60,068 bases of DNA from Bacteroidaceae bacterium (GTDB lineage Bacteria; Bacteroidota; Bacteroidia; Bacteroidales; Bacteroidaceae): contig JAFZWQ010000022.1 of the NCBI GenBank assembly GCA_017617235.1, positions 1 to 60,068 on the forward strand. Reading direction: 5' to 3'. The notes beneath the pieces are model-generated. The model ran no database searches. It was given only the letters and a program-made list of their open reading frames with translations, and was not told the DNA's origin. Of the stretch, positions 1-60,068 are shown piece after piece. A program made the position numbers and the translations under genes. Within the stretch, counting starts at the first letter, position 1. Each line of letters begins with the position of its first letter.

Positions 1-648
1 CCCGACGTGATTCTGGAGATCCGCTACTTCGGTACATACAATTTTGTGGGTACGCGCATCGATGGCTACGAAGAACCGACGGCACTGCTTACCAAGCAGG
101 CCGTAGACAGTCTGAAGGTCGTGAGCGATGACGTTATCAAGCAGGGCTATCGCCTTAAAATCTACGATGCCTACCGTCCGCAGAAAGGTGTTGACCACTT
201 CGTGCGCTGGGCCGAGGATATCGCTGACACGCTAATGAAGCCCTATTTCTATCCCGACCTGGACAAGAGCGTGCTCTTTGATCAAGAGTATATTTGTGCG
301 AAGAGCGGTCATACGCGCGGTAGCACCGTTGACCTGACCCTGTTCGACATGAATACGGAGAAAGAGGTGGATATGGGCGGCACCTTCGATTGGTTCGGCC
401 CCGAGAGCCATCCCGACTTCTGCGGCAATCCAGAAACGGGTGAATATACAGGCGACAACTCAAAGAGTCCTGCTAATCCAAAACGAAGTATCACCGAACA
501 GCAGTTCAAGAACCGCATGATTCTGCGTCAGGCTATGCAGCGTCACGGCTTCAAACCTTTCGATACAGAGTGGTGGCACTTCACCCTAAAGGACGAGCCC
601 TTCCCCGATACCTACTTCACCTTCCCCGTGAAGCAACTGAACAACTAA
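1..648 (+). CDS. VanX-type D-alanyl-D-alanine dipeptidase (M15D), 5' end missing
   Basis: The frame is open from base 1, so the first part of the gene, including its export signal, lies outside the window. The 215 visible residues carry the M15D zinc-site pattern: SGHTRGSTVDL (His and Asp ligands), DTEWWHF (catalytic Glu and third ligand His) and YDAYRP (conserved Arg). The family cleaves D-Ala-D-Ala and similar peptidoglycan dipeptides. Roughly nine residues in ten match the complete copy at 8443-9204, which has a lipoprotein signal, so this copy probably started the same way. The next gene begins 1 base after the stop. No vanH, vanA or vanRS is nearby, so cell-wall dipeptide salvage is likelier than glycopeptide resistance. 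Family call is firm; substrate is inferred. Confidence 0.9.
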   Translation, partial: PDVILEIRYFGTYNFVGTRIDGYEEPTALLTKQAVDSLKVVSDDVIKQGYRLKIYDAYRPQKGVDHFVRWAEDIADTLMKPYFYPDLDKSVLFDQEYICAKSGHTRGSTVDLTLFDMNTEKEVDMGGTFDWFGPESHPDFCGNPETGEYTGDNSKSPANPKRSITEQQFKNRMILRQAMQRHGFKPFDTEWWHFTLKDEPFPDTYFTFPVKQLNN

Positions 649-649
649 T

Positions 650-1633
650 ATGAAAAGATTAAGATTCTGGCTTTTAACCGCTTTCGCTGTCATTGCCTGT
701 AGCGTGTGTGTGATAACATGCCACTACTGCAATAATGTCAATGCGATTGTTACGGCTCAGTATATTCCGCAGATTCCAGACTATGCGGACACAACGATGT
801 GGATTACGGAGGATGGCGACGTGGAGGGTACGGGTGCTGATATCTTCTATGTCGTTTCTACGTGGGAAAAGGACTGGATGACAGCAGACAGTGCGGTCTG
901 TCACTATGCCGATGTGTGGAACTCCACGCATCGTGAGCGTATGGCCATAGAGATGAATCGCGCAGCTGCCTACATGGCTCCAGGCAACCGCTTCTATGCT
1001 CCATTCTATCGTCATGCTACGATTGAAGCCTTCGAAACACAGAATGAAGATACCGTATATAGTAGAACTCGGCTGGCGATGAAGGATGTGTGCGAAGCCT
1101 TCGATTATTTCCTAGCGCATCGCGATGAAAGCCGTCCTCTTATTATTGCGGGTTTCAGTCAGGGCGGTTTGGCTGTGGTGGAATTGTTGAAACACATGGA
1201 TGACGAGACCTACAGTCAGCTGGCAGCGGCCTACGTCTTGGGTTACAAGGTAACACCAGAGGACACCCTGCAGACCAAGCATATCAAAGCTGCACAAGGA
1301 GAGACGGACACGGGTGTAACCATCTGCTATAACACGGTGAAGGACGTGAAATACATCAAGCCCGTCATCGCTGCTACCTGCATGGGTATCAACCCAGTGA
1401 ACTGGCGCACGGATGATATGCCTGCCACGCTCCACGACAGCATCACCGTCACCCTATCGCCTGAATATCACGTTCTCGTAGTCAGCGGCTATAGCGGTTC
1501 GGAATACAAACCCTACAAAGACCTACTCAACGTGGGGGACATCCACAGCTGCGAGCCTTGGCTCTACAGCGAGTGTTTGGCCAAGAACATTGCGGTCAGG
1601 ACAAGAGCTTGGAATGAATTACATAACAAATAA
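650..1633 (+). CDS. DUF3089-like alpha/beta hydrolase, exported or membrane-anchored
   Basis: 327 residues. An N-terminal hydrophobic stretch of about 20 residues, with cysteines, is a signal peptide or anchor. The body resembles the DUF3089 family: ADIFYV near residue 64, RFYAPFYRH near 113, and a nucleophile elbow GFSQGG near 168, as in serine hydrolases of the alpha/beta fold. It follows the truncated dipeptidase by 1 base, so the two are probably co-transcribed. This pairing is not repeated after the second dipeptidase at 8443-9204, where a different exported protein follows. The substrate is unknown; an esterase acting in the periplasm is the simplest reading. Confidence 0.75.
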   Translation: MKRLRFWLLTAFAVIACSVCVITCHYCNNVNAIVTAQYIPQIPDYADTTMWITEDGDVEGTGADIFYVVSTWEKDWMTADSAVCHYADVWNSTHRERMAIEMNRAAAYMAPGNRFYAPFYRHATIEAFETQNEDTVYSRTRLAMKDVCEAFDYFLAHRDESRPLIIAGFSQGGLAVVELLKHMDDETYSQLAAAYVLGYKVTPEDTLQTKHIKAAQGETDTGVTICYNTVKDVKYIKPVIAATCMGINPVNWRTDDMPATLHDSITVTLSPEYHVLVVSGYSGSEYKPYKDLLNVGDIHSCEPWLYSECLAKNIAVRTRAWNELHNK

Positions 1634-1671
1634 ACCAGAGACTTTCTTTTTCATTTATGGAAAAGAAGTTG

Positions 1672-1679
1672 TATATTTG
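1672..1679 (+). promoter_or_regulatory. -7 box of the xpt promoter
   Basis: TATATTTG matches the Bacteroidota TAnnTTTG box 37 bases before the xpt start. No clear TTTG lies at the usual -33 distance. The predicted leader is under 35 bases, too short for a purine riboswitch. Confidence 0.5.
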
Positions 1680-1715
1680 TAGGCAGAATAAGTCTAATAC
1701 CATGTATTTGACCAG

Positions 1716-2288
1716 ATGGAAGAATTAAAACAACGAATTTTGAAAGAAGGGCATGCTAGGGCTGAAGGAGGCGTGGTTTTGGTCGGTTCTTTCTTGAACC
1801 ATCAGCTGGACCCTCAGTTGATGATGCATTGTGCTGAGGAGTTCGCACGACTGTTTAAAAATCAGGGAATCAACAAAATTGTCACCATTGAGGCATCGGG
1901 CATCGCCCCCGCCATCATGACGGGCTATTTGATGAACCTGCCCGTAGTTTTCATTAAGAAGAAAGCACCGAAGACCGTCGATGAGTCCTGGAAATCGTGG
2001 GTATGGTCGTTCACCAGGGGCGATGAAACCACCGTGTGTATCGACCGCCGTTTCCTGACGGAGAAAGACCGCATACTCTTTATCGATGATTTTCTGGCTG
2101 ACGGTCATGCCTCTGGCAGTGTCATACACTTGTGCCGCCAGTCGGGATCCCAAATTGTAGGCATGGGTTTTCTGGTGGAGAAAGGCTTTGCACAGGGTGG
2201 GCAGTTCCTGCGCGACCATCATATCAACTATCATGCGCTGGCAACCATTACGCGCATAAACGAAGACAATAGTATTGTGATTGAATAA
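1716..2288 (+). CDS. xpt: Xanthine phosphoribosyltransferase
   Basis: 190 residues, the usual length for Xpt. It converts xanthine and PRPP to XMP in purine salvage in the cytosol. The PRPP-binding loop is ILFIDDFLADG near residue 125, the N-terminal segment GSFLNHQLDPQLM is typical of Xpt and separates it from adenine phosphoribosyltransferase, and ASGIAPA near 65 is the purine-side loop. It has its own -7 box and is followed after 18 bases by the STAS-kinase gene, with which it may be co-transcribed. Nothing is unusual except its place at the head of a signalling cluster. Confidence 0.93.
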   Translation: MEELKQRILKEGHARAEGGVVLVGSFLNHQLDPQLMMHCAEEFARLFKNQGINKIVTIEASGIAPAIMTGYLMNLPVVFIKKKAPKTVDESWKSWVWSFTRGDETTVCIDRRFLTEKDRILFIDDFLADGHASGSVIHLCRQSGSQIVGMGFLVEKGFAQGGQFLRDHHINYHALATITRINEDNSIVIE

Positions 2289-2306
2289 CGTAAAACATAT
2301 ACGGCT

Positions 2307-3500
2307 ATGACTACACAACTGACAAATCAAAAAGGAAAGGCCACGCTGACACTTGTCGGCAGGCTTGATACGTCTGCAGCTCAGGCCTTGACCGCAGAGT
2401 TGGAGCAACGTCTGTCGGAGTCCGGCACTATCGAAAGCCTTGTCGTAGATGCGGATGGACTGGAGTATATCTCCAGTTCCGGATTGCGCATTCTGCTGAC
2501 GCTGACGAAACGCTACAAGGACTTTCGCATTACTGGTGCGCAGCCGGCAGTATATGATGTGCTCAGCATGACGGGCTTCACCAAGATTATGAATGTGGAG
2601 CGGGCCATGCGCCGACTGAGTGTTGATGGTTGTGAAGTCATTGGCATTGGTGGTGTGGGCACTGTGTATCGGTTGGATGACGACACCATCATCAAGGTGT
2701 TCCGCGAAGGTACGACGATAGAGGAGGTGCGTGGCGAGATTACCATGGCCAAGGAAGCCTTCGTCATGGGTATGCCTACGGCTATTTCCTTTGATGTGGT
2801 GATGGTTGGCAGCCAATACGGGTTGGTATATGAGTTGCTGGATGCCGTCACCCTGAGTGCCAGCATCAAACGCGAGCCGGAGAAGATTGACGCGTTTGCC
2901 CGTCAGTATGCCACCCTGTTCCGCCAGCTTCATCAGATTGAGGTGCCTGCGGGTAGCAGCGTGCCCAGTGCCATGGAGCATGAACGACAGCAAGTGATGC
3001 ATATCCGGCGCTATTTCCCACAGGAAAGCATCGACCTCCTGTTGCAGATCCTGGATGCCATTCCCGAGGAACGCCGTTTGCTGCACCTTGACCTGCAGAC
3101 CAAGAATGCGATGCTGCAGAATGGCGAGCTGATGTTAATCGATATGGGTGAAGTGGGCTATGGTCACCCCATGCTCGACCTCGGGCACGCCTATTCGGCC
3201 ATGGTGTCGTTGGTGGGTGACTATGAGAAAATCATCGGTATGCCCAAAGCATTGGGTGTTGAACTGTGGAACCGTGCCATTGGGTACTATTTTGAGGGTC
3301 TCCCTGCAGAGGTGGTGGAGCAACGCAAACGTCAAATCGAAGTGGTGTCGTGCATCAGGAACTTCAGTTGGCTGGCCTTGAGCGACTCGTTCCCCGAAGA
3401 GGTGGTGAATGAATGTAAAGCCATATTCGAAAAGCGCGTAGCTTCGCGCCGCGACTACATCCTTGATGTATGCAAGACGTTCGGAGAATGGAAAGTGTAA
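2307..3500 (+). CDS. STAS domain fused to an aminoglycoside-phosphotransferase-like kinase
   Basis: 397 residues in two parts. Residues 1-100 are a STAS domain of the anti-sigma-factor antagonist type, with the phosphorylatable serine region YISSSGLR near residue 52. Residues about 105-397 form a small-molecule-kinase fold resembling family TIGR02172: a glycine loop GIGGVGTVYR near 112, an ATP-anchoring lysine in IIKVF, the catalytic loop HLDLQTKNAM near 258 and the metal-binding LIDMGE near 276. The key kinase residues look intact. The STAS half closely resembles the stand-alone STAS protein at 7331-7633. It lies in the same-strand run with a permease, a PP2C phosphatase and that STAS protein. 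Inference: it links STAS partner switching to phosphorylation of a small molecule or protein. The kinase substrate cannot be read from sequence. Confidence 0.85.
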   Translation: MTTQLTNQKGKATLTLVGRLDTSAAQALTAELEQRLSESGTIESLVVDADGLEYISSSGLRILLTLTKRYKDFRITGAQPAVYDVLSMTGFTKIMNVERAMRRLSVDGCEVIGIGGVGTVYRLDDDTIIKVFREGTTIEEVRGEITMAKEAFVMGMPTAISFDVVMVGSQYGLVYELLDAVTLSASIKREPEKIDAFARQYATLFRQLHQIEVPAGSSVPSAMEHERQQVMHIRRYFPQESIDLLLQILDAIPEERRLLHLDLQTKNAMLQNGELMLIDMGEVGYGHPMLDLGHAYSAMVSLVGDYEKIIGMPKALGVELWNRAIGYYFEGLPAEVVEQRKRQIEVVSCIRNFSWLALSDSFPEEVVNECKAIFEKRVASRRDYILDVCKTFGEWKV

Positions 3501-3515
3501 TAATAGTCAATAACT

Positions 3516-5024
3516 ATGATGTTTTGGGGATTTAGCATAGATGCATGGATAACGATTGCCACGGTGCTGTCGATGTTCTCCGTGCTGCTGTTTACAAAAC
3601 TGCGTGCCGACCTGGTGTTCCTGGGTGCCATCGGTGTCCTGTTTGTAACGGGCGTGCTCGATGCCAAAGAGGCTTTCTCGGGTTTCAGTAGCGCATCGGT
3701 TGTTGTCATTGGTGTGCTGTTTGTTGTAGTTGCGGGTCTGACGTATACCGGCGTGCTGCAATGGATAGTGAAGAACCTGCTGGGGCAACCGAATACGTAC
3801 ACCAAGGCCGTGGTGCGTCTGATGCTGCCCGTGGCTGGACTGAGTTCCTTCTTGAGCAATACGACAGTGGTGGCGCTCTTTGTGAACATCGTCAAGATGT
3901 GGTCGAAGAAACTGAATATCTCGCCCTCGAAGTTACTGATACCATTGAGCTATGCATCGGGCATGGGTGGTGTGTGTACGCTGATTGGTACGCCGCCGAA
4001 CCTGATTATTTCAGGACTCTATACCGACAATACAGGAATATCTATGAACGTGCTGGCGACAACGATACCTGGCTTGTTCTGTCTGTTCATCGGTGTGCTC
4101 AGCATCATCGCCATGCGCCGACTGCTGCCTGACCGCAAGGCTCCTGAATCGGACTCGGAGGACACGGCAGAATATACCGTCGAGATGCTGGTGCCGTCGT
4201 CGAATAAGTTCATTGGCGAGACGCTGGGCTATGCCGGACTGCTCGATGTGAAGGGCGGCAGGCTCATCAAGATGCACCACTTCGACAACGTTGCGGTTCC
4301 CATCGATAAGAACGAGTTCATCATGGGTGGCGACCACCTGGTGTTTGCAGGTAATATCAAGGACATCTTGGAGTTGCAGCACACGCACGGACTGGTGAAG
4401 GGCGCAGAGGTGCTGAATATTGGTCCGAAGACACTCATTTCCACCATCATCATGATAGCGATGGTGACTCTCTCGGCCTTGGGAGTCATGCCACTGTTGC
4501 AGTGCGCTTTTATCGCTGCTGCGGCCATGCTCATCTTCCGCTGCTGTACGCCGAATCAGGCCATGAAGGCCATCAACTGGGACATCCTGATGGTGTTTGC
4601 GGGGTCGGTGGTGCTGGGATTGGCTATTCAGAAGACGGGCATCGCCGAGCGACTGGCCTTCGGCATCCTGGATGTTTGTGGCACGAACCCCATTGTGGTC
4701 ATGACAGCCATCTGCTTTGTGGGCACATTTATAACCGAGTTCATCTCGAACACAGCAGCAGGTGCCATGTTCTTCCCCATCATGTACGAGGCGGCAGAGA
4801 AGCTGGGCTACGAGCCTTACCCCTTCCTCATTGCATTGATGATTAGCGTGAGCAGCAGTTTTGCCACGCCCATTGGCTCACCCACCCACATGCTGGTCTA
4901 TGGACCTGGCGGTTACCGCTTCAGCGACTTCATGCGCATCGGTCTGTTGATGAACCTCATCATCCTGGCCGCCAACATCTTCATCGTCAATATTGTGTAT
5001 CCGTTAACACCGCTAAATCCGTAA
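3516..5024 (+). CDS. SLC13/DASS-type permease with an internal TrkA-C-like domain
   Basis: 502 residues, polytopic. Two membrane halves (about residues 5-205 and 305-500) flank a cytosolic domain of about 90 residues near 215-300 that resembles RCK-C/TrkA-C ligand-binding domains (ETLGYAGL, GDHLVFAG). The first half has SNTTVVALF followed by GTPPNLI, and the second half has the repeat SNTAAGAMFFP followed by GSPTHM. These are the paired substrate and sodium-site loops of the ion transporter superfamily. Members carry sulfate, dicarboxylates or other anions, usually with sodium. Its place between a STAS-kinase and a STAS phosphatase sensor suggests control by that system, but the substrate is not readable. 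Confidence 0.88.
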   Translation: MMFWGFSIDAWITIATVLSMFSVLLFTKLRADLVFLGAIGVLFVTGVLDAKEAFSGFSSASVVVIGVLFVVVAGLTYTGVLQWIVKNLLGQPNTYTKAVVRLMLPVAGLSSFLSNTTVVALFVNIVKMWSKKLNISPSKLLIPLSYASGMGGVCTLIGTPPNLIISGLYTDNTGISMNVLATTIPGLFCLFIGVLSIIAMRRLLPDRKAPESDSEDTAEYTVEMLVPSSNKFIGETLGYAGLLDVKGGRLIKMHHFDNVAVPIDKNEFIMGGDHLVFAGNIKDILELQHTHGLVKGAEVLNIGPKTLISTIIMIAMVTLSALGVMPLLQCAFIAAAAMLIFRCCTPNQAMKAINWDILMVFAGSVVLGLAIQKTGIAERLAFGILDVCGTNPIVVMTAICFVGTFITEFISNTAAGAMFFPIMYEAAEKLGYEPYPFLIALMISVSSSFATPIGSPTHMLVYGPGGYRFSDFMRIGLLMNLIILAANIFIVNIVYPLTPLNP

Positions 5025-5031
5025 ACATCCT

Positions 5032-7308
5032 ATGAGCAAAATATTTAAAAGACTCATCCCTGCATCGTTGCGCAACAAAAGCAGTCTGGCCATCATCGTG
5101 ACTGCGGCCGTGCTGGTAGAGGTAACGACAGCTATACAGTACTACTATGCCCAAGACGGTATCCGCCAGGAGGTAGAGCACCGCGCAGAGAGCGAGTTGA
5201 GGGCGAAAAGCCTGGAGATACGCAACGTGATGGACGTTGTAGAGGTGGCGGTGGAGAACATGGCATGGGCCGTAGAGCAGAGCCTCTCACAGCCGGATTC
5301 CATGGTGGCTGTCACCCAGAAACTGTTGGCTGACAACGAGTACATCGTAGGAAGTGCTGTGGCTTTTGAACCCTATTATTATAAAGATAAGGGACGGCAG
5401 TTCTCGCCTTACACCTACAAGCACGACGGAACCACAACGAGCAAACAGTTGGGCACCGATCAGTACGACTATCACTCCATGGAATGGTACACGGCACCGA
5501 TGGAGTCGGGGCGTGGTCATTGGAGCGAACCCTATTTCGACGAGGGCGGTGGCGAGATGATGATGTCGACCTACAGCTTGCCCATCCATGATGCTGCGGG
5601 CCGGAATGTAGCCATTTTTACTGCTGATGTTTCGCTCGAATGGCTGTCGGAAGTCATCAACGCACGACATATCTATCCATCGTCCTACAACCTGCTCCTG
5701 TCGCGAAAAGGACAAATCATGGTCTGCCCGGAGGACAGCCTGGTGATGCGCAAAAGCATCTGGCAGGCAACAGAAGGGATGGCCGACACCACGGTTGAAT
5801 ACATCAACCGACAGATGATGGCCGGACATAGTGGACAGGCCACCGTCCGCGATGATAATGGTGTGAAGAAATATGTCTTCTACGGCCAGATGGACGGCGA
5901 TATTGGCTGGTCGATGGCCGTGGTGTGTGTTGACAGCGAAATCTATCATAGTTTGAGATGGATGGCAGTCAATATTTCTGTGCTGATGCTTATTGGTCTG
6001 GTATTGCTTGCCTACATCATCTGGCGCGCTGCCCGCAATCTCAACCGCCTGCAGACCGTGAATGCCGAGAAGGAGCGCATAGGCCGTGAACTGCATATTG
6101 CCAGAGCCATACAGATGGGCATGCTGCCTAAGACCTTCCCCACCTATCCCGACCGCGACGATGTACAGCTCTTCGGTTTGCTGACTCCCGCCAAGGAGGT
6201 AGGCGGCGACCTCTTCGACTTCTTCATCCGCGACGAGAAACTCTTTTTCTGCATCGGTGATGTCTCCGGTAAGGGCGTGCCTGCCTCGCTGGTTATGGCC
6301 GTCACCCGTTCTCTGTTCCGCTCCGTCTCTGCCCACGAGCTGATGCCCGACCGCATCGTGGCGTCCATGAACGAGTCGATGGTTGATATGAACGAAACGA
6401 ACATGTTCGTTACGCTATTCGTCGGTGTGCTCGACCTGCCTACGGGTCATATGTACTATTGCAACGCCGGTCACGATGCCCCGTTACTCATAGGAGCAGG
6501 GGTGGGTGCGCTGCCCGTAGAGCCCAACATCCCCGTAGCCGTCATGTCGGGCTGGAAGTTCGTGACGCAGGAGGTGCAAATCTTTACGGATACCACCATC
6601 TTCCTCTATACGGACGGACTGACAGAAGCGGAGGATACAGAACATACACAGTTCAAAATGGAACGTGTGGAAAAAGTGGCCCAACAGGTACTGGACGCAC
6701 ATGAGCAGGAGCCGAAGTTGATTATCCAGCGCATGAGCGATGCTGTTCACAAGTTTGTTGGCAACGCTGAACAGAGCGACGATTTGACGATGCTTGCCAT
6801 ACAGTACATCAACATTCGAAGCAGCGAGAGCCGCCATGCTTGCTTGGATGGCCGAGTCGCGCCGAATGAAGACAAAGTCAAACAGCAACGTGATGTGAAA
6901 TCCATCGTCCTTCCAAACGACACACAGGAGGTGCCACGACTGGCAGCCTTCGTTGATGAGGTGTGCGAGGAGTTGGGCATCAATGCCACCGCCACGGTGC
7001 AGATGAATCTGGCTTTGGAAGAGGCCGTTGTTAATGTAATGGAATATGCTTACCCGAAGAACATAAGTGGTCAGGTGCTTGTCGAGGCAGAAATATCACC
7101 CGACCAGGTGGTATTCACTATCACCGACTCCGGCATTCCTTTCGACCCGACTGCACAAGCCGAGCCAGACATTACACAGTCATTAGAAGAACGCCCCATC
7201 GGAGGACTTGGTATTCATCTCGTGCGGCATATCATGGACGATATACAATATGAACGAAAAGATGACAAGAACATCCTGACACTCATTAAGAAACTTCAAA
7301 AATCGTAA
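5032..7308 (+). CDS. Membrane sensor with PP2C (SpoIIE-type) phosphatase and RsbW-like ATPase in one chain
   Basis: 758 residues. Order: a membrane helix near residues 15-36; an extracytoplasmic region to about 305 that resembles a dCache sensor (EPYFDEGGGEMMMSTYS); a second helix about 310-332; a linker with GRELHIARAIQMGMLP; a PP2C/SpoIIE domain with EVGGDLFDF (about 388), DVSGKGVPASL, CNAGHDAP, YTDGLTEA and SDDLTM (about 581), so the metal-binding aspartates are present; then a GHKL ATPase about 625-758 with NLALEEAVVNVMEYAYP (N box), ITDSGIPFDP and GGLGIHL. PP2C domains of this class dephosphorylate STAS proteins and RsbW-type ATPases phosphorylate or bind them. Having both in one chain makes a self-contained STAS switch. 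The likely client is the STAS protein encoded 22 bases downstream. Confidence 0.93.
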   Translation: MSKIFKRLIPASLRNKSSLAIIVTAAVLVEVTTAIQYYYAQDGIRQEVEHRAESELRAKSLEIRNVMDVVEVAVENMAWAVEQSLSQPDSMVAVTQKLLADNEYIVGSAVAFEPYYYKDKGRQFSPYTYKHDGTTTSKQLGTDQYDYHSMEWYTAPMESGRGHWSEPYFDEGGGEMMMSTYSLPIHDAAGRNVAIFTADVSLEWLSEVINARHIYPSSYNLLLSRKGQIMVCPEDSLVMRKSIWQATEGMADTTVEYINRQMMAGHSGQATVRDDNGVKKYVFYGQMDGDIGWSMAVVCVDSEIYHSLRWMAVNISVLMLIGLVLLAYIIWRAARNLNRLQTVNAEKERIGRELHIARAIQMGMLPKTFPTYPDRDDVQLFGLLTPAKEVGGDLFDFFIRDEKLFFCIGDVSGKGVPASLVMAVTRSLFRSVSAHELMPDRIVASMNESMVDMNETNMFVTLFVGVLDLPTGHMYYCNAGHDAPLLIGAGVGALPVEPNIPVAVMSGWKFVTQEVQIFTDTTIFLYTDGLTEAEDTEHTQFKMERVEKVAQQVLDAHEQEPKLIIQRMSDAVHKFVGNAEQSDDLTMLAIQYINIRSSESRHACLDGRVAPNEDKVKQQRDVKSIVLPNDTQEVPRLAAFVDEVCEELGINATATVQMNLALEEAVVNVMEYAYPKNISGQVLVEAEISPDQVVFTITDSGIPFDPTAQAEPDITQSLEERPIGGLGIHLVRHIMDDIQYERKDDKNILTLIKKLQKS

Positions 7309-7330
7309 TATCAACTCTCAACTTATTCAT

Positions 7331-7633
7331 ATGAAAGTAATTATCGAAAATGGCAATCCTGTTGTTGCTAAGCTGCAAGGTCGGTTAGACACCACGGCCG
7401 CCATAAAGGTTGCACCCTATTTCCAAGACCTGAATCAATATGCTGCCGGACACTTGGTCATCGACTGTGGCGAACTGGAGTATATTTCATCTTCCGGCTT
7501 GCGCCTCCTGCTCACCCTGCGTAAGGAAGTAGCTGAAAAAAACGGAAAACTGCAGATTCGGAACATGAACGAGGATATTCAGCAGATTTTCAAGATTACG
7601 GGGTTCATCAGTTTATTTGAAATCGTCGATTGA
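7331..7633 (+). CDS. STAS-domain anti-sigma-factor antagonist
   Basis: 100 residues, a complete single STAS domain. The segment LEYISSSGLRLLLTL near residue 50 holds the serine that RsbW-type kinases phosphorylate and PP2C enzymes dephosphorylate. The C-terminus KITGFISLFEI is typical of SpoIIAA/RsbV-like proteins. It follows the PP2C-ATPase sensor by 22 bases and overlaps the next gene by 4, so it is in the same operon. No sigma factor is encoded nearby, so the final output is unknown and may not be transcriptional. Confidence 0.9.
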   Translation: MKVIIENGNPVVAKLQGRLDTTAAIKVAPYFQDLNQYAAGHLVIDCGELEYISSSGLRLLLTLRKEVAEKNGKLQIRNMNEDIQQIFKITGFISLFEIVD

Positions 7634-8430
7634 ACGTAGAATTCGAAAATATCGTCAACGCTCGTGACCTTGGAGGCATGCCTGCAGCCAACGGCAAACG
7701 GGTTCGCAGGGGTTGCTTGTTGCGTACTGCTCATCTGCATGATGCCACAGATGAAGATATCCGGCATTTGAAAGAGGAGTATCACCTGCGGCACATCTTC
7801 GATTTCCGATCAGAGAATGAAGCCAAGTTCCTGCCTGACCGTGATGTGCCAGGAGCTATGCATCATCTGCTGCCTACCATTGACATGAGCGAGGAAAAAC
7901 GCACAGGGAAGGCTATACCCGAGGAGGCATTCCTTGACCTTGAGCATCACATTGTCAATTACTCGTTTTATCCGGAAGTGCAACAGATGGCTGCCGACAT
8001 GTATCCGTCGCTGATACGCAGCGAGTACTCCCAACTCCAGTATGCCACCTTCCTCCGTATGGTCATTGAGACATCCGACGGTGGCGTGTTGTGGCACTGC
8101 TTTCAGGGAAAAGACCGCACGGGATGGGGCGCAGCGTTCCTTCTGTCAGCATTAGGTGTCAGCCGCGAAGATATCATAGCCGACTTCGACCATTCAAATG
8201 ACGCATATACCGACCTTGTTGCCAAGTTATGCTCCGAGGTTGAAATGCGTGGAGGAGGAGAGAACGAGAAGGAAGTAATACGTGCCTTCATGGGAGTCAG
8301 CACTCATAACTTCCAGCTCACCCTCGACCTCATCGACCGCGAATACGGCTCCATGAGCGATTATCTGCACCATCAACTCATGATTACGAAACAAGACATT
8401 CGACTTCTTAGAAAGCATTATCTACAATAA
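7630..8430 (+). CDS. CX5R tyrosine/lipid phosphatase family protein
   Basis: 266 residues starting at a TTG that overlaps the STAS stop by 4 bases. This start is chosen because the family-conserved opening NARDLGG lies at residues 10-16, ahead of any ATG. The active site is HCFQGKDRTG near residue 155, matching HCX5R with the nucleophilic cysteine and the arginine. HIFDFRSENEA near 57 is the usual early motif. The family includes bacterial protein-tyrosine phosphatases and phosphoinositide phosphatases. Its coupling to the STAS gene suggests a role in the same signalling set, but no substrate can be assigned. Confidence 0.87.
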   Translation: MNVEFENIVNARDLGGMPAANGKRVRRGCLLRTAHLHDATDEDIRHLKEEYHLRHIFDFRSENEAKFLPDRDVPGAMHHLLPTIDMSEEKRTGKAIPEEAFLDLEHHIVNYSFYPEVQQMAADMYPSLIRSEYSQLQYATFLRMVIETSDGGVLWHCFQGKDRTGWGAAFLLSALGVSREDIIADFDHSNDAYTDLVAKLCSEVEMRGGGENEKEVIRAFMGVSTHNFQLTLDLIDREYGSMSDYLHHQLMITKQDIRLLRKHYLQ

Positions 8431-8442
8431 ATCCATAACACA

Positions 8443-9204
8443 ATGAAGAATCTATTATCTCTGCTTGTCCTTTGTATCCTCCTGCTGTCCTGTTCTACGA
8501 AAAGCACGGAGGTGTGTCCGGAGGAAGATGCCAGCCAGTTTGTGACCCTGACAGACGTGGTGCCCGATGCCATCTTGGAGATACGTTATTTTGGCACATA
8601 TAACTTTGTGGGAACGCGTATCGACGGTTACGAGGAGCCGACGGCATTGCTCACCAGGCAGGCCGCTGACAGTCTGAAAGCCGTGAGCGATGATGTTATC
8701 AAACAGGGCTATCGCCTGAAAATCTACGATGCTTACCGTCCGCAGAAGGGTGTTGACCACTTCGTGCGCTGGGCAGAGGATATCGCTGATACGCTGATGA
8801 AGGCTTATTTCTATCCCGACCTGGACAAGAGTGTGCTCTTCCCACAGGAATACATCTGTCTGAAGAGCGGTCATACGCGTGGTTCTACTGTTGACCTGAC
8901 GCTCTTTGATATGGCGACAGAAAAAGAGGTGGATATGGGTGCTACCTTCGACTGGTTCGGTCCTGAAAGTCATCCCGATTTCTGCGGTAATCCTGAGACT
9001 GGACAGTATAATGGGGACAACAGAAAATCGCCAAAGGAGCGTTCTATCACCGAGCAGCAGTTCCAGAACCGCATGATTCTGCGCCAGGCCATGCTGCGTC
9101 ACGGGTTCAAGCCTTTTGACACCGAGTGGTGGCACTTTACCCTGAAGGACGAGCCTTTTCCCGATACTTACTTTACCTTCCCCGTGAAACAGTTGCATAA
9201 TTAA
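8443..9204 (+). CDS. VanX-type D-alanyl-D-alanine dipeptidase (M15D), lipoprotein
   Basis: 253 residues. The N-terminus has a lipoprotein signal with lipobox LLSC near residue 17, so it acts at the membrane outside the cytoplasm. The catalytic domain has YDAYRP, SGHTRGSTVDL and DTEWWHF, which supply the Arg, zinc ligands and catalytic Glu of M15D dipeptidases. It is a close paralogue of the partial gene at 1-648, differing at scattered positions and by a 2-residue gap after GDN. The pair are direct repeats about 8.5 kb apart. It starts 12 bases after the phosphatase gene, so the signalling run may extend into it. Likely role: release or recycling of cell-wall dipeptides. Confidence 0.93.
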   Translation: MKNLLSLLVLCILLLSCSTKSTEVCPEEDASQFVTLTDVVPDAILEIRYFGTYNFVGTRIDGYEEPTALLTRQAADSLKAVSDDVIKQGYRLKIYDAYRPQKGVDHFVRWAEDIADTLMKAYFYPDLDKSVLFPQEYICLKSGHTRGSTVDLTLFDMATEKEVDMGATFDWFGPESHPDFCGNPETGQYNGDNRKSPKERSITEQQFQNRMILRQAMLRHGFKPFDTEWWHFTLKDEPFPDTYFTFPVKQLHN

Positions 9205-9238
9205 TATGATTTTGAGGATGCGGGAAAGTAGAACCACG

Positions 9239-11413
9239 ATGAATATGAAGAACATAGGCACTATTTTTGTTTTTGTTGCATGGGTACTTCAAGGCATCCA
9301 TGCGCAAAAGACCGTGTATATCCCCGATAGCTGGAAATACAATGCCACTACGGAGGAATATACCGAAGGCGGCAACAGCGAGTTGCAATGGTCGTACAAC
9401 CGAAGCAAGGAATCGGACAACTGCATCGTTTTCTGGCAAAAGGGATTCGGCGACGATCCGAGCAAGGCACCGGCACTCAACGGTACGGAGATGACTTTCG
9501 ACGTGGATGCTGTGCTGCGGGTGGCAGAGACCTGCTACGACCTCAATGTCAACAAACTGGCTTTCTCGTGCAGCAACATGCGGGACAAGTACAAGATTCT
9601 GATTTTGATGAACTACACCACCACATGGACCTGCTACGGCGGTGGCTACGACTACGAGTGCAGTGCCCTGTGGCTGAATCCTGCTACGGTGAAGCCGGCC
9701 GGACACTCTCTGGCACACGAGGTGGGGCATTCCTTCCATTATATGTGTTATGCCGAGGCTGCCAACTACAACCATACCTCTTCGACAACGATTGGAACCG
9801 GTTTCCATCTGCCTGTAGGTAACGGACAAGCCATCTGGGAGCAGACAGCGCAGTGGCAGGCCAATCAGGCCTACCCGTCGGAAATGTTCAAACAGAGTTA
9901 TCCGCTTTTCGGGAACAATGCTAATTACGCCTTCTCGCACGAATGGATGCGCTATCAGAGCTATTGGTTCCTGTATTATCTTTGCCAGCACTACGACGAC
10001 ATCACCACCGTGGCGCAGGTGTGGAAGCAGAAAATGACGGGGGCCAAGGATTTCTGTCAAGCCCTTATGGCTTTGAAAGGCCTTTCTGCCGAGGCGCTGT
10101 ATGAACTCTATTTCGACTATGCCCTGCATTGCGCCACCTACGACTTCGATGCGGCAGCCCCATATCGTGATAATTACATCGGTAAATTCGACTACCGGGC
10201 CGTGCAGCTCGACGAAAACAAGTATCAGGTGGCCTATGCCAGTGCACCGCAGGGTACAGGATTTAATGTCATCGAACTCTCCGTACCGGCTGCCGGTACC
10301 ACCGTCACCACCAAGTTCACGGCGCTCGTTCCAGGCTGTGCGCTCCATGAGGCCGATCCGGGAGAATACAACAATGGCAGCGCGCTGGTCAGTGCTGGCG
10401 TAACGAAATACAACCGCATCAGTGCTTCGGCACGTGGCTTCCGCGTGGGTTATGTCTTTCTGAAGAACGACGGCACACGTGAGTACAGCAACGACAATAC
10501 CGTTCATTGCAAGGGTACCGACGAGGTGACCGAGGACATTACCGCAGAGGTGCCGTCGGGTACCAAACGCATGTTCCTGGTCGTGAGTCCAGCCCTCAGC
10601 AGCTATATCCAACACAAGTGGGACGAGAATATCAAGAATGATGACCAGTGGCCCTATCAGTTTGAACTCGTGGGTACGACGGCCACCAACATTATCCCCT
10701 ACATGAAGGAACCCGATTTCGAGAAAGCCATTGACGGGCGCGACATCGCGGATGTCACCCTTACCTACGATGTCATATTACCACCGACTTCGGGCTATGA
10801 CGGAGCTGCTGTCAACTTCTCCGGCAGCGGACTCAATGCCATCTGCACGGCGTTCCAGATGGATGGCGATGCGATATTCGGACAAATCCTTCCTTACAGC
10901 GCTTCGCAGCAGAACGGCACCATCATGAACTATGCTGCAAAGTCCAACGGAACTCTACAAAAAGTGGCCAAAACCACGAATGGCGACTTTGGGCACTGGT
11001 TCAATGCCAACGGAACTGCCATCTCATACGGCAGCGGCTGTGTGGTATATGCCGAGTTTACCAAATCCACGAAGAGCGCCGTTGTCGGTCAATATCCAAA
11101 TGCCAACAGCAATGGTACAAAGCGCACCATCCGCGAGGCGTTGCATTATAAGGATGGCAACGGGAAGTCCGCTACAGTCTATCTCGTCTTCAACATTTCT
11201 TTCCAGACGGGGGCGACGGCTCGCAGCTACCTCACCGATATTGACTATACAGAACCGGTTCCCAGTTCGGTGAATGCCGTCGAAACATCGACAAATGAGG
11301 AGCGTGTGGTTTATGACGTGCAGGGACGCAAGGTGAAACCCGGAAACAGGACACGAAGCATCTACATTGTGGATGGAAAGAAGTACCTTTGGTCAAATTT
11401 TGGCCGAAATTAA
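9239..11413 (+). CDS. Exported DUF6055/DUF4859-like protein with an HExxH motif
   Basis: The start is placed at 9239 or 9245 because the signal peptide (MKNIGTIFVFVAWVLQGIHAQ) follows directly; the frame extends back to an ATG at 9206. About 720 residues. The N-terminal half has SLAHEVGHSFHYM near residue 160, a zinc-metallopeptidase-like HExxH, and resembles DUF6055 proteins. A later part, about 500-670, resembles DUF4859 (VILPPTSGYDGAAVNF). The end, VYDVQGRKV then SIYIVDGKKYLW, is a short type-IX-like C-terminal tail. It is probably secreted or surface-displayed. Whether it is an active peptidase is unproven; the third zinc ligand is not obvious. It starts close behind the dipeptidase gene. 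Confidence 0.78.
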   Translation: MNMKNIGTIFVFVAWVLQGIHAQKTVYIPDSWKYNATTEEYTEGGNSELQWSYNRSKESDNCIVFWQKGFGDDPSKAPALNGTEMTFDVDAVLRVAETCYDLNVNKLAFSCSNMRDKYKILILMNYTTTWTCYGGGYDYECSALWLNPATVKPAGHSLAHEVGHSFHYMCYAEAANYNHTSSTTIGTGFHLPVGNGQAIWEQTAQWQANQAYPSEMFKQSYPLFGNNANYAFSHEWMRYQSYWFLYYLCQHYDDITTVAQVWKQKMTGAKDFCQALMALKGLSAEALYELYFDYALHCATYDFDAAAPYRDNYIGKFDYRAVQLDENKYQVAYASAPQGTGFNVIELSVPAAGTTVTTKFTALVPGCALHEADPGEYNNGSALVSAGVTKYNRISASARGFRVGYVFLKNDGTREYSNDNTVHCKGTDEVTEDITAEVPSGTKRMFLVVSPALSSYIQHKWDENIKNDDQWPYQFELVGTTATNIIPYMKEPDFEKAIDGRDIADVTLTYDVILPPTSGYDGAAVNFSGSGLNAICTAFQMDGDAIFGQILPYSASQQNGTIMNYAAKSNGTLQKVAKTTNGDFGHWFNANGTAISYGSGCVVYAEFTKSTKSAVVGQYPNANSNGTKRTIREALHYKDGNGKSATVYLVFNISFQTGATARSYLTDIDYTEPVPSSVNAVETSTNEERVVYDVQGRKVKPGNRTRSIYIVDGKKYLWSNFGRN

Positions 11414-11505
11414 TTTTCGTACATAACTTTGAGTATCCAACTGTCCAAAAAGACATGCAAGCACATCTTTTTACACCGTTGTTTGCATTTTGATGCTCTA
11501 AAATT

Positions 11506-11535
11506 TTGCACTTCGCTCGGTTTTCACTAACTTTG
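11506..11535 (+). promoter_or_regulatory. rplS promoter
   Basis: TTG at 11506-11508, preceded by TT, then 19 bases, then TAACTTTG at 11528-11535. This is a near-perfect Bacteroidota primary-sigma promoter. A second candidate (TTTG at 11399-11402, 21 bases, TAACTTTG at 11424-11431) lies at the end of the upstream gene. Confidence 0.75.
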
Positions 11536-11626
11536 CACCCGCTTTCCGCCCCAGGTCGCTGGCAGGATGAAGAGTTCCCTGTTATGCCTCGGGTTGAGAT
11601 GTACAACAATTTAACAAACCAAAACA

Positions 11627-11992
11627 ATGGCAGATTTAATTAAAATTGCTGAGGAAGCATTTGCTACAGGTAAGCAGCACCCCGCATTCAAGGCTGGTGA
11701 CACAGTTACCGTGGCTTACAAAATCATCGAGGGCAACAAGGAGCGTATCCAGCTCTATCGTGGCGTTGTCATCAAAATCAGCGGTCACGGTGACAAGCGT
11801 CGCTTCACTGTCCGCAAGATGTCGGGTACCGTTGGTGTAGAGCGTATCTTCCCCATCGAAAGCCCCAACATCGACAGCATTACCGTAAACAAGGTAGGTA
11901 AGGTACGTCGCGCTAAGCTGTACTACCTGCGTAACCTGACTGGTAAGAAGGCTCGTATCGCTGAAAAGCGCGCAGCACTGACTGCAGAGTAA
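11627..11992 (+). CDS. rplS: Large ribosomal subunit protein bL19
   Basis: 121 residues, normal length for bL19, which sits at the 30S-50S interface. Recognisable segments are [13 protein letters not shown] near residue 21, [10 protein letters not shown] near 38, and [16 protein letters not shown] near 67 with [11 protein letters not shown] following. It stands alone between its own promoter and a terminator at 12021-12056 rather than in the trmD operon found in many bacteria. The leader from the predicted transcription start to the ATG is about 85-90 bases, long enough for an autoregulatory structure, but none is proven here. Confidence 0.97.
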
Positions 11993-12020
11993 TCCACGAG
12001 CGTTTCAAAAAGACTGAATG

Positions 12021-12056
12021 AAGGCATCAAGGGCAAACGCTCGAGATGCCTTTTTT
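12021..12056 (+). terminator. Rho-independent terminator of rplS
   Basis: An 8-bp stem, AAGGCATC (12021-12028) with GATGCCTT (12045-12052), overlaps a six-T run at 12051-12056. The frame of the next gene extends into this hairpin, which argues for the later start chosen for that gene. Confidence 0.85.
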
Positions 12057-12090
12057 CGTAACTTGTAACTCAAATCTCGTAACTAATACA

Positions 12091-12927
12091 ATGGTGGAAC
12101 TGGGAAGAGTGAACCGCTTGACGGTGGTGAAGCAGGTGGACTTCGGATTGTATCTGGATGGCGGCGAGGTGCATGGTAATATCTTGTTGCCTGCCCGCTA
12201 TGTGCCCGATGGAACGAAAATTGGCGATGAAATCGACGTTTTTCTCTACCTTGACCAGGAAGAACGGCTCGTTGCCACCACGGAACATCCGCTGGCACAG
12301 GTGGGCGACTTCGCTTGGTTGGAGGTGGCCTGGGTGAACAACTTCGGGGCATTCCTCAACTGGGGACTGATGAAGGATTTGTTCGTACCTTTCCGTGAGC
12401 AGAAGATGAAGATGCAGAAGGGTAACCGATACATCGTGCATGTGCATCTGGATGAGGAAAGTCACCGTATCATGGCCTCGGCAAAGGTGGAGAAGTTCCT
12501 TTCGCACGAAATGCCTCCCTATCAGGTGGGTGATGCTGTGGATGGACTGGTGTGGCAGAAGACAGACCTCGGGTTCAAGGTTATCGTGGACAACCGCTTT
12601 GGCGGCCTTCTCTACGACCATCAACTGTTCCGCCAATTACATACGGGCGACCGACTGACGATGTATATCCAGCAGGTGCGCGAGGATGGGAAAATCGACC
12701 TTATGTTGCAACCCGTTGGACAGCAGGCTGCACGCGAGTTCAGTGACGTATTGTTGGAGCACCTGCGAAACAACGCTGGACGTACGGTGCTTGGGGACAA
12801 GAGTCCTGCCGAAGAGATATATGCCGTGTTCGGTGTCAGCAAAAAGGTATTCAAAAAGGCTGTGGGCGACTTGTACAAACGCCGCTTAATACAGATTACG
12901 GACGAAGGAATAAGCTTAAATGATTAA
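12091..12927 (+). CDS. CvfB-like S1-domain RNA-binding protein
   Basis: 278 residues from ATG 12091; the frame runs back to 12046 but that part lies in the rplS terminator. It resembles the CvfB/YitL family: tandem S1-like beta-barrels (residues about 1-60, 65-130, 140-210: [42 protein letters not shown]) followed by a C-terminal winged-helix region ([22 protein letters not shown]). CvfB affects virulence-factor expression in staphylococci and binds RNA. It overlaps the ABC ATPase gene by 8 bases, so the two are translationally coupled. A specific role here is unknown. Confidence 0.88.
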
Positions 12928-13591
12928 ACTACGCAACATTACCAAGAGTTTCGGCACGTTGCAGGTGCTGAAGGGCATAGACCTTGACATCAGTCAGGGC
13001 GAAATCGTGAGCATTGTAGGCCCCAGTGGGGCAGGAAAGACCACGCTGTTGCAGATTATGGGCACGTTGGACAAAGCCGACACGGGCTCGGTGGAAATCG
13101 ATGGAGTAGATACCAGCAGTCTGTCCCAAAAACGCCTGAGCCGCTTCCGTAACCAAAAGATTGGCTTTGTGTTCCAGTTCCATCAGTTGTTGCCCGAGTT
13201 TACGGCTCTCGAGAATATCATGATACCCGCTTTTATCGGTGGAATGGGCAAAAAAGAGGCACGGGCTCGTGCCTTGGAACTGTTGGCGTTTATGGGATTG
13301 AGCGAACGTGCCGACCACAAGCCCAACGAATTGTCGGGTGGCGAAAAACAACGCGTAGCCGTTGCCCGTGCCTTGGTGAACAATCCTGCCGTGGTGATGG
13401 CCGACGAACCTTCGGGTAGCTTGGACAGCAAGAACAAGGAAGAGTTGCACCAGCTATTCTTCGACCTTCGTGAAAAGTACGGACAGACTTTTGTCATTGT
13501 TACCCACGACGAAGGACTTGCCAGTCTGACCGACCGTACCATACACATGCGTGACGGCCAAATCGATAACCCAGAGCAAAGCGAAGGTTAA
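12920..13591 (+). CDS. LolD/MacB-type ABC transporter ATP-binding protein
   Basis: 223 residues. Walker A is GPSGAGKTT near residue 35, the Q loop is [17 protein letters not shown], the signature is [15 protein letters not shown] near 138, and Walker B is [13 protein letters not shown] near 158. The [15 protein letters not shown] segment is typical of the LolD subfamily, which powers lipoprotein release from the inner membrane (LolCDE). No permease gene adjoins, which is common in Bacteroidota where lolC/E is elsewhere. It overlaps the CvfB-like gene by 8 bases and ends 2 bases from the convergent antiporter gene, so the two transcripts must overlap. Confidence 0.88.
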
Positions 13592-13593
13592 TC

Positions 13594-15693
13594 CTAAAGT
13601 TTTTTGTGGAATAAACGACGGAACCAGTTGCCCTGGCGGGTAACGGCACGACCGTTAGGCTGGAATATGGAAAGTGTTTCGGCCGGCTCGCCCCATTGGT
13701 CGGGATAGAGCAGCATGACGCTGGTCTGACTGAAATAGCGGTGGATGAGCAGCGGCAGGTTGTCGAAACGACTTTGGTAGGAGATGGAGTTTGCGCGTGC
13801 AATAATAAAGATGAACATATGGTCTTCGCTGACGCGCGACGAAAGTGTCTCGATTTGTGTCCAGCGGCTCATTTCGAAGAATTCGGAACGCAGGTTACCG
13901 TGTTTCTGCCGCATGTAGCTCTGGATGTAAGGTTGTGTATCGGGATGGGCATGGAATTCGAGATGGCAGTCGAGCTGTTCGCCAATACGGCTTACGTGTT
14001 CCAACCATTTGTAGAATCCCACCTCGTATTCTGCCTTCTGGGGTACGGCAACAATGACACGTCGAAGTGTGCCGGGGGGGACGATGCTGCGCAGGACCAT
14101 GACCTCGCGACGCGTGCCTTCCAGAATATTGTCGATGATGGTGCCCAACGAAGATTGGGGTGTGTCGTCGGTCTGGCTGCCAAGGCTGAGGATGATCTCA
14201 CCACAATCGTTTTCGGTCATGGTGTGTAGGATGCCGCTGGCGATGTTGGTGGATACACGGTTCATGGTTACCATTTGTACATCGGCGGCCGTTGCCACCT
14301 CCTGTGCCTTTTCCAATATGCGACGGGCATTCTGATGATGTTTTTTGCCCATTTCATCGTCGAAAGAGACGGTCAGACCAATCAGGCTTTCAGGGATATA
14401 GGGGTTGCGAATGAGCATCGCCAACTGGGTCAGCGAGTCGACATTGGCTTCCTGGGAATAGGTAACCAGACAGCGTCCGTGATAGGAACCGCGGTTCTCC
14501 TCGAACTGAGTGCCTTTCAGTACCAGATGGCGTGCTCCGCGATTGGTGGCCAGCGATGAAATGATGCACGAGAACAGAATGAGCATGACGGTGCCGTTCA
14601 ACACTGCATTGTCCATGAGATTGACAGCAGGGTCTGTGCCAATCATGACGATGGCCAGTGCGCCTGCGGCATGGGCATTGGTGAGTCCGAACATCAGGGT
14701 GCAGCTGTCGCGGTCGCCTCGCGAAGTCAATGTCATGGCAACGGCTGCAAGCCATTTGGTGAGGGTGGCTGTAACCACCATCACTGCCACAATCCACATG
14801 GTGTTGGCGTCCGAGAACAGGATGTGAACATCGATAATCATGCCCACACCTATCAGGAAGTAAGGGATGAAGAGCGCATTGCCCACGAATTCGATGCGGT
14901 TCATCAGTGGCGAGGTGCGAGGAATGAGTCTATTCACCACCAAACCCGCCAGGAATGCACCTAACAGTCCTTCGAGACCCACCAGTTTGGCCAACGAGGC
15001 GCTGAGGAAGACCAGTGCAAGGATGAAGATGTACTGCATGACACTGTCGTCGTAGCGGCGCAGGAACCATCGGCCCAAACGGGGGAATACGATAACCACA
15101 AAGGCGCCGTACAGGGTACACTTCAGAGCAAAGAATAGCCAGAAATGCCAGTCGGCATTGTCGTGCAGGCGCCCCACGGTAATGGCCACCATCAACAGGG
15201 CCAGGAAGATGGCGATGGCTGTGGCAACTACGCTGATGACTACGCTGGGATGGCGCCCGATACCATAACGTCCCACGATGGGATAGGCTACCAGGGTGTG
15301 TGAGGCCAGGGTGCAGGCCAAGAGCATGGAGGTTTCAGGTCCGAAATGCAACAGTTGGCGTGCAGCCAGAAAACCCAGTGCAAAGGGGATAAGGAATGTG
15401 AGCAGGCCAAATTGAAGCCCGCGGCGCCCATAGTGTGAGACGCTGCCCATATCCAGTTCCAGGGCTGCCAGGAACATGATGTAATAGATGCCCACCTGTC
15501 CGAATATCTCGAACGAGCGGTCGCGTTCCACTACATTTAATCCAGAGGGGCCGATGAGTACACCTGCCAGCATCAGTCCGATGATGGGGGGGATGCGTAA
15601 CCGCCTGAGTAACATGGGGGCCAGCAGAATAATGACGAGCACCAGGAAAAATGTCCAAGTGGGGTCGGTTATGAGGGCAGATGTCTCTATCAC
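13594..15693 (-). CDS. CPA2-family cation:proton antiporter with C-terminal USP-like region
   Basis: 699 residues from a GTG start. The first 390 or so residues form about 12 membrane helices of the Kef/NhaP2 type: IPPIIGLMLAGVLIGPSGL near residue 33, FLAALELDMG near 94 and LGAFLAGLVVNRLIPRT near 245. The remaining 300 residues are soluble, with a universal-stress-like segment (IVAVPQKAEYEVGFYKWLEHV). The family exchanges Na+ or K+ for protons across the inner membrane. A later Met start (residue 27) would remove the first helix, so the GTG is preferred. The -7 box lies only 4 bases before this GTG. Ion specificity is not readable. Confidence 0.9.
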   Translation of the reverse strand: MIETSALITDPTWTFFLVLVIILLAPMLLRRLRIPPIIGLMLAGVLIGPSGLNVVERDRSFEIFGQVGIYYIMFLAALELDMGSVSHYGRRGLQFGLLTFLIPFALGFLAARQLLHFGPETSMLLACTLASHTLVAYPIVGRYGIGRHPSVVISVVATAIAIFLALLMVAITVGRLHDNADWHFWLFFALKCTLYGAFVVIVFPRLGRWFLRRYDDSVMQYIFILALVFLSASLAKLVGLEGLLGAFLAGLVVNRLIPRTSPLMNRIEFVGNALFIPYFLIGVGMIIDVHILFSDANTMWIVAVMVVTATLTKWLAAVAMTLTSRGDRDSCTLMFGLTNAHAAGALAIVMIGTDPAVNLMDNAVLNGTVMLILFSCIISSLATNRGARHLVLKGTQFEENRGSYHGRCLVTYSQEANVDSLTQLAMLIRNPYIPESLIGLTVSFDDEMGKKHHQNARRILEKAQEVATAADVQMVTMNRVSTNIASGILHTMTENDCGEIILSLGSQTDDTPQSSLGTIIDNILEGTRREVMVLRSIVPPGTLRRVIVAVPQKAEYEVGFYKWLEHVSRIGEQLDCHLEFHAHPDTQPYIQSYMRQKHGNLRSEFFEMSRWTQIETLSSRVSEDHMFIFIIARANSISYQSRFDNLPLLIHRYFSQTSVMLLYPDQWGEPAETLSIFQPNGRAVTRQGNWFRRLFHKKL

Positions 15694-15697
15694 ACTG

Positions 15698-15729
15698 CAA
15701 AGATACGATTAAACGTGTGATTTCACAAA
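15698..15729 (-). promoter_or_regulatory. Antiporter promoter, almost touching the start codon
   Basis: Read on the minus strand: TTTG (15729-15726), 20 bases, TATCTTTG (15705-15698), a full-match promoter. Transcription should begin within a few bases of the GTG at 15693, implying a leaderless or nearly leaderless mRNA. Confidence 0.7.
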
Positions 15730-15760
15730 TGATTTTATATGATTTATCGCTTTTTTTCAC

Positions 15761-15768
15761 TATCTTTG
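15761..15768 (+). promoter_or_regulatory. -7 box of the asd promoter
   Basis: TATCTTTG matches the TAnnTTTG box and lies 48 bases before the asd ATG. No good TTTG is seen at the -33 distance. Together with the minus-strand box at 15698-15705 it forms a compact divergent promoter region. Confidence 0.6.
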
Positions 15769-15816
15769 CAGCCGAATTCCTTTAAACGTTATACGTTAAA
15801 CATTAAACCTTTAGAT

Positions 15817-16827
15817 ATGCGAGTAGCAATTGTAGGCGCCAGTGGCGCAGTAGGGCAGGAATTCCTGCGAGTGCTCGACGAGCGTAACTTCCCCATCGAT
15901 GAACTTCTGCTTTTCGGTTCCAAGCGCAGTGCTGGTACCAAATATACCTTCCGCGGCAAGGAAATTGAAGTAAAGTTGTTGCAGCACAACGACGACTTCA
16001 AGGGAGTGGACATCGCCTTCACCAGCGCAGGTGGCGGTACTTCGAAGGAATTTGCCGAGACCATTACGAAGCACGGTGCCGTGATGATTGACAACTCGTC
16101 GGCCTTCCGCATGGACGAGGATGTGCCCCTGGTGGTTCCTGAGTGCAATGCCGAGGATGCCCTGAACCGTCCGCGTAACATTATTGCCAACCCCAACTGT
16201 ACGACTATTATGATGGTGGTTGCCCTGCAGGCTCTGGAGAACATCAGTCACATCAAGCGCATACATGTTGCCAGCTATCAGGCTGCCAGCGGTGCAGGTG
16301 CAGCTGCTATGGCTGAGCTGTACGAGCAGTACCGTCAGGTGTTGGCAGGTGAAAAGCCCACCGTTGAGAAGTTTGCCTACCAGCTGGCTTTCAACGTCAT
16401 CCCCCAGATTGATGTATTCACCGACAACGGATACACCAAGGAGGAAATGAAGATGTACAACGAGACGAAGAAGATTATGCATACCGATGCTGACTGCTCG
16501 GCTATGTGTGTTCGCGTGCCCTCTCTGCGTTGCCACAGCGAAAGCGTATGGGCAGAGACGGAGCGCCCCGTAAGCGTGGAGGAGTTCAAGGAGGCCATCC
16601 GTAACGGTAACGGCCTTCAGCTCGAGGACGACCCGCAGAACAAGGTTTACCCCATGCCTCTGTTCCACGAGAACTGCGACGACGTCTTCGTAGGCCGTAT
16701 CCGCAAGGATCTGGCCAACCCCAACGGCATCACCTTCTGGTTGGTATCGGACCAGATTAAGAAGGGTGCTGCCCTGAATGCCGTACAAATCGCAGAGTAT
16801 CTTATTAAGGTAGGTAACATAGGCTGA
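15817..16827 (+). CDS. asd: Aspartate-semialdehyde dehydrogenase
   Basis: 336 residues. ATG 15817 is chosen because the NADP-binding segment [17 protein letters not shown] must open the protein; the frame extends back to 15739 across the promoter. The enzyme reduces aspartyl phosphate to the semialdehyde for lysine/diaminopimelate, threonine and methionine synthesis. The active-site cysteine is in NPNCTTI near residue 128, [13 protein letters not shown] near 150 is the conserved substrate loop, and the catalytic His is expected in [10 protein letters not shown] near 234. Length and motifs are normal. Confidence 0.96.
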
Positions 16828-16847
16828 TATTTGCCCCCTTTTTTTGA

Positions 16848-17609
16848 ATGAGACATCGCCTGCTACTGGCTTTTTGGCTGTTTGCTTTCATGCCCATGTC
16901 GCTATGGGCTCATGAGGACGACAGCACGCGAGTAGCAGACTTTTGTCGTGTCCGACCCCAGCAGGTGATTGTGCCTGCAGCCATGATAACCGTGGGAGCC
17001 GTGGCTGTGGGAAACAAACGGCTTTGTGACATGAAGTATGACGTGCGGGATGCTATGCAGCGTGGACGCGGAACGCACCACAAGGCTAACGTCGAGACAT
17101 GGCTCACACTTTCTGCCCAGATTGGCGTCATCGCCCTGGGACCCAAAGCCAAGCACTCCTTTACCGACCGCATGCTGGTGAAACTCACCTCCTATACCTT
17201 ACTTTATACCACAGGTCACATCGTCAAGGCATGTGTCCGTGAACCGCGTCCCGACGGTCATGGCGTTCATGCCTTCCCTTCCATCAAGACTGCTGCCGCT
17301 TTCATGGCGGCTGAACAAACTCGCATCGAGCGCGGATGGGCCTGGGGAATGGGTATGTACACCTTTGCGGCTGGCATCGGTGTGCTGCAGATGTACAACG
17401 ACCGTTGCTATGTCAACGATGTGTTGGCAGGTGCAGGCGTGGGCATCCTGTCCACACACGCCGCCTATTGGCTTTTGCCCTACGAACGCCGCTGGTTCGG
17501 GCTGGATAAACGCAAGAAGAAACAGAAAAGCGATGCTGCCATGATGCTCGTCCCCACCTATCAGTACAATACCCGCACCGTGGGCTTTGCCTTCACTGCT
17601 TCTCTCTAA
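16848..17609 (+). CDS. PAP2-fold membrane protein lacking the catalytic histidines
   Basis: 253 residues with a signal peptide (MRHRLLLAFWLFAFMPMSLWA) and several membrane helices. The PAP2 phosphatase landmarks are present but altered: motif 1 KACVREPRPDG near residue 125 is fair; motif 2 reads FPSIKTAAAF where the family has FPSGHTATAF; motif 3 reads NDRCYVNDVLAG where Bacteroidota relatives usually have NNRHWxxDVxAG. Both histidines needed for phosphate transfer are thus Lys and Cys here. It lies 20 bases after asd. Inference: an inactive homologue, or one with a different chemistry. The fold call is firm, the loss of activity is predicted. Confidence 0.82.
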   Translation: MRHRLLLAFWLFAFMPMSLWAHEDDSTRVADFCRVRPQQVIVPAAMITVGAVAVGNKRLCDMKYDVRDAMQRGRGTHHKANVETWLTLSAQIGVIALGPKAKHSFTDRMLVKLTSYTLLYTTGHIVKACVREPRPDGHGVHAFPSIKTAAAFMAAEQTRIERGWAWGMGMYTFAAGIGVLQMYNDRCYVNDVLAGAGVGILSTHAAYWLLPYERRWFGLDKRKKKQKSDAAMMLVPTYQYNTRTVGFAFTASL

Positions 17610-17648
17610 ATCTCTTTCCCTTCCCATCCCTTCTCGTGGAGCGATACT

Positions 17649-17716
17649 AATCCTACCGTCGGAGCGTTGCAACGCTAGGCGGGGAACGATGTGACGCTAG
17701 GCGGGTAGCGTTGAGA
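17649..17716. repeat. Dispersed intergenic hairpin repeat, copy 1
   Basis: The segment between the convergent PAP2 and porE genes opens with TAATCCTACCGTCGGAG, followed by the palindrome GCGTTGCAACGC at 17664-17675. Bases 17652-17715 match the reverse complement of 53133-53196 at about 57 of 64 positions. TAATCCTACC also starts the hairpin at 35605. Its place between convergent genes suggests a transcription-ending role, though no T run is present. Confidence 0.75.
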
Positions 17717-17738
17717 CGTTCTGTCGGAGATGACAGAT

Positions 17739-19772
17739 TTATTCGTCTTCGGGCTTTTGAGGCGTGGCCTCGGGTTGTGGGGTAGTTTGGTCGAAGAGTC
17801 CGTAGGTGGTGCGGAGAACGCGGAATTCGGTACGACGGTTCAGCGCATTGCAAACTTCCTGGCGGGTTTCGTCTTCGATTTTGAGGATGAAACTCTCTGT
17901 TAATGTGTCTCCTTCCTGCAGGAAGGGGTTCTGTTCGGCAATCTTTCGGGTGACTATCTTCGGACGACTCTCGCCATAGCCAACGGGGGTCAGACGGTCT
18001 TCGGCAATGCCATGTTCGATGAGGTAGTTTACTACGCTCTCGGCACGGCGTTGGCTGAGGCGTTCGTTGTATTCATCGGGTCCGCGATAGTCGCAATGGC
18101 TAGCTAGTTCGATGGTGATGTTGGGGTTCTCGTTGAGCAAGTCGACCAGCGAATCGAGGGCTTGGGTGCTGTTGGGCGTCAGTTCGGCAGAGTCGAATTC
18201 GTAGAACACGTTGCGGACGAGGACGGGTGCCGTGATGCTGCCCAAGGGGAACTGGAGCACGAATTCGCGGCTGACGGAGCTGGTGTCGATGCGCAGTTCC
18301 TCTTTGTGGTTCAGGTAACCTTTGCAGGTGCCCAGGAACAGGTAGTCGACATTGGGCTTTATCTCCTGTTCGAACGAACCGTCGCCACGTACGGAGAGTT
18401 TGAGGTTCGTTCCGTCGTTGCCCACCATATAGACGAGGGCTTGTGGCAATTCGTAGCCATCCTTCTCGTAGACCCAGCCCTTGACGATTTGTATCACCTC
18501 AGGACACTCGAATGAGAAGATGTGGTCCCAACCGCGGGCGTCGCCCCTGTTTGAGGAGAAGAAGCCGCGATTGTGCAGTCCCTCGAAGGTCATCCCGAAG
18601 TCGTCGCCTGAGGAGTTCATGGGAACTTTCAGGTTCTCGACGGTCCACACCTCGTCGCTGTCCTGCTTGGCACAGAAGAGGTCGAGGCCTCCCATGCCCA
18701 CATGTCCGTCACTCGAGAAGTAGAGGTCGCCGTTGGGGCGGAAGACGGGAAACATCTCGTCGCCCTCGCTGTTGATGGGCTCCCCTAGGTTTTCCACACC
18801 GCCCAGCCCGCCTTCGGTGATGGCAATGCGCCAGATGTCCAGTCCTCCCAGACCACCCGGCATGTCGCTGGTGAAGTAGAGCCAGCGCCCATCGGGACTA
18901 ACCGCAGGATGGGCATAGCTGGACAATGTGTCCTTCGATATTTGCAGCAGCGTGGGCTTTCCCCACGAGGCATCGCTGCGCTGGCTAGTGTATATCTGGG
19001 CATAGCGGGGATACGAAGGATCGTGGGCGCAACGGGTAAAGTACATCGTCTTTCCGTCTGGTGAGAAACAGCATGCCCCTTCGTCGTATTCGCTGTTCAC
19101 CTCCGATTCGAAGGCCTCCGGTTGTTGCCATTTCCCCTTCTCGTCCTTCTTTGCCAGGAACAGGTCGCCTGCCTTCATGCCCGTGATGTCGCTCATCTCG
19201 TTGCCTGCAGCCTGTGGACGGGTGGAGGAGAGGTACAGCTGATCCCACTCGTCGCCATACAATACGGGGCAGAAGTCCGTACGACGCGAGTTCAGGATGG
19301 GTTCCTTCTTTACGGTGTAGAGTGTCTCTTTCTTTTTCCACAAAGGTGCTTGCACACAGCTCTGCAGGCCGCGTTTGGCCCGTTCGTCGTTGGGAATGAA
19401 GTCGAGGAAGTGTTCGTAGCTCTTGGCGGCATTCTTGTAATCCGCGTTCCGATGCTGCATTTGGGCCAGCCGCAGGACAGCCATCGAGTCGGCGTATCCG
19501 TAACGGATGGCATTCTGATAGGAACCTATCGCTTTGGCTGTGAAGTTGATACGACGGTAGCATTCCGCCATTTTCCAAGCTCGTTCGCCACGTTTCTCTT
19601 TGTCTTTTATGGAGGTGCGGCTGTAGCCTTTCTTGTATTCCGTTGCAGCTGCGTAATATTCGCCGATGGCGAAGTGCGCATCACCCTTCTTGATGTTCTG
19701 GTCGGCCCCACAGCTGGAGAGTCCCAGCAATAGGGCTGAAAGATACAAAAATATGAGTGCGCGACGTTTCAT
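17739..19772 (-). CDS. porE: PorE-like type IX secretion lipoprotein (TPR, PD40 propeller, OmpA domain)
   Basis: 677 residues, close to the roughly 670 of Porphyromonas PorE. The N-terminus is a lipoprotein signal with lipobox LSSC near residue 21. Residues about 25-150 are TPR-like helices (AIGEYYAAATEYKKGY). Residues about 170-400 hold PD40/WD40-type repeats (SPDGKTMYFT, SPDGRWLYFTSDMPGG, RPNGDLYFSSDG). A carboxypeptidase-regulatory-like segment follows, about 430-510. The OmpA domain fills the end (FYEFDSAELTPNS, LASHCDYRGPDEYN, LSQRRAESVVNYL) and should bind peptidoglycan. PorE anchors the type IX secretion machinery at the outer membrane. The ORF lies 30 bases after topB. Gene name rests on architecture; related OmpA/PD40 paralogues exist in the phylum. 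Confidence 0.83.
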   Translation of the reverse strand: MKRRALIFLYLSALLLGLSSCGADQNIKKGDAHFAIGEYYAAATEYKKGYSRTSIKDKEKRGERAWKMAECYRRINFTAKAIGSYQNAIRYGYADSMAVLRLAQMQHRNADYKNAAKSYEHFLDFIPNDERAKRGLQSCVQAPLWKKKETLYTVKKEPILNSRRTDFCPVLYGDEWDQLYLSSTRPQAAGNEMSDITGMKAGDLFLAKKDEKGKWQQPEAFESEVNSEYDEGACCFSPDGKTMYFTRCAHDPSYPRYAQIYTSQRSDASWGKPTLLQISKDTLSSYAHPAVSPDGRWLYFTSDMPGGLGGLDIWRIAITEGGLGGVENLGEPINSEGDEMFPVFRPNGDLYFSSDGHVGMGGLDLFCAKQDSDEVWTVENLKVPMNSSGDDFGMTFEGLHNRGFFSSNRGDARGWDHIFSFECPEVIQIVKGWVYEKDGYELPQALVYMVGNDGTNLKLSVRGDGSFEQEIKPNVDYLFLGTCKGYLNHKEELRIDTSSVSREFVLQFPLGSITAPVLVRNVFYEFDSAELTPNSTQALDSLVDLLNENPNITIELASHCDYRGPDEYNERLSQRRAESVVNYLIEHGIAEDRLTPVGYGESRPKIVTRKIAEQNPFLQEGDTLTESFILKIEDETRQEVCNALNRRTEFRVLRTTYGLFDQTTPQPEATPQKPEDE

Positions 19773-19802
19773 ACATCTATAATAACGTGCGCGAGGGTGG
19801 TT

Positions 19803-21611
19803 TTATTGTACGCGTTGGCTCGTATTATCGGATAGGACGGAGAGAACGAGGTCGCTGACCATCTGCTTCAATTCGTCGATAAACTGCTTGGCTTCGTACT
19901 GCCGGCTTTCGATGAGGCGAAGTTTGCGTTCCCAATGACCTGTGAGTTCTGCGCTTTTCAGCAACTCGTTCTTGATGAGTCCGATAAGTTCCACTCCTGT
20001 GGGCGTGGCCCATAGGTTCTTCTTTTCCTTGCGGATGTAGTGGCGGCGGAACAGGGTCTCGATGATGGCGGCACGTGTGCTTGGGCGTCCGATGCCGTTT
20101 TCCTTCAGGGCGTCGCGCAGTTCCTCGTCGTCCACGAATTTGCCCGCTGTCTCCATCGCGCGCAGCAGGGTGGCTTCGGTGTATGGCTTGGGGGGTGTGG
20201 TTTGTTTCTCGGCCAGGTCGGGCTCGTGGGGTCCCGATTCGCCTTTCTTGAATTCGGGCAGCGTCTTTTCTTCGTTGTCTTTCTGGTCGTCCTGCTGTTC
20301 TTCCTTTTGCCAGAGAATGCGCCATCCGGGGTCGGTTATGTGCTTGCCTGTGGCCTTGAACTGAATGTCGGCGACTTGGCCCATAACGGTGGTGGTGTCG
20401 AAGAGGCAGTCGGGGTAAAAAGCACCGATGAAACGGCGCACAATTAAATCATAGACCTTCGCCTCGACTTCTGTCATTGCCTTCGCCTCGACGCCTGTCG
20501 GGATGATGGCGTGGTGGTCTGTAACCTTCTTGTTGTCGAATACCTTTTTGCTCTTCGCCAGCGGCTTGCCCTTGATGCGTTCCATGAGGGGGAAGTAGGC
20601 GCGCAGTCCGTTCATGATTTGGGGACATTTGGGATAGACGTCGTCTGGCAGGAAGGTGGTGTCGACGCGCGGATAAGTGGTGTATTTCTTTTCGTAGAGG
20701 CTCTGGATGAGTTGCAGCGTGAGGTCGGCAGAGAAGCCATACCGTTTGTTGCACTCTACTTGCAGGGAGGTGAGGTCGAACAGTCTGGGTGGCGCCTCTG
20801 TGCCTTTCTTCTTCTCTACGCTGGTGACGGTGAAGGGCAGTTCGCGCACAGCGGCCAGGGCTGCTTCGCCTTCCTCGCGAGTCTTGAAGCCTTTGTCTCC
20901 CTCCTCCATAACGGCGGAGAAGATGACGTCGCGGTATTTCGTCGTCAGCACCCAATAGGGGACGGGCACGAAGGTTTCTATCTCCTGCTGACGGCGCACG
21001 ATGAGGGCGAGGGTGGGGGTTTGGACGCGTCCGATGGACAGTACTTGCTTGTCCTGCGTCGTGTTGTTCCGATATTTCAGGGTGTACAGGCGGGTGGCGT
21101 TCATGCCGAGTGTCCAGTCGCCGATGGCGCGCGACAGTCCGGCTTCGTACAGGCTTTGGTATTCCGACTGGTCTTTCAACGTCTGGAAGCCCTCGCGGAT
21201 AGCCTCTTCCGTCAGCGACGAAATCCACAGGCGCTGGACGGGGCATTTGGCGCCCGTCATCTGGATTACCCACCGCTGGATGAGCTCACCCTCCTGGCCG
21301 GCATCGCCGCAATTGATGATGCGTTCGGCATTTTCCATCAGCCGTTTTATCGTGTTGAACTGCTTCTCGACGCCCTTGTCCGACTTCAACTTGATGCCAA
21401 AGCGCTGGGGTATCATGGGCAGCTGGCCCAGACTCCATTGCTTCCACATGGGCGAATATTCGTGAGGCTCCTTCAGTTCGCACAGGTGGCCGAAGGTCCA
21501 GGTAACCTGGTATCCGTTGCCCTCCATATATCCGTCGTGCTGCTGCGTAGCGCCCAGCACATGGGCGATGTCGCGCCCTACCGACGGTTTCTCTGCAATG
21601 CAAACAATCAT
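19803..21611 (-). CDS. topB: DNA topoisomerase III
   Basis: 602 residues from ATG 21611; the frame extends 12 codons upstream but into the promoter. A type IA topoisomerase that relaxes and decatenates DNA by a transient 5'-phosphotyrosine. The Toprim domain opens with MIVCIAEKPSVGRDIA and has NCGDAGQEGELIQRW near residue 100. The active-site Tyr is in YTTYPRVDTTFLP near 310. ENGIGRPSTRAAIIETL near 490 is the conserved C-terminal core motif. No mobile-element genes adjoin, so it looks like the chromosomal copy rather than one from a conjugative element. Confidence 0.95.
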   Translation of the reverse strand: MIVCIAEKPSVGRDIAHVLGATQQHDGYMEGNGYQVTWTFGHLCELKEPHEYSPMWKQWSLGQLPMIPQRFGIKLKSDKGVEKQFNTIKRLMENAERIINCGDAGQEGELIQRWVIQMTGAKCPVQRLWISSLTEEAIREGFQTLKDQSEYQSLYEAGLSRAIGDWTLGMNATRLYTLKYRNNTTQDKQVLSIGRVQTPTLALIVRRQQEIETFVPVPYWVLTTKYRDVIFSAVMEEGDKGFKTREEGEAALAAVRELPFTVTSVEKKKGTEAPPRLFDLTSLQVECNKRYGFSADLTLQLIQSLYEKKYTTYPRVDTTFLPDDVYPKCPQIMNGLRAYFPLMERIKGKPLAKSKKVFDNKKVTDHHAIIPTGVEAKAMTEVEAKVYDLIVRRFIGAFYPDCLFDTTTVMGQVADIQFKATGKHITDPGWRILWQKEEQQDDQKDNEEKTLPEFKKGESGPHEPDLAEKQTTPPKPYTEATLLRAMETAGKFVDDEELRDALKENGIGRPSTRAAIIETLFRRHYIRKEKKNLWATPTGVELIGLIKNELLKSAELTGHWERKLRLIESRQYEAKQFIDELKQMVSDLVLSVLSDNTSQRVQ

Positions 21612-21644
21612 GCGTTTCTTCCTTTCTTGTCTGTTCGACGGACA

Positions 21645-21652
21645 CAAAGTTA
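21645..21652 (-). promoter_or_regulatory. -7 box of the topB promoter
   Basis: TAACTTTG on the minus strand, 33 bases before the topB start. A TTTG lies 23 bases further upstream (21679-21676), a slightly long spacing. Confidence 0.55.
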
Positions 21653-21743
21653 CGGAAAATTCGTGAGAAACGTGTCAAAAATGCGTCCCTAATTTGCCAG
21701 CTTCTCAATCCATAGTTGAAAGGATTGTGTTCCTAACTTCCGC

Positions 21744-21825
21744 CATCGGCGATGAACGCACATCCATCGGCGATGAATATACAGACATCGGCGGTGAACG
21801 TACATCCGTCGAACGATGAATACAC
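21744..21825. repeat. 21-bp tandem repeat, about four units
   Basis: Units begin at 21744, 21765, 21786 and 21807, each 21 bases, following CATCGGCGATGAA plus an eight-base tail; the fourth is diverged and short. There are no spacers, so it is not a CRISPR array. It fills the middle of the 332-base gap between topB and the GH43 gene (21612-21943), which otherwise holds only their two promoters. Confidence 0.85.
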
Positions 21826-21874
21826 TTTGGGAAGCGTTCCTTGCAACTAACCTTTGTAATATTGTCGAAAATAC

Positions 21875-21905
21875 TTGCCATTCTCGTCAATTTTCCGTAT
21901 ATTTG
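21875..21905 (+). promoter_or_regulatory. GH43 gene promoter
   Basis: TTG at 21875-21877, 20 bases, then TATATTTG at 21898-21905. A good Bacteroidota promoter 38 bases before the ATG; it also shows that the upstream extension of the frame is not coding. Confidence 0.72.
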
Positions 21906-21943
21906 CCCTGATTTATGCGACGAATGACAATGATTGTCGGACT

Positions 21944-24832
21944 ATGAGAAACAAACGAATACTGTGGGTTGCAGCGGCTCTTGCGATGGGTCTGTCCTGC
22001 AATGTTCAGGCGCAGACAGCGCTGACGGTGAGTGAGATGACCTCCTTGGCGACGCCCGCTACCGGCAGTGTCGTCTCTATCCACGACCCTTCCGTCGTTT
22101 TCCGAAAGGGCACGTATTACATCTGGGGCTCGCACCTTGGCGTTGCCAGCAGCAAGGACCTAGTAACCTATAACCCGCTGTCAGCCAGCAGCCAGACATT
22201 TGCCAAACCCGACGGCACGCGCTGCGACTTCAAGACCGCCTTCAACGAACAGGTGGTGAAGCAGACGAAGGACTATCGCGGCCAGCTGGTCGATATGCCC
22301 CAGGTGGACGCGGAAGCTTGGTGTTCTTGGTACGCGGAGAATAAGGAGACCTGGATCAACGGCAACATGTGGGCGCCGGATATCATCTACAACGAGACGA
22401 TGAAGCGTTGGTGCATGTATCTGAGCCTGAACGGCGACCGTTGGGCCAGCGTCATCATCCTGCTCACATCGCCCTCCGCCACAGGCCCGTTTACCTATCA
22501 GGGGCCCGTCGTAATGGGCGGTTTCAACGGGGAAAACGGCGCGCCGTCGTACAAGAATAGCGACATGCACCTGGCCCTCGGCTCGCTGTCCAGCCTGCCC
22601 CCACGCTACAACCAGCAGGGAAAGTGGGGAACCTACTGGCCAAACTGCATAGACCCCTGCGTGTTCTATGATGAAGAGGGCGAGCTGTGGATGACCTACG
22701 GCTCGTGGAGCGGCGGCATCTTCATGCTCCGTCTGGACAAGGAAACCGGTCTGCGCGACTATACCTATCAGTACGCTTCCGACTACGACTCGAAGGGCGC
22801 CAACGGCGTCAGCGACCCCTACTTCGGCAAGAAGATAGCCGGTGGATACTACGTCAGCGGCGAAGGCTCGTACATCCAGCACATTGGCCAGTACTACTAT
22901 CTGTTCATGAGTTACGGCGGCTTCGCCCCAGGCGGCTATGATGCCGACGGAAACATACAGGGAGGCTACGAGATGCGAATCTTCCGCTCGAAGAACCCCG
23001 ACGGACCCTACGTCGATGCCGCAGGCAAGTCTGCCCTCTTTGCAGACCGCTGGGTGCTGAACTTCGGCAAAGGCGCCACAGACAATCGCGGCCTGCGACT
23101 GATGGCGGCATACAACCAATGGGGCAACCAGACCGTTGGCGAACGTTCCCAGGGGCACAACTCAGCCTGTCTGGACGACAAAGGCCGCTCGTTCGTCGTG
23201 TATCACACCAAGTTCAACGACGGCACGCTTGGTCATCAGGTTCGCACCCACCAACTCTTCCTCAACGAAAAGGACTGGCTCGTCTGCGCACCCTTCTGCT
23301 ACAGGGGAGAGGAAACTACCGATTCCGCCATAGCCCATACCCCCATTTCCGTCGATGAAATCGTGGGAAATTATCACTTCATGCTCCTGCCTTACGCACA
23401 GAACCAAGGCGAATACGAAGAGGTAGTTCCCACGGAAGTGACCCTGAACGCCGACGGCAGCGTCACAGGAGCCCAGACGGGAACTTGGAAGCAGACGGAC
23501 GGAACCTCGTATCTCACCCTCAAACTCGGCAATACCACCTACTATGGTGTATTCGTCGAACAGGAGGTGAACGGCGCCACCCAGCAGAACTATCAGACCA
23601 CCCCACTGAAGGCATTGGCCTTTACCGCTGTCGCCTCCAACGGCACTCCCGTGTGGGGCTATAAGCTTCGCCCCAAGCATGCGGTGGCCTATAACTATAC
23701 CAACAATACCATTAATGTAAAGTCTGGGGCCACCTACTCCAAGAACATCAGCCTGATGTTTCCCACGACGGATAACACCGTCCTGAAGTGGACCTCGTCG
23801 GAACCCGACGTCATCAGCGAGACGGGAAAATACAATCCACGCGACGAAGTAACCCCAGTAACCCTCACCGTCAACCTGTCCTGCGGCGAATATTTCTGGC
23901 AGCAAAGCTACGATGTGAAGGCACAGAAGAAAACAACCCCCTCTGGCGACTACAGAACAGACCTGAAGGCATACTATAATATGGATGTGCTGCCCTGTTA
24001 CAACGCCTACGATGAAGCGCAGCATACCTACCACAATGCTGCAGGGACGGGCACGAAGCCAGTATTGGAAAGCGATTATGACCGCTTCGGAATGGTCCTG
24101 CATCAGTTCTTTGGCAGTCAGGCCAACTGCTCCTATACCCGTATGAACAATCCGCTCGTGGGCATCGAAGACCTCACGGGATTCTCCGTCAGCCTATGGG
24201 TAAAGCGCAGCGATGCAAACGTGTGGGACGCCCTATGGGGTTTCTTCAACAGCACCTCGTCAACCGCCAAGGGAGCACGTTTCTTCCTTACTGGCAACAG
24301 TTACTTGGGATACAACGCGAACGACACCACTTGGTTCGACATCAATCACCCCGACAAGGGCACATTCAGCGATATCCCTGTGGGCGAGTGGGCTTTCGTT
24401 ACCTTCACAGCAGGCCCTGAGAACGGCATTCGCCTCTATGTGAACGGCACCAACAAATCGCCCCACGCTATGGCTTCGAGCAAAGGCGTGACCAAGGTGA
24501 AGGAATTGCCCTGTGCGGAACTTGTCGATTGTGTCAGGAAATTGAAGTATTTCTATCTGGGACTGGGCTCGTTCTGGGGCTCGGCAGATTGTTATATCGA
24601 TGACGTGCTGATGCACAGCCGCGAACTCTCGGCAACCGACGTCCGCGCTCTGAACACGATGGCCAATCGCGTTACCGACTTTACGAAAAACGGCGATGAA
24701 ACCGACGTTTTTCCCGTATTCATCGAGACGCTACCCCAGCAACGGGGCATCTTTGACCTGCTGGGACGCCGTGTTTCCAGGCCCACCCGAGGTCTGTACA
24801 TCATTAATGGAAAGAAAGCATTAGTTAAATAG
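21944..24832 (+). CDS. Secreted GH43 glycosidase with LamG domain and type-IX-like tail
   Basis: 962 residues from ATG 21944 (signal peptide MRNKRILWVAAALAMGLSCN, cleaved near VQAQ). The five-bladed GH43 domain covers about residues 40-450, with the base Asp in IHDPSVV near 48, the second Asp in CIDPCVFYDEEG and the acid Glu in YYVSGEGSYI. A GH43-C-like beta domain follows (about 465-590), then a linker and a LamG/concanavalin-like domain (about 680-900: DLTGFSVSLWVKR, GEWAFVTFTAG). The end (GIFDLLGRRV, GLYIINGKKALVK) is a short type-IX-like sorting tail. GH43 members act on arabinose- or xylose-containing glycans; arabinan is a reasonable guess. The next gene starts 2 bases after the stop. 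Confidence 0.9.
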   Translation: MRNKRILWVAAALAMGLSCNVQAQTALTVSEMTSLATPATGSVVSIHDPSVVFRKGTYYIWGSHLGVASSKDLVTYNPLSASSQTFAKPDGTRCDFKTAFNEQVVKQTKDYRGQLVDMPQVDAEAWCSWYAENKETWINGNMWAPDIIYNETMKRWCMYLSLNGDRWASVIILLTSPSATGPFTYQGPVVMGGFNGENGAPSYKNSDMHLALGSLSSLPPRYNQQGKWGTYWPNCIDPCVFYDEEGELWMTYGSWSGGIFMLRLDKETGLRDYTYQYASDYDSKGANGVSDPYFGKKIAGGYYVSGEGSYIQHIGQYYYLFMSYGGFAPGGYDADGNIQGGYEMRIFRSKNPDGPYVDAAGKSALFADRWVLNFGKGATDNRGLRLMAAYNQWGNQTVGERSQGHNSACLDDKGRSFVVYHTKFNDGTLGHQVRTHQLFLNEKDWLVCAPFCYRGEETTDSAIAHTPISVDEIVGNYHFMLLPYAQNQGEYEEVVPTEVTLNADGSVTGAQTGTWKQTDGTSYLTLKLGNTTYYGVFVEQEVNGATQQNYQTTPLKALAFTAVASNGTPVWGYKLRPKHAVAYNYTNNTINVKSGATYSKNISLMFPTTDNTVLKWTSSEPDVISETGKYNPRDEVTPVTLTVNLSCGEYFWQQSYDVKAQKKTTPSGDYRTDLKAYYNMDVLPCYNAYDEAQHTYHNAAGTGTKPVLESDYDRFGMVLHQFFGSQANCSYTRMNNPLVGIEDLTGFSVSLWVKRSDANVWDALWGFFNSTSSTAKGARFFLTGNSYLGYNANDTTWFDINHPDKGTFSDIPVGEWAFVTFTAGPENGIRLYVNGTNKSPHAMASSKGVTKVKELPCAELVDCVRKLKYFYLGLGSFWGSADCYIDDVLMHSRELSATDVRALNTMANRVTDFTKNGDETDVFPVFIETLPQQRGIFDLLGRRVSRPTRGLYIINGKKALVK

Positions 24833-24834
24833 GT

Positions 24835-26355
24835 ATGTTACGTAAGATTCGAACAACACTTGCCGTCCTCTTCTGGATTGGGGTGACGCTGCTCTTCCTA
24901 GACTTTACGGGAACGGCTCAGCGCTATCTCGCCTGGATGGCCAAAGTGCAGTTCCTGCCCGCTGTGCTGGCCCTGAATGTGGTTGTGGTGGTAGGCCTCG
25001 TCCTGCTCACCCTGTTGTTTGGCCGCATCTATTGCTCCGTCATCTGCCCGTTAGGCGTAATGCAGGACTTCATCGCCTGGGTGAGCAAACGCAAACTGTT
25101 CCGCAAGAACAAGAAGGCGAAGTATGCCAACAAGTACAGCTACTCGCCAACCAAGCGCATCCTGCGGGCACTGGTATTGCTCGTGTTCCTTGTCTTGATG
25201 ATAGCCGGATTCAACACGCTGGCCATCCTCATCGCTCCCTACAGCGCCTACGGCCGCATCGCCACGAACCTGATGCAGCCTCTATACCTTTGGGCGAACA
25301 ATGGTTTGGCAGCCATCGCCGAACATTACGATTCCTACCTATTCTATTCTGTCGATGTGTGGTTGCGTTCCGTCCTCTCACTCGGAATTGCTGCAGGAAC
25401 CCTACTTATCGTGGGCATTCTAGCCTGGAGAGGCGGCAGAACGTATTGCAACACCATCTGCCCTGTGGGTACGATACTGGGCTACATCAGTCACTTCTCC
25501 CTGTTTGGTCCCGTCTTTGATAAGGACAAGTGCAACGGTTGCCGTCTCTGCGAGCGGAACTGTAAGGCCAGTTGCATCAATATTGGAGACCACCATGTGG
25601 ATATGACGCGTTGCGTGATGTGTGGCGACTGCATGTCGCTCTGTCCGCAAGGCGCCCTGCGATTTGGAAACAGGGCTCATAAGCCCCATAAGGCCCATAA
25701 GCCTCATGAGCCTAATGAGACCAATAAACCGGATGAGGACCGTCGTGCTTTCATGAAAGGCTTGGCATTGGTGGCTACGGGGGCTGCGGCAAATGCTGTA
25801 GCAAAAACCGTAGATGGCGGACTGGCCACGATTGAGGACAAGGTGACTCCTGAACGGCAGACACGCCTTGTTCCTCCTGGTTCGCTCTCCTTGGAGCATT
25901 TTACCCAACATTGCACAGCCTGCCAGCTGTGCATCGCCAACTGCCCTAATCAGGTGTTGCGTCCCAGCGACGATTTGGAACACTTGATGCAACCCCAGAT
26001 GCAGTTCGAACAGGGATACTGCAGACCCGAATGCAACCGCTGTTCGCAGGTTTGCCCAACGGGAGCCATCCGTCCCATTACCATCGAGGAGAAAACAGCC
26101 CAGCAGATTGGTCATGCCGTTTGGGTGAAGGACAATTGTCTGTGTGTCACAGAAGGAATCACGTGTGGCCATTGTGCCAGCCATTGCCCAACGGGAGCCA
26201 TCGAGATGGTGCCGCTGGACGATAGCGATGAGATTTGGATACCCGCCGTCAACGAATCGGTTTGCATCGGTTGTGGCGCCTGCGAGAATCTGTGTCCGGC
26301 ACGTCCCTTCAGCGCCATCTATGTCGAGGGCTACGAAACCCACCGGGAGTTATAA
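24835..26355 (+). CDS. NapH-NapG-like quinol dehydrogenase fusion with an internal Tat motif
   Basis: 506 residues in two joined halves. Residues 1-280 resemble NapH: four or five membrane helices, two CxxxCP motifs (GRIYCSVICPLG, GRTYCNTICPVG) and two [4Fe-4S] motifs (CNGCRLCERNC, CVMCGDCMSLCP). A low-complexity His/Pro linker follows, then DRRAFMKGLALVATGAAA near residue 302, a twin-arginine pattern followed by a hydrophobic stretch. Residues about 345-506 resemble NapG, with four more cluster motifs (CTACQLCIANCP, CNRCSQVCP, CGHCASHCP, CIGCGACENLCP). In Nap systems, NapH oxidises quinol and passes electrons through NapG to a periplasmic reductase. The genes for a Tat-type reductase and TatAC follow directly, which supports export of the second half. 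The topology is inferred. Confidence 0.88.
   Translation: MLRKIRTTLAVLFWIGVTLLFLDFTGTAQRYLAWMAKVQFLPAVLALNVVVVVGLVLLTLLFGRIYCSVICPLGVMQDFIAWVSKRKLFRKNKKAKYANKYSYSPTKRILRALVLLVFLVLMIAGFNTLAILIAPYSAYGRIATNLMQPLYLWANNGLAAIAEHYDSYLFYSVDVWLRSVLSLGIAAGTLLIVGILAWRGGRTYCNTICPVGTILGYISHFSLFGPVFDKDKCNGCRLCERNCKASCINIGDHHVDMTRCVMCGDCMSLCPQGALRFGNRAHKPHKAHKPHEPNETNKPDEDRRAFMKGLALVATGAAANAVAKTVDGGLATIEDKVTPERQTRLVPPGSLSLEHFTQHCTACQLCIANCPNQVLRPSDDLEHLMQPQMQFEQGYCRPECNRCSQVCPTGAIRPITIEEKTAQQIGHAVWVKDNCLCVTEGITCGHCASHCPTGAIEMVPLDDSDEIWIPAVNESVCIGCGACENLCPARPFSAIYVEGYETHREL
25673..25735 (+). repeat. Degenerate 9-nt repeat encoding a His/Pro/Glu linker
   Basis: About seven units of the form CATAAGCCC / CATGAGCCT run in frame between the two halves of the NapH-NapG-like protein, giving a linker rich in HKP, HEP and NKP. 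Similar CATAAG/CATAGG-type runs occur in the noncoding stretch at 40150-40195. Confidence 0.6.
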
Positions 26356-26364
26356 TTGACAATT

Positions 26365-27765
26365 ATGGAAAGAAGAGATTTCATCAAGATACTGGGAACA
26401 GGAGCTGCAACAGCGACTCTGGCTGGTTGTGGACTGAAAAAGAAACAGGACTTCGACCCGCTGGGACACCACACGGGTGAGGTTCCGACGGACAAGATGA
26501 CCTATCGCGACAATCCCACAACGGGCGACCATGTTTCTCTGTTGGGTTACGGCATGATGCGTCTGCCCAACAAGCCCCAGAAGCCATCGAGCGACGGAAC
26601 ACCTGCTCCCGAGGAAATCGACCAGAAGGAAGTGAACCGCCTGGTGAAGTATGCCTTGGACCATGGGGTGAACTATTTCGATACGAGCCCAGCCTACTGT
26701 CGAGGCGAGAGCGAGGCCAGTACGGGAACAGCTCTCGTGGCCAGCGGATATCCGCGCGACAAGTACTACATCGCCACTAAGCTTTCGAACTTCTCGCCTG
26801 AACAATGGTCGTATCAGGAAGGTGTGAAGATGTTCGAGAACTCGCTCCGTTACCTGCAGACCGACTACATCGACTATCTGCTGTTGCATGGTGTCGGCAT
26901 GGGAGGCATGGATGTCCTGAACGGACGTTACATGGACAATGGACTGCTCGACTATCTCCTGAAGAAACGCGAGGAAGGCGTAATCCGAAACCTGGGTTTC
27001 TCGTATCACGGCGAGATAGAGGTCTTCGACTATCTGTTGGCGAACCACGACAAGTACCATTGGGACTTTGTGCAGATACAGATGAACTATGTGGACTGGC
27101 ACTTGGCAAACGAAACGAACAAAGCCAATACCGATGCCGAGTATCTATATAATGAACTTGACAAACGCGGCATTCCGGCAGTCATCATGGAACCCTTGTT
27201 GGGTGGGCGACTGGTGAAGATGCCCAACCACATCGTGGCAACCCTAAAGAGCAAACGACCCGAGGACAGCGTAGCCTCGTGGGCCTTCCGCTATGCAGGC
27301 ACCAAGCCTCGCATCCTCACCGTCCTGTCGGGCATGACCTATATGGAACACTTGCAGGACAATTTGCGTACTTATAGTCCTCTGGAACCATTGAGTGAAG
27401 AGGAACAGACGTGGCTCGAGAACGAGGTGGCAAACCTCTATGTATCGTACCCCACCATACCCTGTAACGACTGCAAGTATTGCATGCCCTGTCCCTATGG
27501 TATCAACATCCCAGCCATATTGTTGCACTACAACAAGTGTGTGAACGAAGGCAATGTGCCAGAGAGTCAGCAGGCCGAGAATTACAGAAAAGCACGTAAG
27601 GCCTTCCTCATCGGTTACGACCGTTCGGTGCCCCGTTTGCGGCAGGCCAACCACTGCATTGGCTGTGGGCGTTGCGTCGAACATTGTCCCCAGAACATCA
27701 ACATTCCACGCGAGATGAAGCGCATAGATAACTTTGTAGAGAAACTTAAACAAAATACATTATGA
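26365..27765 (+). CDS. Tat-exported lipoprotein aldo/keto reductase with C-terminal [4Fe-4S] domain
   Basis: 466 residues; ATG 26365 is preferred over the TTG at 26356. The N-terminus MERRDFIKILGTGAATATLAGC joins a twin-arginine motif to a lipobox, predicting a folded protein exported by Tat and lipidated outside the inner membrane. The aldo/keto reductase barrel has an intact tetrad: Asp in FDTSPAY, Tyr in the same motif, Lys in YIATKLS and His in YLLLHG. The nicotinamide-nucleotide segment (VLSGMTYMEHLQDNL) is also present. The C-terminus adds CNDCKYCMPCPYGINIP and CIGCGRCVEHCPQ. It sits between the NapH-NapG-like gene (9 bases) and tatA (4-base overlap). Likely an extracytoplasmic reductase fed by that neighbour; the substrate is unknown. 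Confidence 0.9.
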   Translation: MERRDFIKILGTGAATATLAGCGLKKKQDFDPLGHHTGEVPTDKMTYRDNPTTGDHVSLLGYGMMRLPNKPQKPSSDGTPAPEEIDQKEVNRLVKYALDHGVNYFDTSPAYCRGESEASTGTALVASGYPRDKYYIATKLSNFSPEQWSYQEGVKMFENSLRYLQTDYIDYLLLHGVGMGGMDVLNGRYMDNGLLDYLLKKREEGVIRNLGFSYHGEIEVFDYLLANHDKYHWDFVQIQMNYVDWHLANETNKANTDAEYLYNELDKRGIPAVIMEPLLGGRLVKMPNHIVATLKSKRPEDSVASWAFRYAGTKPRILTVLSGMTYMEHLQDNLRTYSPLEPLSEEEQTWLENEVANLYVSYPTIPCNDCKYCMPCPYGINIPAILLHYNKCVNEGNVPESQQAENYRKARKAFLIGYDRSVPRLRQANHCIGCGRCVEHCPQNINIPREMKRIDNFVEKLKQNTL

Positions 27766-27974
27766 CACAATTACTTTTTCTTGGCGGCATCGGCATTCAG
27801 GAGCTGCTAATCGTTTTACTCATCGTACTTCTCCTTTATGGAGGCAAGAAGGTTCCCGAAATGATGCGTGGACTTGGTCAGGGCGTCAAGGCTTTCAAGG
27901 ATGGCATGAATGATACCGTTTCTGCCATCGAGGAGAATAAAGAAGAAAAGAAGGAAGAGGAAAAGAAAGAATGA
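27762..27974 (+). CDS. tatA: Twin-arginine translocase subunit TatA
   Basis: 70 residues: a short N-terminal segment, a membrane helix (ELLIVLLIVLLLYGGKKVPEM), an amphipathic helix (MMRGLGQGVKAFKDGM) and an acidic/lysine-rich tail. This is the TatA layout; the FG of many TatA proteins reads YG here. It overlaps the reductase stop by 4 bases (ATGA) and tatC by 4 bases, so all are translationally coupled. There is no separate tatB, as in other minimal TatAC systems, so this subunit probably serves both roles. Confidence 0.93.
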   Translation: MTQLLFLGGIGIQELLIVLLIVLLLYGGKKVPEMMRGLGQGVKAFKDGMNDTVSAIEENKEEKKEEEKKE

Positions 27975-28654
27975 CCTTTTGGGATCATCTCGATGAGTTG
28001 AGAGGCGTGATTTTCAAAAGTTTGTTGGTCACGCTGGTATGTATGGTGGTGGCTTTCGCCTTCAAGGAGGAGGTGTTTGCAATAATCCTGTATCCCAAGG
28101 ACGAATCCCTGCAACTGATAAATACGGCTGTAACGGGCCAGTTTGTTACCCACATGATGGTTTCGTTCTATGCGGGTTTGATTGCAGCTATGCCCTACAT
28201 CCTTTATCAACTCTTCCACTTCATCTCACCTGCCCTCTATCAACAGGAACGTCGACTGGCTATCCGCTTGGTCTTGAGCGGTTATGTTATGTTCATCGTT
28301 GGTGTCTTGTTCTCCTACTTTGTCATTTTCCCCTTTACCCTTCGTTTCCTCGGTGGGTATCAGGTGAGTGAAGAGGTGAATAATCTCATCTCGCTGGAGA
28401 GTTACATTGATACGATGGTAATGCTCAGCCTGATGTTGGGTGTGGTATTTGAAATGCCTGTAGTCAGTTGGCTCTTGGGCCGTTTTGGTCTGCTGACAGC
28501 CACTCGTATGCGGACGTATCGACGAGGCGCCATCCTGGGAATCGTCATCGTGTCCGCCATCATCACTCCCACAAGCGATGCTTTCACCCTTTTACTCGTC
28601 TCTGTACCTGTTTACCTGTTGTATGAGATAAGTATTTTGGTGGTTCGAAAATGA
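27971..28654 (+). CDS. tatC: Twin-arginine translocase subunit TatC
   Basis: 227 residues with six predicted membrane helices. The N-terminal receptor region FWDHLDELRGVIFKSLL matches the TatC signature (xFxHLxELR) that recognises the twin-arginine signal, with the key Glu present. The loop after helix 2 (FHFISPALYQQERR) is also typical. It overlaps tatA by 4 bases and the beta-mannosidase gene by 4 bases. The mannosidase has an ordinary Sec signal, so that last overlap probably reflects operon packing rather than Tat dependence. Confidence 0.96.
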   Translation: MTFWDHLDELRGVIFKSLLVTLVCMVVAFAFKEEVFAIILYPKDESLQLINTAVTGQFVTHMMVSFYAGLIAAMPYILYQLFHFISPALYQQERRLAIRLVLSGYVMFIVGVLFSYFVIFPFTLRFLGGYQVSEEVNNLISLESYIDTMVMLSLMLGVVFEMPVVSWLLGRFGLLTATRMRTYRRGAILGIVIVSAIITPTSDAFTLLLVSVPVYLLYEISILVVRK

Positions 28655-31269
28655 CAAGCGTGAATCGTTTTCTCGTCAGCATCCTGATAGCCATTCCGGC
28701 TTTCTCCTTATTTGCTCAGGAGTCTGTCACGCTCGATTCTGGTTGGATTTTCCGTCAGGAGCGTTTCCAGAACTGGCATCTTGCCACTGTGCCAGGAAAC
28801 GTGCACACCGACCTGATGGCCATCGGTAGCATAGAGGACCCGTACTTCGGGTTGAACGAACGCAACGTACAGTGGATAGATAAGGAGGATTGGCTCTACG
28901 ACCTTCATTTCGAAGTTACCGAAGCCCAGCAGCAGCGGGCCCGTCGCGAACTTACGTTCTATGGTCTTGACACTTACGCAGATGTCTATCTGAATGACTC
29001 GCTCATCTTGAAGGCCGATAACATGTTCCGCACATGGCAGGCCGATGTTACCCGTCTCACACATGTTGGAGCAAACCATCTGCGTGTTTACCTGCATTCA
29101 CCTATTAAAGTGGATATGCCCAAGTGGGAAGCGCATCCGAATGAGTATTTTGCGGATAACGATCAAAGCCAGAACGGGGGACTATTGGACCGTCGGCTTT
29201 CGCCCTTCATCCGCAAGGCCGGTTATCACTATGGATGGGATTGGGGACCACGTCTTGTTACTTCTGGTATCTGGCGCCCTGTGGTGTTTACCGCGTGGGA
29301 CGACGTTGTTATCCGCGATGTTTTCGTGGAGCAGCAGGAGGTGAACCGCAAGCGAGCTGTCATCCAACATCACGTGACCATCGAGGCAGACCGCGATGCT
29401 ATGGTCGCCATTACCGTTACGGACTCAGCCACTCAGCGCCGCCTGATTTCCCAAAAGGTGAGCCTGCACGCTGGCACCAACGAATTCACCCTGCCTTATA
29501 CCATTAACAATCCGCATCTGTGGTGGAGTAATGGCTTGGGCGAACCGTATATGTACACACTGCAGACCAGCGTGAAGTCCGATGAGACCCATAAGCCCTT
29601 TGAGACTTCTCTGTTGACAAAGGCCGGTCTTCGCGACATAAAGCTTCATCGCGAGCCCGATGCCGATGGAAAGGGCGAGGTTTTCTTCTTTACTTTGAAC
29701 GGCGAGAAGGTGTTCATGAAGGGGGCTAACTACATTCCATGTGATATTTTCCTGCCACGTGTCACAGATTCCATTTATCGTCGTACCATTGCTGATGCCG
29801 TTGCGGTGAATATGAATATGCTGCGTGTGTGGGGAGGTGGTGTCTATGAGGATGACCGCTTTTATGAATTGTGCGACGAAAACGGCATCCTCGTATGGCA
29901 GGACTTCATGTTTGCCTGCTCCATGTACCCTGCCGACAAGCAGTTCCTAGAGAACATCCGTCAGGAAGCCATCGACAATGTGCGTCGACTGCGTAATCAT
30001 CCCTGCATCGCCCTTTGGTGTGGTAACAACGAGGTTCTGGATGCCTGGTCCAACTGGGGATGGAAATCGCGTTCCAAGCAAATGGGTAGCGATGTGGCCG
30101 AGCGTTTGTGGGCGGAACACAAAGCCATCTTCTTCAAGACCCTGCCCGATGTGGTTTGTGAGTATGCCCCGCAAACTCCGTATCATCCCTCATCGCCCTT
30201 TGCAGGAGAGGATGGGCGTCGCGATTTCACACGTGGCGATTACCACTATTGGGAAGTGTGGCACGGATGTGAACCCATCAGCGAATACAACAAGGTACGA
30301 GCACGCTTCTTCAGTGAATATGGCATGCAGAGTTTCCCTGAACTGTCCACAGTGAAGCGTTTCTGTCCCGATAGCAAGGAGTGGAGCATCACCTCCGACG
30401 TGATGATGTCTCACCAGCGTGGTGGCGCTCATGCCAACGAACTCATCGAGATTTATTTGAACACGGAATACGGACGTCCACAAGGTTTCGACACATTGCT
30501 TTATGTAGGACAACTCATGCAGGGCGATGCCATGAAGACAGCAGTGGAGGCGCATCGTCGCGACAAAGGCTACTGCTGGGGGTCGCTGTTGTGGCAAATC
30601 AACGACTGCTGGCCTGTAGCTTCGTGGAGCACCCGCGATTACTATGGTCGATGGAAGGCTGCTCATTACATGTTGCGTTCTGCTATGGCCGATATCCTGG
30701 TGTCCCCCATCCAGCGGAAGGACAGCATGCTTTGCATAAATCTTGTCAATGACCGCCTGACACTTGTTAATGGAACGCTTACCGTCGGGGTTTATACGGC
30801 TAGCAAACGTTGCTTTACCACTACACAGCGCGTAAAGGTTGCAGCCAACAGCGCCACCGATGTCTGGAAGATGCCCACGGTTCAGCTGTTAGCAAAGGCC
30901 GGCATCGCAGCCAATGAGGCTATCATTCATGTCGAATTTGCTCCCGACAACAAGGGCAAGATACCGTCTGCAGCCCAAGACTTCTATACCAACAACTACA
31001 TACTTGTCTATCCCAAGGATCTTAGGTTACAGCCTGCAAATGTTGAGGTTAAGGTAGAAGATGAATGCTTAAAGGTAACAACCGACCACTACGCTCGCGG
31101 AATCTTCCTCAGCCTTGAAGGAGATTCAGATCATCATTTCTCGGATAATTTCTTCGACCTGCTGCCTGGTGAGGAACGCACCGTTTCGCTTGCCACTTCA
31201 CTCCCCCCGTCTGAAGTGCAAAAGCGCCTGCGGCTTATGGTTTATAGCGATATATCGATTCCTGAATAA
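28651..31269 (+). CDS. GH2 beta-mannosidase
   Basis: 872 residues with a Sec signal peptide (VNRFLVSILIAIPAFSLFAQ), so it acts in the periplasm or beyond. Domain order is that of GH2 mannosidases: sugar-binding jelly roll (about 25-190; LATVPGNVHTDLMA), Ig-like domain, then the TIM barrel with the acid/base Glu in WCGNNEVLDAWSNWGW near residue 463 and the nucleophile Glu in FFSEYGMQSFP near 555. YYGRWKAAHYM is also typical of beta-mannosidases. It trims beta-linked mannose from mannans or N-glycan cores and would work with the GH92 alpha-mannosidase at 54354. Its start overlaps the tatC stop. Confidence 0.93.
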   Translation: MTSVNRFLVSILIAIPAFSLFAQESVTLDSGWIFRQERFQNWHLATVPGNVHTDLMAIGSIEDPYFGLNERNVQWIDKEDWLYDLHFEVTEAQQQRARRELTFYGLDTYADVYLNDSLILKADNMFRTWQADVTRLTHVGANHLRVYLHSPIKVDMPKWEAHPNEYFADNDQSQNGGLLDRRLSPFIRKAGYHYGWDWGPRLVTSGIWRPVVFTAWDDVVIRDVFVEQQEVNRKRAVIQHHVTIEADRDAMVAITVTDSATQRRLISQKVSLHAGTNEFTLPYTINNPHLWWSNGLGEPYMYTLQTSVKSDETHKPFETSLLTKAGLRDIKLHREPDADGKGEVFFFTLNGEKVFMKGANYIPCDIFLPRVTDSIYRRTIADAVAVNMNMLRVWGGGVYEDDRFYELCDENGILVWQDFMFACSMYPADKQFLENIRQEAIDNVRRLRNHPCIALWCGNNEVLDAWSNWGWKSRSKQMGSDVAERLWAEHKAIFFKTLPDVVCEYAPQTPYHPSSPFAGEDGRRDFTRGDYHYWEVWHGCEPISEYNKVRARFFSEYGMQSFPELSTVKRFCPDSKEWSITSDVMMSHQRGGAHANELIEIYLNTEYGRPQGFDTLLYVGQLMQGDAMKTAVEAHRRDKGYCWGSLLWQINDCWPVASWSTRDYYGRWKAAHYMLRSAMADILVSPIQRKDSMLCINLVNDRLTLVNGTLTVGVYTASKRCFTTTQRVKVAANSATDVWKMPTVQLLAKAGIAANEAIIHVEFAPDNKGKIPSAAQDFYTNNYILVYPKDLRLQPANVEVKVEDECLKVTTDHYARGIFLSLEGDSDHHFSDNFFDLLPGEERTVSLATSLPPSEVQKRLRLMVYSDISIPE

Positions 31270-31297
31270 GTGGCTACGTTCCATATATCCCCTAAAA

Positions 31298-31600
31298 ATG
31301 AATAAGGTAAAGATTACAGCTATCCGTCAGACGGTCTATGAAGATTTGATGGCGAAGTATGAAAATCCTATCGAGCATGCCTGTGATGTTAGGGTAGGGC
31401 AGCAATGGATTTCGGTCGACGGACAGCGTCCCGAAGGTATGTGTCCCGCAGCCTGGTATGCAATGCGTGAGTTCGTGGAATCACTGGCTAAAGGTGAAGG
31501 CAATTTCTACGATGGCTGGATGCAGAATCCCATGAGTGCGATGATTAGTTGCAACGATGGTTTTCGTCCGTTTAGCTTCTATATAGAGATGATGGCATAA
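31298..31600 (+). CDS. TIGR04076-family small protein
   Basis: 100 residues from ATG 31298. The opening MNKVKITAIRQTVYEDLMAK, and later PEGMCPAAWYAMREFV and FYDGWMQNP followed by CNDGFRPFSFY, match the TIGR04076 pattern of small bacterial and archaeal proteins of unknown function. The cysteines in HACDV, GMCP and SCNDG may be of functional interest. It follows the mannosidase by 28 bases and ends at the terminator shared with xylA, so it is probably the last gene of that transcript. No function is claimed. Confidence 0.85.
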   Translation: MNKVKITAIRQTVYEDLMAKYENPIEHACDVRVGQQWISVDGQRPEGMCPAAWYAMREFVESLAKGEGNFYDGWMQNPMSAMISCNDGFRPFSFYIEMMA

Positions 31601-31605
31601 AATGC

Positions 31606-31640
31606 AAAAACCCGCGGATCCACCGCGGGTTTTGCTTTTA
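31606..31640. terminator. Bidirectional terminator between TIGR04076 gene and xylA
   Basis: An 11-bp perfect stem, AAAACCCGCGG (31607-31617) with CCGCGGGTTTT (31623-31633), with a 5-base loop. A runs on the left and T runs on the right let it serve both convergent transcripts. Confidence 0.92.
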
Positions 31641-31658
31641 AAAAGGTGTAATTGGGAA

Positions 31659-32966
31659 TTAGTACATAGCAACGATTGCTTCGTACAGTTCCTGCTTGCC
31701 ACTGGTTTGCTTGGGCTCGCCCACCTTCTTACCATATTCGTAAGCCTCTTCGAGGGTCATCTTGCCCTCTTCGAACTTCTTACCTTCGCCCTTGTCGAAA
31801 CTTGCGTAGCGCTCGGCAACCATCTTCTGGATGGGGCTCTTCTCCAACAGTTCGGCTGCGCTGAGCAGAGCCTTGGCCATAGCGTCCATACCGCTGATGT
31901 GAGCAATGAAGATGTCCTCGAGGTCGGTGCTGTTACGACGAGTCTTAGCATCGAAGTTTGTGCCACCAGTACCCAGACCACCGTTGCGGATAATCTGCAT
32001 CCAAGCCTGTACGAGTTCGAAGTGGTCGATGGGGAACTGGTCGGTATCCCAACCATTCTGGTAGTCGCCGCGGTTAGCGTCGATGCTCCCCAGCATACCA
32101 GCGTCTACTGCACAAGCCAATTCGTGTTCGAAAGTGTGGCCAGCCAGTGTAGCATGGTTAACTTCGATATTTACCTTGAAGTCCTTGTCCAGATTGTGGG
32201 CCTTCAGGAAGCCTACAACGGTTTCGGTATCAACGTCATACTGGTGCTTCGAAGGCTCCATGGGCTTGGGCTCGATGAGGAAAGTACCCTTGAATCCCTT
32301 GGCACGAGCGTAGTCGCGAGCCATAGTCAACATGGTGGCCATGTGCTCTTTCTCACGCTTCATGTCGGTGTTCAGGAGGCTCATGTAACCTTCGCGACCA
32401 CCCCAGAATACATAGTTCTCACCACCCAGTTCGATGGTAGCATCTATGGCGTTCTTAATCTGTACGATAGCACGTGCCACAACGTCGAAGTCGGGGTTGG
32501 TGCTGGCACCGTTCATGTAGCGAGCGTTGCCGAATACGTTAGCGGTACCCCACAGCAGTTTGATGCCAGTCTCGGCCTGTTTCTGCTTCAGGTAAGCAAC
32601 TACTTCCTTCAGGTTCTTCTCGTACTCTTCTACGGTAGCGGCCTCTGTGCAGAGGTCAACATCATGGAAGCAATAGTAAGGGATACCCATCTTTTGCATG
32701 AACTCGAATCCAGCGTCAACCTTCTGCTTGGCAATTGTTACAAGGTCGTTGCCCTGATTCCAAGGGAATGTCTTGGTGCCGCCACCAAACTGATCGCCGC
32801 CCTCAGCGCACAATGTGTGCCACCAAGCCATAGCGAAACGCAGCCAGTCCTTCATCTTCTTACCCATCACCACGCGCTCGGGATCGTAATAGTGGAAAGC
32901 CATGGGGTTCTTGCTCTCTGCTCCCTCGAAGGGAATCTTACCGATGTTTGCAAAATACTCTTTCAT
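31659..32966 (-). CDS. xylA: Xylose isomerase
   Basis: 435 residues, the long class of xylose isomerase. It interconverts D-xylose and D-xylulose in the cytosol. Motifs: YYCFHDVDL near residue 99 with the catalytic His, [16 protein letters not shown] near 185, [16 protein letters not shown] near 230 and [20 protein letters not shown] near 260, which supply the metal-binding Glu, Asp and His residues. It is the second gene after xylB, 47 bases downstream, in one minus-strand operon that ends at the terminator at 31606-31640. No xylose transporter adjoins. Confidence 0.97.
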
Positions 32967-33013
32967 AATTGTTTTGTTTATTTGGTTTATAAATAATTAA
33001 TTCCTTGTTCATA

Positions 33014-34477
33014 TTAAAGACAACTTTTCCAGTTCTCGTAAGCCTCGCGATAGGCTTCAGGTTTCTTGGGGGCGATGGTATTGACGATGCGCAAGGTGGA
33101 CATGGCTTCCTCGACATTGCGATAGATGCCTGCACCGATACCAGCTCCGCGGGCAGCTCCGGCAGCACCGTCTGTGTCACACAGTTCGATGGTAGCACCC
33201 GTGGTATCTGCAATGGCCTGACGGAACAGGGGACTCAAGAATAGGTTGGCCTGTCCTGCGCGGATTTTGCGAATGTCCATTCCCATACCCTGCATCACTT
33301 CCATGCCGTAGGCAAAAGCAAAGGCGATGCCCTCCTGTTCAGCACGCAGCAAATGGGCACGGGTATGAGTGTTGAAGTTCAGTCCGTGTATGCTGCATCC
33401 AGGTGCTTGGTTTCCCAGCATGCGTTCGCTGCCATTGCCAAAGGGCAGCACAGCAAGTCCTTCGGCACCAATGGGAGTCTTCATGGCTTCCTCGTTCATT
33501 GCGCTGTACGATAGGTCGGAGGATACATTGCGATGCATCCAGCTATTCAGACAGCCCGTTCCGTTGATGCAGAGCAGAACACCCAGACGTGGGTCTTCAG
33601 CACTATGATTTACATGGGCAAAGGTGTTGACACGACTCTGTGGGTCGTAGTTGATTTTGTCCAGAATGCCGTATACTACACCGCTAGTACCTGCTGTTGC
33701 AGCAATCTCACCTGGATTCATTACACCCAGCGAAAGGGCATTGTTGGGTTGGTCACCACCACGATAGGTAACGGGTGTGCCGGCCTTCAGACCCAGTTCC
33801 TGGGCCACTTCGCTGCGCAGCTGACCTTGGTGACCAAAGGTGGGTACTATGTCGCAGGGCGTGGTGGGGTCGATGCCGTAGTATTCGATAAGGCGGTTGG
33901 CAATGCTATTCTCCTTGAAATCCCAAAGCATACCTTCGGACAGACCGCTCATGGTGGTCTGCATCTCACCCGTTAGTCGCATGGCGATGTAGTCGCCGGG
34001 CAACATAAAACGGAATACCTTATTAAATAGTTCGGGCTGGTTCTCACGAACCCATGCTAGTTTAGATGCTGTGAAATTTCCAGGCGAATTCAGCAGATGG
34101 CTCAGACAGTAGTCGCTGCCCAAATCCTGCATAGCCTTCTCTCCATAGGGAACGGCTCGGCTATCGCACCAAATGATGGAGGGGCGCAGGGGCTTGCCTG
34201 CTTTATCTACAACCACCAGTCCGTGCATCTGATAACTGATACCGATGGCTTCCACGTCCTCTGGACGGGCTCCGGCTTGTTGCATCACTTCGGCTGAGGC
34301 TTGCTTCAAGTTTTGCCACCACATTTCGGGATCTTGTTCAGCCCAACCCACTTGAGGGGCGGCGATGGGCATCTCACTCTTGGGATAAAAAGCCGATGCG
34401 GCAATTTTTCCCGTCTGTGTTTCCACCAGGGCAGCTTTCACACTACTGCTGCCAATGTCGTATCCAAGTAAGTACAT
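33014..34477 (-). CDS. xylB: Xylulokinase
   Basis: 487 residues, an FGGY-family sugar kinase that makes xylulose 5-phosphate for the pentose phosphate pathway. The phosphate-1 motif is YDIGSSSVKAALVE at the N-terminus, the substrate region SYQMHGLVVVDK near residue 78 fits xylulokinase, and GGDQPNNALSLGVMNPGE near 240 and TDGAAGAARGAGIGAG near 455 are family signatures. It heads the xylBA operon; a -7 box lies 30 bases before its start. Confidence 0.94.
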   Translation of the reverse strand: MYLLGYDIGSSSVKAALVETQTGKIAASAFYPKSEMPIAAPQVGWAEQDPEMWWQNLKQASAEVMQQAGARPEDVEAIGISYQMHGLVVVDKAGKPLRPSIIWCDSRAVPYGEKAMQDLGSDYCLSHLLNSPGNFTASKLAWVRENQPELFNKVFRFMLPGDYIAMRLTGEMQTTMSGLSEGMLWDFKENSIANRLIEYYGIDPTTPCDIVPTFGHQGQLRSEVAQELGLKAGTPVTYRGGDQPNNALSLGVMNPGEIAATAGTSGVVYGILDKINYDPQSRVNTFAHVNHSAEDPRLGVLLCINGTGCLNSWMHRNVSSDLSYSAMNEEAMKTPIGAEGLAVLPFGNGSERMLGNQAPGCSIHGLNFNTHTRAHLLRAEQEGIAFAFAYGMEVMQGMGMDIRKIRAGQANLFLSPLFRQAIADTTGATIELCDTDGAAGAARGAGIGAGIYRNVEEAMSTLRIVNTIAPKKPEAYREAYENWKSCL

Positions 34478-34506
34478 TTTGTTGTATGTTTGCGTTTGTT
34501 TTGTGA

Positions 34507-34514
34507 CAAAGTTA
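34507..34514 (-). promoter_or_regulatory. -7 box of the xylBA promoter
   Basis: TAACTTTG on the minus strand. No TTTG is seen at the -33 distance, which may mean it depends on an activator. The divergent mscS box lies 45 bases away. Confidence 0.5.
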
Positions 34515-34558
34515 CGAATAATTTTTAACTTTTAATTTTTAATTCTTAATTTAATGTG

Positions 34559-34566
34559 TAACTTTG
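34559..34566 (+). promoter_or_regulatory. -7 box of the mscS promoter
   Basis: TAACTTTG 54 bases before the mscS ATG. It shows that the upstream extension of that reading frame lies in the promoter and leader. The -33 element is weak. Confidence 0.55.
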
Positions 34567-34619
34567 CGACAAAACTAATCATAAATGAGACATTATTATT
34601 AATCATAAACTCCAAAACC

Positions 34620-35528
34620 ATGATGAATTTATTAGAAGCAACACCTGTAGACAGTGCAGCAGTAGAGAAAACTGTAGAAGTTACCAAGGAAGCCGTAAGC
34701 GGACTAGCCCGTGGCGATGTAAGTTATCTGACCCAGTTCCTGCAACAGGCCGTTAATTTCTGCATCGATGCAGGAAAAACCATTTTGGTGGCCGTAATCA
34801 TTTACATTGTGGGACGTTTTATCGTCTCTATTATTAATAAGGTATTGGCAAACGCCTTGGATCGCCGCAATCTCGATCCTAGCATTAAGACATTCCTGAA
34901 GTCGTTCGTGAACATCCTCTTGACAGTCCTGCTCATTATTGCCGTAGTCAGTGCCCTGGGTGTCAACACCACCTCGTTCGCAGCTCTCTTGGCCTCTTTT
35001 GGTGTGGCTGCAGGTATGGCTTTGAGTGGAAATCTGTCGAACTTTGCAGGCGGCCTCATCATCTTGCTGCTGAAACCCTTCCGTGTTGGGGATTTCATAG
35101 AGGCACAGGGTTTTTCTGGAACAGTCAGCGAGATCCTCATTTTCAACACGGTCTTGAAGACCCCCGACAACAAGGTCATTTATCTGCCCAATGGAGCTCT
35201 GAGCAGTGGTTCTATTACGAACTATAGTCGCGAACCGCAGCGTCGTGTCGATTTTACCGTCAGTGTCGAGTACGGACAGGACGTAGAAGAGGCCAAAAAG
35301 GCTTTGTACGAGATTTTTGCCAAAGATAGCCGCATTCTCACCGATCCGGCTCCCTTTGTTGCATTGTCGACTATGGCAGCCAGTAGCATTGACCTTACAG
35401 CTCGCGTCTGGGTAAATGCCGCCGACTACTGGGCAGTGTTCTTCGAAATGCAGGAGACCATCTATGCCGAGTTCAACAAACGCGGCATCGGATTCCCCTT
35501 CCCACAGCTTACCATCCACAACGCGTAA
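34620..35528 (+). CDS. mscS: Small-conductance mechanosensitive channel
   Basis: About 302 residues from ATG 34620 (34623 is equally possible). The layout is that of MscS: two helices, then the pore helix with the glycine/alanine pattern GVAAGMALSGNLSNFAGGLIIL near residue 138, then the beta domain (RVGDFIEAQGFSGTVSEI) and the alpha/beta domain ending in FPFPQLTIHN, the portal-forming C-terminus. It opens on membrane stretch to release solutes in osmotic downshock. It is a single-gene unit followed by a strong hairpin. Confidence 0.94.
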   Translation: MMNLLEATPVDSAAVEKTVEVTKEAVSGLARGDVSYLTQFLQQAVNFCIDAGKTILVAVIIYIVGRFIVSIINKVLANALDRRNLDPSIKTFLKSFVNILLTVLLIIAVVSALGVNTTSFAALLASFGVAAGMALSGNLSNFAGGLIILLLKPFRVGDFIEAQGFSGTVSEILIFNTVLKTPDNKVIYLPNGALSSGSITNYSREPQRRVDFTVSVEYGQDVEEAKKALYEIFAKDSRILTDPAPFVALSTMAASSIDLTARVWVNAADYWAVFFEMQETIYAEFNKRGIGFPFPQLTIHNA

Positions 35529-35604
35529 GTATTTATTATGTAAAAAAGAGTCAGGCAGCCTAACCTCCGAAGTGATTTGTTGGCCACTTCAGACGAATAA
35601 ATAG

Positions 35605-35649
35605 TAATCCTACCCAAGGAGGAATAGTATTGCTCCGTGGGTAGGATTA
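35605..35649. repeat. Strong intergenic hairpin sharing the TAATCCTACC core
   Basis: A 12-bp perfect stem, TAATCCTACCCA (35605-35616) with TGGGTAGGATTA (35638-35649), extended inside by GGAG/CTCC. It lies between the convergent mscS and GH97 genes. A further GGTAGGATTAC follows at about 35663, extending into the GH97 stop region. The core sequence is shared with the repeat at 17649. Confidence 0.85.
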
Positions 35650-35669
35650 ATAATGCTGCGATGGTAGGA

Positions 35670-37616
35670 TTACTTTCCGAGGTCTATGTTGGCGCACCAG
35701 CCACCGTTGCGAGCCATGTGGATGGGTAGCGTGGTGGTGCTGCTGACCTTACTCTCCTGACAGAAATAGTCCATAGCGATGATGTTGGCATTGATACCGT
35801 CGACGAAGCTGGTTATCTTGTAATCCTTGCCTGCGGGCAGGAAGTCGAAGGTGAGCTGGAGGTCACGTTCCTTGCTGTTGGTGATGCCACCAATGAACCA
35901 CTTGCTGCCTTTGCGCTTGGCAATCACGCAGTACTGACCAGCTTCGGCAGCTAGGACACGTGTCTCGTCCCAGTTTACAGGAACGCTGGTGAGGAAGTCT
36001 CGGCAGTCGGGCCATTGGTCGTAGCGACAAGGATTGTCCATCAACATCTGTAGGTTGCTCTCGGCCAGTACGAAGATTGCCAGATTGAACACCTTTGTTC
36101 CCACGCCTGCGCAGATGGGACGATTGCCATGATGCACCTCGGGCTGGTAGTTCAGCATAGAGCCGGGCGTATAGTCCATAGGTCCTACGGCATTGCGGAT
36201 GAAGGGCAGCCAGACGCTATTATCAGGCTTGCACGAACCATTGTACTCCATACCGCGAACACCTTCATAAGTCAGCACGTTGGGATATTTGTAGTCCAGG
36301 CCGCTGGGGTGGAAGGCACCGTGGAAGTCGACGAAGATGTGGTGCTTGGCCGCTTCCTTGGCTACACGCTCATAGAAGTTGACCATCCACTGGTCTTGAC
36401 GGTCCATGAAATCGATTTTGGTGCCCTTGATGCCCCATTCCTCGAACTTCTGGAAGAGGTCCATGTGGTGCTCAACGGTGAGCCAAGGGAGCCACAGGAT
36501 GACGCCCACGCCCTTACTCTTACCGTAAGCAATAATCTCAGGCAGATGTACTTCGGGATTGGTCACGAAGGGATCGCGTGTGTTCAGCGCCCAACCTTCA
36601 TCAATCAGGATGTAGCCCACACCGTTTCGAGCAGCAAAATCGATGAAGTACTTGTAGGTATCGAGGTTGATGCCGGACTTGAACTTTACATCAGGACCGA
36701 AGGGAATGCCGTTTAGCCAGTCCCAGCAGGTCTGTCCTACCTTAATCCAATCGGTGGAGCCAATGGCATTGGCAGGAGCCAGTCGTTCGGGCATTGCGTT
36801 CAGGGGCAACTGAGCGTCGCTCTGAGTGATATACATGTAGCGCCAGGGGAAAGAGCGTGTACCAGAGGTCTTGGCCACATAGTCAGCCTCCTTGAGAATT
36901 TTATGGCTGCGGTCGCCCTGGTCCTCGTATTCAATCGGACACTTGGGTTGGATGATGGAGAAACCATTGGCGTCGTTCGACTTAAGAAACAGGCCGGCAT
37001 AGTCGAAGAGGTCGAACTCGGAGATGAGCACCTTCTGTTTTTCTCCCATGACAAGGAGCGGAAGTTCGCTCATGCGATCGCTGCTTTTCCATTCGTTGCT
37101 GGCCACAACGGAATAATTCTCCTCAGCACTGGTCTTGAAACCGCCAGGCTGCTGCATCACCAGCTTGCAGGGAGCCGTAAGCTGCCAGGTGCCGTCCTCG
37201 CTTATCACCTCGATGTCACCCTTCAATGCTGTGATGAATCGGTAGGCAACACCATCGTTATAGACGCGCCATTCCACTTTGTAGTTGCCGCCCATGGTGA
37301 GCGTAAGCAGCGTGTAGTTGTTCTCCACTTTGCTGGACTTCAGGGGATGGATGGGAGTGATGGTCTCTTTGACGGTCGTTACCTTCTTGCCTTTCAGTAC
37401 GGGCTTCTCACCGAGGGTACGGTCACGGAGGGTCATGCCGATGTGACACTGTTGGAACAACTTCTCGCCATGACTCTCAACATCGTAGTAGATGCGGTCG
37501 GAAACAGTAACCGTTACTTTGGTCTGTCCGTCGGGACTGGTTGCGCTGACTTGTTTCTGCGCGTGGGCAGCGATACCGGTAAAGAGCAGCGCTGCCAGGA
37601 AAAGGAACTTTTTCAT
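35670..37616 (-). CDS. GH97 alpha-glycosidase
   Basis: 648 residues with signal peptide MKKFLFLAALLFTGIAAHAQ. An N-terminal beta-sandwich (about 25-290), a TIM barrel (about 291-560) and a C-terminal beta-sheet domain give the GH97 layout. Conserved barrel segments are YILIDEGWALN near 322, WGIKGTKIDFMDRQDQWM near 398, and HIFVDFHGAFHPSGLDYKYPN followed by LTYEGVRGMEY. The family includes inverting alpha-glucosidases (SusB) and retaining alpha-galactosidases; the Asp in KIDFMDR is the candidate nucleophile of the retaining type, so alpha-galactosidase is possible. It follows the sialic acid transporter gene by 15 bases on the same strand. Confidence 0.92.
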   Translation of the reverse strand: MKKFLFLAALLFTGIAAHAQKQVSATSPDGQTKVTVTVSDRIYYDVESHGEKLFQQCHIGMTLRDRTLGEKPVLKGKKVTTVKETITPIHPLKSSKVENNYTLLTLTMGGNYKVEWRVYNDGVAYRFITALKGDIEVISEDGTWQLTAPCKLVMQQPGGFKTSAEENYSVVASNEWKSSDRMSELPLLVMGEKQKVLISEFDLFDYAGLFLKSNDANGFSIIQPKCPIEYEDQGDRSHKILKEADYVAKTSGTRSFPWRYMYITQSDAQLPLNAMPERLAPANAIGSTDWIKVGQTCWDWLNGIPFGPDVKFKSGINLDTYKYFIDFAARNGVGYILIDEGWALNTRDPFVTNPEVHLPEIIAYGKSKGVGVILWLPWLTVEHHMDLFQKFEEWGIKGTKIDFMDRQDQWMVNFYERVAKEAAKHHIFVDFHGAFHPSGLDYKYPNVLTYEGVRGMEYNGSCKPDNSVWLPFIRNAVGPMDYTPGSMLNYQPEVHHGNRPICAGVGTKVFNLAIFVLAESNLQMLMDNPCRYDQWPDCRDFLTSVPVNWDETRVLAAEAGQYCVIAKRKGSKWFIGGITNSKERDLQLTFDFLPAGKDYKITSFVDGINANIIAMDYFCQESKVSSTTTLPIHMARNGGWCANIDLGK

Positions 37617-37631
37617 TTTGTTAATAATATA

Positions 37632-40157
37632 TCATTTCACTTCTTTCGCAGGAGTTTTGGAAACGAATGAAAGTAACCACCCAACCAGGATGCTGACTAC
37701 CATGCCGATGAGGCCGAAGAGCATGAACGACGGACGAACATCGGCAGGTGTGAAGAACTGAAGATAGAGCACAACAACCTCGCCTGTGATGAAGCCCACC
37801 AAAGCCGAACGACCATTGATGCGTTTCAGGAACAGGCCCATGAAGAACAGACCGCCCAACCCACTGGTGAGCAATCCCAGGATGGTGTTGAAATAGTCGA
37901 GCAACGACAGAATGTTCCATGTAGCCATCAGTAGAGCCAACCCCATGCCGATGAAACCACTGATAACGCATGCCCAGCGGGCCACACGCAGCATCTGCTT
38001 GTCATCGGTGTTTGGGCTGAACCGCTTCCAGAAGTCGATGGAGAAGGCCGTAGAGACAGAGTTTATGTTGGCTGAAATGGTGGACATGGTGGCTGCAAAG
38101 ATGGCTGCAATTAGCAATCCGGCAATACCCTGCGGCAATTGACTCATCATGAAGAATGGGAATATGGCATCACCCTTGGCCATGGTGAAGTCGAGTTCGG
38201 CGGGATGGGTCTTGAAGAACGTGTAGAGACCAGTGCCAATTACGTAGAAAACAACGCTGATGAACACACTCATGAGACCATTCATCCAGATTCCCCGTTT
38301 GGCGCTGTCCACATCCTTCGTGGTAAGATAGCGCTGGATAACCGTCTGGTCAGAGGTATAGGATATAAGATTGTTGGCCATACCGCCACCCAGAATGGCA
38401 ACCCAGAAGGTAACACGGCGATAGTCCCAACTCCATTCGAAGAGACGCAGTTTGTCGTTGTCGACAGCCAATTGCCAAGCGCCCGAGAAACCACCGTCGG
38501 TTTTGCTCCACAGCCAGGCTGCGGCAAAGAAAGCGCCACCTACCAGTATGATTCCCTGGATAACATCGCCCCAGATAACGGCTTCCACGCCACCCATTGT
38601 ACAATAGATGATGGTGATGACAGCCATTAGGACAATGCAAAGGTATATGTCTATACCCGTTACTGCCGTCAGTGCCAACGAAGGTAGGTAGAGCACTAGT
38701 GCCATACGTGCGACCATGAAGATAATGAAGAGACTCGAAGCCATCAGACGGGTGAAGGCATTAAAGCGAAGTTCCAGGTATTCGTAGGCTGAGGTGATAT
38801 TCAACTTGCGGAAATAGGGCAGGTAGAAGCGGATTACGGGCCAGCTGACCACCAGAATCATCACCAACATGGGATAGTAGGTCCAGTTTGTGGCGTATGC
38901 TTTGGCAGGAATGGTCATGTAAGTGATGGCGGAAAGCATGGTGGCGTAAATGCTGATACCGGCAGCCCACCAAGGCACACGCCCTCCTCCACGGAAGAAG
39001 TCATCGCTTCCTCCTTCGCGCCGCATGAAGTAAACACCCAGTCCCAACATGGAGAATAGGTAGATGACTAGTACGATCCAGTTGAGTACACCGAAGTTCA
39101 CGGAATGAGTGAAGTGTACCTTCATCACTTCCGAAGCGCGGACACCAGGTTTGCTCTCGCCATCGGCAAGCACGTATGTCCCGTCCTGCGCGATGAGGCT
39201 GGCTCCGGCACGGGCCAACAGAGAAGATCCGGGAATTGCGTACCACGAATCGGTAATGGTATGATATACCAGTACGTCCGGGTTGAACTGGTACCAGGGA
39301 GCAGGGTGCGAGAGGTAATCGTCACCCATTTCTCCGCGAATTGCCTTTTCAAAGATAGCCTTGTTTACACCACCAAAGAACAGCACGTGGCTGTAACCCG
39401 ATGTAGTGGCCGTCATGCCCACTGTGGCCTGATTACCTTTGTGGGTGCTCCATTGCATCGTCTTCAGGTTCAACTCCAGCACATCGTCAGCAATTATTCC
39501 CGTCTCGGGATCATAACCACCGAATACGTAGAGCGAAATGTCCAGACCATTGGTTTGCACCACAGCCGTGGGCTGCAGACGGGGGTGCCCGGGCAAAGCA
39601 GCAATCTCCTCCCATTGGGCGTCAGATGATGTGGCATCTGCCAGACAATAGACGTTCATCTGGGGCTTGCCGTTGGTTTGACCGCCAACCAGGTAAACAG
39701 TCTCGCCATCTGTGGCGGCAGCTCCGTTGTCCACCCCCATGGGAAGTGGATTCATGTTGCTCACAGCCTTGTCCGTCAGCCGATAGACATTGTTGAAGCT
39801 TTTTTCTCCATTCGTACCACCCATGCACAGGATAGTTCCGTTGATGCTGACGCTGGTACCGTAGGCAACAGGAGTTGGCAAGGTAAATGGACGTTCGAAC
39901 CATTGTTCCTTGTCCAGATACCAGATGGTGCTGTAGTATTTCTTAACAGCCCCTGGGGCTTCAATGTTTTCGGGGAAGTTGCAACCACCGGCAAGGGTGA
40001 TCTTTCCGCCCGTCTTTCCACTGAATGCTGCGGCCACTCCCTGACCGCCCGCAACATTGTGCGAGGGCAGGGCTTCGATTTCAAGCTTCTCTTGTGCAGC
40101 CAGTGTCAATGGCAACAGAAGCATCAGGAAGATTAGTGACTTTCTCATAGTTTTCAT
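37632..40157 (-). CDS. NanM-like mutarotase fused to a sodium/solute symporter (sialic acid)
   Basis: About 841 residues; ATG 40157 or 40148 is chosen to lead straight into the signal peptide (RKSLIFLMLLLPLTLAAQ). Residues about 25-350 form a kelch-type propeller with repeats (LAGGCNFPE, LCMGGTNG, YLVGGQTNG, YVFGGYDPETG, LFFGGVNKA) like the cyclically permuted mutarotase/NanM group. Residues about 365-841 are a 13-helix sodium/solute symporter (GGGRVPWWAAGISIYATMLSAITYMTIPAKAYATNW; INSVSTAFSIDFWKRF). Its neighbour upstream is nanA, so sialic acid is the likely substrate: the outer propeller would interconvert anomers and the symporter would import them. The membrane half is certain, the substrate is from context. 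Confidence 0.88.
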   Translation of the reverse strand: MKTMRKSLIFLMLLLPLTLAAQEKLEIEALPSHNVAGGQGVAAAFSGKTGGKITLAGGCNFPENIEAPGAVKKYYSTIWYLDKEQWFERPFTLPTPVAYGTSVSINGTILCMGGTNGEKSFNNVYRLTDKAVSNMNPLPMGVDNGAAATDGETVYLVGGQTNGKPQMNVYCLADATSSDAQWEEIAALPGHPRLQPTAVVQTNGLDISLYVFGGYDPETGIIADDVLELNLKTMQWSTHKGNQATVGMTATTSGYSHVLFFGGVNKAIFEKAIRGEMGDDYLSHPAPWYQFNPDVLVYHTITDSWYAIPGSSLLARAGASLIAQDGTYVLADGESKPGVRASEVMKVHFTHSVNFGVLNWIVLVIYLFSMLGLGVYFMRREGGSDDFFRGGGRVPWWAAGISIYATMLSAITYMTIPAKAYATNWTYYPMLVMILVVSWPVIRFYLPYFRKLNITSAYEYLELRFNAFTRLMASSLFIIFMVARMALVLYLPSLALTAVTGIDIYLCIVLMAVITIIYCTMGGVEAVIWGDVIQGIILVGGAFFAAAWLWSKTDGGFSGAWQLAVDNDKLRLFEWSWDYRRVTFWVAILGGGMANNLISYTSDQTVIQRYLTTKDVDSAKRGIWMNGLMSVFISVVFYVIGTGLYTFFKTHPAELDFTMAKGDAIFPFFMMSQLPQGIAGLLIAAIFAATMSTISANINSVSTAFSIDFWKRFSPNTDDKQMLRVARWACVISGFIGMGLALLMATWNILSLLDYFNTILGLLTSGLGGLFFMGLFLKRINGRSALVGFITGEVVVLYLQFFTPADVRPSFMLFGLIGMVVSILVGWLLSFVSKTPAKEVK

Positions 40158-40198
40158 GGGACTTATAGAACTCATAAGACTCATAGGGTCTATGTGGA

Positions 40199-41125
40199 TT
40201 AGAATTTATTGCAGTGGTTCCAAAAATCAATTTCGTCGAGTTCTGCTTTCAGACGCTTTTCTTCCTCTTCGGTGACATTCTGGAATGGTGTGCGGTTGGG
40301 ACCGAGGTCCAGCCCCATCAACTTCATGATGCGCTTGCCACCCACGATGTTGCCGCGGAAATGAACGATGACGTTGATGACGGCCTGGGCATAGTTCTGC
40401 AGTTCGCGAGCCTTCTCTATATTACCCTGTTTCCATGCTTCAATGATGCCCACCAAACAGCGTCCGTTGTAGTTCGTGGTACCACCGATGCCGCCTTGTG
40501 CTCCTCCCATAGCCAGCGAAGGCAAGATGGTTTCGTCCTGTCCATGAAGCATGTCAAATTTACCACCGGCATACAGTCGGCACTGGTTATATTCATAAAT
40601 GCTTTCGAAGGTGTACTTAATACCAGCGAAATTTGGAACACGACCATCCACAGCTTTTAGCAATTCTACCATAGGCAGGAATGCACCATTGAAGGCAGGA
40701 ATATGATAATAGTAGAAGGGTAGGTCGGGTGCACCGCAGGCAATCTCCTCGATATATTTCACCAGCTCCTCGATACGGCCCACTTTCGGAAATGGGGGTG
40801 CCATAGCACCAATACCCCACGCACCAATCTTCTGGGCATGTTCGGCCAGTCGGCGGCTTTCGCGAACACAGCAACTTCCTACGTGAACGATAACCTTGAA
40901 TCCCTTGGGGGCAGCTGCCATCCAGGCCTCGGCAATTTGCATACGCTCCTCGCTGGTGAGCATGTAGCCTTCACCGCTGGAGCCATTGATGAATACACCC
41001 TGTAGTCCGTTCTTTGCCAACATCTGGGCATAGGCGGGGATGGGTTCCAGATTCACATCGCCATTCTGTTTGAATGGGGTAAACGGGGCGTCGATAAGGC
41101 CCACTACTTTCTCAAACTGCTTCAT
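40199..41125 (-). CDS. nanA: N-acetylneuraminate lyase
   Basis: 308 residues of the DapA/NanA barrel family. It splits sialic acid to N-acetylmannosamine and pyruvate. The carboxylate-binding loop FINGSSGEGYMLT near residue 45, the catalytic Tyr in FYYYHIPAFNG near 138 and the Schiff-base Lys in FAGIKYTFE near 165 are present. GSSGEG, rather than the GTTGE of DapA, favours the lyase. The next gene is the NanM-symporter fusion. nanE and nagA/nagB are not in the window. Confidence 0.92.
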   Translation of the reverse strand: MKQFEKVVGLIDAPFTPFKQNGDVNLEPIPAYAQMLAKNGLQGVFINGSSGEGYMLTSEERMQIAEAWMAAAPKGFKVIVHVGSCCVRESRRLAEHAQKIGAWGIGAMAPPFPKVGRIEELVKYIEEIACGAPDLPFYYYHIPAFNGAFLPMVELLKAVDGRVPNFAGIKYTFESIYEYNQCRLYAGGKFDMLHGQDETILPSLAMGGAQGGIGGTTNYNGRCLVGIIEAWKQGNIEKARELQNYAQAVINVIVHFRGNIVGGKRIMKLMGLDLGPNRTPFQNVTEEEEKRLKAELDEIDFWNHCNKF

Positions 41126-41130
41126 GGTTT

Positions 41131-42003
41131 TTAAATTTTACGGTTAAGATATTTTTCTACTAAATACTGACAAAGGAACAGCAACCAGAACATGCTGAAG
41201 AAACATACACCGGTTACTGCATTCTCGATACCCAGAGGGGCAAAAGGCATGGTGAATAGCGAGAAGATGCAACATAGAGCCAATACATAATGTCTGCGAA
41301 CAATGTATTTCAGCGTCTTGCGCCCTTCTTTCCTGGAAATTAGATATGCCGTAATGCCTAATGAGAGGACGAAAACCTTTGTTTCCCACAGAGTTTTTAA
41401 GGCAATGCTGGTAACCGAGGTCAGCACGGTAAGATCCGTGGCGAAGTTCAAACTGTCGTTGCGCCGTTGCCAAATGCTCAGGCCGGTGCCAATGATTACG
41501 CCTATCACCATGGGCCAGCAGGCTTGGCGGAAGAAACGCTCGCGCCGCTGGAAGGCCAGCCAAACGAAGGTGCAACAAAGGGGTATGGTGATTCCATTGT
41601 GGGTATAGCTACAGAAAATGCCCATCAAGAGCATTAGAAAATACCACTTGTGGAATTCTTTCTGGCTGACACGAGTGTATTGCCCAATAAAGAAAGGAAC
41701 GATGCACTGTGACGATAACTCGGTCAGGGAATTTAGATCACGTTCAAAGAATACCTCTTCGCCCGGACAGAAAAAAATAATGAATGTGGCAGTAGTCAGG
41801 ATTCCGATAATCGTTTGGTCAGTACGTGCTAACCGTGCAGACAAACATACTAACAAGGTGAAAAGCACACTAGTACTGAAATTGATAATCCAAGGATCCC
41901 AGATGTATCCTCCCAAAGGACGAAATGCTGCCAGGCCTCCCCATACTCCGAAGAATATGATGTCGTAACCGATGAACTGTATGGTTGGCAGACCGCTTTT
42001 CAT
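41131..42003 (-). CDS. Polytopic membrane protein of unknown function (DUF6056-like)
   Basis: About 290 residues from ATG 42003; the frame extends to 42114 but a promoter box at 42011-42018 makes the longer form unlikely. Around eight membrane helices. CPGEEVFFERDLNSLTELSSQ and YTHNGITIPLC resemble loops seen in bacterial DUF6056-type or glycosyltransferase-related membrane proteins, but no catalytic motif is certain. It is shorter than those proteins usually are (about 450-550 residues), so it may be a trimmed relative. It ends 5 bases before nanA on the same strand. No function is claimed. Confidence 0.65.
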   Translation of the reverse strand: MKSGLPTIQFIGYDIIFFGVWGGLAAFRPLGGYIWDPWIINFSTSVLFTLLVCLSARLARTDQTIIGILTTATFIIFFCPGEEVFFERDLNSLTELSSQCIVPFFIGQYTRVSQKEFHKWYFLMLLMGIFCSYTHNGITIPLCCTFVWLAFQRRERFFRQACWPMVIGVIIGTGLSIWQRRNDSLNFATDLTVLTSVTSIALKTLWETKVFVLSLGITAYLISRKEGRKTLKYIVRRHYVLALCCIFSLFTMPFAPLGIENAVTGVCFFSMFWLLFLCQYLVEKYLNRKI

Positions 42004-42010
42004 AGTCCCA

Positions 42011-42018
42011 CAAAGATA
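42011..42018 (-). promoter_or_regulatory. -7 box touching the start of the DUF6056-like gene
   Basis: TATCTTTG on the minus strand, 7 bases before ATG 42003, implying a leader of only a few bases. A TTTA lies near the -33 distance, one mismatch from TTTG. Confidence 0.5.
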
Positions 42019-42073
42019 CAAACTATTTTTAAGTAAAAGAAATATTCTTAACTTTTTTATGCCGATTGTAGGT

Positions 42074-42090
42074 TTGGCACGCACTTTGTT
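42074..42090 (+). promoter_or_regulatory. Candidate sigma-54 promoter of groES-groEL
   Basis: TTGGCACG then ACT-type spacing to TTGTT. GG (42076-42077) and GT (42088-42089) are exactly 10 bases apart, as at the -24/-12 positions of RpoN promoters; the usual -12 GC reads GT. The ATG of groES is 60 bases downstream. An overlapping TTTG-type box could also be read by the primary sigma factor. Confidence 0.55.
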
Positions 42091-42149
42091 ATCCGTCCGA
42101 GCGAAAGAAATCATAAAATCGTTTAATAATTAAATCACTAAATCAAGTC

Positions 42150-42422
42150 ATGAACATTAAACCATTGGCAGACCGCGTGCTCATCGAGCCCGCACCCGCA
42201 GAAACAAAGACAGTAGGTGGTATCATCATCCCTGATACCGCAAAGGAGAAGCCCCTGAAAGGTGCAATTGTAGCCGTTGGTCAAGGCACCAAAGACGAAG
42301 AAATGGTGCTGAAGGTAGGCGACCAGGTGCTTTATGGAAAATATGCTGGCACAGAACTGGAACTGGAGGGAAAGAAGTACCTCATTATGCGTCAGAGCGA
42401 CGTCGTTGCCATTCTGGCGTAA
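42150..42422 (+). CDS. groES: Co-chaperonin GroES
   Basis: 90 residues, slightly short but normal for the phylum. [32 protein letters not shown] near the start includes the mobile loop that docks on GroEL, and [29 protein letters not shown] ends the barrel. It forms the heptameric lid of the GroEL chamber. groEL follows after 50 bases in the same operon. Confidence 0.97.
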
Positions 42423-42466
42423 ATGAATCGGCGTAATAATGAAATAACGTAATACTGTAAAAATAG

Positions 42467-44110
<1,644 letters not shown>

Positions 44111-44135
44111 GAAATTGCCATTCATTACAAATCGA

Positions 44136-44170
44136 GCCTCGACAGTCTCTACTGCTGTCGGGGCTTTTTT
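44136..44170 (+). terminator. groESL terminator
   Basis: A 10-bp stem, GCCTCGACAG (44136-44145) with CTGTCGGGGC (44155-44164), one G-T pair, followed by six T. Confidence 0.93.
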
Positions 44171-44182
44171 ATGCCCATAATC

Positions 44183-44213
44183 TTGCATAGTTTTTTGTTT
44201 TGCATTATCTTTG
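44183..44213 (+). promoter_or_regulatory. Promoter of the fucose operon
   Basis: TTG at 44183-44185, 20 bases, TATCTTTG at 44206-44213, 27 bases before the first gene. No operator palindrome or regulator gene was recognised beside it. Confidence 0.72.
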
Positions 44214-44239
44214 CCTTGCAGAAATCGAAAAAATAGCTT

Positions 44240-45187
44240 ATGGAACTAAGGAAATTAGGAAAAACGGGACTATTTGTATCTCCCTTAAGTTTTGGGGCTT
44301 CATCTCTGGGTGGTGTGTTCCACGATATAGATGAAGGACGTGCCGTAGATACTGTTGCTGTAGCCCTTGAAGGGGGTATGAACCTTATCGATGTATCGCC
44401 CTACTATGGGCATTACAAGGCCGAGACTGTGCTGGGCAAGGCCCTGCGTCAGTTGCCTCGCGACAAATATATCCTTTCCACGAAAGTGGGGCGATATGGC
44501 AAGGATGGCGTGAACACTTGGGACTATAGCGGCAAACGGGCACAGGAGAGTGTCTATGAAAGTATGGACCGTTTGGGGGTGGAGCATATTGACCTCATTC
44601 ATGTCCACGACATCGAGTTCCAGGCTTCCTTGCCTGGCGGTTTGCAAAAGATTGTCGACGAAACCTTGCCCGCTTTGGTCGAACTGAAGGAAAAGGGCGT
44701 GGTGAGCCATGTCGGTATTACCGACCTGCAGCTCGAGAACCTGCGTTGGGTCATCGACCATGCGCCAGAGGGCACTGTGGAGACCGTTCTTAATTTCTGC
44801 CATTATTGCTTGTGCGACGATGCTTTGGCCGATTATCTCGACTACTTCGAGGCTCACGGCATTGGTCTTATCAATGCTTCGCCGTTATCTATGGGCCTAT
44901 TGTCTGAACGCGGTGCACCCGCATGGCACCCGGCTCCGAAACCCTTGGTTATGGCCTGTCAGTATGCTGCCCAGTATTGCAAGAGTAAAGGTTACCCCAT
45001 CGAGAAACTCGCCATGCAGTTCTCTGTCAGCAATCCCCGTGTTCCTACTACGTTGTTCTCGTCTGCTAATCCCGATAATGTTCGCCGCAACCTGGAATAT
45101 GTGTCTGAGCCCATCGATTGGCAATTAGTAAAAGAAGTTCAGGAAATTATAGGTCCGGCTATGCGACTGACATGGTGCAACACGTGA
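44240..45187 (+). CDS. Aldo/keto reductase, L-galactose/L-fucose dehydrogenase-like
   Basis: 315 residues, an NAD(P)-dependent reductase barrel. The tetrad is in IDVSPYYGHYKAE (Asp, Tyr), YILSTKVG (Lys) and LIHVHDIE (His). The opening LGKTGLFVSPLSFGASSLGGVF and ALEGGMNLIDVSPYYG resemble plant L-galactose dehydrogenase and bacterial sugar 1-dehydrogenases. L-fucose is 6-deoxy-L-galactose, so in this operon it probably oxidises L-fucose to the lactone. It is the first gene, 29 bases ahead of the amidohydrolase. Confidence 0.88.
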   Translation: MELRKLGKTGLFVSPLSFGASSLGGVFHDIDEGRAVDTVAVALEGGMNLIDVSPYYGHYKAETVLGKALRQLPRDKYILSTKVGRYGKDGVNTWDYSGKRAQESVYESMDRLGVEHIDLIHVHDIEFQASLPGGLQKIVDETLPALVELKEKGVVSHVGITDLQLENLRWVIDHAPEGTVETVLNFCHYCLCDDALADYLDYFEAHGIGLINASPLSMGLLSERGAPAWHPAPKPLVMACQYAAQYCKSKGYPIEKLAMQFSVSNPRVPTTLFSSANPDNVRRNLEYVSEPIDWQLVKEVQEIIGPAMRLTWCNT

Positions 45188-45216
45188 CAATTCAAATGAA
45201 TAATTGACAAATCCCA

Positions 45217-46128
45217 ATGAATATAGTTGACGCTCATTCGCATTTGTGGTTAGGACAGGATACCACCGTCAATGGCCTTGCTATTCGCACGAAAGAGGGA
45301 AATGGCAGCCGCAGCGTGTTCTTTGGTGAGGAACGGCAGATGTTACCCCCATTTATGATTGATGGACGGAATACGGCCGAGGTTTTCCTTTCTAATATGG
45401 ATTATGCGCAGGTGGGCGCAGCCGTAGTGGTGCAGGAAGTCATTGACGGCAACCAGAATGTTTACCTGACACAGGTGCAGAAGCAATATCCCGACCGCTT
45501 CTTCTGTATGGGTATGGCTTGGGATCTCGAAGAGGCACAGACCGTTGCCGATGCTGGCCTGAAAGGCATAGCCTTCCCGGGTCATCGCATGCAGAAATCA
45601 TTGCTGACCCTCATGCCCGTCTTCAAGATGATGGAACAACGGGGCATGATTGTCTCAATGTGTCTGGCCGATGGCGACAGACAAACGGCTGAAATGCGCG
45701 AAGTTGTTGCCGAATGTCCGCGCCTGAAGTTTGCCATCGGACACCTCGGAATGGCCGACCAACCCTCTACGCCCCCTTGGCAGAACGAGAACTGGCGGCA
45801 AGAGATTCTGCTGGCGCGTAACGAGAATGTAATGGTAGAATCGGGTGGCATCACGTGGCTCTACAATCCTGAATTTTATCCCTATCCATCGGCAATTCGA
45901 GCCATTCGCGAGGCAGCAGAGTTGGTGGGCTGGGATAAACTGATGTGGGGCAGCGACTATCCCCGCACTATCACTGCTATCACCTATCGCATGTCCTATG
46001 ATTTCGTAATCAAGTCCACAGAACTCGACGAGGACCAAAAGGCAGCTTTCCTTGGCGGAAACGCTCAACGTTTCTATGGTTTCGAGAATCTGCCCGATCT
46101 TCCCTACATTAAAAATATGAGCGAATAA
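45217..46128 (+). CDS. Amidohydrolase-family lactonase-like protein
   Basis: 303 residues, a TIM-barrel amidohydrolase of the group that includes L-fucono-lactonase and L-rhamnono-lactonase. Metal and substrate residues are seen in VDAHSHLWLG near residue 4 (HxH), KFAIGHLGMA near 170 (His) and MWGSDYPRT near 246 (Asp). Placed between a sugar dehydrogenase and fucI, it is best read as hydrolysing the lactone made by the reductase. Gaps of 29 and 15 bases to its neighbours support one transcript. Confidence 0.87.
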   Translation: MNIVDAHSHLWLGQDTTVNGLAIRTKEGNGSRSVFFGEERQMLPPFMIDGRNTAEVFLSNMDYAQVGAAVVVQEVIDGNQNVYLTQVQKQYPDRFFCMGMAWDLEEAQTVADAGLKGIAFPGHRMQKSLLTLMPVFKMMEQRGMIVSMCLADGDRQTAEMREVVAECPRLKFAIGHLGMADQPSTPPWQNENWRQEILLARNENVMVESGGITWLYNPEFYPYPSAIRAIREAAELVGWDKLMWGSDYPRTITAITYRMSYDFVIKSTELDEDQKAAFLGGNAQRFYGFENLPDLPYIKNMSE

Positions 46129-46143
46129 TAACAAGATAAAACC

Positions 46144-47961
46144 ATGAATTACCCTAAAATTGGGATTCGTCCCACTATCGACGGTCGCCAGGGCGGCGTC
46201 CGCGAGAGTCTTGAAGAAAAGACTATGGCACTGGCTAAAGCCGTTGCCGAGTTAATAACTGCAAACCTGCGCAATGGAGATGGTTCGCCTGTGGAGTGCG
46301 TGATTGCCGATGGCACCATTGGTCGTGTGGCAGAGAGTGCTGCTTGTGCTGAGAAATTCGAGCGCGAGGGAGTTGGCTCTACCATCACGGTTACCTCATG
46401 TTGGTGTTATGGTTCAGAAACGATGGATATGAATCCTCACTACCCCAAGGCCGTCTGGGGCTTCAATGGAACAGAGCGTCCAGGTGCTGTCTATCTGGCT
46501 GCCGTATTAGCTGCCCATGCCCAGAAGGGTCTGCCCGCTTTTGGCATCTATGGTCACGACGTGCAGGACATTGCAGATAACACCATTCCTGCCGATGTGG
46601 CAGAAAAGATTCTGCGCTTTGCCCGTGCTGCTCAGGCCGTTGCTACAATGAAGGGCAAGAGTTACCTGTCGCTGGGTAACACCTGCATGGGTATTGCTGG
46701 TAGTATTGTCAATGCCGACTTCCTGCAGAACTATCTGGGCATGCGAACGGAATACGTATCGCTGGTAGAAATTCTGCGCCGTGTCGACTTCAATATCTTT
46801 GACCCCGAGGAGTTCAAAAATGCGATGGAATGGGTAGAAAAGTACTGTAAGCCGCAGGAAGGTCATGACTACAACGAGGACCGTCCGCTGTTCCCTGGCA
46901 CACCCATGACCACTTTTAATGGCAAGGGCAAAGGCAAGAACCGTGCCGAGAAGGATGCCGACTGGGAGTTCACGGTGAAGACCATGATGATTATTCGCGA
47001 TTTGATGGAGGGCAACCCGCGTCTGCTCGATATGGGTTACAAGGAAGAGGCTCTGGGACACAATGCCATCGCTGCTGGTGTGCAGGGGCAACGTCAGTGG
47101 ACAGACTATAAGCCAAACTTTGACTTCCCAGAATCGATGCTATGCACATCGTTCGATTGGAACGGTAAACGTGAGGCAAAGATTTTGGCTACCGAGAACG
47201 ACTTCTTGAATGGTATGACGATGCTCTTCGGTCATCTGTTGACCAACCGTGGTGTCATGTTCTCCGACATCCGTACCTATTGGAGCCCAGAGGCTGTGGA
47301 ACGTGTTGCAGGAAAGCGTCCTGAGGGCGCAGCAGCTGGCGGCTTTATACATCTTATTAATAGTGGGGCTACGACGCTCGATGCAACGGGTGCTGCTACC
47401 GACCAGGACGGTAAACCCACCATCAAACCGCATTGGGAGTTGACCGACCAGGATGTGGAAGCCTGCCTGAAGGCCACTAGTTGGATGCCTGCAGACCGCG
47501 ACTATTTCCGTGGCGGTGGTTACAGCTCACACTTCGTCACCAAGGGTGGAATGCCTATGACAATGATGCGCTTGAACATGGTGCAGGGCCTTGGTCCCGT
47601 GCTGCAGTTGGCTGAAGGCTGGACGGTGGAACTCGCCCCGAAGACGCACGATATCCTCGACAAGCGTACGGACCCCACATGGCCCACTACTTGGTTTGTA
47701 CCTCGCCTTGACCCTACTAAGGACTGCTTCAAGGATGTTTATAGCGTGATGAACAGTTGGGGAGCTAATCACGGTGCCATTGCCTATGGCCATATTGGTG
47801 CCGATATGTTGACATTGTGTAGCATCCTTCGCATCCCTGTCTGCATGCATAACATTGAGGATAAGGACATCTTCCGTCCCGCCGCATGGAATGCCTTTGG
47901 AATGGACAAAGAGGGAGCTGACTATCGAGCATGCACCAATTTCGGACCATTATATAAATAA
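46144..47961 (+). CDS. fucI: L-fucose isomerase
   Basis: 605 residues, the usual length for FucI (about 590-600). It converts L-fucose to L-fuculose. The N-terminus [21 protein letters not shown] is diagnostic. Metal-site segments expected in FucI are present: [19 protein letters not shown] near residue 320 and the Asp/Glu region before it ([19 protein letters not shown]), with [16 protein letters not shown] near 434. fucP follows after 3 bases. No fuculokinase or aldolase gene is in the window. Confidence 0.97.
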
Positions 47962-47964
47962 GGT

Positions 47965-49260
47965 ATGGAAAAGAAAAGATTAGTCGAGAAGAAATACCTC
48001 TTCACCTTCATTCTAATCACCTCGCTGTTTGCCCTGTGGGGTTTTGCCAACGACATCACTAATCCCATGGTGGCGGCTTTTCAGACGTTGATGGAAATAT
48101 CGGCAGCGAAGGCTTCGATGGTGCAGTTTGCTTTCTATGGAGGTTACGCCACAATGGCTGTGCCCGCTGCCCTGTTCATCCGCAAATATTCGTATAAGGT
48201 GGGTGTGCTTATCGGCCTCGGGCTTTATGCCGTTGGAGCGTTCCTGTTCATCCCTGCGGCGCAGTTCCAGGAATTCACTTTCTTCTGCGTATCACTGTAC
48301 ATCCTTACGTTTGGATTGGCCTTCCTCGAGACTAGCGCCAACCCATTCATCCTCTCGCTGGGCGACAAGTCAAATTCCACACGTCGCCTGAATTTGGCGC
48401 AGGCCTTCAATCCTGTGGGCTCGCTGTCGGGTATGGCAGTGGCTTCGTTTATTGTACTGCCCAACCTTATCTCCGATAAACGTGATGCTACTGGACAGAT
48501 TATCTTCGGCTCACTTTCCGAAGCCGAAAAAAATAATATCCGTTTGCACGATCTTGCTGTCATCCGCGACCCTTATGTGGCCATCGGTCTGGTGGTTCTG
48601 GTGATGTTTGTCATCATCGCCCTTACCAAAATGCCCTCCCTGAAAGGCGAGCAGGATGGTAAGACTAGCGCCCGCACCACTCTTTCCCGTCTGTGGCACA
48701 ACAAGATTTACCGCAACGGAGTGTTGGCGCAGGTGCTGTATGTGGCTGCGCAGATTATGGTATGGACCTTCATTATTCAGTATGCCGACCATTTGGGCAT
48801 CGACAAAGCTACGGCCCAGCGTTATAACATCCTGGCGATGTCGTTGTCGCTGACGGGGCGTTTCTTGGGAACCTTCATCATGAGGTGGGTCAACCAGCGT
48901 CGTCTGCTGGCCTTCTTTGGCGTGGGTGCTTCCATCTGCACGTTCGGTGCCATCTGCATCGAAGGCATGATGGGTCTTTACAGCCTCGTCTGCATCAGCT
49001 TCTTTATGTCCATAATGTTCCCCAGCATTTACGGTATTGCGCTCGAGAATGTCCAGAGCGAGGATACCTCCCTGGGTGCAGCCTTCCTGGTAATGGCTAT
49101 CGTGGGTGGTGCCCTGATGCCTCCTTTGCAGGGTCATTTCATCGACCAGCAGGTCATTTTCGGTTGGCCCGCTGTGAATGTCTCGTTTTGTTTGCCGTTC
49201 TTCTGTTTCTTGCTGATTACGATTTACGGTTTCTGGTCATTTAAACTGAAGAATAGATAA
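47965..49260 (+). CDS. fucP: L-fucose:H+ symporter
   Basis: 431 residues, 12 helices of the major facilitator superfamily, FHS group. LFALWGFANDITNPMVAAFQ near residue 17 and ETSANPFILSLGDKSNSTRRLNLAQAFNPVGS near 122 are FucP signatures, including the Asp and Glu used for proton coupling and sugar binding. It imports L-fucose across the inner membrane. The stop codon shares its last base with the start of the mutarotase gene. Confidence 0.94.
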   Translation: MEKKRLVEKKYLFTFILITSLFALWGFANDITNPMVAAFQTLMEISAAKASMVQFAFYGGYATMAVPAALFIRKYSYKVGVLIGLGLYAVGAFLFIPAAQFQEFTFFCVSLYILTFGLAFLETSANPFILSLGDKSNSTRRLNLAQAFNPVGSLSGMAVASFIVLPNLISDKRDATGQIIFGSLSEAEKNNIRLHDLAVIRDPYVAIGLVVLVMFVIIALTKMPSLKGEQDGKTSARTTLSRLWHNKIYRNGVLAQVLYVAAQIMVWTFIIQYADHLGIDKATAQRYNILAMSLSLTGRFLGTFIMRWVNQRRLLAFFGVGASICTFGAICIEGMMGLYSLVCISFFMSIMFPSIYGIALENVQSEDTSLGAAFLVMAIVGGALMPPLQGHFIDQQVIFGWPAVNVSFCLPFFCFLLITIYGFWSFKLKNR

Positions 49261-49646
49261 TGGAAAATTCAGGTTATAAACAGAAGCAGCACGGGGTGCC
49301 TGTGAAACGCTACGTGCAGACGATGGATTTGAAGGACGATCCCGCGTTGATTGCCGAGTATCGTCGTCGCCACAGCCGTGAGGAGGCGTGGAAGGAGATT
49401 CGTGAGGGAATCCGCCAGGTCGGTATCCTCGAGATGGAGGTTTATCTGTTGGACACGCGCATTGTGATGGTTGTTGATACGCCCCTTGACTTCGACTGGG
49501 ACTCTGCTATGGCTCGATTGGCCACGCTGCCTCGTCAGCAGGAATGGGAGGACTACATGGCCATCTTCCAAAAGTGTGCCGAAGGTGCCACCAGCGACGA
49601 GAAATGGCAAATGATGGATCGAATCTTCTACCTCTACGAAGACTGA
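49260..49646 (+). CDS. L-rhamnose/L-fucose mutarotase-family protein (COG3254)
   Basis: 128 residues, a ferredoxin-like fold of the RhaM type: KRYVQTMDLKDDPALIAEYRRRHS near residue 16 holds the catalytic Tyr and His, LEMEVYLLDTRIVMVVDT is the central strand region and WEDYMAIFQ the C-terminal helix. RhaM interconverts anomers of L-rhamnose. FucU, the usual fucose mutarotase, is unrelated in sequence, so this looks like a RhaM-type enzyme used on fucose. It overlaps fucP by 1 base and ends the operon. Confidence 0.87.
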   Translation: MENSGYKQKQHGVPVKRYVQTMDLKDDPALIAEYRRRHSREEAWKEIREGIRQVGILEMEVYLLDTRIVMVVDTPLDFDWDSAMARLATLPRQQEWEDYMAIFQKCAEGATSDEKWQMMDRIFYLYED

Positions 49647-49654
49647 TTATAAAT

Positions 49655-49690
49655 AAATAGCCGCTACCGTAAGATAGCGGCTATTTGTTT
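49655..49690. terminator. Bidirectional terminator after the fucose operon
   Basis: A 12-bp perfect stem, AAATAGCCGCTA (49655-49666) with TAGCGGCTATTT (49675-49686), shared with the convergent CotH-like gene. Confidence 0.9.
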
Positions 49691-51545
49691 ATCGTACAAT
49701 AACTTTCTGGGAGGTTGTCCCCTGGTGGATGATGTAGACACCGGGGCGTAGGTCGTTGAGGCTGTTGCCACAGGGCTGGCCGGCGATGGTGAAGACGCGA
49801 TAGGGCAGGGCGGTGTTGACGCGGACGGTGGCAATGGCGTTGGGAACGTAGGTGTATTGTAGCTTCTTGTCCATCCAGGCCAGGCGTTCCTTCATGAAAC
49901 GACGCACGTTCTGTACCTCGGCCGTGTAGCTGCCCCAGAGTTTGGGATTTTGGTGCACCTTGGTGTTCATGATTTTCCAGCGAAGGAAATTCAGGCGTTG
50001 CGACTGGTTCAGTTCCGTTTCCAGCGAATCGATGAAGGCCACCAGATTCTCTTCGGTAAGTCCTGCCTGTCGGGCCTCGTCCCAAATCTCGAGCATCTGT
50101 TTCTTTGCTGTCGCATTCTTCACTACGATGTTGTCGACGAATGTCTTCATATTCCCAGCGCAACTGCCACCGCTGCGATAGATGTAGTCGCTCTTGCTGC
50201 AGACGGGATAGGTGCGGTTGTCGTTATCGAAAGCCAAGTCGAAATCCCACACGGGACCTGTGTACATCTGGTTGTTTTCGCGATCCTTGTACATGAAGAC
50301 GCTCCAGTACGTATCTGTGTTGCCCGACAGTTCGCCCACCAGAAAATGGCGCAGGAAGGTATTCGTGTCGAGGTACGTCGACCACTGGCTCTCCATATTG
50401 TTAAAATAGGACTTGATGTAATTCTTCTGCTGTGTCGTGATGGAGTCTTCCTCGGGAGATTTTATGGTGACAGGATTCCCCTTGTTGGATTTGAACCACG
50501 AGTTTTCTTTATCGGCATAGGCATCTATCTCGATGAAATAGCCGCCTGTCAGTTCTATCCCGCTGTTGTCGGCAGAGGTCATCTCTGTGATTTCCACGCG
50601 GTGCTTGTGAACCTGAACTTGGTCGCACAACTGATAGCAACCCTTGTATTCGCCATTGAGCAGCACGTCGACTGCGGTCCCATAAGGCGTGTAAGGCATG
50701 CCGATCCGCTTGCTCAGTTCGAAGGCCAACAGATTGCGCATCAGCGTTTTGTCGCCATAGTTGTTGATCAGGGTCCACTTCTTTGCCTTGCCTGGGGCAT
50801 CGAGCACTTTCTGCTTGGTATCGAACTTTATGCGATAGGGCTTCTTGGGGAAGCCGCGTGAGGCATTACCGCGTTCGCGGGTTGTGCCGGATTCTGAGAG
50901 CAACTTCGTGCCGTTCTCGGAAATAATGGTCAGTTGCGATACAATCTGATGTTCCTTGTCGTAGGGTATTTCGCCATTCAGGGTGTGTATGCTGACGGTG
51001 GGTAGGTTCGTAACCTGATAGAGATGCGAATCGTCGCCCTCGTCGGGGTAACCGTAGAACTCTAGCTCGGCAATGTTGCAACGGGCATCGGAGGGTCCGA
51101 TATACCGCACATAGCGGAAGCCGCGCGAACAGTCGATATCGGCATACGACATTTGTCCAATTTTGCCCTTTTCATCGACAATATACAACGGAAGGGCATC
51201 CATGAAGTCTGGACTGTTGGCACCCTCGAAAACAGCCAGTAACACCCTTGCCTCACCCTGACTGTCGTTGCGTGGCGACCAGCCCACACGGGTAATGACA
51301 TGAGGGCTGCCCAGGTCTAAGCCTGCCCACGTGTAACTGCGTTCCCACGAGGCAAAGTATGTGTTCAGGTTGCCGTCGAAGGCATTGGCGCAGGTGTTTA
51401 CGGTCGTCGTGGACTTGGACGTGTTGTTGTAATCCACACACTCCTTTGTGCCAATCACCACACCTGTCAATTTGTCGTCGGCAGATGCCTCAGCCGTCAG
51501 CAAAATCAGTATTAATAAAAGGAAGAACCGCAACTGTAACTTCAT
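49689..51545 (-). CDS. Secreted CotH-kinase-like protein with F5/8-type domain
   Basis: About 618 residues from ATG 51545 (signal MKLQLRFFLLLILILLTAEASA). Residues about 30-150 resemble an F5/8 type C (discoidin) carbohydrate-binding domain (WAGLDLGSPHVITRVGWSPR). The CotH-like kinase fold covers about 175-500: GNASRGFPKKPYRIKFD, YGDKTLMRNLLAFELSKRIGMPYTP, GEYKGCYQLCDQVQ and VWDFDLAFDND. CotH proteins in other bacteria phosphorylate secreted proteins. The C-terminus (VFTIAGQPCGNSLNDLRPGVYIIHQG) is a type-IX-like sorting tail, so surface display is likely. Function here is not known. Confidence 0.88.
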   Translation of the reverse strand: MKLQLRFFLLLILILLTAEASADDKLTGVVIGTKECVDYNNTSKSTTTVNTCANAFDGNLNTYFASWERSYTWAGLDLGSPHVITRVGWSPRNDSQGEARVLLAVFEGANSPDFMDALPLYIVDEKGKIGQMSYADIDCSRGFRYVRYIGPSDARCNIAELEFYGYPDEGDDSHLYQVTNLPTVSIHTLNGEIPYDKEHQIVSQLTIISENGTKLLSESGTTRERGNASRGFPKKPYRIKFDTKQKVLDAPGKAKKWTLINNYGDKTLMRNLLAFELSKRIGMPYTPYGTAVDVLLNGEYKGCYQLCDQVQVHKHRVEITEMTSADNSGIELTGGYFIEIDAYADKENSWFKSNKGNPVTIKSPEEDSITTQQKNYIKSYFNNMESQWSTYLDTNTFLRHFLVGELSGNTDTYWSVFMYKDRENNQMYTGPVWDFDLAFDNDNRTYPVCSKSDYIYRSGGSCAGNMKTFVDNIVVKNATAKKQMLEIWDEARQAGLTEENLVAFIDSLETELNQSQRLNFLRWKIMNTKVHQNPKLWGSYTAEVQNVRRFMKERLAWMDKKLQYTYVPNAIATVRVNTALPYRVFTIAGQPCGNSLNDLRPGVYIIHQGTTSQKVIVR

Positions 51546-51573
51546 TATCGACTCGATTAACGCAATCAGGGTG

Positions 51574-51581
51574 CAAAGGTA
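51574..51581 (-). promoter_or_regulatory. -7 box of the CotH-like gene promoter
   Basis: TACCTTTG on the minus strand, 28 bases before ATG 51545. It lies inside the upstream extension of the frame and so supports the shorter start. Confidence 0.55.
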
Positions 51582-51642
51582 CACATTATATTTATATTAT
51601 TGCGTGAATCCGATGTTAAAGTTGCGAGATGATGTGAATTAT

Positions 51643-51810
51643 TTAGTCTTTTCGAGTGGACTTATCTTCAGGTTCATTGAAAATTTTCCAACGATAATCG
51701 TAGAATTGGTCGTGGCGTTTCGACTGCAGGATTAACAAGAGACCAATCACAGCCAGCACCAAAATGACAGCGATTATCACGGCAAATAAGACAACATCCT
51801 TTGTTACCAT
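51643..51810 (-). CDS. 55-residue single-helix membrane protein, function unknown
   Basis: A short frame that translates to MVTKDVVLFAVIIAVILVLA and continues to a TAA at 51643. Residues about 6-29 are a strongly hydrophobic helix; the remainder is a basic then acidic soluble tail (KRHDQFYDYRWKIFNEP). A near-consensus promoter (TTTG, 20 bases, TACCTTTG) sits 27 bases before the ATG, which is much better than chance support for so small a gene. No family is recognised; small respiratory-complex subunits have a similar size but no similarity is claimed. Confidence 0.72.
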   Translation of the reverse strand: MVTKDVVLFAVIIAVILVLAVIGLLLILQSKRHDQFYDYRWKIFNEPEDKSTRKD

Positions 51811-51836
51811 ATTTTATTATGTCTTTAAAATCGCTG

Positions 51837-51868
51837 CAAAGGTAGGTGTTTCTTTGAAGTATGCCAAA
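51837..51868 (-). promoter_or_regulatory. Promoter of the 55-residue membrane protein
   Basis: On the minus strand: TTTG (51868-51865), 20 bases, TACCTTTG (51844-51837). Full match to the Bacteroidota consensus. Confidence 0.75.
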
Positions 51869-51961
51869 GATGGAGGTGGTGTGGGGTGAGATTTTGTAAA
51901 TTTTGTGAGTGAATTGTAAATTCTGTGACTCCCGAGACCATGCTGTTATGAAAATATGTCG

Positions 51962-51969
51962 TAATTTTG
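51962..51969 (+). promoter_or_regulatory. -7 box of the membrane-AraC regulator
   Basis: TAATTTTG 20 bases before the ATG at 51989. The -33 element is not clear. Confidence 0.45.
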
Positions 51970-51988
51970 TGGACAAATTCGAAAGGAC

Positions 51989-52723
51989 ATGTACGGACAA
52001 GAGAGTCTTCTGGATTACACTTTTATTATGCTCTACGGTGGGGTTTGCATGCTGGTCATGGCAGCTGGTCTCTATCTGTGGCTGAGACGCAACAACGCCA
52101 TTGCCCCTGCTGTGAATCCTCCGACGGCTTTGCGCCGATGGACAGCTGCCTTCTTCCTTATGGCGGCATTGAGCCATGTGTGGTGGTATGTGATAGGTGT
52201 CTATTGGCTGACGGACGACCGCCTGATACGTAACACTGTGACCATTGCGCTCGATCGTATAACGCTGGTTCCATTGGTTATGGCATTGCTGCTGAATATG
52301 TTGCAGGATTGCCGACGCAGGCTCTGGCCCTGGGTCGTGGCACACATCCCTATTGTGGTCTTTACTGCAGTGGGTATTGCCAAGCACGACGTATTCATTG
52401 GCATAGAATTGGTGCATTACTGGCAATTAGCTGTCATCCTGTTGTTTGTCATATATTACATACGTTCGTTGGTGCAATACGGCCGTTGGCTGCATGAGAA
52501 TTATGTAGACCTGGAACACAAGGAGGTGTGGCAGAGCCTTGTGTTCGTGATTGTCCTGTTTGTCGTTTACGATGTTTATACCACAAACGCCGGAGAAATG
52601 ATAAAGGAGTATTTGGCACAGGTGATAACGATTGTTATCGTAGGATTCCTGATATGGCGCGTGGAGACGTTGCAACAGCTTGAGAACGTTGTTATAAATA
52701 AATCGGAATTACCCCCCCCCTGA
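51989..52723 (+). CDS. Membrane-bound AraC-type regulator, N-terminal half (frameshifted)
   Basis: 244 residues with about seven membrane helices (TFIMLYGGVCMLVMAAGLYLWL; AAFFLMAALSHVWWYVIGVYW; WPWVVAHIPIVVFTAV; LAVILLFVIYYI; SLVFVIVLFVVYDVY; VITIVIVGFLIWRV). It stops just after a run of nine C, reading PPP then stop. Bacteroidota have many regulators in which such a membrane half continues into a C-terminal AraC DNA-binding domain. Here that domain follows in the next frame at 52722-53102. With one C fewer (or two more) the two would join as one protein of about 370 residues. Confidence 0.85.
   Translation: MYGQESLLDYTFIMLYGGVCMLVMAAGLYLWLRRNNAIAPAVNPPTALRRWTAAFFLMAALSHVWWYVIGVYWLTDDRLIRNTVTIALDRITLVPLVMALLLNMLQDCRRRLWPWVVAHIPIVVFTAVGIAKHDVFIGIELVHYWQLAVILLFVIYYIRSLVQYGRWLHENYVDLEHKEVWQSLVFVIVLFVVYDVYTTNAGEMIKEYLAQVITIVIVGFLIWRVETLQQLENVVINKSELPPP
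52712..52720 (+). repeat. Poly-C tract (C9) at the frameshift point
   Basis: Nine consecutive C between the membrane and DNA-binding halves of the regulator. Eight or eleven C would keep the frame open. Such tracts are typical slipped-strand switches and also typical read or assembly errors. Confidence 0.95.
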
Positions 52724-53102
52724 TGCGAACTCCTATAATATTCCTGAAAACATCGAGAAGATGCTAGAGAAACACTGCGAGAATACCCAACTCTACCTGC
52801 GACACGACCTTACCCTGCAGCAGCTTTCCACAGCTATTGGTACAAACCGTACCTACCTGAGCGCTTATTTTGCCCAACGGAACATTACATACAATACCTA
52901 CATAAACAGCCTACGAATTGAACATTTTATCCGAATTTATCGAGAAAATAAAGATTCTTTACAATCAATTACAGCCTTACAACTCGCTCATGAAAGCGGG
53001 TTCTACAACTATAATACCTTTAGTTCAGCCTTTAAACGATATGTTGGCTTCACAGTAGCTGAATGGATGAAGAGTGAAGATGCCACTAAACCGTCGACAT
53101 AA
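52722..53102 (+). CDS. AraC-type DNA-binding domain, C-terminal half of the split regulator
   Basis: The frame is open through the poly-C tract; read from 52722 it gives DANSYNIPENIEKMLEKHCEN and leads into the HTH domain. The first ATG in frame is 52761 (113 residues). Two helix-turn-helix units are visible: LTLQQLSTAIGTNRTYLSAYF near residue 20 and SITALQLAHESGFYNYNTFSSAFKRYVGFT near 74, the AraC/XylS signature. If unswitched, it may be made from 52761 as a soluble DNA-binding protein. Target genes are unknown. Confidence 0.85.
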   Translation, partial: DANSYNIPENIEKMLEKHCENTQLYLRHDLTLQQLSTAIGTNRTYLSAYFAQRNITYNTYINSLRIEHFIRIYRENKDSLQSITALQLAHESGFYNYNTFSSAFKRYVGFTVAEWMKSEDATKPST

Positions 53103-53132
53103 TCTGTAAACGCACCCCACGAGCAGCCGCGT

Positions 53133-53196
53133 CCCAACGCTACCGGCTTAGCGTCACATCGCTAGGCGCCTAGCGTTGCAACGCTCCGACGGTAGG
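53133..53196. repeat. Dispersed intergenic hairpin repeat, copy 2 (inverted)
   Basis: Reverse complement matches 17652-17715 at about 57 of 64 bases, with a fully identical stretch of 30 bases that includes the palindrome GCGTTGCAACGC. An internal CTAGGCGCCTAG palindrome lies at 53162-53173. It occupies the gap (53103-53331) between the regulator and the dehydrogenase gene. Confidence 0.85.
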
Positions 53197-53331
53197 GATG
53201 GGGGGCTAAGATAGCAGCATGCAATTCGTGGCAAAAGGTTAAAGACTATGAAAAAAGTTGCTGTTCCATTGCGGATAGCAGCTTTTTTCGTATCTTCGCG
53301 GTGGTTTAAGGTTAAAAGATACATATAAAGC

Positions 53332-54348
53332 ATGAAAGCATTACAGATTTCTGACACAAAGAAGCTGGAGGTGATAGAGCTTCCGGCCCCGCAGCCCGCT
53401 GCCGGCGAGGTGCTGCTGCGCATTAACTATGTTGGCTTTTGCGGCTCGGACCTGAACACGTTTCGCGGTCGTAACAGTATGGCCCTGAAACCCGTGATTC
53501 CTGGACACGAAATCAGTGCCACCATCGAAGCCGTGGGCAGCGATGTACCAGTGGCTTTCAGCAAGGGACAGACGGTTACCGTGGACCCCTATACGGCCTG
53601 TGGCAACTGCCCTTCGTGCCGTCGCCGTCGCTTCAATGCCTGTCAGCATAACGAGACACTGGGCGTACAGCGTCATGGTGCCATGCGTGAATTCATGAGC
53701 GTTCCCTGGCAGAAGGTGATTCCTGCCGAAGGCATCGAGCCCCAGGACATCGCCCTGATTGAACCCATGAGTGTGGGCTTCCATGCTGTGGATCGTGCCC
53801 AGGTTACGGACAGCGATACGGTGCTGGTAATCGGTTGCGGCATGATTGGCGTGGGTGCCATCGTGCGTGCCTCGCTGCGTGGTGCTACGGTGATTGCTAT
53901 GGACCTGGACGACGAGAAACTGGCGTTGGCCCGCGAACTGGGCGCATCAGGTACGGTAAACTCCGGCAAGGAAGATGTACACGAGGCATTGTCGCAACTG
54001 ACCAATGGCTGCGGTCCTGATGTGGTAGTGGAGGCAGTAGGTTCCATCGTTACCTACCAGACAGCCATCAACGAGGTCGCCTTCACAGGTCGCGTGGTAT
54101 GCATCGGCTATGCCCCTGCCGACGTGAACCTTACCACCAAGTTCTTCGTGCAGAAGGAATTGGACATCCGTGGCTCGCGTAACGCCTTGCCCGATGACTT
54201 CCGTGCCGTTATCCGATACCTGCGTCGTGGCGATTGTCCCACAGACCGACTGATATCGGGCATCGTAGCTCCCGAGGATGCAGCACGGGCTATGGCCGAC
54301 TGGGATGCTGCCCCTGGAAAAGTGTTCCGAATCCTGGTAAAATTCTAA
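53332..54348 (+). CDS. Zinc-binding medium-chain alcohol dehydrogenase
   Basis: 338 residues. Catalytic zinc ligands are in GFCGSDL (Cys near 37) and IPGHE (His-Glu near 62); the structural zinc site is CGNCPSCRRRRFNAC near 87. The NAD(P)-binding Rossmann motif is VIGCGMIGVGAIV near 165, followed by an acidic MDLDDEK that favours NAD. Relatives are sugar or sugar-acid dehydrogenases of the sorbitol/threonine/galactonate groups. It could act in the fucose route upstream, but it is separated by 3.7 kb. GH92-BSP follows 5 bases downstream. The substrate is not assigned. Confidence 0.9.
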   Translation: MKALQISDTKKLEVIELPAPQPAAGEVLLRINYVGFCGSDLNTFRGRNSMALKPVIPGHEISATIEAVGSDVPVAFSKGQTVTVDPYTACGNCPSCRRRRFNACQHNETLGVQRHGAMREFMSVPWQKVIPAEGIEPQDIALIEPMSVGFHAVDRAQVTDSDTVLVIGCGMIGVGAIVRASLRGATVIAMDLDDEKLALARELGASGTVNSGKEDVHEALSQLTNGCGPDVVVEAVGSIVTYQTAINEVAFTGRVVCIGYAPADVNLTTKFFVQKELDIRGSRNALPDDFRAVIRYLRRGDCPTDRLISGIVAPEDAARAMADWDAAPGKVFRILVKF

Positions 54349-54353
54349 ACGCG

Positions 54354-57300
54354 ATGAGAAAACATTGCCTCACATTGCTCCTGTTGCTTGTATGTCGAGT
54401 CGCAGGAGCCCAAACCTTGCGAACCGATTTCGTGAACCCCTTCATCGGCACCGAGGGAATGGGACACACCTTCCCAGGAGCCTGTGCCCCCTTTGGCATC
54501 GTGCAGCTGTCGCCCGATACCGACACCATTCCGCACAGCGTTAATGGTCATTATCAGGGACGCGTTTACGAGTACTGTGCTGGGTATCAGCATACCGACA
54601 ATACCATCGTGGGCTTCAGTCATACCCACCTTAGCGGTACGGGCCATTCCGACCTGGGCGACCTGCTCATCATGCCCCAGACGGGTGCCCTGCAGCTGAA
54701 TCCCGGCACAGCGGAGAATCCCGATGGAGGTTATCGTCAGCGCTTCTCGCACGAAACGGAAAAGGCTCATCCTGGTTACTACGAGGTCGTGTTGGCCGAT
54801 AATGGCGTAAAGGCACAGTTGACGGCTACCCCGCGTGTGGGTGTTCATCAATATACCTTTCCCAAGGATGCCGACTGTCAGCGCATCATCCTCGACCTGA
54901 CGCATGGCATCTATAACTATGATGGCAAGGTGCTGTGGTCGACCCTGCGTGTCGAGAACGACACCCTGTTGACGGGCTACCGCATTACAGATGGTTGGGC
55001 ACGCAGCAACTATACCTATTTCGCCATTTCCTTCAGCAAACCTATCAAGAATTATGGTTATGCCGATAAGAAAAGGGAACCCTACGGCGGTTTCTGGGGT
55101 AAGTTCGATATTCATCACAACTTCCCCGACATTGCTGGGCGTACGGTAGTTTCCTACTTCGAGTTCGACCCACAGACCTCAGCGGCGAACACTCAACTGG
55201 TTGTTAAGGTTGCCTTGTCCGCTGTCTCAACGGAAGGTGCCAAACGAAACTTGCAAGCTGAGGCCGCAGGCAAATCCTTCGATGAAATCGCAGAAAATAC
55301 GCGCAATACGTGGGAACGCGAACTGAGCGTTGTGGATTGCGAAGGAACTGCTGACCAAAAGGCGATGCTCTACACCTCGCTCTACCACACGATGATTAAC
55401 CCTTCCATCTATATGGATGTCGACCGACGGTATCGAGGTTTGGATGGAAACATTCACGTGGCCAAGGATTTCGACAACTACACCGTCTTCTCCATCTGGG
55501 ATACTTATCGGGCCGAGCATCCGTTGCTGGGCCTGCTGAAACCTTCACGCAACACCAACATGGTACGCTCCATGATTGCCCACCAGCAGCAGAACATCGT
55601 GGGCATGTTGCCAGTGTGGAGCCTGATGGGTAACGAAGGGTGGTGCATGACGGGCTATCACGCCGTTACGGTGCTGGCCGACGCTCTGGCCAAAGGTGCG
55701 AAACTGAATGCCGACGAGGCTCTGAAGGCGATGGTGGCAACAGCCAACAACCGCTATCTGTCCAGCATCAGTGATTATCGTCGCTTTGGCTATGTTCCTT
55801 ACGACAAGGACGGTACAGCAGCTTCGAACACGCTCGAATATGCGTTCGACGATTGGACCATCTATCGTGCAGCCCGCTTGCTGGGGCGCGACGACATTGC
55901 CTTTGAATTCCAACAGCGTGCCCAGAACTATCGTAACACCTTCGACCCAACCATCGGATTTGCTTCGCCCCGCTATCGCAACGGTAAGTTCAAGGCCGAC
56001 CTCGACCCCTACCAGACCTATGGCGAGGGATTCATCGAAGGCAATGCTTGGAACTTCTCGTTCCATGTGCCGCACGATGTGCGCGGTCTGATTCGTTGCA
56101 TGGGAGGCGAGACAGTTTTCTTGGACAAACTCAACCGGCTCTTCGAGATGGATTTGCCTGAAAAATACTATGCCGACAACGAGGACATCACGGCCGAATG
56201 TCTTATCGGCGGCTATGTTCATGGCAACGAGCCCAGTCACCATGTGCCCTACCTCTATGCCTGGACCTCTACTCCTTGGAAGACCCAACAGTGGCTTCGC
56301 GTCATCATGAATCAGATGTATCGCAACCACATCCGTGGCCTTGGCGGCAACGATGATTGTGGACAGATGTCGGCTTGGTACATCTTCTCGGCCATGGGCT
56401 TCTATCCCGTTTGTCCGGGTTCCGACCAGTATGTGATGGGAGCGCCCTATCTGCCTTACATGAAGGTTACGCTGGAGAACGGCAAGGCCATAGAGATACG
56501 TGCGCCCAAGGTGAGCGATAAGAACCGTTATGTGAAGTCGGTTCGCTTGAATGGTCAGCCGTATTCCAAGCTGTATTTCACCCACAAGCAGCTGACGCAG
56601 GGTTGTGTCATCGAGTTTGAGATGGCAGCGAAACCCAACACCAAGAGGGGACTTTCGTCCGCCGACAAACCTTATTCCCTGTCCGACGAGTTGCAATCGG
56701 CTGGTGCTTCCATCGCCCGTCGCATGAGTACGGAACTATCTGCCGAGGACCTGCGATGGAACGCACACCTGCAGGCCATTAACTTTAACGACAAGGCGCC
56801 CAAAACGAAGGGCTCACAAATCTATCATTCGCTCATTCCCAATCCCGATCCCTATATCCGCAGTGTGGCTCGCGAGGTAATGAAGTGTCTGTACTTCACC
56901 CCCGAAGACAGCATTCCGATGTTGGAAACATTGGATTACATCCTGCGCGACGCGAAAGGTGTTTCGTGGAAGGATGGCGGCAACGGACACGTCAGCATTA
57001 CTTATACGACGGGACACGTCGAAGGGGCATTTGTCGATAACGATACGGCACGTGTGGACTTCGAGACCCGTGGTGTGTTGCTGCATGAACTTACGCATGC
57101 CTTCCAACTGGAGCCACAGGGCATTGGTCCCTATGGAGGCCCCAATCATGCCGTATGGGAAATGGTGGAGGGAACGGCTGATGCCGTGCGTGTGGCCTGT
57201 GGAGGTTTCCATGGTGAACCCGACCGTCCGAAGGGTGGCAGTTACCACGATGGCTATCGTTACGTGGGATACTTTTTTAATTGGGTACGTGAAACGAAAG

Positions 57301-57443
57301 ACCCTGATTTCATCCGCAAAATGAACCAGTCGTGCCTGGTGGTTGTTCCTTGGTCGTGGGACGGAGCCGTCAGCTATGCCTTGGGTGCTGGTCACACTAT
57401 CGATGCCCTCTGGCAGGAATACCTGCGGGCTATGGGTGATTAA
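54354..57443 (+). CDS. GH92 alpha-mannosidase fused to a BSP-type metallopeptidase domain
   Basis: 1029 residues from ATG 54354 (signal MRKHCLTLLLLLVCRVAGAQ); the frame extends upstream inside the dehydrogenase gene. Residues about 25-760 are a complete GH92: VNPFIGTEGMGHTFPGACAPFG, GFSHTHLSGTGHSDLGD, WDTYRAEHPL, GNEPSHHVPYLYAW and NDDCGQMSAWYIFSAMGFYPV. GH92 enzymes are calcium-dependent exo-alpha-mannosidases. Residues about 795-1029 resemble plant basic secretory protein peptidases (BSP), with the zinc motif LLHELTHAFQ near 910, a Glu in WEMVEGTADAVRV and GYRYVGYFFNW. Bacteroidota BSP domains usually occur alone or with binding modules. The join suggests action on mannosylated glycoproteins. 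Confidence 0.9.
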   Translation: MRKHCLTLLLLLVCRVAGAQTLRTDFVNPFIGTEGMGHTFPGACAPFGIVQLSPDTDTIPHSVNGHYQGRVYEYCAGYQHTDNTIVGFSHTHLSGTGHSDLGDLLIMPQTGALQLNPGTAENPDGGYRQRFSHETEKAHPGYYEVVLADNGVKAQLTATPRVGVHQYTFPKDADCQRIILDLTHGIYNYDGKVLWSTLRVENDTLLTGYRITDGWARSNYTYFAISFSKPIKNYGYADKKREPYGGFWGKFDIHHNFPDIAGRTVVSYFEFDPQTSAANTQLVVKVALSAVSTEGAKRNLQAEAAGKSFDEIAENTRNTWERELSVVDCEGTADQKAMLYTSLYHTMINPSIYMDVDRRYRGLDGNIHVAKDFDNYTVFSIWDTYRAEHPLLGLLKPSRNTNMVRSMIAHQQQNIVGMLPVWSLMGNEGWCMTGYHAVTVLADALAKGAKLNADEALKAMVATANNRYLSSISDYRRFGYVPYDKDGTAASNTLEYAFDDWTIYRAARLLGRDDIAFEFQQRAQNYRNTFDPTIGFASPRYRNGKFKADLDPYQTYGEGFIEGNAWNFSFHVPHDVRGLIRCMGGETVFLDKLNRLFEMDLPEKYYADNEDITAECLIGGYVHGNEPSHHVPYLYAWTSTPWKTQQWLRVIMNQMYRNHIRGLGGNDDCGQMSAWYIFSAMGFYPVCPGSDQYVMGAPYLPYMKVTLENGKAIEIRAPKVSDKNRYVKSVRLNGQPYSKLYFTHKQLTQGCVIEFEMAAKPNTKRGLSSADKPYSLSDELQSAGASIARRMSTELSAEDLRWNAHLQAINFNDKAPKTKGSQIYHSLIPNPDPYIRSVAREVMKCLYFTPEDSIPMLETLDYILRDAKGVSWKDGGNGHVSITYTTGHVEGAFVDNDTARVDFETRGVLLHELTHAFQLEPQGIGPYGGPNHAVWEMVEGTADAVRVACGGFHGEPDRPKGGSYHDGYRYVGYFFNWVRETKDPDFIRKMNQSCLVVVPWSWDGAVSYALGAGHTIDALWQEYLRAMGD

Positions 57444-57450
57444 CCTACGT

Positions 57451-58266
57451 TTATAACTTTTCTCCGCATTGCGAACAAAACTTGTCCCCCTTGCGAACTT
57501 TGGCATCGCAACGGGGGCAACGTCCGTTGCGCACTGGGTCGTTGGTGGTGTTGATGAACGAAGCGGTAACAATGCCTCCGGGAACAGCAATAAGTGTGTA
57601 GCCCAACAGCATGATGAAGGACGAGAGCAACCGACCGACGGGTGTGGCAGGCGTGATGTCGCCATAGCCCACGGTGCTGAGGGTGGTGATGGCCCAGTAG
57701 ATGCTGGTGCCAATATCGCGGAAGGCACTGTCCGGTTGTCCACTTTCGATGATGAACATGAGCGTTCCCAGACAGATTACGAGGACGAATACGAAGAGGA
57801 AATAGACTGCAATCTTGTGGAAACTGCGTCCGATGGCTTGCAGTAACAACTCTCCTTCGTTCAGGAACGAGAAGAGACGGAAAATACGGAAGATGCGGAT
57901 GAAACGTATGCTTCGTAGGATGAGCAGATAACGTGCACCGGGAAGGAAGAAGGCCAAGTATGGCGGCAATACTGCCATCAGATCGATGATGCCCCATCCT
58001 CCCAAGGCATAGGCACGACGGCTCTCAGCACTGTAGAGACGGGCAATGTATTCGATTGTGAACAGCACAGTGAGCAGACCTTCCAGCACACCGAGGCTGA
58101 ATTTCAGCCAGTAGGGTAGTGAGGGACTGCTCTCAATGAAAAGTATAATCAGGCTGACGGCAATGGCGATGGTCAGTACAATGTCGAATCGACGACCTGC
58201 AGGCGTGTCGTCATCAAAGATGATGGAGCGGAGATGTTCCCTCTTTAACCATATGGGACGTTTCAT
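57451..58266 (-). CDS. Voltage-gated-type potassium channel with C-terminal zinc ribbon
   Basis: 271 residues from ATG 58266; a promoter box at 58299-58306 rules out the longer frame. Six membrane helices with a voltage-sensor-like S4 (RYLLILRSIRFIRIFRIFRLF), then the pore with selectivity filter TVGYGD in ITTLSTVGYGDITPATPVG near residue 187. The C-terminus is short and ends in CPRCDAKVRKGDKFCSQCGEKL, a four-cysteine zinc ribbon. KvAP-like channels conduct K+ across the inner membrane. The gene is monocistronic and convergent with GH92, whose stop lies 7 bases away. Confidence 0.92.
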   Translation of the reverse strand: MKRPIWLKREHLRSIIFDDDTPAGRRFDIVLTIAIAVSLIILFIESSPSLPYWLKFSLGVLEGLLTVLFTIEYIARLYSAESRRAYALGGWGIIDLMAVLPPYLAFFLPGARYLLILRSIRFIRIFRIFRLFSFLNEGELLLQAIGRSFHKIAVYFLFVFVLVICLGTLMFIIESGQPDSAFRDIGTSIYWAITTLSTVGYGDITPATPVGRLLSSFIMLLGYTLIAVPGGIVTASFINTTNDPVRNGRCPRCDAKVRKGDKFCSQCGEKL

Positions 58267-58298
58267 GTTCTGATTCGTTTGCGTTGGTATTATGGTGG

Positions 58299-58306
58299 CA
58301 AATATA
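58299..58306 (-). promoter_or_regulatory. -7 box of the potassium channel gene
   Basis: TATATTTG on the minus strand, 32 bases before ATG 58266. No TTTG is seen at the -33 distance. Confidence 0.55.
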
Positions 58307-58413
58307 CGAAAAATTATAAAAAACTGTGCATTTTTCGTTGGATGTAGATAAGAATGTTGTACATTTATAGCGTCAAACACGATTTTTTATCCTTTTAAGC
58401 CATAAATAAAGCA

Positions 58414-60068
58414 ATGAAAAAGTTGTTTTTAGTCGCATGGATGGCCCTGATGGGACTGCAGTTGAGTGCACAGAATGTAACCGTTAGCAAGGCCAAGTTC
58501 CAACAAGGTGACGACATGAATTGGGCTAAGCCCGAGATGGACGATGCCACATGGAGCGATATAGACATTACAAAGCAATGGGACAAGCAGGGTTTCTCCC
58601 AGAACACGAAAGCTTACGCCTGGTATCGCATCCACGTGACGATTCCTCGAAGCGTGTTTCAGGGTTCCGACCAGCAGAATGCCCTTGTCTTCAACCTGCC
58701 CATGGTTGACGATGCGGATGAATGCTACCTAAACGGCAAGCTGATAGGCACTACAGGTCGTATGCCGACCAATCCTGCTGGCTTTTTCTGTGGCGTTAAC
58801 GTTGTTCAGAACTTTGTGGTGGATGTCAAGAAGGATGGTCTTCGCCTGGATGCAGACAACGTGGTAGCTGTGCGTGTCTATAACCGAGGCGGTTCGGGCG
58901 GTTTGTACAACAACCCCTTGATAGTATCCTGCCCCAAAGCTGCTGATGGACTCTCCATGAGCCTTATAGAAGATAGTAACGGACAGTCCCATTGCGATGT
59001 GGAGATAGGTACTGCTTATGCCTCTGCTACCAGCGGAACATTTACTGTCACTCTGACCGACCGTGAAACGGGAGACAAGATAAGCACGCTGACCAAGAAA
59101 CTTTCCATTAAACGTGGTAAGCCTGCACGCATTTCCGTGCCCTACGACAAGAGGAAGATGTGCCTGCTGACAGCGACTTATACCGATGCCAAGACTGGAA
59201 AGGTGCTTACTGAGAGTAAACAGCTGAAATACGTTCTGACGCCAGCAGCTCCCGCCACACCTCGCTTCAACGGAGCTCCTGTCTGGGGTGTGCGTCCAGG
59301 CTCTCCCGTCATCTATCGCTTCCCCGTATCGGGTGAACGGCCCATGAAGTTCACCTGCAGCAACCTGCCCGCAGGACTCCAACTGACAGAAAACGGCGTG
59401 CTGAGCGGAAAGATTGACCGCGCTGGCAACCTGACCTTCACCGTCGTAGCCGAGAATGCAAAGGGTAAAGCCTCACAGGAGTTCACCTTGAAGGTAGGCG
59501 CAGACATGATTGGTCAAACACCTCCTATGGGTTGGAACTCGTGGAACTGCTGGGGATTGACTGTAACGCAGGAGAAGGTGATTTCCTCGGCACAGGCGCT
59601 TATCGACAAAGGTTTGGCCGACTATGGCTATAGCTACATTAATATAGATGACGGCTGGGAAGCTCCTGAGCGCAATGCCGACGGCACGCTTGATGCCAAC
59701 GAGAAGTTCCCCTCGATGAAGGGACTTGTCGATTGGCTCCATGAGCGCGGACTGAAATTTGGCATCTACAGCTCGCCTGGAGCAACCACTTGTGGCGGCT
59801 ATCTGGGCAGTCTCGGCCACGAGAAGGAGGATGCTGAGGTCTGGAACAAATGGGGTGTGGATTACCTGAAATACGACTGGTGCAGCTATGAGAATGTGCG
59901 TGTCCAAGAGAACGACTATGGTTTTGCCAGCTGTCTGCGCCCCCATTTGCTAATGCAGAAGTACTTGCGCCAGCAGCCTCGCGACATCTTCTACAGCCTT
60001 GGCCCCTTGGGCGGCACGCAGGTTTATCTGTGGGGCGTGTATTGTGATGGTAACAGTTGGCGTACGGC
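58414..60068 (+). CDS. GH27 alpha-galactosidase with N-terminal jelly-roll domain, 3' end missing
   Basis: 551 residues are visible from ATG 58414 before the window ends. A signal peptide (MKKLFLVAWMALMGLQLSAQ) is followed by a GH2-like sugar-binding domain (about 25-175: YAWYRIHVTIPRSVF, DADECYLNGKLIG), a middle beta region and a putative-Ig segment (GLQLTENGVLSG near 325), then the GH27 barrel: TPPMGWNSWNCWGLTV near 370, YGYSYINIDDGWE near 408, LKFGIYSSPGATTCGGYLGS near 447 and VDYLKYDWCSYE near 485, whose first Asp is the nucleophile. It releases alpha-linked galactose outside the cytoplasm. The remaining barrel and C-terminus lie beyond the window. Confidence 0.9.
   Translation, partial: MKKLFLVAWMALMGLQLSAQNVTVSKAKFQQGDDMNWAKPEMDDATWSDIDITKQWDKQGFSQNTKAYAWYRIHVTIPRSVFQGSDQQNALVFNLPMVDDADECYLNGKLIGTTGRMPTNPAGFFCGVNVVQNFVVDVKKDGLRLDADNVVAVRVYNRGGSGGLYNNPLIVSCPKAADGLSMSLIEDSNGQSHCDVEIGTAYASATSGTFTVTLTDRETGDKISTLTKKLSIKRGKPARISVPYDKRKMCLLTATYTDAKTGKVLTESKQLKYVLTPAAPATPRFNGAPVWGVRPGSPVIYRFPVSGERPMKFTCSNLPAGLQLTENGVLSGKIDRAGNLTFTVVAENAKGKASQEFTLKVGADMIGQTPPMGWNSWNCWGLTVTQEKVISSAQALIDKGLADYGYSYINIDDGWEAPERNADGTLDANEKFPSMKGLVDWLHERGLKFGIYSSPGATTCGGYLGSLGHEKEDAEVWNKWGVDYLKYDWCSYENVRVQENDYGFASCLRPHLLMQKYLRQQPRDIFYSLGPLGGTQVYLWGVYCDGNSWRT

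Follow-up and report, generated by a model that had tools for sequence, protein, structure and literature searches.

A NapH-NapG-like fusion gene and the adjoining gene of an exported-type aldo/keto reductase (AKR) appear to form a pair that is carried by many Bacteroidales, common in gut and rumen, and that likely provides an electron link between the quinone pool and an exported enzyme. The pair was analyzed in a stretch of Bacteroidaceae DNA of 60,068 nucleotides, here called the window, which is contig 44 of an assembly of 2.54 Mb in 50 contigs that is 85.5% complete. The nearest named relatives of the window are Prevotellaceae and Bacteroidales metagenome assemblies. The following features were assigned.

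21944..24832, + strand: GH43 arabinanase-like gene, ending 2 bases upstream of the fusion (Pfam)
24835..26355, + strand: NapH-NapG-like fusion of 506 aa, an open reading frame with hydrophobic segments, two CX3CP motifs and six [4Fe-4S] motifs, of which two precede and four follow an internal twin-arginine segment
25741..25803, + strand: the putative internal twin-arginine segment of the fusion, RRAFMKGLALVATGAAANAVA, weakly hydrophobic (TIGR01409 below its cutoff; alignment of relatives)
26365..27765, + strand, ATG at 26365: AKR of 466 aa with Tat signal, lipobox and two C-terminal [4Fe-4S] motifs (Pfam, TIGR01409)
27762..27974, + strand: tatA (TatA_B_E, 48.6 bits)
27971..28654, + strand: tatC (TatC, 225.4 bits), the sole TatC match in the 85.5% complete assembly
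28651..31269, + strand: GH2 mannosidase-like gene, whose first 4 bases are shared with tatC (Pfam)

A preliminary description of this DNA had reported four genes with a gap of 9 bases or overlaps of 4, and the coordinates agree: 9 bases separate the fusion from the AKR, and the AKR and tatA, like tatA and tatC, overlap by 4 bases. The tight spacing runs on to the GH43 gene upstream and the GH2 gene downstream, which that description had not mentioned. With 2 bases between GH43 and the fusion and an overlap between tatC and GH2, the six genes could be one unit, as judged by spacing.

Conservation of the fusion-AKR pair

The pair was followed in a family sample of 121 evenly drawn genomes, the window's own included, with E values of at most 1e-60 for the AKR and 1e-40 for the fusion. 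The AKR was found in 84 genomes, the fusion in 88 and TatC in 101. Fusion and AKR co-occurred in 82 genomes, and they lay no more than 3 kb apart in 80 of the 84 AKR genomes. Counted by copy, 83 of 112 AKRs had a fusion within 3 kb, located upstream in 76 and downstream in 7. The other 29 copies, which include the second exported-type AKR of the window's own genome, had no fusion within 3 kb, so the AKR also occurs with no fusion linked to it. Many of these unpaired copies are second, less similar ones, and some lie at contig ends.

In an order sample of 149 genomes, 31 matched the AKR and 26 were counted as exported type, the matches in G416, G420, G455, G537 and G544 being left out as their N-terminal part was missing. 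The fusion was within 300 bases of the AKR in 24 of the 26; in G431 it was on another contig, and in G560 it was 2.7 kb away. Among the named loci (the best 80 of 590), the fusion was directly upstream of the AKR in 78, the exceptions being L117, with no fusion in the stretch examined, and L163, with the fusion downstream. Among the carriers of the pair is B. xylanisolvens XB1A (L106). Two of these 80 loci are titled outside the Bacteroidales, namely L115 (Paenibacillus) and L163 (Kapaibacterium). Of the 296 genomes in a phylum sample, that of the window alone gave the AKR, and the absence elsewhere is soft as at most five candidates were scored per genome.

Because the pair was found repeatedly in the family and order samples and among the named loci, the arrangement of the locus is more than chance. 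The same adjacency bears out the partnership proposed in the preliminary description, and the fusion and the AKR are very probably functional partners. As to the gene order described there, the pair was conserved (80/84, 24/26, and 78 of the best 80 of 590), but the full quartet was present only in a subset: fusion, AKR, tatA and tatC with nothing else of the set were seen in 14 of the named loci (best 80 of 590). The fusion-AKR pair is the conserved core, and DUF1893, an ECF-S-like protein and a TonB receptor, described below, are accessory.

The NapH-NapG-like fusion

By profile search, NapH models cover the fusion as far as residue 284, and residues 296 to 488 are matched by NapG models. 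The scores fell far short of the curated NCBIfam cutoffs, with 75.8 of 269 bits for NapG and 66.5 of 213.05 bits for NapH. The fusion was aligned in 20 rows, comprising the window and 19 of the 29 other fusion loci fetched from the family sample. The NapH-type CX3CP motifs (C67/C71 and C205/C209) were invariant in these rows, as were all 24 ligand cysteines of the six [4Fe-4S] motifs (two plus four), which upholds the earlier description of a quinol-dehydrogenase-like chain with six such motifs. The two halves are separate frames in G093 (L171) and were matched on different contigs in G414.

Between the NapH and NapG halves stands the segment RRAFMKGLALVATGAAANAVA. A twin arginine (RRAFMK) is found inside the fusion at residue 303, where TIGR01409 gave 15.5 bits, under its cutoff of 16.7. 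This internal twin arginine of the fusion itself is a point absent from the preliminary description. Of the 74 named fusions with 450 residues or more (from the best 80 of 590), L098, L103 and L110 were unplaceable and were not counted; the segment has RR in 67 of the remaining 71 and KR in 4 (L102, L139, L147 and L160). The Kyte-Doolittle value of the segment after the RR is 1.38 in the window and has a median of 0.93 in the 20 rows, versus 2.2 in the same rows for whichever of the first two membrane segments is less hydrophobic.

These features were compared to the MLMS-1 polyferredoxin of a delta proteobacterium, a NapH-NapG fusion that needs both Sec and Tat according to the available portion of Tooke et al. 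(2017, PMC5449189). As described in the same portion, that protein likewise joins NapH to NapG and has twin arginines that precede a fifth segment of weak hydrophobicity, with clusters located on either side. Insertion by Sec is reported there to rise when the hydrophobicity of the fifth segment is increased. A Sec-to-Tat handover of the fusion is supported, as its post-RR segment is less hydrophobic, the property tied to the handover in what is available of PMC5449189.

The exported iron-sulfur AKR

The AKR domain (PF00248) scored 124.3 bits against a cutoff of 24, and Fer4 domains were also matched by Pfam. The N terminus, MERRDFIKILGTGAATATLAGC (MERRDFIKILG...LAGC), gave 18.0 bits with TIGR01409 against a cutoff of 16.7. 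The catalytic tetrad was assigned to D106, Y111, K139 and H175, and the cluster cysteines to residues 367, 370, 373 and 376 and residues 431, 434, 437 and 441. In the named AKR frames (best 80 of 590), which were translated stop to stop with start codons left unchecked, the twin arginine, the lipobox cysteine and the tetrad were conserved in 80 of 80, as were six of the cluster cysteines, the other two being present in 79 and facing a gap in one. The reductase with Tat signal, lipobox, two cluster motifs and intact tetrad that had been described earlier is thus confirmed. Tat-type signals on both proteins are likewise supported, and from these signals and their conservation both the fusion and the AKR are likely to be exported.

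The predicted structure of the AKR, computed from 25 rows, had a mean pLDDT of 83.4, with residues 1 to 35 below 50. Its Foldseek matches were AKRs, the best being L-galactose dehydrogenase (7ezl, E 1.7e-15), and none of the solved structures listed matched over the iron-sulfur domain. Similarly, among the listed sequence matches to solved chains (48; best 60 of 116), no best stretch fell on the iron-sulfur end. No flavin domain was found in the AKR by Pfam. The fold and tetrad are shared with the AKR superfamily, as in L-galactose dehydrogenase 7ezl and AKR11C1 1ynp, but the window's AKR adds the Tat signal, the lipobox and the two C-terminal [4Fe-4S] motifs. An AKR domain followed by a ferredoxin-like end is presumably also the build of the COG1453 iron-sulfur aldo/keto reductases, which to our knowledge are cytoplasmic and uncharacterized. 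One clostridial COG1453 member is listed in a proteomics table in the available part of PMC5395762.

Residues 322 to 333 align with the end of L-galactose dehydrogenase and form what we take to be the nicotinamide-holding loop. S322, G323, M324, H329 and N333 of this stretch were invariant in all 80 named frames (best 80 of 590).

Linkage to tatAC

In the family sample, 41 of the 84 genomes with the AKR had TatC no farther than 12 kb from it (30 downstream, 11 upstream), and tatC lay within 7 kb in 28 of the named loci (best 80 of 590). The linkage was mapped on a FastTree tree of 81 AKR rows (the named relatives being the best 80 of 590), of which 22 with too little flanking sequence were omitted and 59 were scored: tatC was unlinked in 30, downstream in 24 and upstream in 5. 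It changes 10 to 11 times on this tree, with at least 5 changes forced by starred branches. About 10 changes make the linkage hard to read as one chance event; it is recurrent, though missing from many loci. By genome, TatC was found with 83 of the 84 AKR carriers of the family sample and in 18 of the 37 others, where 19 were without it (Fisher 4e-11, kinship ignored). The one AKR genome in which no TatC was found, G090, is 84% complete.

The window's own genome holds other candidate Tat substrates: a metallophosphoesterase, two Gfo/Idh oxidoreductases, the second AKR and one lipoprotein with no Pfam match. The second AKR (C19) is of exported type, 50% identical to that of the window, and has no lipobox. 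The list of five is a lower bound, as it was obtained with one model and one pattern from an incomplete assembly. TIGR01409 gave six matches, of which that on C12 (L007, 12.8 bits) was not counted. The pattern RRxFxK had 16 matches in the genome versus 21 for the backward pattern, so the pattern alone is no evidence; the cases used were in frame, at an N terminus or in a linker, and were followed by a hydrophobic stretch.

An exporter dedicated to the fusion-AKR pair is ruled out by these five other candidates. The earlier proposal that the exporter of the AKR is encoded with it is supported by the recurrent tatAC linkage. Many unrelated Tat substrates had been named in the preliminary description as a sign of chance linkage: other candidate substrates were found, yet the tatC linkage changes repeatedly on the AKR tree.

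DUF362 as an alternative partner

Where the fusion lies away from an AKR, a Tat-signal DUF362 gene adjoined it in 26 of the 26 loci opened. These were six fusions of the family sample (L177 to L182) and 20 of the order sample, taken one each from 18 of the 41 fusion-positive genomes without exported-type AKR, with one extra copy each from G517 and G518, which have both the fusion and the AKR. The other 23 of the 41 genomes, the full-length matches in G024 (C69) and G088, and several partial or single-half matches are not among the 26. Three of the DUF362 identities were confirmed by Pfam and the others were assigned with a model made from the first six. The DUF362 starts at the 26 loci bear a twin-arginine motif. 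Upstream of DUF362 in L180 lie tatA and tatC in the same orientation, and in L177, L178, L179 and L203 the run that holds DUF362 also includes ECF-like genes. DUF362 and the lactate racemase family are placed in one Pfam clan in the available text of PMC11770544.

On a fusion tree of 103 rows (77 AKR-side and 26 DUF362-side), the partner type requires only one change, with a support of 81 (FastTree, with a long-branch warning). The presence of DUF362 at all 26 loci opened and this one change are the main reason for seeing in the fusion an electron module that can serve different exported clients. On the best reading, from sequence, it would be a membrane quinol dehydrogenase module whose exported partner is exchangeable and is here the AKR.

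Neighboring genes and the substrate

The carbohydrate-active genes that flank the set are poorly conserved. GH43 adjoins the fusion in 3 of the named loci (L087, L088 and L089) and in no others, and GH2 was found beside the pair in none (best 80 of 590). L087, L088 and L089 are three of the four nearest named relatives (best 80 of 590), and the fourth, L086, ends inside the fusion. The sugar substrate proposed in the preliminary description is not supported by this evidence, and a sugar reductase deduced from glycosidase neighbors is ruled out (GH43 3/80, GH2 0/80, best 80 of 590).

Other genes near the pair raise the possibility of a step in micronutrient uptake, in which a BtuB-like TonB receptor would import a compound, the AKR would alter its redox state, the ECF-S-like protein would carry it inward and DUF1893 would act on it inside. 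We consider this quite unlikely. It is favored by the occurrence near the pair of DUF1893 in 21, the ECF-S-like membrane protein in 18 and the receptor in 9 of the named loci (best 80 of 590), and by L120 and L144, where all components are in one run in the order fusion-AKR-DUF1893-receptor-ECF-tatA-tatC. Furthermore, 34 of the 35 family-sample genomes with DUF1893 (of 121) have the AKR, as do 42 of the 45 with the ECF-like protein; at the distances used, 8 of the 36 hits for DUF1893 and 14 of the 47 for the ECF-like protein lay away from AKR, fusion and TatC. The match of the ECF-S-like protein falls below the Pfam cutoff, however, and neither this protein nor DUF1893 was found in the window's own 85.5% complete assembly. 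A search of 18 related loci and the window also gave no Rfam riboswitch at the gathering score, the single match being a tRNA.

Electron path and alternative explanations

The overall reading, a menaquinol-driven exported AKR that is fed by the fusion outside the cytoplasm, is given about an even chance. In it, the gene partnership, signals, motifs and fold are read from sequence, and we infer from them the export, the transfer, its direction and the class of substrate. Sec would insert the NapH half of the fusion into the membrane, and the internal twin-arginine segment would then hand over to Tat, so that the NapG half and the four [4Fe-4S] clusters that it bears reach the outer face of the inner membrane. 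After folding in the cytoplasm with its clusters and perhaps a nicotinamide, the AKR would be exported by Tat and lipid anchored. Electrons from menaquinol would then pass through the clusters of the fusion to the AKR at the outer face, where a putative carbonyl-type compound would be reduced outside the cytoplasm. That electrons pass between the fusion and the AKR is probable; that they run from quinol to substrate is held tentatively.

As clusters carry one electron and an AKR uses hydride, a two-electron converter is needed. We know of no AKR that takes electrons from a cluster. In some species a flavoprotein may bridge the one-electron clusters and the two-electron chemistry. A signal-bearing flavodoxin, confirmed by Pfam, was present in L104, L111, L120 and L149 (4 of the named loci, best 80 of 590) and also beside the AKR of L220; that of L120 is perhaps part of a neighboring operon with ordinary AKR matches. 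In three genomes, the window's own, G110 and G010, FMN_bind stands no more than 40 bases from a second AKR; it was confirmed by Pfam at C19 of the window's own genome and assigned by similarity at L172 and L208, and the match at L139 is 3.9 kb distant. A Tat-signal FMN_red protein lies between fusion and AKR in L226 (G443), while weaker FMN_red-like matches in L114 and L130 have no signal start. These three families, found in few genomes, are suggestive only of an exported flavoprotein as the bridge. A more detailed version of the scheme, which we regard as unlikely, is that the AKR carries a trapped NAD(P) that is re-reduced in place by menaquinol electrons via the fusion clusters, in some species with an exported flavoprotein, the fusion serving as an interchangeable power supply for at least two client families, AKR and DUF362.

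The conserved features are compatible with either direction of transfer, so that the AKR, outside the cytoplasm, might instead oxidize an alcohol or sugar, its electrons passing through the clusters and the fusion to menaquinone. The L-galactose dehydrogenases among the best structural matches would fit such an oxidation. It is nevertheless judged somewhat unlikely, since the characterized NapGH is a quinol dehydrogenase in the available portion of PMC5449189. Alternatively, the AKR could be exported with tightly bound NADP that is recycled on its own substrates, the clusters being structural and the fusion merely sharing the operon. Glucose-fructose oxidoreductase, a Gfo/Idh relative, is reportedly exported with bound NADP. 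The absence of free NADPH outside therefore need not mean that electrons come from the clusters, as Gfo/Idh relatives travel with bound NADP. The five residues invariant in the presumed nicotinamide loop (80/80, best 80 of 590) and the two Tat-signal Gfo/Idh oxidoreductases in the genome are consistent with bound NADP. The near-constant adjacency to one fusion lineage demands more than shared transcription, however, and makes this explanation very unlikely.

Relation to known systems and significance

With NapGH, the fusion shares the CX3CP motifs, the two plus four cluster motifs and a Tat-type signal ahead of the NapG half; it differs in being one chain, in scoring below the NapG and NapH cutoffs, and in having no nitrate reductase gene among its neighbors. 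The available portion of PMC5449189 mentions neither an AKR nor DUF362 or tat genes as partners of the dual Sec/Tat polyferredoxin, whereas here an AKR and tatAC are linked. The present system is set apart from both by its partner, an exported iron-sulfur AKR that is constant across the sampled Bacteroidales, by the exchange for DUF362 and by the linked tatAC. A literature search that covered few subscription journals gave no paper on an exported AKR paired with a NapH-type quinol dehydrogenase or with Tat in Bacteroidetes or Bacteroides.

If the reading is true, gut and rumen bacteria would have a respiratory branch that performs carbonyl chemistry outside the cytoplasm without free NADPH. 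It would offer a testable function for two uncharacterized groups, the exported iron-sulfur AKRs and the Tat-signal DUF362 proteins, and one reason for the retention of Tat in the Bacteroidales that bear the pair. A quinol dehydrogenase family split by partner enzyme is also a usable case of modular electron transfer.

Partners of the fusion protein and further aldo/keto reductases

The aldo/keto reductase (AKR) is not the only partner of the NapH-NapG-like fusion, as a DUF362 protein with a Tat signal was found in its place in all 26 of the opened loci concerned (L177-L182 and L187-L206). At one further locus, a flavoprotein lay between fusion and AKR:

L226 3607-4506 (-), of FMN_red type and beginning with a twin-arginine motif

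Additional AKR genes were observed as follows:

L173 (own genome, contig C19) 4612-6434 (-), second exported-type iron-sulfur AKR, lacking a lipobox
L137 11396-12538, second, shorter AKR immediately 3' of the exported AKR
L159 3650-4792, same arrangement

The C19 gene lies 9 bases from an FMN_bind protein, and no fusion was present within the 12-kb stretch. For both shorter AKRs, the match begins downstream of the signal region.

Two other features were recorded, the former lying downstream of the mannosidase-like GH2 gene and on the strand opposite to it:

window 31659-34477 (-), xylose-isomerase-like TIM barrel gene adjoining an FGGY sugar kinase gene
L012 (own genome) 604-1554 (-), lipoprotein with the twin-arginine start SRREFF (no match in a Pfam search)

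Among the 80 named loci, the best of 590 confirmed matches, the Bacteroidales-type AKR also occurred in records titled Paenibacillus (L115) and Kapaibacterium (L163), which may reflect mislabelled assemblies, mixed assemblies or transfer.

Joined DUF1893-TonB receptor frames

DUF1893 and the TonB receptor shared a single open frame at five loci:

L166 978-3323
L167 165-2510
L168 3455-5902 (-)
L169 2448-4793 (-)
L170 921-3209

In the two frames read (L166 and L169), a signal-peptide-like stretch approximately 150 residues in separates the two parts. The predicted product of these two frames is an outer membrane receptor whose signal follows a cytosolic-type domain.
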